Below the pieces are notes generated by a model, which did no database searches, was not told the DNA's origin, and saw only the letters and a program-made list of their open reading frames with translations. From contig JABUEW010000007.1 of assembly GCA_013314855.1 (NCBI GenBank), positions 1 through 58,801 on the forward strand: a DNA stretch of 58,801 bases. Direction: 5' to 3'. The translations under genes and the position numbers were made by a program. This document shows positions 1-58,801 of this stretch, piece after piece. The stretch's first letter is position 1; each line of letters opens with the position of its first letter. This DNA is from Bacillota bacterium. GTDB lineage: Bacteria; Bacillota; Clostridia; Acetivibrionales; DUMC01.

Positions 1-46
1 AGATGCATTTAGATGCATTTTTTAAAAGTGGTGCACCCATAACTTA

Positions 47-193
47 TTAATTTACGATTATTCCCCGGTTATACTTAGCTTTTGTTGCCTGACCGCCTCT
101 GATATGCCTTTCAGCTTTATTTTCATCAAGTACTTCCCTTACATATTTTGCAAGTTCAGGGTTTATGCATGAAAGTCTTTCAGTAACATCTTT
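47..193 (-). CDS. spoIIID: SpoIIID, C-terminal half of an interrupted gene
   Basis: Read on the minus strand, this stretch encodes 48 residues, starting KDVTERLSCINPELAKYVRE, continuing through ENKAERHIRGGQATKAKY, and ending at a TAA at 47-49. This is the conserved C-terminal half of SpoIIID, the mother-cell DNA-binding regulator of sporulation, including its basic C-terminal helix region. It has no start codon of its own: the first base of its lysine codon is the last base of a 6-bp core at 193-198. The N-terminal half lies 14.2 kb away at 14421-14535. Joined at the core, the two give an 86-residue protein, close to the family length of about 85-93. The identity is clear. Whether the gene is ever rejoined in the cell cannot be seen from the sequence. 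Confidence 0.93.
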   Translation of the reverse strand, partial: KDVTERLSCINPELAKYVREVLDENKAERHIRGGQATKAKYNRGIIVN

Positions 194-1802
194 ATGTATT
201 GTATTTAGTATTGGTGTCGGTTTTATCCTCAGGCGGCATCAGGAACGTGCCGGACAATAGAACGGGGAAGCTTACCCCTTCCAAGTCTTCATTGATGTTG
301 AAATGCACATAAATTTCTTCAGTAGACATAACCCGGATCTCCTTGATGATTTTCTTCAAATCGGTATTGTCTATGTTTTCCGTAAATTTAAAATTGTCAA
401 AGGCCTCAATAAACTTCTTAAGGCTGTCCTTAATCTGCCTGTTAAGCTCTCTGGTTTTGTCCGTGCTGTTAAGCTTAAAGGAAAGCCTTTCTATTTCGGC
501 ATTGATGGGAATCATGTCCTGCTTTGCTTCCTCCATGGTAATCAGCCCGTCCACAGCCAGCCTTTTGAGCCGTTCACGCTTGCTCTGCAATTCCTCAAGC
601 TGTTCCCTGGCTTCATCAAGGTCATAGCCTTCATTTTCCCTGATATATTCTCTAACCAAGGTGTTGCACTTACGCTCCACAGCATCAAAGAAGGCGGCCT
701 TATCCTTTATAAGATAATTGAAGAGCCTGTCCAAACCGTCTTTGAGCCAATCTTCATTTACCCTGACGTACTCAGACTCACAGCGGTTTTTCCCATAGGC
801 GCTTCTTTTGGAGCAGGTCCACCAGACATACAATGGGCTGTGTTTTGAATGCCTTCTCTGATAGCGCCGGAAGGAAAAGCCGCATGACCCGCACTTAATC
901 AAATTGGAAAACAGGTGCTTGTCGCTTCTCCGGGTAAACGTACCCTCATAAGCTTCGGCGTTCAGTTTCATCTGCTCCTGCGCCTTATAGAACTGCTCGT
1001 CTGAAATTATGCGGAATTCCGGTCTTTCAACGATATACCATTCGCTTTCAGGGTTATTTGCCCTTTTGTTCGTGAATATATCAATGCTGCTCTGCTTCCC
1101 GTTGATTACGCGGCCGATGTAAATTTCGTTTTTCAGCACTTTGCCGACAGTATTCTGCGACCAGTTGCAGTTGGGCTTGCCGTCCTTCAGCTTTTTGGTC
1201 TTTACCCTGTTCTGATACAAGTATGAGGCAATCCTCGCCATGCCCCATTTTTCCTCCGTATAGAGGTCAAAAATTCTCCTGACCCATTTGCTTTCTTCAG
1301 GATTAGGCACAAGGGTATATCTGTCGATCCTGTCATAGCCGAAAACAAAGTTGGGCACCCGCCCTTTTTCCTTGCCGGGCTGCTTGCCGAACTTAACCTT
1401 CTCGGAAATGCGCTGGGATTCGTTCTCGGCAAGCATCGCCATCAGATTTAAGGTAAAGCTGTCGATATCCTTACCCTCGCCCATATTGACAAGGTGCAGG
1501 CTAACCCCGTATGAATTCAGCTCCCTAGTAACGGTGATAAAGTCAAGAGTGTTTCTGAAAAGCCTGCTGATGTCCTTTACATACAGCTTCTGGAATTCGC
1601 CCCGTTTGGCCGCTTTGCGCAAACGCTGCAGGTCTTTCCTGTTTTGCATTTTTGTAGCAGACTTGCCCTTGTCGCAATATATGGCTACCAGCTCATCGCC
1701 TCTACTAGGTATGTAGCTCTCAAAAAATTCACGCTGGTTTTCCAGGGAGCTTTTTTGTTCTTCTTTATCTGTACTGACTCTGATATAGGCGGCAGCCTTC
1801 AT
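192..1802 (-). CDS. Large serine recombinase (site-specific integrase/excisionase)
   Basis: From the ATG at 1802 this encodes 536 residues. That ATG follows AGAAAGG at a 9-nt spacing; a GTG at 1835 would add 11 residues. The resolvase catalytic domain is at the N-terminus (AAYIRVSTDKEEQKSS, nucleophile Ser10). It is followed by a recombinase domain, a zinc-ribbon segment (CGSCGFSFRR, then CSKRSAYGKNRC) and a coiled-coil-rich C-terminus, the usual order for large serine integrases. The gene abuts the attachment core. The last base of its TAA stop (192) comes from spoIIID rather than from the element, so the reading frame would change on excision. It probably catalyses both insertion and, with a directionality factor, excision, restoring spoIIID. 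It lies 61 nt downstream of a 60-residue ORF in the same direction. Confidence 0.93.
   Translation of the reverse strand: MKAAAYIRVSTDKEEQKSSLENQREFFESYIPSRGDELVAIYCDKGKSATKMQNRKDLQRLRKAAKRGEFQKLYVKDISRLFRNTLDFITVTRELNSYGVSLHLVNMGEGKDIDSFTLNLMAMLAENESQRISEKVKFGKQPGKEKGRVPNFVFGYDRIDRYTLVPNPEESKWVRRIFDLYTEEKWGMARIASYLYQNRVKTKKLKDGKPNCNWSQNTVGKVLKNEIYIGRVINGKQSSIDIFTNKRANNPESEWYIVERPEFRIISDEQFYKAQEQMKLNAEAYEGTFTRRSDKHLFSNLIKCGSCGFSFRRYQRRHSKHSPLYVWWTCSKRSAYGKNRCESEYVRVNEDWLKDGLDRLFNYLIKDKAAFFDAVERKCNTLVREYIRENEGYDLDEAREQLEELQSKRERLKRLAVDGLITMEEAKQDMIPINAEIERLSFKLNSTDKTRELNRQIKDSLKKFIEAFDNFKFTENIDNTDLKKIIKEIRVMSTEEIYVHFNINEDLEGVSFPVLLSGTFLMPPEDKTDTNTKYNT
193..220 (-). other. Attachment half-site attL (core plus 22-nt element arm)
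   Basis: The core is at 193-198 and the element-side arm at 199-220. On the minus strand the arm begins CCGACACCAAT and lies inside the last codons of the recombinase gene. Its partner arm at 14399-14420 is the inverted repeat of this one: the outer 11 nt are identical and 16 of 22 positions match. Chromosome-side sequence below 193 belongs to spoIIID. Confidence 0.85.
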
Positions 1803-1863
1803 CTGAATCATCCTTTCTGTTACGTTTGTTCGCACTCGGGTGGTGAATTATAACGAAGTGCGT

Positions 1864-2046
1864 CTACTCCGTCAATGAGTCAACTAAACTCTCATTGCCC
1901 CGGCTCGTAACATTGGTTTGATTTATGGCTTCGACTGCCGAATTTATAATGCTCCTTGCAACTCCAAAGGACAGAGCCTCCAATATCAGGTCTAAGATGG
2001 CAGGATCAAGACTCTCATTTGTGATATTCATTTGTGCTTGTCCCAT
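1864..2046 (-). CDS. 60-residue hypothetical protein; candidate directionality factor
   Basis: The ORF begins MGQAQMNITNESLDPAILDL and has 60 codons. It is preceded by a G-rich ribosome site (GGGGGTGGGGAG) directly before the ATG at 2046; an internal ATG at 2031 is an alternative start. The frame stays open upstream to 2298, but no ribosome site supports that extension. The protein is small, acidic at both ends and helical-looking, and I do not recognise a family. It lies immediately upstream of the recombinase on the same strand, behind a sigma-E-like promoter. Serine integrases need a small partner for excision, and such partners are often encoded next to the integrase, so a directionality-factor role is possible. 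That role rests on position only. Confidence 0.5.
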   Translation of the reverse strand: MGQAQMNITNESLDPAILDLILEALSFGVARSIINSAVEAINQTNVTSRGNESLVDSLTE

Positions 2047-2076
2047 CTCCCCACCCCCAACCTTGTCTCTATGTTT

Positions 2077-2107
2077 AATGTATATTAATGAAGGGGTGGT
2101 TTTATTC
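2077..2107 (-). promoter_or_regulatory. Candidate sigma-E (mother-cell) promoter
   Basis: On the minus strand, GAATAAA (2107 to 2101) and TATACATT (2084 to 2077) are separated by 16 nt. The usual sigma-E pattern is GHATAHT, about 15-16 nt, then SATACAHT, so each box departs at one position. A start site near 2070 would leave a leader of about 24 nt containing the ribosome site of the 60-residue ORF. This is a motif match by eye only. Confidence 0.4.
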
Positions 2108-2647
2108 TCTGATAAACTTACTGCGTTACGAGTTTTCTTTTTTTCACTGTCAAGGTTATTGGCTGGAGGTAGCACATATCCCGATCCTCTATGTCCTTTA
2201 TAACAGATAACTCTTAGAAATGAGGCTAACCATACGGAATTGTTGAAATTTATTAACACACATAAAACAGTCCAAATATCCAAAATAAAAGCTGGCAAGC
2301 ATTTTTACACCTACCAGCCCTTAAGATTAACTATGAAATTACATTCTCTCTTGAGAGGTATATATGAAACTTACTTTTTAAAATATAAACTTCCGAAGCC
2401 TATATTTATGTTTATATTTAACTCACATTTACTCTCATATTGAAATTCCTGAGTACAGATAAATATGAAGCCTTTTCAAAGCTAAGATAAAAATGATTCA
2501 AGCTGTCCATGTATAAAAATAGCCCGCATTAGATATATCCTGTTTTTCAGAGAATATCTTTGCGTTCTCGGATATTTTTATTGAGATATGGACATATGCA
2601 TGATAAAATATTATTTAAATTTAACAGAATTGTGCGAGGTGAAATGC
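2108..2647. other. Intergenic region between recombinase module and defence operon
   Basis: About 540 bases with no convincing gene; the short ORFs here lack ribosome sites and family resemblance. It is AT-rich and must hold the rightward promoter for the HTH/helicase operon. A short AATATC/GATATT inverted pair followed by T residues (about 2555-2580) and the near-palindromic stretch around 2587-2605 are possible operators for the HTH protein, but neither is strong. Confidence 0.4.
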
Positions 2648-2857
2648 ATGGCCGTAAGTTACAAAAAACTTTGGAAGCTATTGATTGATAAAGACATGAA
2701 GAAAAAGGATTTACGTGCAGCAGCTGGAATCAGCCAAACGTCCATAGCTAAATTAGGTAAAAATGAAAATGTAACAACTGATGTGCTTGTGAAGATTTGC
2801 AAAGCTTTAAAATGTGATATTTCAGATATTATGGAAATTACAAATGACGAAGATTAG
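2648..2857 (+). CDS. XRE/Cro-type HTH transcriptional regulator
   Basis: A 69-residue protein starting at ATG 2648, with GAGGTG seven nt upstream. An upstream ATG at 2588 has no ribosome site. The helix-turn-helix (about residues 20-50: KDLRAAAGISQTSIAKLGKN) is followed by TDVLVKICKALKCDISDIME, the signature of the small YozG/XRE_N26-like family. It is 56 nt upstream of the helicase gene on the same strand and is the likely local repressor of the restriction/defence operon. Small XRE regulators of this kind commonly control restriction systems so that methylation is established before cleavage. Confidence 0.88.
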   Translation: MAVSYKKLWKLLIDKDMKKKDLRAAAGISQTSIAKLGKNENVTTDVLVKICKALKCDISDIMEITNDED

Positions 2858-2913
2858 TAACTGTACGGTTATATAGACAATACTTTTGAATTATCTCAGG
2901 CGGGGGTGTTTCT

Positions 2914-5900
2914 GTGGAAGTATTCAATAATATAACGAAAATTGTCAAGGATGACTTAACGCAGGTTATCATGCCGGGAAGCCGGATTTCTGTTGCGGCT
3001 GCCTGTTTTTCAATTTATGCCTATAAGGAATTGAAAGCGCAGCTGCAGAAAATTGATTCCATGCGGTTTATCTTTACATCCCCCACGTTCGTCGCCGAAA
3101 AATCGCCAAAAGAAAAGCGGGAATTCTACATTCCACGATTACATAGGGAACGCAGCCTTTACGGGACAGAATTTGAAATAAAGCTAAGGAACGAGCTTAC
3201 CCAAAAAGCTATTGCCCGGGAATGTGCGGATTGGATTCGCAAAAAGGTAACCTTCAAATCAAATTCCACCAATTCCGGGATGAGTGGATTTCTTAACATA
3301 CAGACAAACGACCAGCAGCTGACTTACCTGCCGATAAACGGGTTTACAACTGTTGATATTGGCTGCGAGCGCGGCAACAACATCTATAATATGGTGAATA
3401 AATTTGAGGCTCCCTTCAGCAGTGAATATATCCGCCTGTTCGACAGCATATGGAACGATGAAAGCCGTCTTCAGGATGTGACCGAAGAAGTAATCGAATC
3501 CATATCGGCTGTTTACCAGGAAAACCCCGCCGAGCTTATATATTTTATGACCCTATATAACATTTTCAGCGAATTCCTTGAGGATATTTCCGAAGATATG
3601 CTGCCCAATGAAGCAACCGGTTTCAAAAACAGCGTTATCTGGAACAAACTCTACAGCTTTCAGAAAGACGCCGCCCTGGCAATCATTAATAAGCTGGAGC
3701 AATTCAACGGCTGCATACTGGCGGACAGTGTGGGCTTAGGCAAAACCTTCACAGCCCTCGCCGTAATCAAGTACTATGAAAACAGGAACAAAAATGTCCT
3801 TGTTCTTTGCCCTAAAAAGTTAAAGGATAACTGGCTAACTTATCGTGGTAATTTAATCAACAACCCGCTGGCCAAAGACCGCCTGCGCTACGATGTTCTT
3901 TTCCATACCGATTTGTCTCGCGAACGAGGTGATTCTGTTATCGGCTTGCCCCTCGACCGTATCAACTGGGGCAACTACGACCTCGTCGTTATCGATGAAT
4001 CCCATAATTTCCGCAATGGCGGCGCCGTATCAGGGGAATACGGAGAAAAAGAAAACCGCTATCTCAGACTGCTCAATAAAGTCATCCGCCCCGGCGTAAA
4101 GACAAAGGTTTTAATGCTCTCCGCCACCCCGGTGAATAACCGTTTTTATGACCTGCGCAACCAACTGGCCTTAGCCTACGAGGGGAAGTCAGAGTTAATC
4201 AATGAAAAGCTGAACACCAAAACAGACATTGATACTATTTTCCGGCAAGCTCAAAAGGTATATAACGCCTGGAGCAAGCTGCCGCCTGAATCCCGTACAA
4301 CGGCTTCCCTGCTTAAGCAGCTGGATTTTGACTTTTTTGAAGTTTTGGACAGCGTAACCATTGCCCGCTCCCGTAAACATATCCAGCGCTACTATGACAT
4401 ATCCGAAATAGGCAGTTTCCCGGAGCGCAATAAACCGTTATCCTTGCGACCCAAACTGACAACGCTGAACAATGCCATCAATTATGAACAGATTTATGAA
4501 CAGCTCATGCAGCTTAATTTGTCCATCTATACGCCAACAAACTATATCCTCCCCAGCAGGCTTGGCAAATATATCGATATGGATTCAAAACACAGCAGGC
4601 AGCTTTCGCAAAAAGGGCGCGAGGAAGGCATCCGCCGTTTGATGAGCATCAATCTGCTTAAGAGAATGGAAAGCTCGGTGCATTCATTTAAGCTGACTGT
4701 AAAACGCATCTATGAACAAATACATTACACTCTGGAGCTGATTGACAGCTTCCGGTCCGGCGAGGAAGTTACCGTGCAGGATGTTCATGACTTTGGCGAA
4801 CTTGATCTGGATGATCAGAATATCGATATTATCAACGTCGGCAGAAAATTTAAAATTGATTTGCGCGATATGGATTATCTCTCCTGGCAGCGGGATTTGT
4901 CTGCCGATCTGGAAGTTTTGGAACTCCTGATTTTGATGATTGAAGATATTACTCCGGAGTATGATTATAAACTGAATGAGCTTTTGCGGGTTATCGAGAA
5001 GAAAATCACAAAACCCATTAATCCGGATAATAAAAAAATCATTATCTTTACGGCCTTTGCCGATACGGCGGAGTACCTGTATGAAAATGTCAACCCTTTC
5101 GTAAAGAACAAATTCGGACTGGACTGCGCCCTGATTACAGGGTCAGTTGAGGGAAGAACCACCATACCAAAATTCCCTGCCGATATGAATACAATTTTGA
5201 CCTGTTTTTCTCCAATTTCCAAGGAGAAGGACCTGGTAATGCCGAACAACCACAACAATATTGATATTCTGATTGCCACCGACTGCATTTCCGAAGGACA
5301 GAACCTGCAGGACTGCGACTGGTGCATCAACTACGACATCCACTGGAACCCGGTGCGCATTATTCAGCGTTTCGGTCGTATTGACCGTATCGGCAGCAAA
5401 AACAAGGTGATTCAGCTCGTTAACTTCTGGCCGGATTTAGCACTGGACGACTACATAAACCTGAAAGAACGCGTGGAAGCGCGGATGCGGATTTCCGTAA
5501 TGACTGCCACCGGCGATGACGACTACATCAACCAGGACGAAAAGGGCGATCTGGCCTACCGTCGGGCACAGCTTGAAAAACTGCAGAATGAAGTGGTTGA
5601 CCTTGAGGACATGACCACAGGCATTTCCATTATGGACCTGGGGCTGAATGATTTCAGGATGGACTTGCTCTCCTATATCAAAGAGCACCCTGATTTAGAC
5701 CGGACTCCCTACGGCATTCACGCCGTGATACGGGGAGAAAAGCCCGGAGTAATATTTATCCTGAAGAACGTGAATAAAGCCATAAACATTGAAAACCAAA
5801 ACCGCCTTCACCCTTTTTACATGGTATACATCGGGGATGACGGGGAGGTCATCTGCAATCATTTGGAGCCGAAAGCCACCTTGGATATTATGCGCCATCT

Positions 5901-6147
5901 CTCCCGGGGCAAAACAAAACCCGATATGGAAGCCTGCCATATTTTCAACCGGGAAACCAACGACGGCAGGAAGATGGATCGCATATCCCAGCTGCTCCGG
6001 CAGGCAGTGTCCTCAATCATAACCGTTAAAGAAGAAAAAGATATAGACAGCTTTTTCGGGAATGGTGAAACTACCTTCCTGACCGGCAACATCTCCGGCC
6101 TTGACGACTTTGAACTGATCTGCTTTATGGTGGTGATGGGATGCTGA
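2914..6147 (+). CDS. SNF2/SF2-type helicase with N-terminal PLD-like domain
   Basis: 1077 residues from a GTG start with GGGGGTG upstream. Residues about 1-200 resemble a phospholipase-D-like nuclease/binding fold, but I see no clear HKD motif. The helicase core follows: Walker A DSVGLGKT (Lys277), DESH (361-364), SATP (403-406), and a C-terminal RecA-like domain ending in QRFGRIDR (818-825). It overlaps the DUF4391 gene by 7 nt. This is the first gene of a tightly packed four-gene operon with a methyltransferase and a type III Res-like enzyme. The probable role is ATP-driven translocation or remodelling on invading DNA. Helicases of this kind are seen in DISARM- and Hma-like defence loci, but no exact system is assigned here. 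Confidence 0.88.
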   Translation: MEVFNNITKIVKDDLTQVIMPGSRISVAAACFSIYAYKELKAQLQKIDSMRFIFTSPTFVAEKSPKEKREFYIPRLHRERSLYGTEFEIKLRNELTQKAIARECADWIRKKVTFKSNSTNSGMSGFLNIQTNDQQLTYLPINGFTTVDIGCERGNNIYNMVNKFEAPFSSEYIRLFDSIWNDESRLQDVTEEVIESISAVYQENPAELIYFMTLYNIFSEFLEDISEDMLPNEATGFKNSVIWNKLYSFQKDAALAIINKLEQFNGCILADSVGLGKTFTALAVIKYYENRNKNVLVLCPKKLKDNWLTYRGNLINNPLAKDRLRYDVLFHTDLSRERGDSVIGLPLDRINWGNYDLVVIDESHNFRNGGAVSGEYGEKENRYLRLLNKVIRPGVKTKVLMLSATPVNNRFYDLRNQLALAYEGKSELINEKLNTKTDIDTIFRQAQKVYNAWSKLPPESRTTASLLKQLDFDFFEVLDSVTIARSRKHIQRYYDISEIGSFPERNKPLSLRPKLTTLNNAINYEQIYEQLMQLNLSIYTPTNYILPSRLGKYIDMDSKHSRQLSQKGREEGIRRLMSINLLKRMESSVHSFKLTVKRIYEQIHYTLELIDSFRSGEEVTVQDVHDFGELDLDDQNIDIINVGRKFKIDLRDMDYLSWQRDLSADLEVLELLILMIEDITPEYDYKLNELLRVIEKKITKPINPDNKKIIIFTAFADTAEYLYENVNPFVKNKFGLDCALITGSVEGRTTIPKFPADMNTILTCFSPISKEKDLVMPNNHNNIDILIATDCISEGQNLQDCDWCINYDIHWNPVRIIQRFGRIDRIGSKNKVIQLVNFWPDLALDDYINLKERVEARMRISVMTATGDDDYINQDEKGDLAYRRAQLEKLQNEVVDLEDMTTGISIMDLGLNDFRMDLLSYIKEHPDLDRTPYGIHAVIRGEKPGVIFILKNVNKAINIENQNRLHPFYMVYIGDDGEVICNHLEPKATLDIMRHLSRGKTKPDMEACHIFNRETNDGRKMDRISQLLRQAVSSIITVKEEKDIDSFFGNGETTFLTGNISGLDDFELICFMVVMGC

Positions 6148-6767
6148 ATTTCCCCAGTAAAGCCTTTGTCGGGCGAAACATGCCCAAAGAAGCATTTTAT
6201 AAACATCTCAACTTAAGCAGCGAGCTTAGAGAAAAATTCGTTTCCGACGTAAAACGCCTGGTTCTGGAGTACAAGCTGTCGCCGGATACTTTAAACCTCG
6301 AAAAGAACGGAGAGATTACTGAAATTCTTGTACTCTCCATTGAACTGAAAAAGCAGGAGCTTGACTACCGGCTGGTGGAAAGCATAGCCCGGCAGAACGC
6401 CCATAAGCTGCTTTTCCTGCTCAAATTCCAGGAGCAGGGACAGCTCGCGCTTTATTACGGCAAGCTTTACAAAACAGACTGGATGCTGCTCAAAGACCTA
6501 GGGCTGGAAGCCAGAGGGCTAAATCTGGACAGCATATGGGAAGGGTTTATTGAGCAGATTGCCCTGCAGGAAAATATTGTTTCATCCTGCAACAGCCTTA
6601 CTGTTGACGAAAAATTAAAGAAGCAGGATACAATCCTGAAACTGCAAAAAGAAATTGACAAACTGGAACGCTTATCCCGCAGCGAAAAGCAGCCTAAAAA
6701 ACGTTTTGAACTGTTTACCCGCCTTCAGGGTTTGAAGAAAAAATTAGCTGAGGAAAAAGGAGAATGA
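6141..6767 (+). CDS. DUF4391 family protein
   Basis: 208 residues. The N-terminus (FPSKAFVGRNMPKEAFYKHL, then TLNLEKNGEITEILVLSIEL) matches the DUF4391 pattern. The C-terminal 50 residues are a charged predicted coiled coil (LKLQKEIDKLERLSRSEKQP). It is translationally coupled at both ends, overlapping the helicase by 7 nt and the methyltransferase by 4 nt (ATGA). No enzymatic motif is evident. The family habitually sits beside helicase and methyltransferase genes, so it is probably a structural or adaptor subunit of the same complex. Biochemical function is unknown. Confidence 0.8.
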   Translation: MLNFPSKAFVGRNMPKEAFYKHLNLSSELREKFVSDVKRLVLEYKLSPDTLNLEKNGEITEILVLSIELKKQELDYRLVESIARQNAHKLLFLLKFQEQGQLALYYGKLYKTDWMLLKDLGLEARGLNLDSIWEGFIEQIALQENIVSSCNSLTVDEKLKKQDTILKLQKEIDKLERLSRSEKQPKKRFELFTRLQGLKKKLAEEKGE

Positions 6768-8668
6768 GCATGGACAGGCTGAAAATGCACTCTGTAAACA
6801 AAGTGGATGAAAATATCAAAAAGATTACGGAACTGTTTCCCAATACTTTAACCGAGGTCATCAAAGGCTACAGGGATGACGGGACTCCCATCATCGAGCG
6901 CGCCATTGATTTTGACGTGCTGCGGCAGGAGCTGTTAAATGTCGTGGTGGAAGGCCCTGAGGAGCGCTATCAATTCACCTGGCCGGATAAAAAAAAGTCC
7001 ATTCTGCTGGCCAACGCCCCCATCGCAAAAACCCTGCGCCCCTGCCACGAGGAAAGCGTGGATTTTGACAAGACTGAGAATCTGTATATTGAAGGCGACA
7101 ATCTGGACGCACTCAAGCTGCTGCAGGAAACTTACCTTGGAAAGGTGAAGATGATCTACATAGACCCGCCATACAATACGGGCAATGACTTTATCTATGA
7201 GGATGACTTTGCTCAGAGTGCAGACGAGTATCTTGAAAACAGCGGGCAGTTTGACGAGGACGGCAACCGCCTGGTGCAGAACACCGAAAGCAACGGCCGT
7301 TTTCATACCGACTGGCTGAATATGATGTACCCGAGGCTCAAGCTGGCAAAGGATTTGCTGAGTGATGATGGGGTTATTTTTATAAGCATAGATGATAATG
7401 AAGTGGAAAATTTGAAAAAGATATGTAATGAGATATTTGGAGAAAAGAATTTTGTATCAATCATTAATTGGAAAGGTAGAGGAGGTAGACAAGACAGCAA
7501 ATATTATGCAGTTATTCATGAGTACATTCTATGTTATGCTAAAAGAATTAATCAATTTGTAGCTGGAGAAGAAAGAATAATTGGTGGCAACTATCCAAAA
7601 TATGATGAAGTAAAAAAACGCTATTATAAAACTCAATTAGCAAGAAAATGGGGGTCAAATAGCCGTCGCAGCGATAGACCTAATCTATTTTATCCAATAA
7701 TAGCTCCCGATGGGACAGAGCTTTATCCAATGTTATCTCCTACGGAAGAAGGACGTTGGCGTTGGGGAAAATCACGCATGGAAAAAGAACTACAACAAGG
7801 TAATATTGAGTTTTCTTATAGCAATGGACAATGGGTTGCATACGAAAAAATCTATGCACCACTTGAAGGTGAAGAAAAAACAAAAAAATATAACACATGG
7901 ATAGATGACATTGGAAATGGGACAGATGTAATAAAAAAACTTTTTGGCTCCGCAGTATTTGATTATCCAAAATCACCTGAACTTTTATCGAAATTTATAC
8001 GAATGGCAAATGTAGATGACGACGACATCATTCTCGATTTCTTCTCCGGCTCTGCTACCACCGCCCATGCAGTCATGCAGCTAAACGCCGAAGATGGCGG
8101 CAACCGCAAATTCATCATGGTGCAGCTCCCTGAGCCTTGCAACGAAAATTCCGAAGCCTACAAAGCAGGCTATAAAACCATCGCTGAAATTGGCAAGGAG
8201 CGCATCCGCCGGGCAGGCAGAAAGATACTGGAGGAGCACCCGGAGCTTGCCAGAAAACTGGATATAGGTTTCCGCGTTCTGAAGGTGGATTTCAGCAACA
8301 TGGAGGATGTTTATTACAGGCCGGACGAATACACTCAGGATTTACTCTCCTTCCTGACAGACAATATCAAGCCCGATCGCACCCCTGAAGACTTGCTGTT
8401 CCAGGTTATGCTGGATTTGGGCGTGCTTTTATCCAGCAAAATCGAAGAAATGGTCATCGGCGGCAAAAAAGTGTTTAATGTAGCGGACGGCTACCTGATG
8501 GCCTGCTTTGACAAAGACGTCACCGATGAGGTGGTTAGGGAGATTGCCAAAAAGCAGCCCTATTACGCTATTTTCCGTGACAGCGGCATGGCCAGCGACA
8601 GCGTCGCCACCAACTTTGAGCAGATTTTTGAAACCTACAGCCCGTCAACGGTGAGGAAGGTTCTGTAA
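6764..8668 (+). CDS. Beta-class DNA methyltransferase (type III Mod-like)
   Basis: 634 residues. Motif IV DPPY (134-137, in IDPPYNTGNDF) precedes the S-adenosylmethionine motif FFSGSA (426-431), the beta-class order typical of type III Mod N6-adenine or N4-cytosine methyltransferases. The segment between them (about residues 203-420, nt 7370-8020) is the target-recognition domain. It is visibly AT-richer than the rest of the gene, suggesting a replaced specificity domain. The start ATG overlaps the DUF4391 stop and follows AAAGGAG. It probably protects host DNA and supplies sequence recognition to the helicase-nuclease encoded next. The exact base and site methylated cannot be told. Confidence 0.93.
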   Translation: MSMDRLKMHSVNKVDENIKKITELFPNTLTEVIKGYRDDGTPIIERAIDFDVLRQELLNVVVEGPEERYQFTWPDKKKSILLANAPIAKTLRPCHEESVDFDKTENLYIEGDNLDALKLLQETYLGKVKMIYIDPPYNTGNDFIYEDDFAQSADEYLENSGQFDEDGNRLVQNTESNGRFHTDWLNMMYPRLKLAKDLLSDDGVIFISIDDNEVENLKKICNEIFGEKNFVSIINWKGRGGRQDSKYYAVIHEYILCYAKRINQFVAGEERIIGGNYPKYDEVKKRYYKTQLARKWGSNSRRSDRPNLFYPIIAPDGTELYPMLSPTEEGRWRWGKSRMEKELQQGNIEFSYSNGQWVAYEKIYAPLEGEEKTKKYNTWIDDIGNGTDVIKKLFGSAVFDYPKSPELLSKFIRMANVDDDDIILDFFSGSATTAHAVMQLNAEDGGNRKFIMVQLPEPCNENSEAYKAGYKTIAEIGKERIRRAGRKILEEHPELARKLDIGFRVLKVDFSNMEDVYYRPDEYTQDLLSFLTDNIKPDRTPEDLLFQVMLDLGVLLSSKIEEMVIGGKKVFNVADGYLMACFDKDVTDEVVREIAKKQPYYAIFRDSGMASDSVATNFEQIFETYSPSTVRKVL

Positions 8669-8683
8669 AAAGGGGGTGACACA

Positions 8684-11600
8684 GTGAAATTTCAGTTTAA
8701 AATCCAGCAATACCAAACAGAAGCCGTAAACAGCGTCGTCAATATCTTTACAGGGCAGCCCTTTTCCGACCGGGTCAGTTATGTACGTGATTTGGGCATT
8801 AACAAGAAAAACCAGTATATCCAGGTATCCTTGTTTAATGAGCCTGAATCTCCGGATGACGATGCTACCATCGGCTTTGAAAACGCCCGGCTTGTTCTGA
8901 GCCCCGGGCAGCTTCTGCAAAACATCCGCAACATGCAGGCCCGCAACAACATCAAGCAGTCCGAGACTTTGGTCAGCCACCTGGGGGCCTGCAGCCTGGA
9001 CGTTGAAATGGAAACCGGCACAGGCAAAACCTATGTCTACATAAAGACCATTTTTGAACTGAACAAGCGGTACGGCTGGAGCAAGTTTATTGTGGTTGTT
9101 CCTTCCATTGCCATCCGCGAAGGGGTATATAAGACTTTTCAGATTACCCAGGATCACTTCATGGAGCATTACGGCAAGAAAGCCCGGTTTTTTATCTACA
9201 ACAGCAGCAATTTAACAGAACTTGACAATTTCAGCGCAAGCAGCGGCATAAATGTCATGATTATCAATATACAGGCCTTTAATACTTCCTTGAAAGAAGA
9301 TGCCAGGAGCAAGGAAGCCCGCCGCATTTATGAAAAACTGGACGAATTCGGCAGCCGCAGGCCTATTGATGTTATTAAGGCCAACCGCCCCATCCTCATT
9401 CTGGATGAGCCGCAGAAAATGGGCGGGGATAAGACTCAGAAAGCGCTGGCTAATTTTAATCCCCTGTTCTGCCTGAACTACTCGGCCACCCATGTCCAGC
9501 ACCATAACCTGGTCTATGTCCTGGATGCGGTGGATGCTTACAATAAACGGCTGGTAAAGAAAATCGAGGTCAAAGGATTTGAAGTCAAGAATCTCAGAGG
9601 AACCGACAGGTATTTGTTCCTTGAGAATATCATTATCTCACCCAAGAAGCCGCCGATGGCCAAAATTGAACTGGAAATCAAATACCAGAAATCAATCAAC
9701 CGCGAGACACGCATTCTCGGCGTGGACGATGACCTTTATTTTGTATCCAACGAAATGGAACAGTATAAGGGATACCATATCAGCGATATTGACCCCATAC
9801 GCGGCACGGTAACCTTTACCAATGGTGTGGTATTGTCCCGGGGAGAAGTTATCGGTGATGTTTCAGAAAAGGACCTGCGCCGGATCCAAATCCGGGAGAC
9901 CATTATTTCGCATTTTGAAAAGGAAAAACACCTGTTTGAACTGGGAATCAAGACTCTTTCCCTCTTCTTTATCGACGAGGTGGCCAAGTACCGTAAGTAT
10001 AACGAAGCAGGGGAAGAAGTCAACTCCGAATACGGGGAAATGTTTGAGCAGGAATATGTAAACGTGCTGAACGATTACATTACTCTGGAAGATACGCCTT
10101 ACATCCGTTACTTGAAAAGCATTGATCCCCATGAAACTCATGCTGGATATTTCAGCATTGACAAGCACGGCCGCAAGGTGGACAGTCCTATCAAGCGGGG
10201 AAGTGATGAAAGCGATGATATTTCCGCCTATGACCTGATTCTTAAAGATAAAGAACGCCTCCTAAGCTTTGAGGAACCGGTGCGCTTTATTTTTTCCCAC
10301 TCGGCCCTGCGGGAAGGCTGGGACAACCCCAATGTTTTTCAGATCTGCACTTTAAAGCATGGCGGTGCAAGCCCCACTCAAAAACGCCAGGAAGTGGGCC
10401 GCGGCCTGCGCCTGTGTGTAAACCAAAGAGGAGAGCGGATGGACATGGAAAAGTGCGGCGATTCCGTCCACTCCATCAACGTGCTGACGGTTATCGCCAG
10501 CGAAGGCTATAAAAATTTTGTCGCCGATTTGCAGACCGGTATTAAAGAAGCCTTGTATGAACGGCCCACAAAAGCAACAGTGGAATACTTTACGGGCAAG
10601 ACCGTTATGGTCGGAGAGAAAACGCATATGCTTAATATGCAAGAGGCCAGGGACATCTACCGCTATCTCATTAAGAACGATTATATTGACAACAACGACG
10701 GCATTACAGAAAGCTACCGGACAGACCTGGAAAACAACCGGCTGGCTCCGCTGCCTGAATCCCTCGCACCCTTTGGGGAAAGTGTGCATCAGCTTATCCG
10801 GAGCATCTTTGACGAAAGCGTCTTAAGCAGGATGATAGAAAACGGCAATAAAACCAAAATTCCGGAAAATGCCCTCAACGAGAATTTTTACAAGAAGGAA
10901 TTCCAAACCCTTTGGAATTATATTAACCATCAGTATGCCTACACAGTCGAGTTTGACAGCCGGGAACTAATAGAAAAAGCCATTAAACATATCAATGAAA
11001 ACATGTACGTTTCCCAGCTTCAATACATGGTTACCGTCGGCAGGCAGACAGACGAGCTGGACGGAAACGCTATTGCCCTCGGAAACAGCTTTGTCCGGGA
11101 AAATGCCAGGACGGAAACCCTGAAGCACTCCGAAACAAGCCAGATTAAATATGACTTGATAGGTAAAATTGCCGAAGGCACTACTCTCACCCGCCGCACA
11201 GTGGCGGCCATACTGGCAGGTATTGAAAAGCCGGTATTTGCCTGCTTCAAGCAGAATCCTGAAGAGTTCATTGCCAAAGCAATACGCTTAATAAAAGAAC
11301 AAAAGGCTACCATGATTGTCGAGCATATTTCTTATGATCAGATTGAAAAGCAGTATGACAGCAGTATTTTCACCGCTGAAAAGGGAGCAAGTGATTTTAC
11401 AAAAGCATTCCGGGCCAAGAAAAACATCCAGGATTATGTATTTACAGACGGAACCGCTGAAAAGAGCATCGAACGCCGCTTTGCAGAAGATATGGACAAA
11501 GCCGACGAAGTCTGTGTCTATGCCAAGATACCGAAAGGCTTTGCCATTCCTACTCCGGTGGGTAACTACTCGCCGGACTGGGCGATTGCCTTTTATGAAG

Positions 11601-11788
11601 GTACGGTAAAACACATTTACTTCATAGCTGAGACCAAAGGGACAATGGAAAGCTTGAACCTGCGTCCTATTGAACAGGCAAAAATAAAATGTGCCAGAAA
11701 ACTTTTTAACCAACTATCAACAAGCAAGGTCAAGTATCATGATGTGGACAGCTACCAAAGTCTGTTAAATATTATGGGTAAGCTATAA
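8684..11788 (+). CDS. Type III restriction Res-like helicase-endonuclease
   Basis: 1034 residues from GTG 8684, preceded by AGGGGGTGA and lying 15 nt after the methyltransferase. SF2 motifs: TGTGKT (Lys115), DEPQ (241-244), REGWDNPNV, and QEVGRGLRL (arginine finger near 573). A C-terminal PD-(D/E)XK nuclease signature is visible: PDWA (Asp965) and AETKG (Glu983, Lys985). Length and order fit type III Res. With the Mod-like gene it could form a type III restriction-modification enzyme, but the helicase and DUF4391 genes are extra to that architecture. All catalytic motifs are intact, so the system looks functional. Confidence 0.92.
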   Translation: MKFQFKIQQYQTEAVNSVVNIFTGQPFSDRVSYVRDLGINKKNQYIQVSLFNEPESPDDDATIGFENARLVLSPGQLLQNIRNMQARNNIKQSETLVSHLGACSLDVEMETGTGKTYVYIKTIFELNKRYGWSKFIVVVPSIAIREGVYKTFQITQDHFMEHYGKKARFFIYNSSNLTELDNFSASSGINVMIINIQAFNTSLKEDARSKEARRIYEKLDEFGSRRPIDVIKANRPILILDEPQKMGGDKTQKALANFNPLFCLNYSATHVQHHNLVYVLDAVDAYNKRLVKKIEVKGFEVKNLRGTDRYLFLENIIISPKKPPMAKIELEIKYQKSINRETRILGVDDDLYFVSNEMEQYKGYHISDIDPIRGTVTFTNGVVLSRGEVIGDVSEKDLRRIQIRETIISHFEKEKHLFELGIKTLSLFFIDEVAKYRKYNEAGEEVNSEYGEMFEQEYVNVLNDYITLEDTPYIRYLKSIDPHETHAGYFSIDKHGRKVDSPIKRGSDESDDISAYDLILKDKERLLSFEEPVRFIFSHSALREGWDNPNVFQICTLKHGGASPTQKRQEVGRGLRLCVNQRGERMDMEKCGDSVHSINVLTVIASEGYKNFVADLQTGIKEALYERPTKATVEYFTGKTVMVGEKTHMLNMQEARDIYRYLIKNDYIDNNDGITESYRTDLENNRLAPLPESLAPFGESVHQLIRSIFDESVLSRMIENGNKTKIPENALNENFYKKEFQTLWNYINHQYAYTVEFDSRELIEKAIKHINENMYVSQLQYMVTVGRQTDELDGNAIALGNSFVRENARTETLKHSETSQIKYDLIGKIAEGTTLTRRTVAAILAGIEKPVFACFKQNPEEFIAKAIRLIKEQKATMIVEHISYDQIEKQYDSSIFTAEKGASDFTKAFRAKKNIQDYVFTDGTAEKSIERRFAEDMDKADEVCVYAKIPKGFAIPTPVGNYSPDWAIAFYEGTVKHIYFIAETKGTMESLNLRPIEQAKIKCARKLFNQLSTSKVKYHDVDSYQSLLNIMGKL

Positions 11789-12110
11789 ATATGGCTTATC
11801 TGAAATTAGATAGAATCGAGGTGTGACGATAATGGAGTCAAATATTCAACCAAAAATTTCATTTGCTTGTGACTTCATTTTATATGGAGTTTGATGATAA
11901 GTTATTGCCATTCAAAAACACAACTTAGAATTAAGTGGAATTTGACTATGGGGCTGTATTGGATACGACCATTTTCTTGCTTAAAACTTGATGAACGATA
12001 CAGAAGCTACTTGACACAAGACGGCAATCCTTATTTTATAGACATTGTAAAAATTTCAAATTTAAAGCAGCTTCCAAACGCTAAGTAAGAAGCCAAAACC
12101 AGTTAATTCT
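11789..12110 (+). other. Degenerate coding remnants after the res-like gene
   Basis: Short fragments in several frames, each interrupted by stops, lie between the res-like gene and the McrC remnant. One reads DERYRSYLTQDGNPYFIDIV. None has a ribosome site leading to a full-length ORF and I cannot name the source gene. It is probably the decayed upstream part of the locus that left the McrC fragment. Confidence 0.4.
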
Positions 12111-12566
12111 TTGTATATCATGAGCAGTAATGTGACAAAAAAGGGCCATCCACATTTAACACATCAAATGGAAATGGCTTCTTACTTAGAACATATTAAT
12201 GCTTCACCTGCATATATTGATTGGGATGTTGATGATGGCGTTATTGAATTTCTGCCAACAATGAAATCAGACATCACTCTCCGGTACAAGGGTAAAACCC
12301 TCATTATTGACACCAAATATTATGAACACACGATGCAGGCAAACAGCTTTTACAATAGCCGGACGCTACATTCTCACAACATGTATCAAATTTTTACTTA
12401 TGTGAAAAACATGGATACCGCCAATTCTGGCAATGTAAGCGGCGTTCTGCTTTATGCAAAAACGGATGAGGAAATCGTACCGGACAATGATTATATGATG
12501 AACGGCAATCGCATAAGTGTTAAAACTCTTTTAAACCTATTTTGGCTTGTTTTGGAATATGTATAG
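12111..12566 (+). pseudogene. mcrC: McrC C-terminal remnant (5-methylcytosine restriction subunit)
   Basis: The frame encodes the C-terminal nuclease part of an McrC-type protein: DWDVDDGVIEFLPTMKSDIT, then TLIIDTKYYEHTMQANSF and LHSHNMYQIFTYVKN. The PD-(D/E)XK residues are recognisable (SDI, then DTKYY). Intact McrC proteins of this type are about 350-430 residues; here only about 150 remain. The N-terminal two-thirds are missing and the last residues (after ISVKTL) run out of the family frame. No mcrB is present. It is a leftover of another restriction locus carried by the element. Confidence 0.75.
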
Positions 12567-12595
12567 CAAGAAATACTGACGCATCACAACGCAAA

Positions 12596-12634
12596 TAAAA
12601 AAGCACCACAGGTTTTTAACCATGTAGTGCCCTA
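12596..12634 (-). terminator. Rho-independent terminator of the AAA/DUF4143 gene
   Basis: On the minus strand a hairpin (GCACTACATGGTT, short loop, AACCTGTGGTGC) is followed directly by TTTTTT. It lies about 60 nt past the stop codon of the leftward ATPase gene and also separates it from the converging McrC remnant. Confidence 0.6.
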
Positions 12635-12692
12635 AAAAATAGTTGTAATTGCATTCTATTTTTTCAGTTTAATTAAAAATCCTCATGTGATT

Positions 12693-14042
12693 TTAGATTT
12701 CCAACTGCTTCAATGCCATCCCGATGAGTTTATCCGCATAATCGGCCATGAACATCGGGATATTCAGCAGATCATCGTCCAGCCGCAGATTGTTCAGTGA
12801 AAATCGGACACGCAGCTTGACCTTGTCACCGTATTTCTCTTTAAACTTCTTCAAACTTCTGCTTTCCACATTGCTCTCCGATTTTACCTCTACGGGCAAA
12901 ATATCGTTTTCTCTCTGAATCAGAAAATCCACTTCATACCGGGGATTGTCCATTGCCCAATATCGCGGCATTGCTTCAAACTGGTTTCTCAGAGCCTGCA
13001 GCACATAATTCTCGCTGAGCGCCCCCTTAAACTCAACGAACAGGCGGTTGCCTTCGCTGAAAGCGGAAGGCGCCAAAAGGGACAAACGTCGCAGCAGCCC
13101 CACGTCCACCATATAAAGCTTGAAGGCAGACAAATCGTCATAAGCAGAAATGGGCAGCCCCGGCGCGCTGCTGCGGTATATCTTATAAGTCAGGTTAGCA
13201 TCGCAAAGCCATTGCAGTGCGTCCTCGTATTCTCTGGCCCGGGCCCCTTCCTTGACAGCCTTATAAATGAATTTTTTGTTTTCCCTGGCAAGCTGGGAGG
13301 GTATTGACTTCCAAATCAATGATATCTTGGGGAAATCCTTAGGGTCCGGATGCTTGGCAAAATCCCTCTCGTATGCCCCCAGGATATTGGAAAGCACCTG
13401 CTGCATCAGCTCGACGTCCCGGTCTTCCGTCCAGGACCTGACAGACTCAGGCATCCCGCCGGTCACAAAATACATTTTGAGCTTTTCATAAAGTGGATTG
13501 AAGAATGCATCCGGAACAGCCTCAATCCTGTCCAAGCTGTCCATATAGGCAGCAAGATTGCCGTCGCCGTTGGCCATTAAAAATTCGATAAAGGTCATAG
13601 GCCCTATTTCCAAAAAGTCCACCTTGCCGACAGGAAAAGAGGCCGGCTTTGACAAGGCAATGCCCAAAAGTGAACCGGCGCAGGCCACATGATAGTGCGG
13701 CGTGTTTTCGCAGAAGTATTTGAGCGTATTCAAAGCATTAAAACATTCCTGAATCTCATCGAAAACAATGAGCGTATCCTCAGGCTTATCCGGCTTGATT
13801 GTCTGACCGCTTGCCATCATCAGGTTTTGCAGGATGCGTTCGACATCCTTTGTGTTTTCAAAAAACTGCTTGTATTCCGGGTGTTCGTCAAAGTTGAAAT
13901 ACGCAATATTTTTATAATAACGCCTGGCAAACTCCTTGAGCGCCCATGTCTTGCCCACTTGGCGCACGCCTTTCAAAATCAGTGGCTTGCGGTGCCTGGA
14001 GTTTTTCCACTTCAGCAAATCCTTCATGATCAGCCTTTCCAC
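12693..14042 (-). CDS. AAA ATPase with C-terminal DUF4143 domain
   Basis: 449 residues from a GTG at 14042 preceded by GGAGGTG at a 5-nt spacing. Walker A is GVRQVGKT (Lys31) and Walker B is LIVFDEIQEC (Asp95, Glu96). The C-terminal DUF4143 region carries a restriction-endonuclease-like motif (YEVDFLIQRENDILPVEVKS). The family is widespread as single genes in variable regions; its cellular role is poorly defined and often suggested to be defence- or toxin-related. It is transcribed toward the operon and has its own terminator. Three 17-nt repeats lie in its upstream region. It is the last cargo gene before the right attachment site. Confidence 0.9.
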   Translation of the reverse strand: MERLIMKDLLKWKNSRHRKPLILKGVRQVGKTWALKEFARRYYKNIAYFNFDEHPEYKQFFENTKDVERILQNLMMASGQTIKPDKPEDTLIVFDEIQECFNALNTLKYFCENTPHYHVACAGSLLGIALSKPASFPVGKVDFLEIGPMTFIEFLMANGDGNLAAYMDSLDRIEAVPDAFFNPLYEKLKMYFVTGGMPESVRSWTEDRDVELMQQVLSNILGAYERDFAKHPDPKDFPKISLIWKSIPSQLARENKKFIYKAVKEGARAREYEDALQWLCDANLTYKIYRSSAPGLPISAYDDLSAFKLYMVDVGLLRRLSLLAPSAFSEGNRLFVEFKGALSENYVLQALRNQFEAMPRYWAMDNPRYEVDFLIQRENDILPVEVKSESNVESRSLKKFKEKYGDKVKLRVRFSLNNLRLDDDLLNIPMFMADYADKLIGMALKQLEI

Positions 14043-14398
14043 AATGTCACCTCCAAAATATCATATTTTTATACATATTTCGCGTCAAATAATCACACTT
14101 TTATAAATTATTATAACCGCACGCTCTGTATTTAGTCAATATGTCACATTATTATTTGGTTTTTTGCGAGTTTAATCACATTTTTATATATGATCTGAGG
14201 CGTATTGTTTGACCTGTCAACATTGGATGATTGAATGGTCTATTGTCGGTCACAAGAATGCATGAAAGGGTCATATTAAAACCTGTCTTGCTTAAAACAA
14301 AGGCAGGTTCTGTTATCCATAGACTCTATGATCATCTACTATCATTCCATACAATACATTTCATCCTCTCAGGCGGCGTACTCAAACACCCAGTGCAA
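14043..14398. repeat. Non-coding right end of the element with three 17-nt direct repeats
   Basis: No gene is seen. Three copies of ATCAYAYTTTTATANAT occur at 14060-14076, 14092-14108 and 14175-14191, upstream of the leftward ATPase gene, where they could be promoter or operator boxes. A small hairpin (AACCTG/CAGGTT) lies near 14280-14310. A sequence at 14360-14377 (TCATCCTCTCAGGCGGC) resembles 222-237 at the other end of the element. Confidence 0.5.
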
Positions 14399-14426
14399 CC
14401 GACACCAATTCTTAACACGGTATGTA
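14399..14426 (-). other. Attachment half-site attR (22-nt element arm plus core)
   Basis: The element-side arm is at 14399-14420 (plus strand starts CCGACACCAAT) and the core TATGTA is at 14421-14426. Joined to the left arm through one core copy it forms a 50-bp imperfect palindrome centred on a CA dinucleotide of the minus-strand core TACATA. That size and symmetry are expected of a large serine integrase attP. Confidence 0.85.
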
Positions 14427-14535
14427 CAGTAGATTTAGAGATTCCGAACTTTTTGGCTGCAGCCCTGACGGTACTTTTGTTTTCGATAATAAAATGTGCC
14501 AATTCAATGGCTCTTTCTTCAATATATTCCTTCAA
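14421..14535 (-). CDS. spoIIID: SpoIIID, N-terminal half of an interrupted gene
   Basis: From a TTG start at 14535, preceded by AGGGGG at a 9-nt spacing, 38 residues are encoded: MKEYIEERAIELAHFIIENK followed by STVRAAAKKFGISKSTVH. This is the helix-turn-helix half of SpoIIID, a sigma-E-dependent regulator that activates or represses many mother-cell genes and is needed for sigK expression in Bacillus. After His38 the frame enters the element, adds 29 unrelated residues and stops at 14332. A product made in the integrated state would therefore lack the basic C-terminal part. The rest of the gene is at 47-193. Together they give a normal 86-residue protein. Confidence 0.93.
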
Positions 14536-14798
14536 CTGCCCAAACCCCCTTTTTGGAACCACTGTTAAATGCATATTATTTTGTAAAAACATATATGTAT
14601 TAACCTGTCTCAATATTAATGGTTTATAAACATTTTGTATTACTACAGTATATATATGCCTGTTTATTAGCGCTTATGAGTAGCAATATGGAGGAATATA
14701 CTTTAAATATATTTACGGATTACTTGTGTATTAATATATAAGTATAGTAAAATAGTATTATAATCAGGCTAACTGGTAGAAAAATCAAATAGGATCGG

Positions 14799-15398
14799 GT
14801 GATAATTAATTATACGATGAATAAATCAAACACTTTAAGTGAATTGATCGGAAAAATTGAAGAAAATCCGGTTATTGCCGCTATAAGGAAAGATGAGGAT
14901 ATTGAGTATGCCGTTAATATGCCTATAACGACAATTTTTCTTCTTAGAGCGGATATTTTTAGTATAGAAAGAAATGTACAGAGAATCAAAGAGAATAATA
15001 AAAATGTGTTTATCCATATTGAACTATTGGAAGGACTTGGTAAGGATAACAGGGCTATAGATTATATAGCAGAAGTTATAAAGCCCAGTGGTATAATTAC
15101 TACCAGGACAAGCCAGGTAAAGTATGCAGAGGAGAAAGGCATATGTACAATTCAGCGTTTTTTTCTGGTAGATAGCCAATCTTATGAAACAGCAATTAAA
15201 TCCGTCCACTTGATAAAGCCTGATATGGTAGAGATTATGCCTGCAGTAATGCCTGAAATTATCAATCGTTTTTGCAGAGATGTATCCCTACCGGTTATTG
15301 CAGGTGGTTTGATTGATAGTAAAGAGGATATAATTGGTGCCCTTAAAGCAGGTGCATTGGGAATCTCTACAGGCAAAAAAGAGCTTTGGGGGTTGTAA
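14799..15398 (+). CDS. glpP: GlpP, glycerol-3-phosphate-responsive antiterminator
   Basis: 199 residues from GTG 14799, with a weak AGG upstream; ATG 14817 is an alternative start giving 193. Family hallmarks are NPVIAAIRKDEDIEYA near the start, FIHIELLEGLGKD, GIITTRTSQVKYAEEKG, and the TIM-barrel end PVIAGGLIDSKEDI with GALGISTGKKELWGL. GlpP proteins bind glycerol-3-phosphate and leader mRNA and allow read-through of terminators ahead of glp genes. It is divergent from spoIIID and 20 kb from the glycerol-phosphate cluster at 35-40 kb, its probable target within this window. About 260 bases upstream are AT-rich with a TATAAT at 14759-14764. Confidence 0.93.
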   Translation: MIINYTMNKSNTLSELIGKIEENPVIAAIRKDEDIEYAVNMPITTIFLLRADIFSIERNVQRIKENNKNVFIHIELLEGLGKDNRAIDYIAEVIKPSGIITTRTSQVKYAEEKGICTIQRFFLVDSQSYETAIKSVHLIKPDMVEIMPAVMPEIINRFCRDVSLPVIAGGLIDSKEDIIGALKAGALGISTGKKELWGL

Positions 15399-15612
15399 CA
15401 TAGCAAATTCTCTTTTGATGGAACAAGGCTTTATAGATACCTTATCGCCTACCTTACCTTATCACCTACCTTACCTTACGTTCATAAAATATTCACAAAT
15501 AATACATATTATTTTCATAATTTTATCATATTTTTTTTCTATAATATGTTTCTGTAATCATTAAAGTTTTTGAAAGTATTAAAATTGTTAGAAATATTGG
15601 GAGGTTGATAAG

Positions 15613-17706
15613 GTGAATACAGGACTCAAAGCAGGTTTGAGAGGAAAATTTTATAACGTATTTTCAAAAAAGAAGCTTTTAATTTTTATACTGGCTATTG
15701 TAGTAGGAGTATCAGGCTTCTTTGTGGTGCGGGGGATGGTTATGAAAGCCTCGGCAAAAGATAACATTGAGTTGCGTACTGCTGTAGCCAGAAGAGGCAA
15801 CATTAGTGTTACAGTTACGGGGTCGGGACCAGCTGCGTCTTCATCTAAAAAGGATGTTACTGCCAGTGTTAGCGCAACTTTTCTTAAAGCCTATTATAAG
15901 GATGGGGATGAAGTAAAGGCGGGCGACCTTCTTTTTGAGTTGGATGACAGTACTTATCAGGCAAATGTCCGGCAAATTGAACTTAATCTGAGTCAGGCAA
16001 GGCTTACATACGAAAAGGTACAAAAGGAAATAGCAAATCTTAATATGGTTGCACCCTTCAGCGGAAGAGTAACATCCATATCTGTAAAGGAAGGGGACTC
16101 AGTTTCATCAAATACTGCAGTGTTAACATTGATAGATGAATCAAAACTTAAAATAACACTCCCTTTCAGGAATACTGCTATAGAGAAAATACAGATAGGT
16201 GAGAGGGCGTCGGTTTATCTAAAAGATACTATGGAGGTAGTATATGGTACGGTAACATATGTTGAAGAAAAACCGTATTCTATGACAAACGGAGGATTGG
16301 CATGCAATGTAGAAATAACGTTAGATAATCCCGGTGCGCTGGAAGAAGGGATTATAGCCAGTGCACAAATTGAAACAGGAGGAGATGCAATATCCAGCCT
16401 TGAAAGCGGGACGTTGGTATATATAAACAAAACAGTAATGAAAGCTGAAACCAGTGGAACCGTAAAAGAAATACCAGTAAGGGACGGCCAGTTTGTCAAC
16501 AGCGGGACAACACTTGTGGTTTTTGAAAATGATGAACTAATCTTGAACAGAGAATCAAATAGCCTTAAGGTTAACGATTTAGAGAAACAGTTGGAAGAAG
16601 CCCGGAAACAACTTGGTAACTGCAAAATATATGCGCCGATTGACGGTGTCATTATCGACCAAAAGGAGCTTGTAGAAGGGGATCAGGTAAAGATAGGAGA
16701 AGTTTTGTGTTCGGTTATTAATCTTAATAATATTGAATTTGAAATATCTGTTGATGAACTTGATATTCCAAGGATAGCAGTCGGACAAAAAGTAGATGTA
16801 ACTGTCGACGCAATAGCTGAAAACTCAGGACAGAGTTTTACCGGCGTTGTAAAGAAGATTGCTTCTCAGGGTTCAACACAAGGGGGAGTCACAACATACC
16901 CTGTTACCATAGAAATATCGGATCCAAAGGGAATCAAGGAAGGTATGAATTGCAACGCAAGCATATTTGTTATTGAAAAAAATAATATTTTGTATATTCC
17001 TATAGAAGCTGTTACCAACATTGGAGGAAGGGCAATGGTATTCGTTAGAAATGATGGACAGTTGCAGCAAAGTGCTGTAGTACCCGGCGATTTCATGCAA
17101 GGTAATCAAGGTAATTGGGGGAGTAGGAGAGGGCTGCAGGGAAGTAACCAGGGAAGCAGCCAGGCAAATAACCAGGGAGGCAGCGAGGCAAGCAGCCAGG
17201 AAAGCAACGTAGAAGAAAGGTCTACTGATTCAAGGTTTGCAAATCGCATTGCAAACCAGAACCCAAACCAGGCATTCAACAGTTCCGATAATCAAAATGA
17301 CAACCAAAATGACCAAAATAATGTTAGAAGTAACAACCGTACAGGTGAAGGAGCTTCTGCTTTAATGGAGAATTTTCTAAGGAGAAATACCACATTGGAT
17401 CCAAGAATTGCCGATTATTACAAGGATGCAGTACCTGTATTTATTCAGACGGGTGTAAACAACGAAACATATATTGAAGTAGTAAGCGGACTCCAGGAAG
17501 GAGATGAGGTAATTCTCCCGCCTATATTCCAGTCACAGAACTCTTCCGGTTCTAAAACTACAAATCCCATGGGAGGCTTTGGCGGTTTCGGCGGCTTCGG
17601 TGGCGGGTCTACGGTGGTGCCGGGAGGTACCGGAGGTACCGGAGGAAGAAACTTTCAAGTGCCCAATGTTCGTGATAACCAGGGTTCCGGCACAAGAACG
17701 AACTGA
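15613..17706 (+). CDS. HlyD/MacA-type membrane-fusion adaptor, double-length
   Basis: 697 residues from a GTG with GGGAGG upstream. One N-terminal membrane segment (about 19-40) anchors an extracytoplasmic protein. Two successive adaptor modules are visible. The first has lipoyl-like halves around YYKDGDEVKAGDLLFELDD and MVAPFSGRVTSISVKEGDSV. The second lies around KAETSGTVKEIPVRDGQFV and CKIYAPIDGVIIDQKELVEG, with a coiled coil between. Residues about 497-580 are a Gln/Asn/Ser/Gly-rich linker, and the C-terminus is Gly-rich (GGFGGFGGFGGG). It is followed by its ATPase and permease, so it is the adaptor of a MacAB-like exporter. The substrate is unknown; a link with the SLH protein downstream is possible. 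Confidence 0.9.
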   Translation: MNTGLKAGLRGKFYNVFSKKKLLIFILAIVVGVSGFFVVRGMVMKASAKDNIELRTAVARRGNISVTVTGSGPAASSSKKDVTASVSATFLKAYYKDGDEVKAGDLLFELDDSTYQANVRQIELNLSQARLTYEKVQKEIANLNMVAPFSGRVTSISVKEGDSVSSNTAVLTLIDESKLKITLPFRNTAIEKIQIGERASVYLKDTMEVVYGTVTYVEEKPYSMTNGGLACNVEITLDNPGALEEGIIASAQIETGGDAISSLESGTLVYINKTVMKAETSGTVKEIPVRDGQFVNSGTTLVVFENDELILNRESNSLKVNDLEKQLEEARKQLGNCKIYAPIDGVIIDQKELVEGDQVKIGEVLCSVINLNNIEFEISVDELDIPRIAVGQKVDVTVDAIAENSGQSFTGVVKKIASQGSTQGGVTTYPVTIEISDPKGIKEGMNCNASIFVIEKNNILYIPIEAVTNIGGRAMVFVRNDGQLQQSAVVPGDFMQGNQGNWGSRRGLQGSNQGSSQANNQGGSEASSQESNVEERSTDSRFANRIANQNPNQAFNSSDNQNDNQNDQNNVRSNNRTGEGASALMENFLRRNTTLDPRIADYYKDAVPVFIQTGVNNETYIEVVSGLQEGDEVILPPIFQSQNSSGSKTTNPMGGFGGFGGFGGGSTVVPGGTGGTGGRNFQVPNVRDNQGSGTRTN

Positions 17707-17724
17707 TAACCGGAGGGATTTGAT

Positions 17725-18405
17725 ATGCTAATAGATATATGCAATGTAAGTAAAATTTATCAGATGGGTAAGAACAAGGTCAATGCTCTTAAGAATGTCA
17801 GCCTTCAGATTGGTTCGGGGGAATTAGTAGCTATCATAGGGCCTTCAGGTTCAGGAAAGACGACATTAATGAACATATTGGGCTGTCTTGATACTCCTAC
17901 CGAGGGCACATATAAGTTGAATGGAAGGGGAGTCATCAATATGACCGACAGCCAGCTGGCAGATATACGCAACAGGACAATAGGATTTGTCTTTCAAAGC
18001 TTTAATTTGCTACAAAGACTTACAGCACTCGAAAATGTTGAACTTCCACTAATATATAGAGGAATGGGGGCAAGGGAGAGGCATAGGAGAGCTTTAGCGG
18101 CATTAGAAAGCGTCGGCCTTGCAGACAGGGTCCACCACAAGCCTTCCGAGCTTTCCGGAGGGCAGCAGCAAAGGGTTGCCATTGCCCGGGCTCTTGTAAG
18201 TGAAGCACCAATTATATTGGCAGATGAGCCTACAGGTAACCTTGACACCCACTCAGGTGCAGAAATTTTACGGATATTAAAAGAATTAAATAACAATGGA
18301 AGTACGGTTATTTTGATTACCCATGATAACAATATTGCAAGTAATGCAAAAAGAATTGTTAGGTTACAGGACGGAGAAATTATTGAAGACAAGGAGGTGA
18401 ACTGA
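17725..18405 (+). CDS. ABC transporter ATP-binding protein (MacB/LolD type)
   Basis: 226 residues from ATG 17725, with GGAGG upstream. Walker A is [12 protein letters not shown], the Q-loop region reads [20 protein letters not shown], the signature [15 protein letters not shown], and Walker [12 protein letters not shown]. It belongs to the MacB/LolD/FtsE family, which works mechanically on extracytoplasmic substrates rather than moving them through a channel. It is 18 nt after the adaptor gene and 1 nt before the permease gene, forming one operon. Confidence 0.95.
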
Positions 18406-18406
18406 T

Positions 18407-19585
18407 TTGGGAATAGTCCAGGCATATAAAATGGCGATAAAGAGTATCATGGGAAGTAAACTGAGATCGTTTCTTACAATGCTCGGAGTTATTATCGGTG
18501 TCGGGGCAGTTATCGCAGCAGTGGCATTAGCCCAGGGGACCACAAAAGGTATTACTGATACTGTCCAATCCCTGGGGACCAACTTAATCCAGATTACCAT
18601 CACGGGAAGGAATAGCAGCAGGGATATTACATATGTAGATTTAAAGGAATTTGCCGATCAAAATTCTGATTATATATTGGCGTTGTCACCACAAGTTTCA
18701 GGCAGCTTTACGGTAAAAGTGGGAAGAACAAGCCGAACAGTGAGTGTAATAGGGACAAGTCCGGAATATGAAATTGTAAGAAATAGGCATGTCCAGAGCG
18801 GAAGATTTATTTTGCAGTATGATGTTGATTTCAGGCAAAAGGTTGCAGTTATAGGAACCGCTGTTGCAAAAACTCTATTTAAAGATTTAGACCCTATTGG
18901 CGAAAGTATAAAAATAGACGGGCAACTATTCAAAATAGTTGGAATTCTCGAGGAAATAGACGGAGGACAGGAACAATCAAACGATGACCAGATCATAATT
19001 CCTGTTACTACAGCGCAGAGGTTTATGAGAAATGCAACAATAAGGAACTTTGCTCTTGAAGTAACAAAACCGGAGTATGTAGAAGGTGTAATGGAAATGA
19101 TCAATTCGCTCTTATCACAGTATTATAGGGATAACACTTTTTACAGGGTATTTAATCAAGCACAAATGCTATCTACGCTTGGTACGGTTACTGGTATGAT
19201 GATGATAGTATTGGGCGGAATAGCAACTATTTCTTTGGTGGTAGGAGGCATTGGAATAATGAATATAATGCTGGTATCGGTCACTGAAAGGACAAGGGAA
19301 ATAGGGATACGAAAAGCAGTAGGAGCGAAAAAAAGAAATATCCTTGTACAGTTTTTAATAGAAGCGCTTATGGTTACAGGAATTGGAGGCATTTTAGGCG
19401 TCATTTTGGGAATTTGCGTTATCCGGTTTATATTAGGAGGGTTTAATATTGTACCGGAAGTATATTCTATTCCATGGATTATATTTTCTTTTGGAATATC
19501 TATTATTGTGGGTATTATATTTGGAATATTCCCGGCCTATAAAGCCGCCAACCTCAACCCCATAGAGGCCCTAAGGTATGAATAA
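18407..19585 (+). CDS. ABC transporter permease (MacB_PCD/FtsX family)
   Basis: 392 residues from a TTG start that follows GGAGGTG at good spacing. The first membrane segment is near residues 17-40, followed by an extracytoplasmic MacB-type domain (about 45-260). Three membrane segments close the protein: [39 protein letters not shown] and [20 protein letters not shown]. The conserved coupling sequence [19 protein letters not shown] and the ending NPIEALRYE are typical. It works with the preceding ATPase and adaptor as a tripartite-like exporter in a Gram-positive setting. Confidence 0.95.
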
Positions 19586-19618
19586 CGAAGAGTAATTAAT
19601 ATGGAGGTGCATTAAACA

Positions 19619-22165
19619 ATGAAAAAAATTGTAGCTTTAACACTTGCGGTGATGATGATTGTATTTTCCTTTGCAAGCATTTATGCAAACTCTAGTGGTT
19701 CTAACGGTGTATTTGATGATATATTCAGTGATATAGACAAAGATGCCAGTTATTATGAAGATGTCGCCCGTCTTTCGGCGCTGGGAATCATAAATGGCAA
19801 TGGGGCAGGGCAGTTCAGGCCAAATGAACTGTTAACCAGGGAGCAGTTTGCTATTCTAATGGTCAGGGCATCAGGGCTTGAAGAAAGGGCAGCGTTATTA
19901 AAAGGGTATACTGGTTTCCCTGATGTTTCTGCAAGCAGGTATTCCAGCGGGTATATTAATACAGCGGTGAAACAGGGGTATATTGCGGCAATGCCTGACG
20001 GAAAGTTTAATCCGGAACAGCCTATCACCTATGCCCAGTTTTTAACAGCATTAATAAGGGCTTTGGGCTATAAAGACGAAGATTTAGGTGGCATATGGCC
20101 TGGAAATTATATTGAAAAGGCAAAAAGCATCGGATTAGTGGAAGGTTTCGAGTACGGCAACAATGATGCTATTCCAAGGTGGGCCGCGGCAAAGTTAATT
20201 AACAGGTTTTTGGATACTGAAATGAAGGAGTCTGCTACATCACAGCAAGCTAAAACCTTTGGAGAGTTTTCAGGAGTATGTTCCAATCCTGAATGCATTA
20301 TTCTCGGCAACTCAAATACTTATAACGGCATTGAAGAAAACCAGGTACTTACCGATAAGGGGATTTTCTACCTTAATGCCAACATGCTTAAATACGGCAG
20401 TACCGGATTGGAACCGGGCAATAAGTACAGGCTTACTATTGTAGACGATAAAGTTGTATGGGCATCAACCCCTCTTAATGAAGTAAAAAGAATAACGGTT
20501 ATTTCTGCTACAGAAAACAAGGTAAACTATTACTTGGAAGATAAAAGTCCGGGCACTATAATTTTATCTGAAAAAACTAAATATTATTACAAAGGTGGAA
20601 TACAGGGATTTGACACTGTGAAAGGCATACTTCAGCAAAATTCATCTATAGTGTTTTCCTACAATACAGATAAAAACGGGTATGAATATGCAGTAATTTT
20701 CGACCCTATATATAGCAATCCTGAAGTAAAAAGGGATACTGAACCTTGGAACACATCCATAGGTTCAGTTAACATTGATTCGGCAAGTATTCCGATTATA
20801 AAAAACGGTGAAGTAATTTCCATAAAGGATATCAAGTATGGAGATGTTGTGTATGAAGTTACAGATATATGGAGAAATCATAAGTATATATCAGTGCTGG
20901 ACAAGAAGGTATTCGGCAGTATAACCGGTATTATCCCAAATATTATGGCAGCAAGTGCACTGGAATTGGACGGTAAAACCTATGACTTAAGCAGCAGTTT
21001 TAATAAAAATAAGATTGATGGAAGAAAAGGCTCATTTACTATAGGAGACAGTGTTATTGCCCTTTTAGGAATAAATGGAGAGATTATAGATATTCTGCGT
21101 CCGGACGGGGTTACGGCTTCGAAATATGCTTTTGTATTGAATTACAGTACTTTGATTCCTGCATCCGAGAGTTTAAAGGATACAACCTATACTGTCAAGC
21201 TATTCCTTGAAGATGGCTCAAAAGTAACCTATTACACTAATACTGATCCTTCCGGAATGAGAGGTAAATTTGTAAAATATGCAAGAATTGACAACCAAAA
21301 AGTTTCATTGGAATTACAGGATGATGTTAGTGACGATATGAAAAATACCTTTACTTCTGCGCCGGGTTTTTACAGTGAGTGCATAATTTTGGGCAATTCA
21401 CGTATATTTGATTATCTTTCGGAAAACCAGGTAATAACCGATGTTGGTATATTGTATAACATTAGTAATGAACCGGAACTTGAACTTGGGAACAAATACA
21501 GGGCAGTAATTGATGGGGACAGTATTCTAATGGTAGATAGAAAGCTGAAATCCCTTGAAAAGGTTACGGTCAATTCTGCAATTGATACCTATATATCAGG
21601 AAAGAAGCAAGGCAAACTTACGGACATGGTTCTTCCTCAAAAGACGGTTTATTATTATAAAGGAGTGAAGCAGGATTACAACAGCCTTAAAGATATTTTG
21701 AATGCAAATTCATCCATAATATTTGCATATAATGATGATAAAACAGGGTATGATTATGGGATTATTTTTGACCCTGTATACAGTAAGCCGGTAGTAAACA
21801 GGTCCGGCTATACTGTAACTACAAAAGTAGGTCCGATAGAATTGTCGATTAGTGATACAATTCTTAAAAATGACAAGATTGTAGAGAGCTCAGAAATTTA
21901 CTATGGGGATGTTGTTTATGAAGTATCGGATATCTGGGGCGGCAATAGATACATATTGGTCGTGGACAAAAGAGAAAGTGGGGTTATTTCCGCAATAAAA
22001 CCAAATATTTTGTCGCCACAGTATATTCAAATAGACAATGTCACTTATCAATTTGATAGAAATATGGATTTTTCAAAAATTAATGGTAGGAATGGCTCAA
22101 TGAAAGTCGGAAACTATGTAACCTTGTTGTTTGGGCATGATGGAAAGGTTGTGGATATTTTATAG
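19619..22165 (+). CDS. SLH-domain surface protein with duplicated C-terminal module
   Basis: 848 residues with a signal peptide (MKKIVALTLAVMMIVFSFAS). Three S-layer-homology repeats (about 40-200; for example ARLSALGIINGNGAGQFRPN and AAMPDGKFNPEQPITYAQFL) should attach it to secondary cell-wall polymer. Two related modules of about 265 residues follow, at 221-490 and 585-848. Each starts CIILGNS and contains a YYYKG segment, NSSI(V/I)F(S/A)YN, IFDP(I/V)YS, YGDVVYEV(T/S)DIW and an ending V(I/V)DIL. The module is not one I can name. It follows the exporter operon by 33 nt and is probably co-transcribed, so it may be cargo of, or a wall partner for, that exporter. Confidence 0.85.
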   Translation: MKKIVALTLAVMMIVFSFASIYANSSGSNGVFDDIFSDIDKDASYYEDVARLSALGIINGNGAGQFRPNELLTREQFAILMVRASGLEERAALLKGYTGFPDVSASRYSSGYINTAVKQGYIAAMPDGKFNPEQPITYAQFLTALIRALGYKDEDLGGIWPGNYIEKAKSIGLVEGFEYGNNDAIPRWAAAKLINRFLDTEMKESATSQQAKTFGEFSGVCSNPECIILGNSNTYNGIEENQVLTDKGIFYLNANMLKYGSTGLEPGNKYRLTIVDDKVVWASTPLNEVKRITVISATENKVNYYLEDKSPGTIILSEKTKYYYKGGIQGFDTVKGILQQNSSIVFSYNTDKNGYEYAVIFDPIYSNPEVKRDTEPWNTSIGSVNIDSASIPIIKNGEVISIKDIKYGDVVYEVTDIWRNHKYISVLDKKVFGSITGIIPNIMAASALELDGKTYDLSSSFNKNKIDGRKGSFTIGDSVIALLGINGEIIDILRPDGVTASKYAFVLNYSTLIPASESLKDTTYTVKLFLEDGSKVTYYTNTDPSGMRGKFVKYARIDNQKVSLELQDDVSDDMKNTFTSAPGFYSECIILGNSRIFDYLSENQVITDVGILYNISNEPELELGNKYRAVIDGDSILMVDRKLKSLEKVTVNSAIDTYISGKKQGKLTDMVLPQKTVYYYKGVKQDYNSLKDILNANSSIIFAYNDDKTGYDYGIIFDPVYSKPVVNRSGYTVTTKVGPIELSISDTILKNDKIVESSEIYYGDVVYEVSDIWGGNRYILVVDKRESGVISAIKPNILSPQYIQIDNVTYQFDRNMDFSKINGRNGSMKVGNYVTLLFGHDGKVVDIL

Positions 22166-22237
22166 TTATATTATTGGTTGCCTATCATTAATGCCATCTT
22201 AAGCTGCATTATATTACGTTTAGGTGTGGGAAAATAG

Positions 22238-22290
22238 AGGAGGGAAGTAAAAAATCTTATCTGTTATTTTTTACCTCTCTCCTCTCTCTT
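22238..22290 (+). terminator. Terminator-like inverted repeat after the SLH gene
   Basis: A GAGGAGGGAAGTAAAAAAT arm and an ATTTTTTACCTCTCTCCTC arm flank a short loop and are followed by a T-containing tract. It lies about 75 nt past the SLH stop codon. Pairing is imperfect but extensive. Confidence 0.5.
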
Positions 22291-22375
22291 TATAAAAAAG
22301 TTGTTAATTGTAATTGTAAAAGACAGTAATTAAATATAAAATGAATATATAAGGAGATAAGGAGTTGAGTAAAAA

Positions 22376-24148
22376 ATGCAATATAGATATTTAGGGAATC
22401 CATGCAGGAATTTCTGTTTTTTAGGTGCAATAAAGATTAATGACCCAAAGGATGGCCGTGAAAAGGTGGTATTATCATCTTTTGTTTCTGGAGAAACGGG
22501 AGGATTGGTGTTTATTGATACTGAATCAAGAGAAGGAGAATGGATAGAGCTGCCGGGGGATGAAGGTGCATGGGCTCTTTTTCTATATAACAATGAAAAA
22601 TTACTGGTAGGTACTTGCGGGACGCGGGGATACCTTCATTGCCTTGATTTAAAAAGCAGGACATGGGCAGAACCTTTGAGAGATGAAAATGAAACATATA
22701 TTTGGAACCTGGTGCAGGGTTCGGATGGTATGGTATATGGAGGAACTTACCCGGGGTGTGTATTATTACGGTACAATCCTCAAAAGCATATACTTGAAAA
22801 TTTGGGCAAAGTGTCAGAGCATGAAGGAAATATGTACAGCAGAATGGTATATGGGGATGTTCCGGGGAAAATATTTATTAATTGCGGCATGAAAAAATCT
22901 CATGTAGCAGCCTGGGATATAGAAACTTGTACTGTTAAGGAGTTTGGTAAAGAAGGAGCAATAATAAAAGAAGCAAATGCAGATTTTGTATGTACGGAAA
23001 CAAGAGGAGAGCTTGACTTTTACCACCCTTATACTCTTGAACCTTTATGTAAAGACACATATGCCAGCAAACTTGAAAAACTCCTTAAAGACCGGAATAT
23101 TACCGACGACAGGATACCTTCAGACAAGGGTATAGGAAGAATGTTGAAGCTAAAAGAGGGAAAACTTTTTGGTATAAGAGGACAGGAATATTTTATATTA
23201 AATAAAAACGACAGACATTTAAAACTGGAAAGAATACCTGTTGAGGCTCCGGCTACAGGTATACTGACCATAACCTCAGATCCGTACAACCGGATATGGG
23301 GTTCCAGTAATTTTGGTCAGACAATATTCTGCTACAATACTGATGACGGTAAATACTGGAATTCTTCTACTGTAACCAATAACGGCGGTGAAGTATACGG
23401 GATGAGGTGGGCAGAAGGTAAGTTATTCATGTCCTGCTATGCGGGTGGAGACCATGTGGTTTATGATCCGGAAAAGCCATGGGATCAGATAAACAACATA
23501 AATCCAAAGACTTTAAAATCAGTTGCTCCTGAATTAATCAGGCCCCATGCCAAAAGTATTATAGGCCCTGATGGGGCATTCTGGACGGGATGGACTGCAA
23601 GGTATGGCGTATATGGCGGCGGGCTTTCCCGTGTAGATACTGGTACATTGGAAGTAGATTCCTGGTATGACCCAGTACCCGGACAGAATATTGAGTCGTT
23701 AGCAGCAGGAGACAAATACCTTTACTTTACTACAAACGGCTGGGGAAATGGACTGCCTGAAAAAGTTGAGCCTTTCTACTTGTGTGTATGGGATACAAAC
23801 GGCAGGATTGTATGGAAAATGAAATTCTCTGAAGGGGAAAAGCCGGGTAAAATAGGTATTATTGGGAGCTACGGCCTTATAAGTATAAATGATGAAATCC
23901 GGGTGTTTGACTGCCGTTCAATGGAGTTTATAAATACTATAAAGGTAGGAGGACATTGCTCCTGTATTATAGAGTATAACGAAGATATTGCAGCTGTATT
24001 TTGCGGTAAAGATATGTATTTTATTAATCCTGCCAATAGTAAGATGGAACATGCCATTGAACTCCCTGGCTATGTTGGTACAGCCACCATTGGTCCTAAG
24101 GGAGAAATTTATTTTGCCTGTAAAACGAAATTGTATAAGGTAGTATAG
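22376..24148 (+). CDS. Cytosolic beta-propeller protein of unknown function
   Basis: 590 residues, no signal peptide. Repeated blades are visible, such as GGLVFIDTESREGEWIELP, RGYLHCLDLKSRTWAEPL, GMVYGGTYPGCVLLRYNP, RIWGSSNFGQTIFCYNTDDG and GLSRVDTGTLEVDSWYDP. They have the GTXXGXXLXXYD-like rhythm of PQQ/NHL-type propellers. I recognise no catalytic residues or named family. It lies 48 nt upstream of the ceramidase-like gene on the same strand and near a heparinase operon, so a role in intracellular glycoconjugate breakdown or sensing is possible but unproven. Confidence 0.7.
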   Translation: MQYRYLGNPCRNFCFLGAIKINDPKDGREKVVLSSFVSGETGGLVFIDTESREGEWIELPGDEGAWALFLYNNEKLLVGTCGTRGYLHCLDLKSRTWAEPLRDENETYIWNLVQGSDGMVYGGTYPGCVLLRYNPQKHILENLGKVSEHEGNMYSRMVYGDVPGKIFINCGMKKSHVAAWDIETCTVKEFGKEGAIIKEANADFVCTETRGELDFYHPYTLEPLCKDTYASKLEKLLKDRNITDDRIPSDKGIGRMLKLKEGKLFGIRGQEYFILNKNDRHLKLERIPVEAPATGILTITSDPYNRIWGSSNFGQTIFCYNTDDGKYWNSSTVTNNGGEVYGMRWAEGKLFMSCYAGGDHVVYDPEKPWDQINNINPKTLKSVAPELIRPHAKSIIGPDGAFWTGWTARYGVYGGGLSRVDTGTLEVDSWYDPVPGQNIESLAAGDKYLYFTTNGWGNGLPEKVEPFYLCVWDTNGRIVWKMKFSEGEKPGKIGIIGSYGLISINDEIRVFDCRSMEFINTIKVGGHCSCIIEYNEDIAAVFCGKDMYFINPANSKMEHAIELPGYVGTATIGPKGEIYFACKTKLYKVV

Positions 24149-24195
24149 AGTTAAGAACTCGGGATAATAGTGCAAAAAAGTGAGGTGCTATAAAA

Positions 24196-25461
24196 ATGAA
24201 AATAGGATATTCTTGCGTTGACATAACACCAGATTTAGGTGTTGAACTAAGCGGTTATGGATGGTTCCCCGGCAGAAAGGCAGAAAGAGTGCTTGACAGC
24301 CTTTATGCAAGGGCGGTGGCGTTTGAGGATGAAGATAATAATAAAAGCATGCTGTTAATTAACTGTGATCTTGTGGCCATCGACCGGTCTATTACCGATA
24401 TTGTAAAACAGCAGATTTCTGATGAGCTTGGTATTGATAAAGCAAGTATAATGATTGTCTGTACACACACACATACCGGACCTGCAACAGGAAAACTGAT
24501 AGGCTGTGGAGAACCGGATGAAAAATACCTGGATTCTTTACCCGAACTCCTTGTAAATGCCGGTAAAATGGCATATGGAGATTTAAGAGATGTGAGGCAG
24601 GCAAAGAGCATAGTAAGATCAATTGAACCTATAGGATTTAACAGGGTATTACGCTCTGATGGCCCTGTTGATAATAATGTACGTGGTATTGCATTTTATT
24701 TTGATGAGGGAAGACCTCTTGCCCTGGTAAGCTATGGCTGCCATCCTGTTACCCTTGGACCGGTAAGAGATATTTCCGCGGACTTCCCCGGAAGAATGGT
24801 AAAAGCCTTAAATAAAGAGGGATTTGACGCAGTATTTTTAACCGGTTTCTGTGGAGATATTGATCCGGTATCAAACCTTAAAAAATGGGGATCCGGCACA
24901 TCGGAGGTAATTGATGAATATGGCAAGCGAATAGCGGATGGCTTTATTAGAGGTTTATCAGGGTGTGAACCCATGGGTGATTTGCACCTTGATGCATTTG
25001 ATATAAATATAAAACTTAAACTGCAGCAATATAACCACGAAGACATAGATAAGTATGTGGAATATTTTTCGCAAAAGAAAGATGAAAATCCTGGATTGTA
25101 TAGGGTTTCACAAATATGGGCCGAAGAAATAAAAAGGCAGCTTAAGGAAAATGCCGATCCATATATTGAGTCTCTAACTATTCAGGTTTTCAGAATAGGG
25201 GATGTGGTTTTGGTTGGATTCCCGGGTGAAATATTTACGATGCTTGGCACAATTGTAAAAGAGGCTGTACCACATATGAATATAATAACAATTGGCAATG
25301 CGAATACTTCAATGAGGTATATTCCGACTCGGGATGACATTGAAAATAAGGGATATGCAGGATTTCTATCCTGTTTACTGTACCTTAAACTACCTCTTGA
25401 ACCTGGTGAGGGAGAGAGGATGGCTGAAATGGTGGCAAAAGTTTTAAAGGAACGGTTATAG
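24196..25461 (+). CDS. Neutral ceramidase-like N-terminal-domain hydrolase
   Basis: 421 residues with no signal peptide. It has the neutral/alkaline ceramidase N-terminal fold: GYSCVDITPDLGVELSGYGW at the start, INCDLVAIDRS, the zinc motif CTHTHTGP, GCHPVTLGP and LTGFCGDIDPVSN. True neutral ceramidases are about 650-750 residues and secreted; this short intracellular form lacks the C-terminal part. It probably is a metallo-amidase or esterase acting on something other than ceramide. It is paired with the beta-propeller gene 47 nt upstream and faces the heparinase operon across a shared terminator. Confidence 0.8.
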   Translation: MKIGYSCVDITPDLGVELSGYGWFPGRKAERVLDSLYARAVAFEDEDNNKSMLLINCDLVAIDRSITDIVKQQISDELGIDKASIMIVCTHTHTGPATGKLIGCGEPDEKYLDSLPELLVNAGKMAYGDLRDVRQAKSIVRSIEPIGFNRVLRSDGPVDNNVRGIAFYFDEGRPLALVSYGCHPVTLGPVRDISADFPGRMVKALNKEGFDAVFLTGFCGDIDPVSNLKKWGSGTSEVIDEYGKRIADGFIRGLSGCEPMGDLHLDAFDINIKLKLQQYNHEDIDKYVEYFSQKKDENPGLYRVSQIWAEEIKRQLKENADPYIESLTIQVFRIGDVVLVGFPGEIFTMLGTIVKEAVPHMNIITIGNANTSMRYIPTRDDIENKGYAGFLSCLLYLKLPLEPGEGERMAEMVAKVLKERL

Positions 25462-25560
25462 ATGCTTAGGTTTCTAGTATAATTTCTAGTTATAGTTAGT
25501 GTTGGTTTATAGGGAGTATCAAGAAATTACAGTGAATCTAGAGAAATAAAAAGCAATATA

Positions 25561-25600
25561 AAAATAACCAGCCATTATATTTTTTTGACTGGTTATTTTT
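25561..25600. terminator. Bidirectional terminator between convergent genes
   Basis: AAAATAACCAG and CTGGTTATTTTT are inverted repeats with T-runs on both strands. They sit between the end of the rightward ceramidase-like gene (25461) and the end of the leftward heparinase gene (25639). Confidence 0.8.
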
Positions 25601-25638
25601 TATCTTATTAATTTATAGAACCTCTTTTTATTTACCAA

Positions 25639-28600
25639 TTATTTTTTTGCACTTAAAGGAATATAAAACTTCATGCCGGGAGCAATATCATAGGCATAGC
25701 CACTCTTCTCGTCGAAGTAGTCGACATACCCTCTAATCAGCGTTGTGTTACCGATATAAATGACAAGTTCATTATCGCCAATCTGTTCTGCATTTATAAT
25801 TTCATATACTGCATTACGGTTTGTTACATAAGTGTGGTTGTCCGGAGAAAAGGGGAATTCCTTTGCAAAAGTAAAGCAAGCCTTATTGTCGGAGCCATTG
25901 TCGATATAAATGAATTTTCCAACCAAAGCTGATGGCTCAGTAGCGCAATCAAGATGCACCTTTATATAATTTTCATCGCTTAACTCACGTGTGAAGTCTA
26001 CTACTTCTCCGGTTATTCTTGGAAGTGGCATTTCAATTACTGGTTTTTCATATACTGCAAGAATGGTACCGTCACATAACATAGCACCTACCACCTGGTC
26101 GTTTTTGAACGATAACAATGCTGCTTTTCCGTTCATTGTAATCCTATTGTCTATGGTATACATTTTGCCTAAATCTCCCAAATTTTCTACATTGATAATG
26201 TAATCTATTCTGCCATTTGCCAAACTTACTTTAACTGCTGTACAGCCGGGTTCTGAAGTTTTCGCAAGACATATATCCGAAATTAAACTCTGGTTTTTAT
26301 AAGGTTCAATGAGAGCAGTAAAAAGACTTTCCAGTTCAATACCTTTTCTATGAGCAATAAGGTAACGCAAACTGCCAGGATTGCCAGGTTTATTTTGCGG
26401 AGGTTTACCGTCGGCTAGTGCTACATCGTCAAGCTCGGTAAGCATAGTAAGCTTTAGATGAATATCTTGTTTTTCTTTCCAAACGCCCCACGTATCTATA
26501 GCCGCCCAGTCAACGCTGAATACTGGAGCTGGTTTCTCGCATCGTTCAACATTATACAGATAATGAAAACCGCTGCCTTTATAACCTGGTATGCTGTCTT
26601 CTAAGCGATCTGCACGTACACCGTACTCTATATCAGGACCTGCATAAGTACCACCATCTTGCTTTTTTAACTTAATGCCTGATACTGTTACTTCACTTTC
26701 TGGGCCATGGAAACTATAGTGGTGTTCATTGCCTCCTTTCACTTTGAAAAAGTCTACAATGTATGAATTTTTGTCATCTATATCCACAAAGAAAAGAGTT
26801 CTTTTGTATTCATCTACACAGCGGTAAGCGCCTTTAGCTGAAACTTCAATTAACTTACAGCCGTCAAAATCCTCGTAATGTAATGGAGTACCTACAAATT
26901 GCATGTCTTGTTTTTCACAATTTACGACAACTGTATTATGGCTAATTGTATTATTATTCCACTCTGAACGGTTAGGCCATTCAACCCTTGCAAACTCCGG
27001 ATATCCTAAGTCTGGTGCAAGGTCAAGACCAAAAGCATGAATGCCTAAATTTAAAGTATCGCGGTGTCCATGCCATATATTGCGACCATAATAAAGCCAT
27101 ATATCACGCTGAGTATCATTAGCTATATTACGGTAATCTGCTTTGCCGGATTTTAAAATTGCCAGGCCGTAACCGGTCTTATTAATACTTTTTACTGGTA
27201 GTTCACCATGTTGCTTTATAACCTGTAAAATATCGTCTGCAATTTGTCCGGCATTTGGTTTGAGAATATTCAAATGTAGACCTTCTACACTGTTGCCATT
27301 AATTAAGTATATTAATTGCGCAAGCTCAGGAGTACGGTATTTATTGTATCCGTCGAGCAAGAACGGCAAATTTCCTTTATTTAGATCAGGATTACCGGTT
27401 TTACCATGATCAGCGAAAGTTGGATGGTACATGCCTAAGCAAACAACATACGGATATATTGAAAACATTTTTTTAAATTTGGGATGTGAATACAAATCAA
27501 CATGACTAAATCTATCATATCCATCGAAAAACTGAGCTATTTCATTAAGAGTACTAAGCCATAAGGAGTTGTATCCCAGGGAAGCTTCCATACCCTGACC
27601 ATCTCTATCCACAAGGGTGAGTAAAATATTAGATAGGTTACCGCCTGACATATGGTAGGACGGCTCTAATTCAATTTCGCCCGGTTTGTATATCCAATCG
27701 AGCATTTCTTTAGATTTAATAGGATCGTCTACAACTACTGCGGCAAGCGCAAGAGTACTTTGATGCATACCACAGTTTCCATAAACATAGGCGTTACGTA
27801 CCGCAGGGTAAACCACAGTAATAATATTTGCTTCAATATGTTGTTTAACGTCACGCATCGAGCAGCGTGGATTTAAGTAGTGAAAATTATAAGTTTTTTT
27901 AGTAATAAAATCTAACGCATCGGTGCATTTTCCATCTTCCATTGCAGGTAAAAACGCATCATATGCCAATAAAAGCTGTTTTAATAGATTAGTTTCTGAG
28001 ATACAACCCAATGCTTTACCTTTAAGAGCTGAACCCCAACTATTCAAGTAACCTTTTTCAAGAGGATAATGTGTTACATCAAGGTCAGGATAAACGTCGG
28101 CAATTCGATCAAGCAAAACTATCCCTAAAGAGGCATACTTTTCTTCTCCGGTATAAATATATACATCTCGTAGCGCACACAGCATATTAATCATACTTGG
28201 ATGAGATCCTGGCGTGGTAAGACCCTCTGACCAAATAGCGTTTAAATTATAATAGGCAATAAAGTGATAAACTCCACCATCCTCTTCATGATAACCATAC
28301 CCATCATCAACACACCAATCTGCAGGTTTATCTGGATATAGTGTATTTTTTAAGAGCGAGCGGTCAGCCAACTCAGGTACAAATTTTCCCAAATTGTCAA
28401 GACCACTTTTATAATATGCGCCGAAATCATTAGATGGGAAACGCGAACCACAGTTTAAGCAACGAACTTTCCATGGATCATCAATACAATTTACACTGAA
28501 TAGGTTAGAACCGAATTTTCGGGTAGCTTCGTCCTTACATACTGGACAACCTTTGTTTAGATGATGCAGCGTACTGCGAGGTACTCTTTGACATGTCACT

Positions 28601-28776
28601 AAATCCCACAGACGTTCATAACCAAGCATAAGACATTTATCTGCTAAAGCTTTTGCTTCGTTACAGAGCTTTTGAGCCCAGGAATATTTTGAAATATTGT
28701 CGCGAGCTGCTTTAAGTTTATCAGCTCTGTAATACGTACTTTCCATTTTTACTACACAAGTCCTGCTGTTCTTCAT
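25639..28776 (-). CDS. Heparinase II/III family protein, large cytosolic form
   Basis: 1045 residues from ATG 28776 with GGGGGA upstream; no signal peptide. An N-terminal zinc-ribbon-like pair of CXXC motifs (Cys77/Cys80 and Cys106/Cys109: GCPVC, RCLNCG) precedes an alpha/alpha-toroid region and then the Hepar_II_III beta-sandwich with the typical SHNTVVVNCEKQ and HYSFHGPE segments. The family cleaves uronic-acid-containing polysaccharides by beta-elimination or hydrolyses related bonds. The missing signal suggests it acts on oligosaccharides already imported by the LplABC-type transporter encoded upstream in the same operon. The exact substrate is unknown. Confidence 0.88.
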   Translation of the reverse strand: MKNSRTCVVKMESTYYRADKLKAARDNISKYSWAQKLCNEAKALADKCLMLGYERLWDLVTCQRVPRSTLHHLNKGCPVCKDEATRKFGSNLFSVNCIDDPWKVRCLNCGSRFPSNDFGAYYKSGLDNLGKFVPELADRSLLKNTLYPDKPADWCVDDGYGYHEEDGGVYHFIAYYNLNAIWSEGLTTPGSHPSMINMLCALRDVYIYTGEEKYASLGIVLLDRIADVYPDLDVTHYPLEKGYLNSWGSALKGKALGCISETNLLKQLLLAYDAFLPAMEDGKCTDALDFITKKTYNFHYLNPRCSMRDVKQHIEANIITVVYPAVRNAYVYGNCGMHQSTLALAAVVVDDPIKSKEMLDWIYKPGEIELEPSYHMSGGNLSNILLTLVDRDGQGMEASLGYNSLWLSTLNEIAQFFDGYDRFSHVDLYSHPKFKKMFSIYPYVVCLGMYHPTFADHGKTGNPDLNKGNLPFLLDGYNKYRTPELAQLIYLINGNSVEGLHLNILKPNAGQIADDILQVIKQHGELPVKSINKTGYGLAILKSGKADYRNIANDTQRDIWLYYGRNIWHGHRDTLNLGIHAFGLDLAPDLGYPEFARVEWPNRSEWNNNTISHNTVVVNCEKQDMQFVGTPLHYEDFDGCKLIEVSAKGAYRCVDEYKRTLFFVDIDDKNSYIVDFFKVKGGNEHHYSFHGPESEVTVSGIKLKKQDGGTYAGPDIEYGVRADRLEDSIPGYKGSGFHYLYNVERCEKPAPVFSVDWAAIDTWGVWKEKQDIHLKLTMLTELDDVALADGKPPQNKPGNPGSLRYLIAHRKGIELESLFTALIEPYKNQSLISDICLAKTSEPGCTAVKVSLANGRIDYIINVENLGDLGKMYTIDNRITMNGKAALLSFKNDQVVGAMLCDGTILAVYEKPVIEMPLPRITGEVVDFTRELSDENYIKVHLDCATEPSALVGKFIYIDNGSDNKACFTFAKEFPFSPDNHTYVTNRNAVYEIINAEQIGDNELVIYIGNTTLIRGYVDYFDEKSGYAYDIAPGMKFYIPLSAKK

Positions 28777-28866
28777 GATATTATTCCCCCTATAAGCTAG
28801 ATTAAATATAAATTAGCTATAAGTTATATTAATAATTTCTTAATTTTAGCTGAAGATCAAAAAATT

Positions 28867-28910
28867 ACTATAGTTCGATACTTCATAGTTAAAATATCGA
28901 ACTATAGTTT
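28867..28910 (-). promoter_or_regulatory. Intercistronic hairpin between lplA and heparinase genes
   Basis: A perfect 14-bp inverted repeat (ACTATAGTTCGATA / TATCGAACTATAGT) with a 14-nt loop is flanked by T-runs on both strands. It lies between the solute-binding-protein gene and the heparinase gene of one leftward operon. Hairpins at this position often cause partial termination or protect upstream mRNA so that the binding protein is made in excess. Confidence 0.7.
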
Positions 28911-28968
28911 TTTATAACTCAATTAACATTTAATATTGAAATTTACAGGAAAAATTACATGCTTTTTT

Positions 28969-30591
28969 TTATTTATAGTATTCGTTGTACCACTTGTTTG
29001 CTTCTTCTGTAAGCACGTCCAATCCTGACTTATACAGATCGTTTACAAAAGCATCCCATTCTTCCATGCTCTTTTGTCCTGTTATGAATAACTGATAAGC
29101 CTCTTGAATTTTCTTTGAAATTGGCGCTGAGTATTGGCCTGAAGATGGTAATGCACCAGCAACAATCGGATTTTCCCAATTTGAAGTATAATTTGCAACC
29201 CTGTTTGTATACTCTATTACTTCTTTTCTTTGACCAAACTTGTTGCGCATGTCAAAATTGTTTGATAAAAAGCCTATCATACCTAATCCCAATGATCCGA
29301 ATTTTTCTTGATCTTTTGTAAGGCTTTCAGGGTATTTTATTAGCCCATTATCTAGATAATAGGTTTCACCTTTTATGCCGCCATGTACAAGCAAATAAAC
29401 TTCTTCATCTTTATGGTATGCTTCGTATATTTCCATAATCTTTTCCATCTTCTTTGGATCGTTTGCTACTTGTTTTCCTAAGCCAAGTCCATAACCACTA
29501 ATAAGTTGCCATTTAACAATACCCATTCCACCTGGCCCTTTAAGAGGTTTGCCTTCTGCATAAGTTGCTTTTTCACCCTGTAATTGCTTAAAGTTTTGGT
29601 AATTGCCAGAACCCAGATCACCATCAAAAAGTGGAGGATTAAAGTGGTACCACTGGCCACCTACGGTAAAACCAATTATACCATTCCAGAATGGAGGTGA
29701 ATTATAGTAGTATTGGCCTTTGTTTTCACCAGTAATAAACTCAGGATCTATTAACCCATCTTTATAATATTTTCTAAGTTTTTCAACAGCTTGTTTGGCT
29801 AAAGGATTTACAGCATATAACTGGAGATCACCATTATCTGCTTTTTTCCAAAATGTGAATACATCCGGAGGAGTACCGCCATAAGCACCATATACTGCCC
29901 ACATGCCTCTTTGAGACATTGCAAAAGTATCTGCTTTACCATTTTGATCAGGATCATTTTTTACAAATCTGTACCATGCTTCTTCTGCTTCCTCTATTGT
30001 CTCCGGAATTTTAGTAATTCCTACGTTATTAAGCCAATCGTCTCTCCAAATTGGTACCATATGGTATTTTGCCGAGATTTCGAGAGCAGGAAGAGCACAA
30101 AGATCATCAGAACCTTCTTTGTACCTGTAAATTTTCCATACATGTTCTCCGCCTGCATTTTTTGTTGTTACTTGATAGAAAGTTGGCATTAATTGCTTAA
30201 CTTTTTCTAAAGGTATTTTTGCAAGCACACCTTGGTCCCGAAATACAGGCAAGTTTCCGCTAGTCAAGCTCATTACGTCCGGGATATCGCCAGATGCAAT
30301 CCTTAAGTTCAAAAGCTCAGTTTCGTTGGTTCTGTCCATGTGAATAGGTTCAATTTTTACGTTAAATTTTTCATTGATCAATTTAATCACTGGTGAGTTT
30401 GGATCTACTGGTACACTGCCAGCTTGATATTTTATAGAAATAGTTATCGGTTTTTCTTCAGCTGGCTTGGTTGTTCCTGAAGTAGTCTCTTTTGGAGTTG
30501 TCGTTTCAGTTTTGACAACACATCCTGCAAAAATGCTTACAATCAAAGCAGATATAAGCATTAATGCAATAAGTTTGCTTAAAGTTTTCAT
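28969..30591 (-). CDS. Sugar ABC transporter solute-binding lipoprotein (LplA type), copy 1
   Basis: 540 residues from ATG 30591, which follows GGAGGG at a 6-nt spacing; an ATG two codons earlier is too close to the ribosome site. The lipoprotein signal ends SIFAGC (Cys26), then a Thr/Lys-rich linker and a large family-1 oligosaccharide-binding domain (DPNSPVIKLINEKFNVKIEP; ASGDIPDVMS; WRDDWLNNVGITKIPETIEE). It captures an oligosaccharide outside the cell for the two permeases encoded upstream. Such systems normally use a shared MsmX-like ATPase encoded elsewhere, and none is present here. Confidence 0.93.
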   Translation of the reverse strand: MKTLSKLIALMLISALIVSIFAGCVVKTETTTPKETTSGTTKPAEEKPITISIKYQAGSVPVDPNSPVIKLINEKFNVKIEPIHMDRTNETELLNLRIASGDIPDVMSLTSGNLPVFRDQGVLAKIPLEKVKQLMPTFYQVTTKNAGGEHVWKIYRYKEGSDDLCALPALEISAKYHMVPIWRDDWLNNVGITKIPETIEEAEEAWYRFVKNDPDQNGKADTFAMSQRGMWAVYGAYGGTPPDVFTFWKKADNGDLQLYAVNPLAKQAVEKLRKYYKDGLIDPEFITGENKGQYYYNSPPFWNGIIGFTVGGQWYHFNPPLFDGDLGSGNYQNFKQLQGEKATYAEGKPLKGPGGMGIVKWQLISGYGLGLGKQVANDPKKMEKIMEIYEAYHKDEEVYLLVHGGIKGETYYLDNGLIKYPESLTKDQEKFGSLGLGMIGFLSNNFDMRNKFGQRKEVIEYTNRVANYTSNWENPIVAGALPSSGQYSAPISKKIQEAYQLFITGQKSMEEWDAFVNDLYKSGLDVLTEEANKWYNEYYK

Positions 30592-30652
30592 ACACATCCC
30601 TCCATTTAAATTTTTTATTATTTGTTTTACTATATCAAGGCGATATGCCTTG

Positions 30653-31543
30653 TTACCCTTTTAATGAACCTATAAGTATTCCTTTTATAAAATATTTTTG
30701 TAAGAAAGGATATATCATCATAATAGGAAGTGTTGCAATAATTAAAGTACAAGCCTTTATTACTTCGACATTAATATTCCTCGATAAAGCATAATCCCGT
30801 TCCGTGCCACTTCCATAGAATTCTCCCATTGAGTCAATGATTATTCTTCTTAATATTGCTTGCAGGACATATTTTTTTGTATTCCTTATATATATAATAC
30901 AATCAAACCACGCATTCCAGTGCCCAACTATTGCCCACAATGTTATTGTAGCAAGAATTGGCATAGAAAGAGGAATTATTATACGTAATAATACTAGAAA
31001 GTCGCTTGCACCATCTAATTTAGCAGATTCTTCAAGCTCAGCCGGAAGTGACATAAAATAGTTTCTTACTATAAGAACAGTATAGGTACTTATAGCACCT
31101 GGGATTGTAAGTGCCCAGATTGTGTTCGAAAGACGTAAAGTTTGAGAAATAAGTAGATATTCAGGTATTAGACCTCCACTAAAGAACATAGTAAATACAA
31201 AAATTACAGTAAAAAAGTTTCTATGAGGAAGATTTTTTTTGGAAAGTGGGTAAGATGTCAAAACAATAAGTATTAGATAGATACTTACTCCAACTATAAT
31301 TCTTATTATTGTATTTTTATATCCTAGCCATAGGTACTCATTGTTTAAAACATGAATATAACCGTCCAAAGAAGTTTCTCTAGGCCAAAGTCTATATCCT
31401 ATTCTACCTACTTCCAGTGGATGGCTAAAAGAGACTTTGATTATTTCCCAAAATGGAAGAAGTATACTAATTCCTAGTAACGTAAGGAATATATAGTTAA
31501 TAACTTTAAAGGTATATTCAGCCTTCGAATAGCGAATTTTCAT
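30653..31543 (-). CDS. Sugar ABC transporter permease (LplC/YtcP type), copy 1
   Basis: 296 residues from ATG 31543 with GGAGG upstream. Six membrane segments are expected. The EAA-loop sequence is recognisable (EESAKLDGASDF), as is the characteristic end FLQKYFIKGILIGSLKG. It is 15 nt downstream of the LplB-type gene, forming the inner-membrane pore with it. The substrate is probably a uronic-acid-type oligosaccharide, judged from the heparinase in the operon. Confidence 0.95.
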   Translation of the reverse strand: MKIRYSKAEYTFKVINYIFLTLLGISILLPFWEIIKVSFSHPLEVGRIGYRLWPRETSLDGYIHVLNNEYLWLGYKNTIIRIIVGVSIYLILIVLTSYPLSKKNLPHRNFFTVIFVFTMFFSGGLIPEYLLISQTLRLSNTIWALTIPGAISTYTVLIVRNYFMSLPAELEESAKLDGASDFLVLLRIIIPLSMPILATITLWAIVGHWNAWFDCIIYIRNTKKYVLQAILRRIIIDSMGEFYGSGTERDYALSRNINVEVIKACTLIIATLPIMMIYPFLQKYFIKGILIGSLKG

Positions 31544-31558
31544 CTTAGTACTGCCTCC

Positions 31559-32530
31559 TTACCACAACGAATACTCACTTAATTTTCTTGCTATATAATT
31601 TGTTATTATAATTAAAATAAAAGCAATTACATTTTTAAAAAGGCCAGCAGCTGTTGAAAAACTATATAAAGCGTTTTCAAGTCCCATCCGGTATACGTAA
31701 GTAGAAAACACATCTGCTACACGGTATACAACAGGGGAATATAAATTAAATATCTGATCAAAGTCGTCATTTACTATTCCACCTACTGCAAATATTAGCA
31801 TAATTACAATTACTGGTGCTATAGATGGTAAAGTAATATAAATAGCTTGCTTAAATTTACTTGCTCCATCTAAAACAGCAGATTCATATAGTTGAATATC
31901 TACATTTGATATAGAAGCAAGATAAACTATAGTACCCCACCCAACTTCTTTCCATATAGAAGAAATAACAAGTACTGCACGAAAATACCTGGGATCTGCA
32001 ACAAAGAAAATAGGCTGCCTACCCAAAGCTCTCAATAAATTATTTATTGGTCCAGTTGAGGGAGAAAGGAAGTTAATTAATAACCCGCTTAATACTACCC
32101 ATGATAAAAAATGAGGCATGTATGAAATTGTTTGTATGGTTTTTTTAAAGTGAATATTCTGGACCTCATTAATAAGGAGGGCAAGTATAATAGGTGCAGG
32201 AAATCCAAATATTAATTTATAAGTGCTAATAATTAATGTATTTTTAAAAACTTGCCACACATCAGAAGTACCAAACATTATTTTAAAATGTTTAAGCCCT
32301 ACCCAAGGACTTGCTAAAATACCATCTACAAGTCTGTAATCTTTGAAAGCAATGATTACACCATAAATAGGACCGTATTTAAATATAATATAATGAATTA
32401 AACCAGGTAATAACATTAATAAGAAATATCTATACCTATAATATTTTTTAAATAGATCTTTATTAAAATTGAATAGACCAAGTTTTTTATTTATTATTAT
32501 ATTTCTTTTTATGTTATTAAAAGTGTCCAT
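31559..32530 (-). CDS. Sugar ABC transporter permease (LplB type), copy 1
   Basis: 323 residues from ATG 32530, with AAGGAG nine nt upstream. The signature GPIYGVIIAFKDYRLVDGI and the EAA loop (YESAVLDGASKFKQ) identify an LplB-type permease; the end ARKLSEYSLW is typical. It is the first gene of the leftward operon lplB-lplC-lplA-heparinase and is divergent from the AraC regulator at 32912. Confidence 0.95.
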   Translation of the reverse strand: MDTFNNIKRNIIINKKLGLFNFNKDLFKKYYRYRYFLLMLLPGLIHYIIFKYGPIYGVIIAFKDYRLVDGILASPWVGLKHFKIMFGTSDVWQVFKNTLIISTYKLIFGFPAPIILALLINEVQNIHFKKTIQTISYMPHFLSWVVLSGLLINFLSPSTGPINNLLRALGRQPIFFVADPRYFRAVLVISSIWKEVGWGTIVYLASISNVDIQLYESAVLDGASKFKQAIYITLPSIAPVIVIMLIFAVGGIVNDDFDQIFNLYSPVVYRVADVFSTYVYRMGLENALYSFSTAAGLFKNVIAFILIIITNYIARKLSEYSLW

Positions 32531-32911
32531 TGGCTAAAACTCCTTCTTTATTAATATAAGTGTTGCAACTTCTCAACTTCAGTTAAAAATAAAGAAACCT
32601 TTATTTAACATAAACCTTCAATAACAATCTAGCATTTGATGCTTTGTTTTTCAATACACAAATTAATAACATTATATATACAAAGTTATGATTTGACATA
32701 ATTTTACACTGTAAAAATATTGTTTTTTTATTATTTTATATAAAAAATTAATATTTCAATAAAAAGAAGGAAGTTAAGGTGATATTACTCTTAAAAGAGA
32801 TTAATATTAATATTTATTTTGAAAAGTCAGTACAAAATTTTATTAGTTTACACGGAAATTGTAATAGTGGTATAATTTTATTAAAGTATAAAGTTTAAGA
32901 GAGGGAAATAT
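32531..32911. promoter_or_regulatory. Divergent control region of transporter operon 1 and its regulator
   Basis: A 381-bp AT-rich intergenic stretch. For the rightward regulator a good sigma-A promoter is visible: TTTACA (32847-32852), 18-nt spacer, TATAAT (32871-32876). A palindrome AAATAAAG-AAAC-CTTTATTT at 32587-32606 lies in the leader of the leftward operon and could be an operator or attenuator. A TATAAT-like box on the minus strand lies near 32676. Confidence 0.6.
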
Positions 32912-34774
32912 ATGTTAAAGCGAATTTTTCTAAAGTTTTTAAGCATAGGTTTAAAGAAAAGTCATTATAGAAAAATGCTTTTATTTTATTCTGTATTTAC
33001 CCTTTCTATAATTACGACTTCTTCATTCATATTAATAAGTTATTTTAATAATGCGCTATCAAATGAGGCAAAGGTTTCCAACCTGAGACTTTTGACTCAG
33101 ATTAGGGTTTATTCCGATACTATGCTGCGAGAAAGTGTTTATTCTTTAATAAATAGAAAATTTGTAGATATTTGTAGTGACAAGAATGTTTTTGATTTTT
33201 TTTCAGATAATCAACCAAATAATCTGGAAGTATTAAACAGACTATATCGTGATTTATGGCTTATTGCAACAAACAATAATATTATCGAGTCAATTTATGT
33301 ATACCGTAAAACTGACAACACTTTGGTATCGTCAAAAGAGGGTATATGTATTTCTGTTTCGGCCTCGGAGGATACTAAACGCCAGTATGTGAATTTTAAG
33401 CTTATTGAGGAGATGATGCTATCCTCTGCAAGAAACAGATGGATAAGTCCCATCGAAAATAGAGATTTTTGGGGGGAACAACCAATAATATCGTTTGTGG
33501 TCTCAGTACCTCTACTTGCATCCGAAAGTAATGTTCTTGGAGTGGTTATAGACAGGGTTATCAAAAATCTTTCAGAAAGAGTTAATGAGATGGAAGAAAC
33601 TATTCGAAGCAACCAGGGAATTATAAGGTATAAAATAGCTATGGATATAATTAATGGTAGCATATCCGGAATTAATGAATTAAACGAACGACTTAAAGTG
33701 GTTAATGATGGGATGCCTTACGACAGCTTTTGCATAATAATCACAGAGATGGATGGCCGAAGTCTTAACCTGTTGTCACCTGAACAGCGTGAATATGAGC
33801 TTTACAAAACAATTGAGATTATAAGTGACATTTTTTGCAGAAACTGCAAACATTTAAGTGTCTCAGCCAATCCAAAGCGGATAGTTACTGTTATAAATTT
33901 TGACAATTATAATTATATTAGGGGTAATTTACCAACACTTCTTCAAATGATAAGAATGCATACAGGTATGAATTGCAATATAGCACTGAGTGAAAAAACA
34001 GATAACATCTTTAATTTGAGAAATCTCTTTGAACGTAGCGAAGCTTTATTAAACTATAGCTTTATATACAATTATGGAAATGTCTTTATCCAAGACATAA
34101 TAGATAATCTTGAAAAAGATAGCAAAATTTTTGATTTCTCGCTATTGGATAATATTGCAACACTTTTAAAGTCATGTAAAATATCGGCTGCTAAGGAAGA
34201 GGTAGTCAAAATATTTACATTAATCAGAACTGAAAACTATACTTATGACCATGTGCAGAGTATAATTATTCAATTAATCGGGCTGTTTTGTAAAATTATA
34301 AAAGAACAGGATATAGATGCACACATAGACAGAAACAGCATATTTTCAAGTTTTAATGAAATAACTTCTCTTGATGAATGCCAGCAATGGATTTTACAGC
34401 TAATTGATGTGTATGAAGAAAGTGTAAGTATTCGGAATAGCTCGATAGACACTGAATTTATAAATAAAATAGTAACTTTTATATCTGGAAATATTGAAAG
34501 CCAGTTGACTTTAAATAGTGTTGCAAAAGAGTTTAAAATCAGCCCCAATTACTTAAGTAAAATTTTCAAGGTGGGTACAGGGGTAAACTTTTCTGAATTT
34601 CTTATACAGAAAAAACTTCACAAGGCAAAGGAATTATTATTGGCAGATAGAAAAACAACAGTAGACGATATAGCAAAAAGGCTTGGATATTTTAACACTA
34701 CTTATTTTATTTCACTTTTTAAAGAGAATTTTGGAATAACCCCTGCAAAGTTCAGAAAAAGAAATTTACTTTAA
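32912..34774 (+). CDS. Membrane AraC-family regulator (YesN-like) with shortened sensor
   Basis: 620 residues. The N-terminal membrane segment (about 22-46) is followed by a sensor-like region (about 47-215) and a cytosolic-type middle region. An AraC helix-turn-helix pair is at about 520-617 (TLNSVAKEFKISPNYLSKIF and TVDDIAKRLGYFNTTYFISL). YesN-like sensors are usually about 740-780 residues and have a second membrane helix before the middle region. Here the sequence goes directly from GVVIDRVIKNL to the NEMEETIRSNQGIIRY segment and no second hydrophobic helix is visible, suggesting an in-frame deletion of about 130-150 residues. It is divergent from the lpl operon, which it presumably activates if still functional. 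The topology problem makes that uncertain. Confidence 0.85.
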   Translation: MLKRIFLKFLSIGLKKSHYRKMLLFYSVFTLSIITTSSFILISYFNNALSNEAKVSNLRLLTQIRVYSDTMLRESVYSLINRKFVDICSDKNVFDFFSDNQPNNLEVLNRLYRDLWLIATNNNIIESIYVYRKTDNTLVSSKEGICISVSASEDTKRQYVNFKLIEEMMLSSARNRWISPIENRDFWGEQPIISFVVSVPLLASESNVLGVVIDRVIKNLSERVNEMEETIRSNQGIIRYKIAMDIINGSISGINELNERLKVVNDGMPYDSFCIIITEMDGRSLNLLSPEQREYELYKTIEIISDIFCRNCKHLSVSANPKRIVTVINFDNYNYIRGNLPTLLQMIRMHTGMNCNIALSEKTDNIFNLRNLFERSEALLNYSFIYNYGNVFIQDIIDNLEKDSKIFDFSLLDNIATLLKSCKISAAKEEVVKIFTLIRTENYTYDHVQSIIIQLIGLFCKIIKEQDIDAHIDRNSIFSSFNEITSLDECQQWILQLIDVYEESVSIRNSSIDTEFINKIVTFISGNIESQLTLNSVAKEFKISPNYLSKIFKVGTGVNFSEFLIQKKLHKAKELLLADRKTTVDDIAKRLGYFNTTYFISLFKENFGITPAKFRKRNLL

Positions 34775-34856
34775 GTGTAGTCTGTGTTATAATAAAAATA
34801 AGTAATTTATAATTAAAATTAATAGTTTTAATATTTATGTTCAAGTGGAGAAATGG

Positions 34857-34910
34857 AGTCACATTAAATATGGTTCCCAAAGGGAGCTTATATTTGATGT
34901 GGCTTTTTTA
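34857..34910 (+). terminator. Rho-independent terminator of the AraC regulator
   Basis: A 15-bp stem (AGTCACATTAAATAT with ATATTTGATGTGGCT, two G-U pairs) encloses an inner TTCCC/GGGAG stem and is followed by TTTTTT. It is 83 nt past the stop codon of the regulator. Confidence 0.9.
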
Positions 34911-35043
34911 TTTGTAAAGTGTTAATATTAGAGGTTTTAATATTAGAGGTTTTCTAGCACTTTGCAAATTGCCGGTAGCATCCATTGAAGATGCTGTTGA
35001 GCTTCATTAATTTGTGAGGGAATTAACAAGGGGGATTAAAAGA
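34911..35043 (+). promoter_or_regulatory. Structured leader ahead of the glycerol-phosphate cluster
   Basis: The stretch holds a tandem repeat of TTAATATTAGAGGTTT (two adjacent copies). This is enclosed by an inverted pair TTTGTAAAGTG / CACTTTGCAAA, followed by a GCATC-CATTGAA-GATGC hairpin. No clear T-tract terminator is seen. It could be a regulated mRNA leader, possibly for GlpP, but this is a guess from position. Confidence 0.35.
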
Positions 35044-36567
35044 ATGGTTTATGATGTTGTAGTTATTGGCGCCGGGGTAATAGGTTGCCATACGGCAAGG
35101 CAGCTCTCTAGGTATAAATTGAAAATATGCTTGTTGGAAAAACACTCGGACGTGGCGTCGGGCACAAGTTCGGCAAACAGCGGAATTATCCATGCAGGTT
35201 ATGATGCAGAACCGGGTAGCCTTAAAGCCAAGTTTAATGTTCGGGGCAATAAAATGATGGATCAGGTTGCTAGAGAGTTGGATGTTCCCTTCAAGAGGAT
35301 AGGTTCCTTGGTCCTTGCCTTTAACCAAGACGATATGATAAAGATAAAAACTCTGTATGAAAGGGGATTAACAAATGGTGTACAGGGTATGGAAATACTT
35401 ACAGCTTCCCAGGTACGGGAAAAGGAGCCAAATGTTTCAGAAGAAACAATAGGCGCTTTATATGCTCCCAGTGCAGGCATTATATGTCCTTATGAGCTTA
35501 CTATAAGTGCCGCAGAAAATGCTGTTGAAAATGGAGTTGATATTGTATTGGAGTGTGAGGTTAAAAACATAAAGGTTGAGGGTATATCATTTTGTGGTGA
35601 GGATAAGACATTGTACTGCAATAACAGGCCATTGTTTGATGGGGACAGATTATTGTATGATAATGACCGTCCATTGTACAGTATAGCCACAAACCAAGGT
35701 GAGTTTAAGGCAAGGTATGTAGTAAATTGTGCCGGTCTGTATGCAGATACGGTAGCTGCAATGGTTGGAGATACTTCTTTCACGGTAAATTCCAGGAAGG
35801 GAGAGTATATACTTTTTGACAAGAGGCAGGGCAGAATAGTAAATTCGGTAATATTTCAGACACCTACAAAAATGGGGAAAGGAATACTGGTTACACCAAC
35901 AGTAGACGGCAATTTGCTGATTGGACCAAACGCCGTTGATATAAATAATAAAAATGATTTATCGACAACCAGGGAAGGATTGGATCAAGTGTTGCGGGGT
36001 GCCTTTAAGTCTGTACCGGGTATAGATAAAAGGAATATCATAACGTCCTTTGCCGGCCTTCGAGCCATACCGTCCACAGGGGATTTTATAATCGGAGAAT
36101 CAAGAGTGGCAAAAGGTTTTATAAATGTTGCAGGTATAGAATCACCCGGCCTTACTGCAGCCCCTGCCATAGCAGAATATGTTGTTGAGGAAATTCTAAG
36201 GAATACGGGATTAAAACTTATTCCGAGACCTGGTTTTAATCCTCTAAGGCGCCCTGTTAAGAGATTTAGAAATATGGAAGAATATGAGCTGGCAGGTTTG
36301 ATAAAGGAAAACCCTTTATATGGGCGTATTGTGTGCAGGTGTGAAAAGGTCAGCGCTGCAGAAATAATTGATTCTATAAGGAGACCTGCAGGTGCAAGGA
36401 CCCTGGACGGGATAAAAAGAAGGACCAGGGCCGGTATGGGAAGGTGCCAGGGGGGATTCTGTACGCCGAGGGTTATGGAGATATTATCCCAGGAGCTTGA
36501 TGTACCCATCGATAAAATAACAAAGTCGGGTGGAAACTCGTGGATGCTGGCAGGCAGGACAAAATGA
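35044..36567 (+). CDS. GlpA-like FAD-dependent oxidoreductase with BFD-type Fe-S domain
   Basis: 507 residues from ATG 35044, which has GGGGGA eight nt upstream; an in-frame earlier ATG/GTG lacks this. The FAD-binding motif is VVVIGAGVIGCHTARQ. The DAO domain includes SSANSGIIHAGYDAEPGS and TFAGLRAIPSTGDF-like segments, and a C-terminal BFD-like [2Fe-2S] segment carries CRC and GRCQGGFC. It is the catalytic subunit type of anaerobic glycerol-3-phosphate dehydrogenase and is followed by a partner NAD/FAD oxidoreductase and DUF1667 gene. Residues near 195-220 contain a short repeated insertion (NNRPLF, then NDRPLY) not expected in the family. Confidence 0.88.
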   Translation: MVYDVVVIGAGVIGCHTARQLSRYKLKICLLEKHSDVASGTSSANSGIIHAGYDAEPGSLKAKFNVRGNKMMDQVARELDVPFKRIGSLVLAFNQDDMIKIKTLYERGLTNGVQGMEILTASQVREKEPNVSEETIGALYAPSAGIICPYELTISAAENAVENGVDIVLECEVKNIKVEGISFCGEDKTLYCNNRPLFDGDRLLYDNDRPLYSIATNQGEFKARYVVNCAGLYADTVAAMVGDTSFTVNSRKGEYILFDKRQGRIVNSVIFQTPTKMGKGILVTPTVDGNLLIGPNAVDINNKNDLSTTREGLDQVLRGAFKSVPGIDKRNIITSFAGLRAIPSTGDFIIGESRVAKGFINVAGIESPGLTAAPAIAEYVVEEILRNTGLKLIPRPGFNPLRRPVKRFRNMEEYELAGLIKENPLYGRIVCRCEKVSAAEIIDSIRRPAGARTLDGIKRRTRAGMGRCQGGFCTPRVMEILSQELDVPIDKITKSGGNSWMLAGRTK

Positions 36568-36621
36568 ATTAAAGGTTACATGCTATACATATTAAAAGAA
36601 AGATGGAAAGGGGACGGTTTG

Positions 36622-38070
36622 ATGCAGGAAACACTAAAAATATGGGATATGCAGAAAGTGCAAGAAACACAGGAAACGCATGATATAGGGAAAATGCAAG
36701 GAATACAGAAAGTCCAGGGAATACGGAAAGCGCGACGAACACAGAAAGTCCAGGCAAAAAACCAGGCAACGGAAGCTGCCAGGGAAGTAGACCTAATAGT
36801 AATAGGAGGGGGACCGGCCGGATTGGCTGCGGCTGTTGAAGCACGAAAATGCGGTGTGGAAAACATATTAATCCTTGAAAGGGAAGTTGAGCTTGGGGGT
36901 ATACTCCAACAGTGCATACACACCGGGTTTGGACTTAAAATTTTTGGTGAAGAGCTTACAGGCCCTGAGTATGCAGAAAGGTTTATTAAGCAGGTGAAAG
37001 ATTTGGGTATTGGTTTTAAACTTGATACTATGGTCATTGATATTACCGGGAATAAAACCATTACTGCTGTTAACAAAAGTGAAGGGCTTATAAAACTAAA
37101 AGCGAAGGCATTAGTGTTGGCCATGGGGTGCAGGGAAAGGACCAGGGGTGCCCTTAACATTCCGGGGACGAGACCTGCGGGAATATATACAGCCGGTACC
37201 GCCCAGCGGTTTGTCAATATGGAAGGCTATCTTCCCGGCAAAAAAGTTGTTATTCTGGGTTCAGGAGATATCGGCCTTATAATGGCAAGGCGTATGACTC
37301 TTGAAGGCGCATCAGTAAAAATGGTGTGCGAATTAATGCCTTACCCGGGAGGATTAACCAGGAACATTGTTCAATGCTTGGATGATTATAATATACCTCT
37401 AAAGCTTAACTGTACTGTTGTTGAAATACATGGCAAAAAGAGGGTGGAGGGTGTTACAATTGCACAGGTAGATAATAACCGAAAGCCAATACCTAATACA
37501 TATGAGTATGTGGAATGCGATACTTTGCTTCTTTCAGTAGGACTTATACCGGAAAATGAGTTGTCGATGGAAGCGGGGGTCGTGATAGACCCTGTTACTT
37601 CAGGGCCTGTTGTAAATGAATCAATGGAGACATCCATTGGAGGGATATTTGCCTGTGGCAATGTAGTGCACGTTCACGACCTGGTTGACCGGGTAACGGA
37701 AGAGGCCATGCGGGCAGGAAGAAGCGCAGCTAAGTTTATTTTGTCCGGTAAATATGAAGGTATACAGCCCGGTATCCGCCTTCCGGATGAAAAATCTACC
37801 ATTACAACAGTTGCAGGTGAAGGGATAAGGTATGTTGTTCCTCAAATAATCAGAAAAGAGTATGTGGAAGAAAATTCGGAAATACTATTTAGGGTAAGGG
37901 ATGTATACAGAAATGTCAGGATTTCTTTAATAAGCGGAGGTGAAAAAATATATTCCGTTAAAAAGGTTAGGGTTGCACCTGGGGAGATGGAAAGCATAAA
38001 GCTTACAAAGCAACTCCTGGAAAAGATAAGGGATGGCCACAAAATTATTGTACAATTAGAAGACATTTAG
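36622..38070 (+). CDS. NAD/FAD-dependent oxidoreductase, GlpA partner, with repeat N-terminus
   Basis: 482 residues from ATG 36622, which follows AAGGGGAC. The flavoprotein domain starts at VDLIVIGGGPAGLAAAVEAR and has a second nucleotide-binding motif KKVVILGSGDIGLIMARR and the FAD motif GGIFACGNVVHVHD. Orthologues normally begin almost directly at the first motif. Here about 52 extra residues precede it, made of degenerate MQKVQ/IQKVQG-like repeats and encoded by repetitive DNA at about 36650-36765. It lies 54 nt after the GlpA-like gene and probably passes electrons from it to NAD or a quinone-independent acceptor. Confidence 0.87.
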   Translation: MQETLKIWDMQKVQETQETHDIGKMQGIQKVQGIRKARRTQKVQAKNQATEAAREVDLIVIGGGPAGLAAAVEARKCGVENILILEREVELGGILQQCIHTGFGLKIFGEELTGPEYAERFIKQVKDLGIGFKLDTMVIDITGNKTITAVNKSEGLIKLKAKALVLAMGCRERTRGALNIPGTRPAGIYTAGTAQRFVNMEGYLPGKKVVILGSGDIGLIMARRMTLEGASVKMVCELMPYPGGLTRNIVQCLDDYNIPLKLNCTVVEIHGKKRVEGVTIAQVDNNRKPIPNTYEYVECDTLLLSVGLIPENELSMEAGVVIDPVTSGPVVNESMETSIGGIFACGNVVHVHDLVDRVTEEAMRAGRSAAKFILSGKYEGIQPGIRLPDEKSTITTVAGEGIRYVVPQIIRKEYVEENSEILFRVRDVYRNVRISLISGGEKIYSVKKVRVAPGEMESIKLTKQLLEKIRDGHKIIVQLEDI

Positions 38071-38202
38071 TTATAATAGCATTAGAAGAAAAATGAGAGA
38101 ATTTAAAAACAAGAATATAAAAGTGAAATAAGAAGACACAAGGATGCTTAAGGATGCTTAGGGATAATGAGCAGGGTTACTAAAAATGGAGGTGCAAGGT
38201 AA

Positions 38203-39396
38203 TTGGATAAAAACATAGAAAACCTATTAAATACTGATATTTCAGACATGGCCGGCATGTCATTTTATTGTGACACATGCAAAAGGGAGCATTCGGTAGA
38301 TATTGAGAAAATAATCATTGAAAAAGGTGCTGTAAATACAGTTCCGGCTGTTGCTGACGGTTTCAAGGAGGGAAAAGTATTCCTGGTAGCTGATAATAAT
38401 ACATACCGTGTATGTGGGGAGAAGGTTGAACATCTTTTAGAAGAAAAAGGGTTTAAACTGAAAACCTTTGTTTTTAATACCCCTCATCAGCTTGTGCCCG
38501 GAGAACAGACGCTTGGACGGCTTCTTATAGAAGTGGAGAAGGATACGACCCTCATAGTTGCTGTTGGGTCAGGAGTAATAAATGATATGTGCAGGTATTT
38601 GAGTTATAAGATGGACATACCTTATATTATTGTTGGTACAGCTCCTTCCATGGACGGCTATGCATCAGTGGTTACACCAACCATAGTTGATGGAATTAAA
38701 GCTACTTTGGGAGGAGTATATCCGTATGCAATCATAGGTGATCTTGACATCTTGAAAGAGGCTCCTATGGAAATGCTTTATGCAGGCTTCGGCGACATAC
38801 TTGGAAAGCTTATAGCCCTTACTGACTGGGATCTTTCCAGGAAATTAAACGGGGAAAAGTATTGTGATATCTGTGCAGCTTTTGTAAGAAATGCTCTTGA
38901 AAAATGTATCAATAATGTTGATGGAATAAAAAACCGGGAAGAAAAAGCAATTAAATACCTCATGGAAGCCCTGATATTGGCCGGCGTAACAATGGGCATG
39001 TTTGGAAACTCAAGACCGGCTTCGGGAGCCGAGCACCACTTTGCCCATTACTGGGATGAGGATGCTATTTCAAGGGGAGAAGAACATCCTCTCCATGGTA
39101 ACTCTGTCGGTGTAGGAACAGTTGTCGCATCAGAAATTTATAAGCTTATAGGCGACAGAATTCCTGTAAAAGTTAATCCTCCGGACCCTAAGGAAGTAAG
39201 GAGTTTACTTAAGCGCCTGGGAGCATGGGATAATCCCCGAGATTTAGGTATAAGCAGGGACCTTTTCAGGAGGAGTGTTCTTCATTCAAAAGATAATAGG
39301 CCTAAATTCACTGTTTCACACCTGGCAGGCCAGATGGGGCTATTAGAGGAGTTTTCAGAGATTTTAACACAAAAGTTTTATGGAGGGTGCAACTAA
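38203..39396 (+). CDS. egsA: sn-Glycerol-1-phosphate dehydrogenase (AraM/EgsA)
   Basis: 397 residues from a TTG with GGAGGTG upstream. It belongs to the iron-containing-alcohol-dehydrogenase-like G1P dehydrogenase family. The nucleotide-binding part includes IVAVGSGVINDMCRYLSYK and VGTAPSMDGYAS; metal-binding residues lie in ASGAEHHFAHYW (His278/His279) and EHPLHGNSVGVG (His298). It reduces dihydroxyacetone phosphate to sn-glycerol-1-phosphate or runs the reverse. The stop and the next start overlap (TAATG), so it is coupled to the HAD phosphatase. It uses the archaeal-type glycerol-phosphate stereoisomer within a cluster otherwise built for glycerol-3-phosphate. Confidence 0.92.
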   Translation: MDKNIENLLNTDISDMAGMSFYCDTCKREHSVDIEKIIIEKGAVNTVPAVADGFKEGKVFLVADNNTYRVCGEKVEHLLEEKGFKLKTFVFNTPHQLVPGEQTLGRLLIEVEKDTTLIVAVGSGVINDMCRYLSYKMDIPYIIVGTAPSMDGYASVVTPTIVDGIKATLGGVYPYAIIGDLDILKEAPMEMLYAGFGDILGKLIALTDWDLSRKLNGEKYCDICAAFVRNALEKCINNVDGIKNREEKAIKYLMEALILAGVTMGMFGNSRPASGAEHHFAHYWDEDAISRGEEHPLHGNSVGVGTVVASEIYKLIGDRIPVKVNPPDPKEVRSLLKRLGAWDNPRDLGISRDLFRRSVLHSKDNRPKFTVSHLAGQMGLLEEFSEILTQKFYGGCN

Positions 39397-40187
39397 TGGG
39401 CACAAAAAATTTGACCTTCAGGGATAAAAAACTTTTTGTGCTTGATATGGACGGCACTTTCTACCTGGGAGACAAGATTCTGGAAGGTTCCTTAGACTTT
39501 ATAGAAAAAGTAAAGGAAACAGGGAAGGAATTTATGTTTTTTACCAACAACGCTTCTAAAACTTCTGAATATTATAAAAATAAGCTTTTGAAGATGGGGT
39601 GCAAGGTTAATGGAAAAAACATTGTTACGGCAGGAGATGTAACTATTGAATACCTCATTGAAAATTATCCCGGCAAAAAAGTATATCTTGTAGGTACCCC
39701 TCTACTGGAAGACAGTTTCAGGAAGGCAGGGATAGACCTGGTACAGGAAGATGCGGATGCGGTAGTAGTAAGCTTTGATTTGACCCTTACCTATGAAAAG
39801 TTATCAAAAGCCTGTACCTTTATCAGGAAAGGGGCAACCTTTATTGCAACACATATGGATTTAAATTGTCCCACAGAACATGGGTTTATTCCGGACTGCG
39901 GCTCCATATGTGCCATGGTTACTGCTTCGACAGGGGTTAAACCCAGGTACCTTGGGAAACCTTTTAAAGAAACTGTTGATATGATAGAGAGAATATCAGG
40001 CTACAAAAAGAATGAAATAGTTATTATCGGCGACAGATTATATACGGATATAGCAACAGGTTATAATAACGGAGTAACAAGTATCCTTGTACTTACCGGC
40101 GAAACGAAACTGGAAGATATTGCTCAATCAGATATTAAGCCGGATTTCATCTTCCCGTCCCTGGGATGTGTGGCACAAGTTTTATGA
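39396..40187 (+). CDS. HAD-IIA family phosphatase (NagD/AraL-like)
   Basis: 263 residues from ATG 39396, which has GGAGGGTG upstream and overlaps the previous stop by one base; an in-frame ATG at 39387 lies too near the ribosome site. Motif I is FVLDMDGTFY (Asp17, Asp19), motif II FFTNNASKT, and motif III/IV region IVIGDRLYTDIATG. Enzymes of this group dephosphorylate small sugar or polyol phosphates, including glycerol phosphate. Coupling to the G1P dehydrogenase suggests a glycerol-1-phosphate or related substrate. Confidence 0.9.
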   Translation: MGTKNLTFRDKKLFVLDMDGTFYLGDKILEGSLDFIEKVKETGKEFMFFTNNASKTSEYYKNKLLKMGCKVNGKNIVTAGDVTIEYLIENYPGKKVYLVGTPLLEDSFRKAGIDLVQEDADAVVVSFDLTLTYEKLSKACTFIRKGATFIATHMDLNCPTEHGFIPDCGSICAMVTASTGVKPRYLGKPFKETVDMIERISGYKKNEIVIIGDRLYTDIATGYNNGVTSILVLTGETKLEDIAQSDIKPDFIFPSLGCVAQVL

Positions 40188-40275
40188 ATGGCAAATATCA
40201 AGGATAAAGAAGTAATAATAAAGGTGATGAATATTTATTATGGCAAAATATAATTCGGTAAAAGGAGAGACTAAA

Positions 40276-40635
40276 TTGGTAAAAAAGAACATTACTTGCA
40301 TAGTGTGTCCTGTGGGGTGTAACCTCGAAATATCCTATAAGGATGGAAAGGTTATTGAAGTATCGGGCTACACTTGTAAAAAAGGTATGGATTATGGCTG
40401 GGCTGAAGGTACAAATCCGAAAAGGGTTTTGACCACCACTGTAAGGATAAAAGGCGGAAGATTGCCTGTTTTGCCGGTAAAATCGGAGAAACCTTTACCC
40501 AAGGATTTGCTTTTTGAATGCATGAAAGTGATAAATGCTGTTAGACTTGAGGCGCCGGTAGCTTTAGGAGACGTAGTTGTGGAAAACATACTTGGTACCG
40601 GCGTGAATATAGTTGCTGTAAAAAGCAGTTCATAA
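40276..40635 (+). CDS. DUF1667 cysteine-rich protein
   Basis: 119 residues from TTG 40276, chosen because AAAGGAGAG lies seven nt upstream; an ATG at 40240 would add 12 residues but has no ribosome site. The N-terminus ITCIVCPVGCNLEISYKDG has CXXCXXXC (Cys8, Cys11, Cys15), with a fourth cysteine at GYTCKKG (Cys34), suggesting an iron-sulfur or zinc site. DUF1667 genes regularly accompany GlpA-like and FAD oxidoreductase genes in Firmicutes, so it is probably a small electron-transfer subunit of that complex. Confidence 0.87.
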   Translation: MVKKNITCIVCPVGCNLEISYKDGKVIEVSGYTCKKGMDYGWAEGTNPKRVLTTTVRIKGGRLPVLPVKSEKPLPKDLLFECMKVINAVRLEAPVALGDVVVENILGTGVNIVAVKSSS

Positions 40636-40671
40636 AACAAGTTATTTACCAGTTGAGGAGGGACTACCCCA

Positions 40672-41793
40672 ATGAAGTGGACAAGGGAAGAATATATAGG
40701 TTTAATGACTTTTGAAAAGGTTGACAGGCAAATGTTCGTTGAACTTTTCGGGCCTCTTATAGGGCTTGAAGATGAATGGAGGGCACAGGGAGCTACCCAG
40801 GAAGAAATTGATTTGGTTGCCTTTGACTTTGACTATGTTCCCCTGGTAGACTGTGGAGGAAATACAGGCATAATGGGAGGCATGGAGCCCAAAATCATTG
40901 AAGAAACAGAGGAATATACCATTGAAACCGATGTTCTTGGAAGGACAATGAAATTATGTAAAGGAACCGCCACTATACCTTTACCTCTCGATTACCCTGT
41001 AAAGGATATGGACAGCTGGCTTAGAATAAAGCACCTTTATGAGTATAGCGATGCCCGTATAAACTGGAATGAAGTTGAGAAAGCAAAGAAAGCACAAAAA
41101 GAAGGGGCATTGGTTATTGCCTGGATACCTGGAGGTTTTGATACTCCAAGGCAATTGATGGGAGAAGAGGAATGCTGTATTTGTTATTATGAAAAGCCTG
41201 AGCTTATGCATGATATCCTTGAAACTATAGGAGAAACTGCCTTCAGGGTATTGGACAAAATAAGCAGGGAATTGGTGATTGATAATTTATCCGTGCATGA
41301 AGACTTGGCGGGAAAGTCGGGGCCTTTGATAGGACCGGGACAGGTTAAGGAGTTTATTTTGCCCTACTATAGAAAAGTATGGGATTTATTGTCTTCCAGG
41401 GGCACAAAACTATTCAGCCTGGATAGTGACGGCAATATAAATCCTTTAATTGATGCTTTCCTGGAATGTGGCGTTAATATAATGTACCCGATGGAACCAA
41501 ATGGCGGAATGGATATAGTTGAATTAAGGGAAAAATACGGAAAACGCCTTGCTTTTAAGGGTGGAATTGACAAATTTGTATTAAGGGGTTCAAAGGAAGA
41601 GATACTTAGGGAATTGGAATACAAGCTTCAGCCAATTATGCAGCAGGGAGGTATGGTTTTCGGTATAGACCACCGTATTCCTAATGGGACGCCCCTGGAA
41701 AACTACAGGTATTATGTTGATACTGCCAGGAAAATGCTGGGATTAGAGCCTAGGAGCCCGGAAAATAAAGGATGGGCAAGAATGGCTTTTTAA
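40672..41793 (+). CDS. Uroporphyrinogen decarboxylase-like methyltransferase family protein
   Basis: 373 residues from ATG with GAGGAGGG upstream. It has the URO-D/MtaA-like barrel pattern: WTREEYIGLMTFEKVDRQMF, LSVHEDLAGKSGPLIGP, ending in LAFKGGIDKFVLRG and VFGIDHRIPNGTPLENYRYY. Genome-wide relatives are usually corrinoid-linked methyltransferases or proteins of unknown role rather than haem enzymes. No corrinoid protein is encoded beside it. It is the last gene of the glycerol-phosphate cluster. Confidence 0.82.
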   Translation: MKWTREEYIGLMTFEKVDRQMFVELFGPLIGLEDEWRAQGATQEEIDLVAFDFDYVPLVDCGGNTGIMGGMEPKIIEETEEYTIETDVLGRTMKLCKGTATIPLPLDYPVKDMDSWLRIKHLYEYSDARINWNEVEKAKKAQKEGALVIAWIPGGFDTPRQLMGEEECCICYYEKPELMHDILETIGETAFRVLDKISRELVIDNLSVHEDLAGKSGPLIGPGQVKEFILPYYRKVWDLLSSRGTKLFSLDSDGNINPLIDAFLECGVNIMYPMEPNGGMDIVELREKYGKRLAFKGGIDKFVLRGSKEEILRELEYKLQPIMQQGGMVFGIDHRIPNGTPLENYRYYVDTARKMLGLEPRSPENKGWARMAF

Positions 41794-41810
41794 ATTTTTT
41801 TAACTTGAAG

Positions 41811-41837
41811 TAAATTATTTTATAATCCTGCCGATAT
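41811..41837 (+). promoter_or_regulatory. Sigma-D (sigma-28) flagellar promoter
   Basis: TAAA at 41811-41814, a 15-nt spacer, then GCCGATAT at 41830-41837 match the flagellar sigma-28 consensus exactly in both boxes and spacing. It lies 116 nt upstream of the FlgF/FlgG-type genes, which belong to that regulon class in Bacillus (flhO-flhP). Confidence 0.88.
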
Positions 41838-41952
41838 AGTAAATGTAAACAGTAAACGGACAGTAAGTTAAGTGGAATGAAATGCAAATGAAAAATAACA
41901 GGACAAAGAGAATGAGGACGATTGAAAAATAAAATAAAACCGGGAGGATTTT

Positions 41953-42732
41953 ATGATACGTGGGTTGTATGCCTCAGGCTGGAGTATGATGGCCAATAGC
42001 AGAAAAATGGATGTAATAGCGAATAATCTTTCAAATATTAACACAAACGGCTTCAAAAAGGATTCTGTTATATTTGAAAGTTTTCCGGAATTACTTGCCA
42101 AACGTGTAAATGATTACAGAAGCATTGCAAATCCTTCAGGCATGCTGGGTACAATGGAAATAAGCAGCGATGTGGGAGAAATCTTTACTTATTACCGCCA
42201 GGGACAATTGAACAAAACTGGCAACAGGCTTGACCTTGCTATATCTGACACCGGTAATGCTTTCTTTACCATAGGTGTTGCAGCACCTGACGGTACTATA
42301 AGGGAGCTCTATACAAGAGATGGCGCTTTCACAATAAATTCTCAAAATTTTCTCGCTACGAAAGACGGATACCTGGTTATGGGACAAAATGGGCCTCTCC
42401 GCCTGCAAGACAGGGAATTTATTGTTGAGGAGGATGGGACAATTATTCAGGATGGTGCAGTGATAGACAGGCTGTTAATCAGGAGTTTTGCGAATACATC
42501 GACATTACGCAAGATTGGTTCGAATTTGGTGGGAAGGACAGAGCAAACAGAAGAACAGCCCTTTAACGGCAGAGTTCTTCAGGAGTTTTTGGAACAATCA
42601 AATGTAAATGTTATCAGGGAAATGGTGGATATGGTGACTGTTTTGCGTGCCTATGAAGCAAACCAAAAAATACTGCAGATCCAGGACAGTACCCTGGAAA
42701 AAGCAGTTAACGAAGTAGGCGTTGTAAGGTGA
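41953..42732 (+). CDS. Flagellar hook-basal body rod protein, FlgF type (FlhO-like)
   Basis: 259 residues from ATG with GGGAGG upstream. The N-terminal rod motif is GLYASGWSMMANSRKMDVIA followed by NNLSNINTNGFKKD. The C-terminal FlgF/G motif (EQSNVNVIREMVDMVTVLRA, YEANQKILQ) is intact. It is exported by the flagellar type III system to form the rod. It is first in a three-gene flagellar operon behind the sigma-D promoter. Confidence 0.93.
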   Translation: MIRGLYASGWSMMANSRKMDVIANNLSNINTNGFKKDSVIFESFPELLAKRVNDYRSIANPSGMLGTMEISSDVGEIFTYYRQGQLNKTGNRLDLAISDTGNAFFTIGVAAPDGTIRELYTRDGAFTINSQNFLATKDGYLVMGQNGPLRLQDREFIVEEDGTIIQDGAVIDRLLIRSFANTSTLRKIGSNLVGRTEQTEEQPFNGRVLQEFLEQSNVNVIREMVDMVTVLRAYEANQKILQIQDSTLEKAVNEVGVVR

Positions 42733-42794
42733 AGTAAACCAATAAGACCTAATAAAACCTATATTTTAGTATTTTAAAGGAGGATGTTTCTTTT

Positions 42795-43601
42795 ATGATG
42801 AGGGCTCTTTGGACTGCAGGCTCAGGAATGATTGCCCAACAATTTAACGTGGATGTAATATCAAATAATCTTGCTAATGTTAATACAACGGCATACAAAA
42901 AAGAAAGGGTGGAATTTAAGGATTTGCTTTATGAAACTTTAAGCAGGGCACATGTCCTTGAAGACAGAGGGGTACCTGTAAACCTTCAAGTAGGGCATGG
43001 AACTATAGTATCTGCTACAGTTAAGAATTTTCAATCAGGAAGTTTTGAAAAAACAGATAATCCCTTTGATTTTGCAATAAATGGAGAAGGATTTTTTATG
43101 GTACTGGGCCCAAGAGACGAGATTTTATATACCAGGGACGGTAGCTTCAAAATAAGTGTAACCGATATGGGGAAAATGCTTACAACTTCCGACGGCTATC
43201 CCGTGCTGGATGAGTTCGGGACAGAGATAATATTCGACTATGATTTGGATTTATCAAAATTGAATGTCTCAGAAGACGGAAATTTAAGTTACACTGACGA
43301 GGAGGGAATAACCATACCCCTTGGGCAGAGAATAGGGATTGTCGGTTTTGACAACAGGAACGGCCTTGAGAGTATTGGAAAAAATTTTTATGCAGCAACA
43401 TCCGCTTCAGGAGAACCTATTCCCAACGAGGAACTGGTAAATAAAAGCGTATTAATGCAAAGGTACTTAGAAACATCAAATGTCCAGGTAGTGGAAGAAA
43501 TGGTAAAGTTGATTGTTGCCCAGAGGGCGTATGAGTTAAATTCAAAAGCAATACAGTCTTCTGATGAAATGATTGGAATGGCGAATAATTTGAAGAGATA
43601 G
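42795..43601 (+). CDS. Flagellar basal-body rod protein, FlgG type (FlhP-like)
   Basis: 268 residues with AAGGAGG upstream. The N-terminus MMRALWTAGSGMIAQQFNVD and SNNLANVNTTAYKKE, the internal FlgG segments (NPFDFAINGEGFFMV; YTRDGSF) and the C-terminus SNVQVVEEMVKLIVAQRAYE are all as expected for FlgG. It forms the distal rod together with the preceding gene product. Spacing of 62 nt to the FlgF-type gene indicates one operon. Confidence 0.94.
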   Translation: MMRALWTAGSGMIAQQFNVDVISNNLANVNTTAYKKERVEFKDLLYETLSRAHVLEDRGVPVNLQVGHGTIVSATVKNFQSGSFEKTDNPFDFAINGEGFFMVLGPRDEILYTRDGSFKISVTDMGKMLTTSDGYPVLDEFGTEIIFDYDLDLSKLNVSEDGNLSYTDEEGITIPLGQRIGIVGFDNRNGLESIGKNFYAATSASGEPIPNEELVNKSVLMQRYLETSNVQVVEEMVKLIVAQRAYELNSKAIQSSDEMIGMANNLKR

Positions 43602-43636
43602 CTTTGTTGGGGTAGAAAAAGAGGGGTAAAGTTATT

Positions 43637-44035
43637 ATGAATGTATTAGATATGTATAATGTTGAATTGAGATTGCCGCAAACCAATAGCGCAAATAATT
43701 CTCAAAAAAATACGATTAATGCTGTTGTTCCCGAAGAGCAAGGCTTTGAGGAAAAGCTAAAGCGTGCCATGGAAAACAAGGACGAAAAAGCTTTAAAGGA
43801 GACATGCCAGCAATTTGAAGAGCTTTTTTTACAGATGATGTACAGGCAGATGAAAGCAACAGTGCCGAAATCAGGGTTGTTTTCTGAAAACATCTCGACA
43901 GAAATTTTTGATTCCATGCTTGATGAATCTTTGATGAAAGAAGCATCAAAAGCAAACGGCGTTGGATTGGCAGACATGATGTATAAACAGCTTTATAAAA
44001 AAATGTATAATACATATAAAATTGAGAACGAATAA
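43637..44035 (+). CDS. Flagellar rod-binding protein (FlgJ N-terminal domain)
   Basis: 132 residues with GAGGGG upstream. Residues about 50-125 contain the rod-binding domain pattern CQQFEELFLQMMYRQMKATV, then SGLFSENISTEIFDSMLDES and GLADMMYKQLYKKM. The muramidase domain present in proteobacterial FlgJ is absent, as is usual in Firmicutes. It probably caps or scaffolds rod assembly and closes the flagellar operon. Confidence 0.88.
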   Translation: MNVLDMYNVELRLPQTNSANNSQKNTINAVVPEEQGFEEKLKRAMENKDEKALKETCQQFEELFLQMMYRQMKATVPKSGLFSENISTEIFDSMLDESLMKEASKANGVGLADMMYKQLYKKMYNTYKIENE

Positions 44036-44106
44036 CACATAAAATAGGTATTACAGTAAAGATAGGTATTACAATAAAGAGCAGGGAAGTAGCTATTATA
44101 AATAAA

Positions 44107-45348
44107 GTGTTGATTACAAAGAAAATTGAAAATGGAGTTAAAAGAATAAAGAATCTTTTAAAGAAGCCACAGGCACAAAGAACGAAGGTAATTGCTTTAA
44201 TTACCGGGTGTGTGTTTATGTGCTTTTTTTTATTTGTGGTGGTAAAATTTTTGTATGAAAATAATAAAAGCAGAATAGGGATAGATGACGGAATTGGGAA
44301 TAATTCTGCAAATAACCGGGGAAACAAATCCCAGGAAAGGCCAGTAGAACCGGTTGTGCATAAAATCATAGAAACAAAAGTAAACGGGCTGGAGCAGGTA
44401 ATCAATATTCTTGAAATACATCCTGCCTCGGACAAAGTAAAAATCAAACCTGTATTATCTCATAACAGCCTTTACGGCTTTGAGCTTTTAAGTGAAATGG
44501 TGGAAAGGCATAAAGCCTATGCTGCCGTAAATGGAGGATTTTTTTATGAATATGGGGATCCTTCGGGTATGGTGGTAATTGATGGTGAGATTATTACTGC
44601 ATCAACAGGCAAGTATCCTGTCTTTATTATCAGCAATGGAAAAGTGGAATTAAAGGAGATAGAAACGAAGCTATGGATGAAATCCGATAAAACCGTCCTG
44701 GAATTGGATGGTATTAATGCCTGGGGAAAAGCAGGGGAATGGATTATATTTACCAGAAAGTATGGGACCACTAATAAAACTCCTGATGGAATAAATAAAC
44801 CCAATATTACTATAGTGATAGAAGATAATGTAATTACAAGAATTATTAAAGACAGCGGCGAGACCGAAATTCCAAAGAATGGAATGCTGCTTGCCTATAT
44901 AAAGCCTGAAAGGAGTACAATTTACGATAACATACCTTTTACAATAGGTGAAAGGGTTGAATTTTCATACCAGCCGTTTCTGGGAACAGACGGGCAGGCC
45001 TATGAATGCGGAAGCTGGATAATTAAAGATGGTGAAATTGTGATTGGCGAGCGTGACCCGTGGATAGGGGTGCTTACAAATAGGGACCCCAGGACCGCCA
45101 TAGGCATAAAGGAAAGCGGGGAAGTGGTTCTTTTTACCGTGGACGGAAGGCAGCCGGGGTATAGTTATGGGTTTACCGGCCAGGAGCTTGGAGAATTTCT
45201 TCTGGAATATGGTGTCAAATATGCTGCCATGCTGGATGGGGGAGCATCTACCGAAATGATTATTAATGGTAAAATAGTAAATAGGACTTCTTTTAAAGGT
45301 ACTGAAAGGCCTCTGGCCGGCGGTATAATTGTGGAATATGATGAATGA
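44107..45348 (+). CDS. Phosphodiester glycosidase (NAGPA) family membrane protein
   Basis: 413 residues from GTG 44107; the start is uncertain because no close ribosome site is visible. One membrane segment (about 28-53, IALITGCVFMCFFLFVVVKF) places the C-terminal domain outside. That domain is NAGPA (PF09992-like): HKAYAAVNGGFFYEYGDPSG, RDPRTAIGIKESGEVVLFTV and AMLDGGASTEMIINGK. Family members hydrolyse GlcNAc-1-phosphodiester bonds or act on teichoic-acid-like polymers and spore or wall glycans. It follows the flagellar genes on the same strand without a visible terminator. Confidence 0.88.
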   Translation: MLITKKIENGVKRIKNLLKKPQAQRTKVIALITGCVFMCFFLFVVVKFLYENNKSRIGIDDGIGNNSANNRGNKSQERPVEPVVHKIIETKVNGLEQVINILEIHPASDKVKIKPVLSHNSLYGFELLSEMVERHKAYAAVNGGFFYEYGDPSGMVVIDGEIITASTGKYPVFIISNGKVELKEIETKLWMKSDKTVLELDGINAWGKAGEWIIFTRKYGTTNKTPDGINKPNITIVIEDNVITRIIKDSGETEIPKNGMLLAYIKPERSTIYDNIPFTIGERVEFSYQPFLGTDGQAYECGSWIIKDGEIVIGERDPWIGVLTNRDPRTAIGIKESGEVVLFTVDGRQPGYSYGFTGQELGEFLLEYGVKYAAMLDGGASTEMIINGKIVNRTSFKGTERPLAGGIIVEYDE

Positions 45349-45621
45349 TATTCGGGAGGAAGTATAATATTAGCCCGTCAAAGCGATCTATGTGTATCCG
45401 CTGCAGGAAGATTTCAGGGCTTGTCTTAAGGGAGAAAAGCCGTATAAGGTGGTGGAGCCGGATGAGTAAACGTAAGGAAAAGCTGCTAAGAAAGCAGCAA
45501 GAACGTGAGAGGAAGCTTCAGGAGTTCGGCGAGGCCTCAGACATTGTAAATAATTCTGGTGTGTGATATACTTTTTATCAAAGGGTGTTTTTTGTGAAAA
45601 GTGTTAAAAAGGGGTGGTTTA
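45349..45621 (+). other. Intergenic stretch with possible short coding remnants
   Basis: Two short reading frames are suggestive but unsupported. One (45416-45468 region) reads VYPLQEDFRACLKGEKPYKV and ends in a stop. The next, MSKRKEKLLRKQQERERKLQ from an ATG near 45462, runs to 45566 and is a charged helix. Neither has a recognisable family. This is perhaps the remains of a small gene pair. Confidence 0.25.
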
Positions 45622-46981
45622 ATGGCTCGCTTTCTAAAATCCAATAATGCTTTTTACAATTTTTTAATTTCTTATATCTTAATATTGATACTGCCGATTA
45701 TTATCCTCGATGGATAATTGGGAAAACACGGGTTTTAATGAGTATGAAATGATCGAAAAATTGATAGAATCTTCTCTGTATGAACTGTCAGTCTTGAAAG
45801 AAAACTTAAAAACCCAGTTACCTATTTTACGTTCCAACTTTCTGAATAACTTTATAAAAGGCAGAATTAAATCATTAGAGGATATAACCGATAAATTAAA
45901 ATTTCTAGATTTGAACCTGGACTTTAAAGCTTATAACATAGTTTTGCTTTATATAAGAAAAAAGAAGTCTTCCGGTTTAAGTGGCGAAGATATGATAAGG
46001 ATTTCATTTCTCAATATTGCAAGTGCTGAACTAATTGAAAGGTGTATAAACAGGGATTATGCAGGCTACGCTATTGAAATGGAAAATGACAAGATAGCAT
46101 TGATTTTAGATACCGGGTATTTGCAAAATTTTTATGAAGGACCCAGAGAAATATTAACGCAATTGAAGAATTATCTAAATGATACTATCTTAATGGACGT
46201 TGCCATGGGCGTAAGCTGTCAATTTTACAATATGCAAGAGATTGGAAAGGCGTATGAGCAGGCGGAGAGGGCTTTAAACTACAGTATAATAAAGGGAAAG
46301 GACATAACGGAATTTGATGAATTGGAACAGATAACGGATATGTACCATTTTTCTGTGGAACAGGCGGTACAGCTTTCAAATTATCTGAAAATAGGAGATG
46401 AAAAATCAATAGAGGTACTGCTGGACTCAGTTTACAGGGAAAACATTATAGAAAAGAAACTGCCTCCGGAAAAGATTAAAAGCTTGATTTTTGATATTTA
46501 TAATACTGTTATAAAGACTCTCTGGGATTTAAATATTGAAATTGGAGAAGATTTACCGATTGAGGAACTGTTATTGAAGAATAATATTACGGTTACGTTT
46601 TCCAAGATAAAAGAAAAAATTGCTTCCGTCTGTAAAATTGTTAAATACGAATGGGAGAATAAGACCAAAAGAATTATTAATGAAATACTTGCTTTTATTG
46701 ACGATAATATATCGGACTACAATCTCAATCTTGAAACTGTTGCAGATAAGTTTGGCAAATCAAGTAAGTATTTAAGCAAAATTTTTAAAGAAGAAACGAA
46801 TAGCAATTTTTGGGACTATGTAAATTATAAAAGGGTAGAACTGGCAAAACAATATCTTAAGGGACAGGATATATCATATGCTTATAAAAAGGCCGGCTTT
46901 TGTTCCTTGAGCACGTTCATGCGCGTATTTAAAAAATATACAGGGATAACTCCGGGACAGTATAAAGAAATTTCCAAATGA
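45622..46981 (+). pseudogene. AraC-family regulator (YesN-like), broken by internal deletion
   Basis: An ATG at 45622 with AGGGGTGG upstream encodes a normal N-terminal membrane segment (MARFLKSNNAFYNFLISYIL) and stops after 31 residues at 45717. The rest of the protein follows in the +1 frame from 45710, 423 residues with no ribosome site: a middle region (YELSVLKENLKTQLPILRSN; FKAYNIVLLYIRK) and an intact AraC HTH pair at its end (DKFGKSSKYLSKIFKEETNS; AGFCSLSTFMRVFKKYTGI). The extracytoplasmic sensor and second membrane helix, about 250 residues in relatives, are missing. It probably was the activator of the lpl locus that follows. A soluble DNA-binding product could exist only if 45710 or another start is used. 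Confidence 0.82.
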
Positions 46982-47083
46982 TGGTAACATTTTGATTTCA
47001 AAAAAAGAGGAAATTTGAATATTGAATAGAAAAATGAGAATGTAAAAAGCGGAATTTTAAGAATCGGGATGGAATTGTAAAGA

Positions 47084-47112
47084 TTTACACCTGTTACCTT
47101 GCATAGTATTAT
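47084..47112 (+). promoter_or_regulatory. Sigma-A promoter of transporter operon 2
   Basis: TTTACA (47084-47089), 17-nt spacer, TATTAT (47107-47112). It lies 24 nt before the start codon of the LplB-type gene, with the AAGGGGG ribosome site in between. Confidence 0.6.
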
Positions 47113-47135
47113 TTCAAGCAAGGGGGAAAACGTGA

Positions 47136-48098
47136 ATGAGTGTTACTTTAAAATCAGAGATAAATCATCTGAGTATAAACAAAAAGAGAATCTCTACTAC
47201 ATTTATAATAAGACAGTGGCAAAAAAATAAATATGTCTACATTATGGCTGTTCCTGTTCTGTTGTATTATATAATATTCCACTATTGGCCTATGTATGGA
47301 GCAATTATTGCTTTTAAGGATTTTTCGCCTAGCAAAGGTATACTTGGAAGCCCATGGTGCGGTTTTGACCATTTTGAGATGTTTTTTACAAGCTACTATA
47401 TTGTACGACTAATAAGAAACACATTGCTTTTAAGTATATACAATATCATATTTTCATTTCCTGCTCCAATCATTCTGGCATTGATGCTTAATGAAGTCCG
47501 AAATAAATACTATAAAAGCCTTGTCCAGACAATCAGCTACTTGCCTCATTTTATATCTTTAGTTGTTATAATAGGCATGGTACTGGAATTCACTTCAAGA
47601 GAAGGGCTGATAAATGATATTATTGCCATATTTGGTATTGAGAGGATACCATTCATGATAGATACTAAATGGTTTAGATCGGTCTATATAGCCTCTGACA
47701 TATGGCAGAGTGTAGGCTGGAATTCAATTATTTATCTTGCTGCATTATCCAATATTAATCCTAACCTATATGAAGCAGCAAATATTGACGGGGCAGGCAG
47801 ATGGCGTCAGATGCTAAATGTAACGCTACCAGGAATTGCACCAACAGTTATAATATTGCTGATACTAAGAATAGGCAACCTTATGTCTGTAGGCTACGAA
47901 AAGATAATTCTGATGTACAATCCTACAATTTATGAAACAGCAGATGTGATTTCCAGCTTTGTTTACAGAAAAGGAATTCTGGAAATGAGTTACAGCTACT
48001 CTACAGCAATAGGCTTATTTAATTCCATTATAAATTTTTTGCTTCTTATTCTGGCAAATACTGTAAGTAGAAATGTAAGCGAGACCAGTCTTTGGTAG
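47136..48098 (+). CDS. Sugar ABC transporter permease (LplB type), copy 2
   Basis: 320 residues from ATG with AAGGGGG upstream. It has six expected membrane helices, the opening signature WPMYGAIIAFKDFSPSKGIL, the EAA loop (YEAANIDGAGRWRQ) and the typical end SRNVSETSLW. It is first gene of the second importer locus and pairs with the LplC-type permease 13 nt downstream. It appears intact although its upstream regulator is broken. Confidence 0.95.
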   Translation: MSVTLKSEINHLSINKKRISTTFIIRQWQKNKYVYIMAVPVLLYYIIFHYWPMYGAIIAFKDFSPSKGILGSPWCGFDHFEMFFTSYYIVRLIRNTLLLSIYNIIFSFPAPIILALMLNEVRNKYYKSLVQTISYLPHFISLVVIIGMVLEFTSREGLINDIIAIFGIERIPFMIDTKWFRSVYIASDIWQSVGWNSIIYLAALSNINPNLYEAANIDGAGRWRQMLNVTLPGIAPTVIILLILRIGNLMSVGYEKIILMYNPTIYETADVISSFVYRKGILEMSYSYSTAIGLFNSIINFLLLILANTVSRNVSETSLW

Positions 48099-48111
48099 GA
48101 GGAATAAAAGA

Positions 48112-48990
48112 ATGCAGAAGAGAAAAAGCATATCTGAAATTACTTTTGATACCATAAATCACTTTATTTTATTTTTGCTGGTTATAATAACCATATATCC
48201 TTTTCTTTATGTTTTATTTGCTTCTTTAAGTGACCCTTTGAAGGTATTGCAGGGCGGTTCACTTCTACTGTGGCCGCACGGGTTTAATCTGGACGCATAT
48301 AAAATGGTTTTTAAAAATCCAATGGTCATGATAGGATACAGGAATACAATTATATATGTGGTCACAGGCACTGCAATAAATATGCTGTTGACTTCATTCG
48401 GTGCGTACGTATTATCCCGCAGAGATTTATACGGAAAAAGCTTCTTCATGTTTTTGATTGTATTTACAATGTTTTTTAGCGGAGGCTTGATCCCGCTATA
48501 TCTTCTTGTAAACAAGCTTAATATGACAAACACGGTATGGGCTATGGTTATACCGGGTGCTATAAGTACCTGGAATCTTATTATAATGCGGACCTCTTTT
48601 GTAAGTATGCCGGAAAGTCTGGTTGAATCGGCGAAAATGGATGGAGCCAATGATTTTTATGTTTTGTTTAAAATTATTTTACCCCTGTCACTGCCCATAA
48701 TTTCAGTAATGATACTTTTTTATGGAGTTTCGCACTGGAACAGCTGGTTTAATGCAATGATATTTTTGAGAAAAAGAGAATTATATCCCCTTCAACTCGT
48801 ATTGAGGGAGATATTAATAAGTAACAGTACCGACTCAATGACCATTGGTATAACAGGTGATGTAGCTCCGGTAGCGGAAAATATAAAATATGCTACTGTC
48901 ATGGTCGCTACCATCCCTATTTTGCTTATATATCCGTTTTTGCAGAAGTATTTTGTTAAAGGTGTAATGATAGGCGCAATTAAAGAATAG
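48112..48990 (+). CDS. Sugar ABC transporter permease (LplC type), copy 2
   Basis: 292 residues from ATG with AGGAGG upstream. Membrane helices and the EAA loop (ESAKMDGANDFYVLFK) are present, as is the family ending FLQKYFVKGVMIGAIKE. Between this gene and the binding-protein gene, 135 bases include a second GGAGGGG followed by a five-codon ORF at 49026, probably without meaning. Confidence 0.95.
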   Translation: MQKRKSISEITFDTINHFILFLLVIITIYPFLYVLFASLSDPLKVLQGGSLLLWPHGFNLDAYKMVFKNPMVMIGYRNTIIYVVTGTAINMLLTSFGAYVLSRRDLYGKSFFMFLIVFTMFFSGGLIPLYLLVNKLNMTNTVWAMVIPGAISTWNLIIMRTSFVSMPESLVESAKMDGANDFYVLFKIILPLSLPIISVMILFYGVSHWNSWFNAMIFLRKRELYPLQLVLREILISNSTDSMTIGITGDVAPVAENIKYATVMVATIPILLIYPFLQKYFVKGVMIGAIKE

Positions 48991-49125
48991 CTTTCGACAG
49001 ATTGAATATTAAGAAAGGAGGGGCAATGCAAAAACACGTATAATCCGCACACATATAATCCCAAAGCTTACTTTATTATAAAAAATTATAAAAACAAATT
49101 ATTTTAAAAGAGAGGAGATGTTTTT

Positions 49126-50811
49126 ATGTTGTTGAGAAGGACTTTATATGCGCTATTGGCAGTATTGATGGTCGTGACATTAGTAACGGCATGTTCGGTG
49201 AAAAAGGACGTAGCCGGGGGAAGTACAGGGGATAATGCCCAGACTAATACGCAGGCGGGCAAGGATGATAAAAAAGGCACAGACACAGATGAGCTGGGAC
49301 TTCCGATAGTAAAGGAACCTTTGACTCTTACTTATTTTGTCCCGCTTAATGCCAATGCTGCCGCTGTTGTCAAGAATTACGGAGAAATTGAGTGCATGAA
49401 GGTAATCAAGGAAAAGACAGGCATTGATATTGAGTGGCTGCACCCGCCGGCAGGACAGGAGGCGGAGCAATTTAACCTTATGATAAGCACCAATAACCTG
49501 CCCGATATGATTGAATATAACTGGACAAATTATGCGGGAGGACCAGAAAAAGCATTACAGGATGGTGTATTTATAAGGCTGAATGAAGTAATTGACAAGT
49601 ACGCTCCCAATCTTAAGAAGATATTGAATGATAATCCCCAGGTTAAAAAGCAGGTAACCACGGATAGCGGCCTTATTTATACCTTCCCGTATTTGCAACT
49701 GGATCCGGAGCTGGAAGGGCCGTTCAGGGGGTTCCAGATAAGGAAGGACTGGCTGGATAAATTGAATTTGAAAATGCCGGAAACCATTGATGAGTGGTAT
49801 GGTGTTTTAACGGCCTTCAAGAAAAATGACCCTAACGGCAATGGAAAAGATGACGAGATACCTTTTGGGGCGGTAGGCGGGTCCACAGGTTCTGAATTGA
49901 GAAATTTCATGACTGCCTGGGGAATGACAGCGGATTATGGAGGATGGTACAAGATAGATGATAAAATCCAGTTTGCTTTTTCGCAGCCTGAATACTTTGA
50001 GTTCCTAAAAACAATGGCAAAATGGTATAAAGAAGGATTAATAGATCCGGATTATGCCATCACTGATGCAAAAGCGTTTGATAGCAAGGTTACAACCAGT
50101 AGGATAGGTTCATATTTCGGATATCCGGCTTCACGCCTTGGGAGATATATGACTCTTATGGAGAAAGAAAATCCTAGTGTTAAGCTGGCAGGAGTTCCGT
50201 ACCCTGTTTTAAAAAAGGGTGATAAACCTGTTGTAGGCCATAAAAACAATAATTTCATTGGTATAGGGACGGTAATAACAACGAAGAACAAGCATGTGGA
50301 AGAGTCTGCCAGGTGGCTTGATTTCAGGTTCAGCAAGGAAGGACACATGCTGTTGGATTATGGAATTGAAGGAAAGAGCTATATTATGAAAGACGGTGTT
50401 CCTGTATATACCGAGGAAATTACAAAGAATCCGGAGGGGCTACCTATTTCGCGTGCACTAGCAAAATATTGTATGGCATCCTGGGGAACCCCGAGGGTAC
50501 ATGATTTTCAAAGTGAAAAGCAGATGCAGGCCCGTCCTGAACAGGTTGAGGCTCTAAAAGTATGGTTCATACCTTCAAAAGACAGGAACCTGCCTCCCAT
50601 TACGCAGAGCCCTGAAGAAAGTCAGAAATATGCAAAAATAATGAATGAAATCAATACCTTTATAAATGAAACAGAAAATAAAGTAATTATGGGTGTAATA
50701 GCAATAGAGAATTTTAATTTCGATGAATATGTAAAAACATTGAAAGGCATGGGGTTGGATGAGGCGATAAAGATACAGCAGGCAGCCCTTGACAGATACA
50801 ACCGGAGATAA
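49126..50811 (+). CDS. Sugar ABC transporter solute-binding lipoprotein (LplA type), copy 2
   Basis: 561 residues from ATG with GAGGAGATG upstream. The lipoprotein signal ends LVTAC (Cys23), followed by a Gly/Thr/Lys linker and the family-1 binding domain (GIDIEWLHPPAGQEAEQFNL; STNNLPDMIEYNWTNYAGG; RKDWLDKLNLKMPETIDEW). It completes the second importer. Sequence differences from copies 1 and 3 suggest a different ligand. Confidence 0.94.
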   Translation: MLLRRTLYALLAVLMVVTLVTACSVKKDVAGGSTGDNAQTNTQAGKDDKKGTDTDELGLPIVKEPLTLTYFVPLNANAAAVVKNYGEIECMKVIKEKTGIDIEWLHPPAGQEAEQFNLMISTNNLPDMIEYNWTNYAGGPEKALQDGVFIRLNEVIDKYAPNLKKILNDNPQVKKQVTTDSGLIYTFPYLQLDPELEGPFRGFQIRKDWLDKLNLKMPETIDEWYGVLTAFKKNDPNGNGKDDEIPFGAVGGSTGSELRNFMTAWGMTADYGGWYKIDDKIQFAFSQPEYFEFLKTMAKWYKEGLIDPDYAITDAKAFDSKVTTSRIGSYFGYPASRLGRYMTLMEKENPSVKLAGVPYPVLKKGDKPVVGHKNNNFIGIGTVITTKNKHVEESARWLDFRFSKEGHMLLDYGIEGKSYIMKDGVPVYTEEITKNPEGLPISRALAKYCMASWGTPRVHDFQSEKQMQARPEQVEALKVWFIPSKDRNLPPITQSPEESQKYAKIMNEINTFINETENKVIMGVIAIENFNFDEYVKTLKGMGLDEAIKIQQAALDRYNRR

Positions 50812-50978
50812 GGAACCATTATATAGTAAACATTTGAATAAACTGTTTCGGCTTCGTGGAAAGGCCGGAGGGCGGCTGATGTATTGCAATATCTAAGGCT
50901 GCTTTTCCGGCTTATCTTTCTGAATGTAAATATCTATAGTGAATAAAGTGAATAAATAAGATATGGAGGTATAGTATT

Positions 50979-51993
50979 ATGAAACATAGAAACTTATACG
51001 CCCGGCACAAAAGGGACAGTTGTACCTTATAATATGCATCTTGCTTTTGCCCGGATGCTTTTGACACTGTATGATGTTAATGGAAATTCTACTTACATTG
51101 ATAAGGTAAAAAAACAAAATACTTATTTTAAAAACAGGCTGATAGCCAACGGTACGGCATATAAATGGTACTATAACGGTACAAGCGGTACTATAGAGGA
51201 TACATCTCACGGTATGATCGATATTGGTTCTGCGATAGATATGTTCAGACATGGACTGGTATTCAGCGGAGATGACATGGAAAAGTTCACTGATACGCTT
51301 ACAGAGGTCATGTGGAATAAATCAATTACGAGTCCAACTGTAACGAAATATGTTGATGGTACTGGTGATACGACAACCTATACACGTTCACTTATAAACT
51401 GGTTGGAACTTTCACAATTCGATAAGAATGTGTGGCCTATTGCCGCCGAACAGTATAGAAACTATACACCTTCAAAGAGCACAGACTTCCAGGTATTAAG
51501 TCAGATTATGAAATGGGATCCTGTAAAGCTTGTAAACCAAGGATTTGAACTTAAATCCAGTTTTGACAGTACACAACCGGCAAGATGGGTTCGCTGGCAA
51601 TCCGATTCAACCACAGTATATTTAGATTCTACAAATAGATCTACGGGAGACTATGGACTGACTATAAAGGCAAATGGAACAAGTTGGCAAAAACTATACC
51701 AGACCTGGGATGGGTGGATACCGTCTGCCACTTACGTTGTAACCTTCGATGGTAAGACGGATGGTACGGGCGCTGGGGGTGAAATTGTGATTAGAAATGA
51801 GACAACAGGGACGGTGTTAGCATCATACAACTTCATCAACTCGACATGGCAGACTATGACATTCACATTTACTGCCCCGTCAAATGCTACCGATACGGTA
51901 AGAGTCTATTTAGGAAATAAAAATTATACGGTAACAGGTGGGAAAGCTCATTTTGACAATGTAAAAATAAAAAAGTCTGACGACAGTTGGTAA
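50979..51993 (+). pseudogene. 5'-truncated carbohydrate-active protein with CBM-like end
   Basis: A GGAGGT site and ATG at 50979 start a frame that ends after 17 codons. From about 50990 onward a different frame encodes the rest of a larger protein: NIETYTPGTKGTVVPYNMHL, then an alpha/alpha-barrel-like segment (ARMLLTLYDVNGNSTYIDKV; EDTSHGMIDIGSAIDMF) and a beta-sandwich carbohydrate-binding domain from about residue 165 (LVNQGFELKSSFDSTQPARW; KAHFDNVKIKK). The last 319 residues form an open frame from an ATG at 51034. The signal peptide and N-terminal catalytic part are lost. The segment resembles C5-epimerase/lyase-type barrels, but I cannot assign an activity. It is probably the enzyme gene of the second lpl locus, now inactive. 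Confidence 0.7.
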
Positions 51994-52200
51994 ATGTATG
52001 ATTTGCAGCTAGGCGACAGCGCAATGAGTTTTTCACAGGAAATTACTTAAAATGTAATTGGAATCTAATGATGGCATAAGAATAGTGTTAGCAGTCACTC
52101 TCTTTGGGAATGAAAAAATCACCTTTTTTGAGACTGTAGGGACAAAAAAGCTATAGTTAAGTTGTATTAAAGCTAATAAAAGAATCCCCTATATACTAAG
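51994..52200. other. Non-coding stretch before the inverted-repeat element
   Basis: No gene is seen. A hairpin-like AAAAAATCACCTTTTTT stretch near 52105-52125 may act as a terminator for the truncated gene. Confidence 0.3.
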
Positions 52201-52625
52201 GGTAGTGTCAAACCCATGATTTGGTATTGGTTTGAACACTCCGTTTTTTATTAACTTTATATTATAACGGATGGTTCCATAACCGAAAAAATAATTAGAA
52301 AAGAAATTATTTTAAAGGAGGAACCATCCGCTTATAAACTTGATTTTAGTATTAATACTTATTTTAGCTTCTATCGCTATTTTTTACTTATGTTACTTCA
52401 TCAGACTACTTTAACAAGTCATCATCAACTGGGCAAAATGTTGGCAACACGCTTTTTGTTGTCAACGCTTTGTCCACAGGTTATCCATGCCCCGAGCGGG
52501 TTATCCATCAAATCCACAGCCCATTAAATTTTAAATTTTCAATGTCCAAAGCTCAAACCAGTCTCAATGTTTTTTCTCCTTACTTTTTCCCCTTTTCATT
52601 TTTTCATAAAACTTTTGACACTACC
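52201..52625. mobile_element. 425-bp inverted-repeat element (MITE or IS remnant)
   Basis: Perfect 12-bp terminal inverted repeats, GGTAGTGTCAAA at 52201-52212 and TTTGACACTACC at 52614-52625, bound a segment without a transposase ORF. No target duplication is evident. Inside, CGGATGGTTCC (about 52267) and GGAACCATCCG (about 52321) form an 11-bp inverted pair that covers an AGGAGG sequence. A cluster of TTATCCA/TCCACA motifs lies at 52471-52520. The family is not assigned. Confidence 0.65.
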
Positions 52626-52632
52626 TCCCATA

Positions 52633-54054
52633 TTACGCTCTAATGGCTTTTTTAATTTCTTTCATTACTTCTAGAGTTTTATCTCCAATACTGCCATCCT
52701 GATAAATTCCTAAATTCATGGTAATAACCCCTCCATTTTTCATACAACCTTTTATATATGAGATTAACGTTTCAGCATTATAATGGGGATCTTCTACCTC
52801 CGTTTCCGGCTTTTTATGAACCCATGGATCATCCATAATAATAAGAGCATGGCTTTGAAGACCTTTCCCAGCTCCATTTTCTATATACCTACTTTTCATT
52901 ATCTCACCTATACCTCCGACCTCACCTGCCCAGTATTCCTGGTATAAAGTATTTACAGGTAAAATCCAATAGTTGAATGCACATATCCTTTCAGAATTCC
53001 CCTCTTTTGCAGCTCTGAACAATACTTCGATTGGAAAGCTGCCAAAGTGCATATATGGCTGGTAGCAGCTATCAAACCAGTATCCGGCTATAGCTTTTTT
53101 ATAGCGAAGGCCTATCTCCCGGAGTACCTCACAGGTTGTTTCAATATAGTCATCTTTACAAGACATATCCATTCTAACTTCATCTCTGTAGAAGGTGCTC
53201 CCATCAATATTTTTCAAGCGTGGAGATGAAACATAAGCAGCGAAAGGATTTAAATAAAGCATCAACCGTACATTCTTCGACGCCAATGCAGAAGCTAATT
53301 CAGCGATCAAATCACGTTCGGTTGTCCATCCAGGATATAATCTTTCCCATGACTGGATTGGGGCAGGGAAATGTGGTTTTGCATGATTAGCGGTGAAGAT
53401 GATATATCCTGCTCCTGTTAACTCAACCATATCTGCAAAAGCTTTCACATTGAAATCCATTACTGCATCTCTATATGGCTTTAGCTTGCCATGTCTGGGT
53501 TGCGATTGTGCAGTCCAATGAAACATTAATCCGTAGCCCGCATTTACAAACCAATCTGTGCATGCCAAAGACCCGGCAGCCAAATTTTTGTCTTTCTCAA
53601 TTGCTGCTTTTGCCTTAACTGGAGTTAACTCTATTGATGATAATGAAAAATCATAATTATCCACTGATTCAGTAATACTAAACGTAATCCGGTTTGTCCC
53701 CTTTGTTAAAGATATTTTCCCTTTTAAATATTCACGTTCAAAATTCAATAGGTGCTCTGTTGTCTGGAAATAACCTTTTGTCCTTCGGGTTATACCTTGT
53801 ATATTATAACTTCCGGAAAATACATTATATACAATCCCTTCAGAAAAAGATGCATAACATATTGCCACTTCGTAGTCTCCATCTTCTTCCAACTCAATTT
53901 CCCATACTACATAACCCGGTCCGTACCATCTGATTTGTGTATTTGACATATCCTTTTTTAAATTTCCAATAATATCTACAGTCGAAACTGCATATAAGTG
54001 TGTAGTTCTATCTCTATCTATTTTTATTCTCCATATATTATCACTTTGTTGCAT
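52633..54054 (-). CDS. Alpha-L-fucosidase-like glycoside hydrolase (GH29-type), intracellular
   Basis: 473 residues from ATG 54054 with GGAGATG upstream; no signal peptide. Residues about 1-150 form a beta-sandwich accessory domain (GPGYVVWEIELEEDGDYEVA). The barrel follows, with WFVNAGYGLMFHWTAQSQP, TGAGYIIFTANHAKPHFPAP and the GH29-like nucleophile region KKAIAGYWFDSCYQPY, where the Asp is the probable nucleophile. Many distant relatives act on fucose or related sugars. It lies downstream of the third LplABC importer on the same strand, suggesting it hydrolyses the imported oligosaccharide inside the cell. The substrate is uncertain. Confidence 0.8.
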   Translation of the reverse strand: MQQSDNIWRIKIDRDRTTHLYAVSTVDIIGNLKKDMSNTQIRWYGPGYVVWEIELEEDGDYEVAICYASFSEGIVYNVFSGSYNIQGITRRTKGYFQTTEHLLNFEREYLKGKISLTKGTNRITFSITESVDNYDFSLSSIELTPVKAKAAIEKDKNLAAGSLACTDWFVNAGYGLMFHWTAQSQPRHGKLKPYRDAVMDFNVKAFADMVELTGAGYIIFTANHAKPHFPAPIQSWERLYPGWTTERDLIAELASALASKNVRLMLYLNPFAAYVSSPRLKNIDGSTFYRDEVRMDMSCKDDYIETTCEVLREIGLRYKKAIAGYWFDSCYQPYMHFGSFPIEVLFRAAKEGNSERICAFNYWILPVNTLYQEYWAGEVGGIGEIMKSRYIENGAGKGLQSHALIIMDDPWVHKKPETEVEDPHYNAETLISYIKGCMKNGGVITMNLGIYQDGSIGDKTLEVMKEIKKAIRA

Positions 54055-54121
54055 AATACATCTCCTCTCTCAATAAATCTTAAATTTTTTCATTAACTTT
54101 GATTATTATAGAATTTCAAAA

Positions 54122-54366
54122 CTATTAAACTATCTTAAGAACAGCAACTCCTACAGCTCTTCAGAGTCTGCTCCAAAGATCCTTTTCAAATATTACTACA
54201 AAGACCTACTCGAATCTGCGTTTTTGGCTACCATCACATCTGTGTATTACCATAAAGCTTCTTGGCCTTCTTTACATGATATGGAATCACCCATCACTAC
54301 CGGTATTCCATTTTGCTTTAAAAAACAAGCAAAACCTTTCAAATAGCGTCCTGTAGGCTCTATATT
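54122..54366 (-). pseudogene. IS110-family transposase remnant
   Basis: On the minus strand one frame reads IEPTGRYLKGFACFLKQNGI followed by PVVMGDSISCKEGQEALW and a stop, then YTDVMVAKNADSSRSL and another stop. The EPTGRY and FLKQNGIPVV sequences are the hallmark segment of IS110-type (DEDD) transposases. The catalytic N-terminus and C-terminal domain are absent. The surrounding 54055-54569 stretch holds no other gene, and the remnant separates the fucosidase gene from the transporter genes. Confidence 0.6.
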
Positions 54367-54569
54367 CATCAGGAGGTTTTTTATTTTTCAAAGTCCATTG
54401 CATTCTTTACAGAAATGTTTGTATACTAAAATAAAAGCAAAAGTAATAAATAAGTAGGGACCATCAAACAAATTATTAAGTTATTAAGCAGTTTAACTAT
54501 TTGATAGCCCCATTACTTAATTTAAGTTATAATGATTTTAACTTTAGTGCATTTCATCATATATATATA

Positions 54570-56150
54570 TTATTTTTTTAAATATTCATCATATTTCTGT
54601 TGAGCTTCTTCCATAATTTTATCGCCGCCCATTTTTTCCCATTCGCTGATAAAATTATCAAATTCATCTAATGATTTTTCACCCGTAATGAATTTAACAA
54701 AACTTTTATAAGTAAACTGATTCAGACTGTCATACTTTTCATTGTATATAGGCTTATCAATCCCAGCGAGAATGTCATATTTCCCTACTGCAATTTTCAT
54801 TACATCGCTAACATAAGGAAGATACTTCTTTTTGGTCATAAACTGGAATTGAAGATTATAATCCTGATGATTAACACCCGGGTCTAAACCAATTCCAAAT
54901 TCCTTACGCTTGGCTTCATCATTGTAAGGCGGTATGAATTCATAATCTCCATCGGCATTTTTCTTAAATGTTTTGCCCTCTACACCATAGTATACAAATT
55001 CTTTTTGTTTTGGATTCATACTCGACTCGTCCATTACTTCCAGATATTTCTGTAACTTCTCCTGATCTTTTTCCAAAGGTTTACCAAAAGCTATAAAACT
55101 GCTCAATGGATAATTCTGATAGGAACCTGATTCCCCATCCGGACCTTTGGGAAAAGGTATAACCACAAGATTCGAAGTCGGATTTTTTTCAAGCAAATTC
55201 TCTCTCAGCCTACCGTTCCAAAATGCATCCTTTGGCGACAATTCCCACCATGCCCAGGTAACAACTCCAAACTTCTCTGCCAACCATTTTTCCATAACAT
55301 TGTCCCACTTATTTACAAAAAATTCAGGATCGAGATACCCTGCTTTGAACCATTTGTTGAGTAATGTGAGTGCTTGTTTTGCCCCTGGCTGAATTTCCCC
55401 CCTGACGATTTTACCATTTTTTTCTGTGAACATTCCCGGATAAACTCCATAAGCTCCAAATACCGGGTAAAACAATGTAGGTATTCCTGAACCATCCGTA
55501 GACCATCCAAATGTATCTTTTTTCCCATTACCGTCCGGATCCTCATTTGTAAATTTATTAAGTGCTATTTCCAATTCATCCAATGTTTCTGGAGTTTTGC
55601 CAATACCGACTTTTTCCAGCCAGTCATGCCTTATTCCAAATGCATTAAAATGCTCTGCCATTAATGAATAGTTAGGAAGGGCATAATTCTTTCCGTTTCT
55701 TATAAACGGTGCATAAGGATCGCCATTAAAAGATTTTTTAAGCCATGCATCAATTCTCGGAGCATATTTTTCAATAGTAGCTATAGGCAATTCTGCTAAG
55801 ATTCCCTGTGTTGCATATTTTGTATACGTAGGAATATCAATCCAAGTAAATATATCAGGTATATCGCCGGATGCAATCATCATTTGGTATTGCTCCTTAT
55901 ACTTGGTGCCGTCAATCTCTCTGTTTTCAAATTTTACGTTAAATTTTTCTTCCAGTGTTTTAAGTACATACGATGCCTTTGCAACGTCATCTACACCAAA
56001 AATCTTTAATGTTATAGGCTCCTTTGTTTGAGTTGTTTGAGTGTTCTCAGTTTTATTGCCTCCACTGCCAGCACATCCGCTCAAGCCACTAAACACAATC
56101 ATCAGACAGATTACTACTGTTAAAACTTTCCTCATTTTAGTTTTCTTCAT
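54570..56150 (-). CDS. Sugar ABC transporter solute-binding lipoprotein (LplA type), copy 3
   Basis: 526 residues from ATG 56150, preceded by AAGGAG; the frame is open further upstream but without a ribosome site. The lipoprotein signal ends FSGLSGC (Cys26), then a Gly/Thr/Gln linker and the family-1 binding domain (VLKTLEEKFNVKFENREIDG; ASGDIPDIFTW; RHDWLEKVGIGKTPETLDEL). It is closest in style to copy 1. It supplies the ligand to the two permeases encoded upstream. Confidence 0.94.
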   Translation of the reverse strand: MKKTKMRKVLTVVICLMIVFSGLSGCAGSGGNKTENTQTTQTKEPITLKIFGVDDVAKASYVLKTLEEKFNVKFENREIDGTKYKEQYQMMIASGDIPDIFTWIDIPTYTKYATQGILAELPIATIEKYAPRIDAWLKKSFNGDPYAPFIRNGKNYALPNYSLMAEHFNAFGIRHDWLEKVGIGKTPETLDELEIALNKFTNEDPDGNGKKDTFGWSTDGSGIPTLFYPVFGAYGVYPGMFTEKNGKIVRGEIQPGAKQALTLLNKWFKAGYLDPEFFVNKWDNVMEKWLAEKFGVVTWAWWELSPKDAFWNGRLRENLLEKNPTSNLVVIPFPKGPDGESGSYQNYPLSSFIAFGKPLEKDQEKLQKYLEVMDESSMNPKQKEFVYYGVEGKTFKKNADGDYEFIPPYNDEAKRKEFGIGLDPGVNHQDYNLQFQFMTKKKYLPYVSDVMKIAVGKYDILAGIDKPIYNEKYDSLNQFTYKSFVKFITGEKSLDEFDNFISEWEKMGGDKIMEEAQQKYDEYLKK

Positions 56151-56197
56151 AATTTTAACACTCCTTTTTTTATTATTTTTATTATATATAAAAGGGT

Positions 56198-57091
56198 TCA
56201 CCCTTTAATAGCTCCCATCCTAATACCTTTGATAAAATATTTTTGTATGAATGGATAGATAACAATCATCGGTACGGTTGCTACAAGAAGGATTGCAGCT
56301 TGAAGTTGTCTACCAGTATAATTACTTCTTTCATTACTTTGTAGCCTTTGCATGATTTCCTGAATGTTAGTTGAGTTGTTTTCAATAATGATTTTCTGCA
56401 ATACAATCTGAAGCAAAATTTTATTTTTGTCGGTAATATATATAAGTCCATCAAACCAGGAATTCCAGTGGCCTACCGCTACCCATAAAGCTACTGTAGC
56501 TATAACTGGTTTAGAAAGAGGAAGTATAATTGCTAAAAATATCCTGAAATACCCTGCGCCATCTAGCATTGCCGATTCTTCGAGACTTTCAGGGATACTT
56601 TTAAAGAAATTCCTCATGATGAACACATTAAATGCTCCAATCATACCTGGTAGTACAAGTGACCAAACAGTGTTTAGCATTCCAAGCCTTTTTACCAAAA
56701 GATAGTTTGGAACTAATCCTCCATTAAACAACATAGTAAAAAATATCATACCTGTAAAAAAACCATTCAGAGGTAGCTTGTTCTTTGACAACGGATATGC
56801 AGTTAAACTTGTAAACACCAATGAAATCAATGTTCCCAATACTGTTCTGATTATACTGTTCTTGAACCCAGTCCATAATAATGAATACCCCAACACCATT
56901 TCATACGCCTTTTTTGAGATCTTCGCCGGCCACAACAGCATTCCTGTTAAATATGCACTATACCCCTCACTTAGTGATGTAACCACTTGATTCCAAAATG
57001 GGTATACTGTAATTAAAAAAATTAAAAACATAAATACATAATTTAGGATATCAAATACTTTTTCTGATGCTGATTTTTTTAAAATGACCAT
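56198..57091 (-). CDS. Sugar ABC transporter permease (LplC type), copy 3
   Basis: 297 residues from ATG 57091 with GGAGGTATT upstream. Expected membrane helices, the EAA loop (EESAMLDGAGYFRIF) and the end FIQKYFIKGIRMGAIKG identify the family. It lies 18 nt downstream of the LplB-type gene and 47 nt before the binding-protein start. Confidence 0.95.
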   Translation of the reverse strand: MVILKKSASEKVFDILNYVFMFLIFLITVYPFWNQVVTSLSEGYSAYLTGMLLWPAKISKKAYEMVLGYSLLWTGFKNSIIRTVLGTLISLVFTSLTAYPLSKNKLPLNGFFTGMIFFTMLFNGGLVPNYLLVKRLGMLNTVWSLVLPGMIGAFNVFIMRNFFKSIPESLEESAMLDGAGYFRIFLAIILPLSKPVIATVALWVAVGHWNSWFDGLIYITDKNKILLQIVLQKIIIENNSTNIQEIMQRLQSNERSNYTGRQLQAAILLVATVPMIVIYPFIQKYFIKGIRMGAIKG

Positions 57092-57109
57092 TTTAATACC
57101 TCCAAAATT

Positions 57110-58063
57110 CTACCATAATCCATAACCTTTTCCTCCGAGCTTATTAGCAGCTTTATTAGTTCCAATAATCAGAATTAATGCAACTATTGATTTAAAGACC
57201 CCAACTGCAGTAGCATAACTGTAATCCATATCAAGTAAACCTTTTCGGTAAACATATGTGTCAATAATATCAGAAACATCCATAACCATAGAATTGTAAA
57301 GATTGAAGACTTGATCAAACCCTGCATTTAGAATACTCGAACAACTTAAAATCAATACTATAACTATAACAGGAGCAAGTGAAGGAATTGTAATATGAAA
57401 AGCTCTTTGAAACCTATTTGCACCATCCAAATATGCAGACTCATACATCTCCTCCTCTATATCGCTTATAGCTGCCAGATATATTATAGATCCCCACCCA
57501 AATCCTTTCCATATATCAGTTATAACAAGGATACTTCTAAAATGTGTTGGATCTGTCAGAAACAGCCTTGGTTTAAATCCTAAGATTGAAATAATAGCAT
57601 TTATTGGACCATTTAGGGATAGAATATTTATAAACATTCCAGCAACAACTACCCATGATAAAAAGTATGGTAGATAGGATACTGTTTGGACCAGTTTCTT
57701 AAATTTCTGGTTTATTACTTCATTTAGCAAAAGTGCAAACAGAATTGGTGCTGGAAAACCCCAAACATGCTTATATATACTAATGAGTAACGAGTTTTTA
57801 AAAACCTGCAGAAAATATGGATCAGAAAAAGCTTTTTGAAAGTGTTTTAGTCCAACCCATGGACTCGCCATAATCCCATCCATAATTCTAAAATCTTTAA
57901 ACGCTAGTAAAACGCCATACATAGGGATGTAATGGAAAATAATGAAAAACAGAATTCCAGGTAAAAGCATTAATAATAATCCCCGATATTTATATACACT
58001 CTTTATAAAATGTAATCTATGATGTACCCCACCTTTTATATCTGCTTTTGAAAACAATTTCAT
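57110..58063 (-). CDS. Sugar ABC transporter permease (LplB type), copy 3
   Basis: 317 residues from ATG 58063 with AAAGGGG upstream. It has the signature IPMYGVLLAFKDFRIMDGIM, the EAA loop (YESAYLDGANRFQR) and a typical Leu-Trp end. It is the first gene of the third leftward importer operon. No regulator is present within the window, so it may lie beyond the right edge or be shared. Confidence 0.95.
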   Translation of the reverse strand: MKLFSKADIKGGVHHRLHFIKSVYKYRGLLLMLLPGILFFIIFHYIPMYGVLLAFKDFRIMDGIMASPWVGLKHFQKAFSDPYFLQVFKNSLLISIYKHVWGFPAPILFALLLNEVINQKFKKLVQTVSYLPYFLSWVVVAGMFINILSLNGPINAIISILGFKPRLFLTDPTHFRSILVITDIWKGFGWGSIIYLAAISDIEEEMYESAYLDGANRFQRAFHITIPSLAPVIVIVLILSCSSILNAGFDQVFNLYNSMVMDVSDIIDTYVYRKGLLDMDYSYATAVGVFKSIVALILIIGTNKAANKLGGKGYGLW

Positions 58064-58255
58064 GATACCCCTTTGCTCTTGGAAATCATAAATTTATAAG
58101 TTTATTATAATGTGAACTTCTTTCCTAATGAATGATTTTTTTTTACGTTAATTTGATATTTTTTGTAGAAATGAATCATCAATTAATAACACAAATAAAT
58201 TGACGGCTAGAGAGAACACAGAAAAATAGTTTCGTAAGAATAGAACTAAACCACT
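58064..58255. promoter_or_regulatory. Upstream region of transporter operon 3
   Basis: AT-rich and without genes. On the minus strand a TATAAT box is visible near 58104-58110, but no good -35 box accompanies it at the standard distance. It must contain the operon promoter if transcription starts here. Confidence 0.35.
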
Positions 58256-58301
58256 CCCTGCACTTTCAGTGCAGGGAATTATTTTGCGACTGAAAGTCGC
58301 A
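58256..58301. repeat. Twin hairpins with complementary loops
   Basis: The first hairpin is CCCTGCAC-TTTCA-GTGCAGGG (58256-58276), the second TGCGACT-GAA-AGTCGCA (58285-58301). The loop regions ACTTTCAGT (58262-58270) and ACTGAAAGT (58289-58297) are exact reverse complements of nine bases, so the two could form a kissing pair or an alternative long stem. The region has no coding capacity. It may be an RNA structure, a transposon end or a terminator pair. Confidence 0.6.
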
Positions 58302-58489
58302 TTACTGGATTTAAATTTTGGGGTATGTCCATTTTTTAAATTATTTTTATATATTTAGTCATTACTCTTATTCTGTTGTCAATGTGCAAGTACTGCCAAT
58401 ACTCGATTTGGTAATTTTTTACGCCAAACTAAGGTGGATAGCAAAAGTGTTTTAAATTTTCTTGAATAGCACCTGAGGACCTGATATTA

Positions 58490-58649
58490 CCCCTTCCTTA
58501 TTACATAAATTTTTAATATAATATTAATATAATATTTTTAGAGGAAGGGGTTCATTTTGGTAAAAACAATACTAAAATTTGAAGAAAATCTAAGAAAAAA
58601 GAAGATACAAAAGGTCAGTCTGGAGGTGTATTCTCTTGATAATACTTAA
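58490..58649 (+). other. Inverted repeat over a ribosome site and a 30-codon ORF
   Basis: CCCCTTCCT (58490-58498) and AGGAAGGGG (58542-58550) are inverted repeats around an AT-rich 43-nt spacer; the right arm contains the ribosome site. A TTG at 58557 then opens a 30-codon frame (MVKTILKFEENLRKKKIQKV and ten more residues). It may be the beginning of a decayed transposase gene. The remainder up to 58801 shows nothing recognisable. Confidence 0.3.
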
Positions 58650-58801
58650 TAAAAAATATAAAACTTCAAAGAATCAGGACCTATTCATAAAAACTCAAAC
58701 TTTTTACCCTAAATCATTCATAGTACCCAGATTATTCCATATGACGTTTATCAGTTTTAAAAAATAAAACTTTCATTGTCACAAATGAAGACATGCCTGT
58801 A

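Follow-up and report, generated by a model that had tools for sequence, protein, structure and literature searches.

Our analysis suggests that a short promoter-like site in this Bacillota genome, GAATAAA ACCACCCCTTCATTAA TATACATT on the minus strand (2107-2077, the reverse complement read directly), is probably a mother-cell (sigma-E) promoter controlling the trigger by which a 14.2-kb non-phage mobile element, lodged in the sporulation gene spoIIID, would be excised. The window analyzed, 58,801 bases long, is the whole of contig C7 of its genome. A first-pass annotation had pointed out GAATAAA, a 16-nt gap and TATACATT on this strand, and the letters are indeed there. Its further proposal, that they form a sigma-E-like promoter driving the small ORF and the recombinase of a developmental excision module, is supported in part: spoIIID is the interrupted gene, and the boxes ahead of the small ORF are conserved in relatives.

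Results

The SpoIIID family PF12116 is matched in two separate pieces, positions 35-79 at 68-202 and positions 1-38 at 14419-14532, both on the minus strand, and no other SpoIIID match over the family cut-off was found in the assembly, which comprises 252 contigs and is 96.6% complete. When the flanks are joined after the CA of TGTACA, they read as one continuous SpoIIID frame, ...SKSTVHKDVTERL..., and the element removed in this way measures 14,228 bp (Table 1). The exact crossover, at the CA, is assumed here, since both element ends share TACATA. The attachment-site arms at the two ends are inverted, and inverted arms are frequent in serine-integrase sites. At its start, the contig carries a doubled AGATGCATTT (window 1-20), and the downstream neighbour of spoIIID therefore falls outside the window. 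Among the nine element ORFs scanned, Pfam recognized no phage structural genes, and by its gene content the element is of a non-phage kind; eight of the nine were run through PADLOC, and several match defence families. As in skin-like elements, a split sporulation gene rejoins in frame, and a recombinase of its own is accompanied by paired attachment sites. We most likely have before us a new skin-like element, and no report of an interruption of its target gene was found in the open-access literature searched.

Table 1. Features of the element and of the two parts of spoIIID in the window.
Feature	Position	Strand	Basis or remark
3' part of spoIIID	47..194	-	PF12116 positions 35-79, E 1e-20
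Large serine recombinase	192..1802	-	ATG 1802, frame open to GTG 1835; Pfam Resolvase, Recombinase, Zn_ribbon_recom
Recombinase-side attachment site, arm CCGACACCAATACTAA	195..220	-	Near-identical arm in L019
Sigma-A-type promoter of recombinase, TTGACG-N17-TATAAT	1847..1875	-	11/12 bases match
Small ORF, 60 aa, candidate recombination directionality factor (RDF)	1864..2046	-	Sequence, homologues
GGACAAG (in TGGGACAAGC), SpoIIID-box-like	2037..2043	-	Near small-ORF start
Predicted start region and leader	2047..2076	-	G-rich Shine-Dalgarno-like stretch (sequence)
-10 box TATACATT	2077..2084	-	8/8 columns same in L017 and L019
16-nt spacer	2085..2100	-	8/16 columns same across window, L017, L019
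-35 box GAATAAA	2101..2107	-	7/7 columns same in L017 and L019; GAATAAT in L018
HTH_26 (Cro/C1-type) regulator	2588..2857	+	Pfam
SNF2-type helicase	2914..6147	+	Pfam; PADLOC HKD+Snf2
DUF4391 protein	6141..6767	+	Pfam
Type III DNA methyltransferase	6764..8668	+	Pfam, PADLOC
Type III restriction enzyme	8684..11788	+	Pfam, PADLOC; NCBIfam NF012027 397 bits, below cut-off 564
McrBC-like fragment	12111..12566	+	Pfam
AAA_14/DUF4143 ATPase	12693..14042	-	Pfam, PADLOC; homologue at same end of L019 element
Far attachment site, arm TTAAGAATTGGTGTCGG	14399..14423	-	Same arm in L019
5' part of spoIIID, TTG start	14423..14535	-	PF12116 positions 1-38, E 6.9e-15
Sigma-E-like promoter of spoIIID itself, TAATATT-N14-CATATATG	14590..14618	-	Matrix score 15.8

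In B. subtilis, the sigma-E consensus is KMATATT / CATACANT with a gap of 13-16. Set against it, the site shows two mismatches in the -35 box and one in the -10 box, rather than the one mismatch per box counted at first; namely, GAATAAA is without the final TT, and the 16-nt gap is long compared with the gaps of 13-15 in the spoIVA sites that entered the matrix described below. For C. difficile, the passages of PMC3789822 on sigma-E promoters give ATA-N16 and a 'classical' spacing of 16-18 bp, and the spacing of the window site corresponds to ATA-N18. TATACATT is also the -10 of the top-scoring site before spoIVA of the relative G803 (L039). Consensus sites equal to or better than the candidate number 55 in the window (both strands, gap 13-16), as compared with 54.6 expected (sd 10.0, 30 dinucleotide shuffles). 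The consensus match, taken alone, is at chance level and carries no weight.

Scoring with a weight matrix against shuffled sequence, a check proposed at the outset, gave a divided answer. The matrix combines the consensus with 24 hand-picked sites upstream of spoIVA, out of 29 loci in relatives, and we assigned its weights and gap penalties manually. The spoIVA loci were chosen by their best consensus site, with L032, L035, L040, L046 and L056 excluded (L046 and L056 although their score of 9.8 equals that of the included L030), as was the fragment L057; some of the matrix sites are more than 140 nt upstream of the gene and could be spurious. On this scale, the candidate outscores every other site within the 120 nt preceding the small ORF (p = 0.009, 1000 shuffles; p = 0.026 when the same test is widened to 200 nt), but its score of 9.56 is reached by 50 window sites. 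The best site before spoIVA of this genome is TAATATT-N15-CATATATT. spoIIIAA is counted among the sigma-E genes of C. difficile in the same passages of PMC3789822; upstream of it, no clean sigma-E site was found at 28 loci of relatives, the own genome included (L086 excluded). As for sigma-E itself, a sigE-family match is present in 5/5 element hosts searched (those of the window, L018, L019, G049 and G309) and lies over the curated cut-off in three, namely in the own genome (G000) and in two of the four other hosts.

A genome scan with the recombinase returned four loci. Three were kept, L017 (78%), L018 (63%) and L019 (86%), whose draft genomes bear the names Tissierellia, Clostridia and Peptococcaceae; L020 (29%, partial) was dropped. 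Searching the class added G049 (66%) and G309 (49%), with L018's record recurring as G062, and searching the phylum returned L019's record as G593; six distinct elements were thus compared (window, L017, L018, L019, G049 and G309). By rank, the recombinase was found in 1/2 genomes of the genus (its own), in 1/5 and 1/38 of two families (the centres themselves), in 4/391 of the class (its own included) and in 2/398 of the phylum (its own and L019's record). None was confirmed in viral_contigs, and in 470 phage and 462 plasmid records identity at the best-matching place was below 60% throughout. The recombinase leads directly into the 3' part of spoIIID in every one of the six elements but L017, whose contig stops at that point. 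The 5' part stands at the far end in L018 (an 11.1-kb element) and L019 (6.7 kb), both of which rejoin in frame; it is 20.6 kb away in G049 and on another contig in G309. With regard to cargo, the four ORFs scanned in L018 include one methyltransferase, the two scanned in L019 are one methyltransferase and an AAA_14/DUF4143 ATPase, and the two scanned in G049 encode a rubrerythrin-type and an HD-domain protein, which are not defence genes.

The boxes had been fixed in the window before these relatives were examined. Aligned on the -10, boxes and spacing are identical in the window, L017 and L019 in 15/15 columns, while identity elsewhere is 8/60 upstream (14/60 at best shifts), 8/16 in the spacer and 5/16 downstream. 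The naive chance of 15/15 box columns is 3e-12 at the local rate of 0.17 and approximately 3e-5 at the spacer rate of one half, the three being related loci with 205/300 identical columns at the recombinase start. What is more, the first base of the -35 box is where both blastn alignments, to L017 and to L019, begin, so that promoter, small ORF, recombinase and attachment site look like one cassette. The distance from the end of the -10 box to the start codon of the small ORF, an ATG in the window, is 30, 30, 33 and 32 nt in the window, L017, L019 and L018, respectively, and a G-rich Shine-Dalgarno-like stretch lies in between. At its position, L018 has GAATAAT-N14-CATAGATT (p 0.004), a better fit to the matrix than the window site; G049 has a good -10, CATACAAT, 29 nt before the start, with a poor -35 (p 0.13). 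Near the small ORF of G309, no sigma-E-like site was found (p 0.66), the best within 200 nt lying 171 nt upstream (p 0.079). Across the five other elements, the site is therefore exact in two, similar in one, present as the -10 only in one and absent nearby in one. Directly upstream of the promoter, at 2286-2323 on the minus strand, there is also a terminator-like hairpin of 17 pairs with a T-rich tail, which could insulate the cassette.

Protein coding does not explain the conservation of the block: in L019, the small-ORF frame meets a stop at the block edge and contains no ATG, GTG or TTG from there to the small ORF's own GTG, which excludes translation as part of a longer protein; moreover, substitutions are spread over all codon positions, with no third-position bias. 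Judging from these alignments, what sets the site apart from random sequence is its conservation and not its consensus match. The conserved promoter-like signal is real and most likely sigma-E dependent. One could argue instead that the block is an operator or accessory site for the small protein, the recombinase or the Cro/C1-type regulator, conserved as part of the recombination cassette; the partial conservation of the spacer, the sharp start of homology at the block and an operator-like inverted repeat, seen by eye within L017's sigma-A promoter, would all agree with this. However, L018 retains position and matrix fit despite a different sequence and gap, the block precedes both the start codon, by 30-33 nt, and the Shine-Dalgarno-like sequence, and no significant sigma-A site was found before the small ORF in any of the six elements (p 0.16-1.0). 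We consider the operator explanation unlikely and a sigma-E promoter the better account of the block.

Counting the window, five of the six elements have a version of the small ORF immediately before the recombinase, the homologues being 32-46% identical to the window's own; in G049 the position is taken instead by an HTH_17 protein of 61 aa. The small ORF belongs to no Pfam or NCBIfam family, its best PHROG has E 0.29, and it has no match in phages and none in solved structures below E 0.12; in none of these searches did it show a likeness to a known RDF. Structure prediction from five sequences gave a single long helix (pTM 0.43). From its place, which is by analogy the one that the RDF occupies in SPbeta and in C. 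difficile skin, we infer that it may act as an RDF. Most likely, the sigma-E-like promoter controls this small ORF, a probable RDF.

The recombinase, in turn, is preceded by TTGACG-N17-TATAAT, which ends 44 nt before its ATG (p 0.002). The same boxes and gap recur in L017 (44 nt, p 0.002) and L018 (43 nt, p 0.022), the corresponding site in G049 is weaker (p 0.15), and no such promoter was found in L019 or G309, so that it is present in 3/6 elements (window, L017 and L018). Between its boxes lies, by eye, an operator-like inverted repeat, ACGGGG...CCCCGT in L017 and weaker in the window (1847-1875, minus strand). Given that the recombinase has its own sigma-A-type promoter, the sigma-E-like promoter would serve mainly the small ORF, and the recombinase at most by readthrough. 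In this sense, the first-pass proposal of one promoter driving both seems to hold for the small ORF, and for the recombinase only as possible readthrough. A strong sigma-A-type promoter on the recombinase is also what one would expect if the element were an ordinary island that inactivated spoIIID and left it rarely, non-developmentally and from that promoter only, and serine recombinases of this general type occur widely, with 15 matches in this genome, the present one included. That said, both halves of spoIIID are intact and rejoin in frame in the window, L018 and L019, and the window's spoIIID promoter is kept, while a dead gene would presumably not long preserve halves and promoter. We therefore hold the island explanation to be quite unlikely, and developmental excision to be the better reading of the split gene.

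A SpoIIID match was found in 280 of the 391 genomes of the class. Twenty genomes were chosen among the matches listed, for odd scores or extra matches; both spoIIID halves are present and apart in eight of them (G060, G137, G049, G062, G309, G291, G299 and G358), a 3' half with a degenerate 5' match containing stops in two (G248 and G318), one half only in four and a whole copy in six. Counting the window's genome, spoIIID is split in at least 9 of the 280. The degenerate 5'-half matches, both from one genus and with three stops (G248:C27:37-183 and G318:C37:12649-12795), are perhaps decayed halves. More distant serine recombinases, unmatched at 1e-110 in the class search, run into the 3' half in G291, G235 and G299. 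Five recombinases beside other split halves (L091, L093, L094, L097 and L105) reach best matrix scores of 1.9-10.7 within 320 nt, as scored without shuffles; the highest, 10.74 in L091, is above the 9.56 of the candidate, at a distance of 223 nt. Two records from phage collections were examined: in L105 (MT838016.1, 2113-3760), which comes from human faeces and is entered as 'Bacteriophage sp.', a serine recombinase runs into a spoIIID 3' half, and in L106 no spoIIID was found. Finally, spoIVA is split in G137 (C1:2487075-2494442, positions 2-405 and 399-492) and in G060 (C2:27145-68041, positions 2-402 and 398-492), and this other early mother-cell gene seems to be a further host of elements.

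Discussion

The scheme that we propose combines the split gene, the conserved boxes and the two promoters with a sigma-E dependence, a directionality role, a cell-type timing and an excision that are inferred from them. In growing cells, the recombinase would be made from its own sigma-A promoter, and the element, lacking the directionality factor, would stay integrated. After asymmetric division, sigma-E, active in the mother cell only, would transcribe the 60-aa protein together with more recombinase by readthrough. Acting as directionality factor, the 60-aa protein would then allow attL x attR recombination, the element would leave, and spoIIID, rejoined in frame, would be transcribed from its own sigma-E promoter, while the forespore chromosome would retain the element. 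In other words, the conserved promoter-like site probably turns on the exit of the element only in the doomed mother cell, such that the gene is repaired in time and the element is retained in the spore.

As long as the element is in place, no SpoIIID can be made, and the trigger would have to fire without it. An element in spoIIID itself must thus be timed without SpoIIID. This opens the causal order of events in the mother-cell cascade to a test, and the element's anti-phage cargo is parked where sporulation would select for a working excision system. One could also think of sigma-K in place of sigma-E: its -10 consensus is CATAnnnTA, which TATACATTA fits with one mismatch, but there is, by eye, no AC at the distance of the sigma-K -35. 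A sigma-K or dual sigma-E/K promoter, as described for sprB in the SPbeta passages of PMC6957869, is very unlikely here, since sigma-K follows SpoIIID in the cascade and would come too late to rebuild spoIIID.

With sigma-E as the preferred factor, a GGACAAG near the start of the small ORF deserves mention. The B. subtilis SpoIIID consensus, as given in the relevant passage of PMC11180830, is TAGGACAAGC with the core GGACAAG, and the window sequence around it fits in 9/10. In four of the six elements, GGACAAG occurs between -30 and +15 relative to the small-ORF start, with shuffle probabilities of 0.0017-0.0083 in those four, probabilities that refer to a motif spotted after the fact and not preset; in L018 it sits in another frame. 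Between 250 nt upstream and 150 nt downstream of the small-ORF start, none of the six elements contains the C. difficile SpoIIID box KRTAACARK. A feedback in which SpoIIID switches the trigger off at GGACAAG is our guess. Taken together, it is conceivable, though we would only tentatively suggest it, that spoIIID is a recurrent home in Bacillota of mobile elements from more than one recombinase group, some with restriction or methylation genes, that in the present family the sigma-E trigger is independent of SpoIIID, and that restored SpoIIID binds GGACAAG and shuts the trigger off. If this were true, the circuit would be self-limiting, the product of the interrupted gene being the off-switch of its own repair.

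Among the known sporulation-gene-intervening elements, vfbin has a recombinase of the serine type. The two-promoter layout proposed here matches that of SPbeta and of C. difficile skin. In SPbeta of B. subtilis, which resides in spsM, sprA is under sigma-A and sprB under a sigma-E/K promoter, and common to both systems are an RDF gene (here a candidate) before a serine recombinase and a mother-cell excision (here predicted) that rebuilds a sporulation gene; however, SPbeta is, in the passages of PMC6957869 that concern it, an active phage with a stress-inducible promoter, a different target and an RDF promoter that also responds to sigma-K. In C. difficile skin, which resides in sigK, the passages of PMC5025042 place the recombinase CD1231 under sigma-A and the 72-aa RDF CD1234 under sigma-E, transcription of the latter beginning at a mapped site 14 bp ahead of the start codon; unlike the present element, it is prophage-like, and its RDF is also under SpoIIID control. 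The gin element of B. cereus (GirC/GirX), to follow the description in PMC5595907, is similar in being non-phage, in carrying restriction-modification genes and in lying within a small mother-cell regulator gene, but it has three recombinases, measures 28.6 kb and targets gerE. B. subtilis skin, vfbin and yin share with our element the intervention in a sporulation gene, and skin and yin also a serine recombinase, as the passages on them in PMC10747680 and PMC6957869 have it, but their targets are sigK, spoVFB and yabG, and excision of skin is under sigma-E plus SpoIIID. Indeed, excision of both skin elements is reported to need SpoIIID as well as sigma-E (PMC5025042 and PMC6957869, in the parts on excision), whereas here SpoIIID would arise only from excision.
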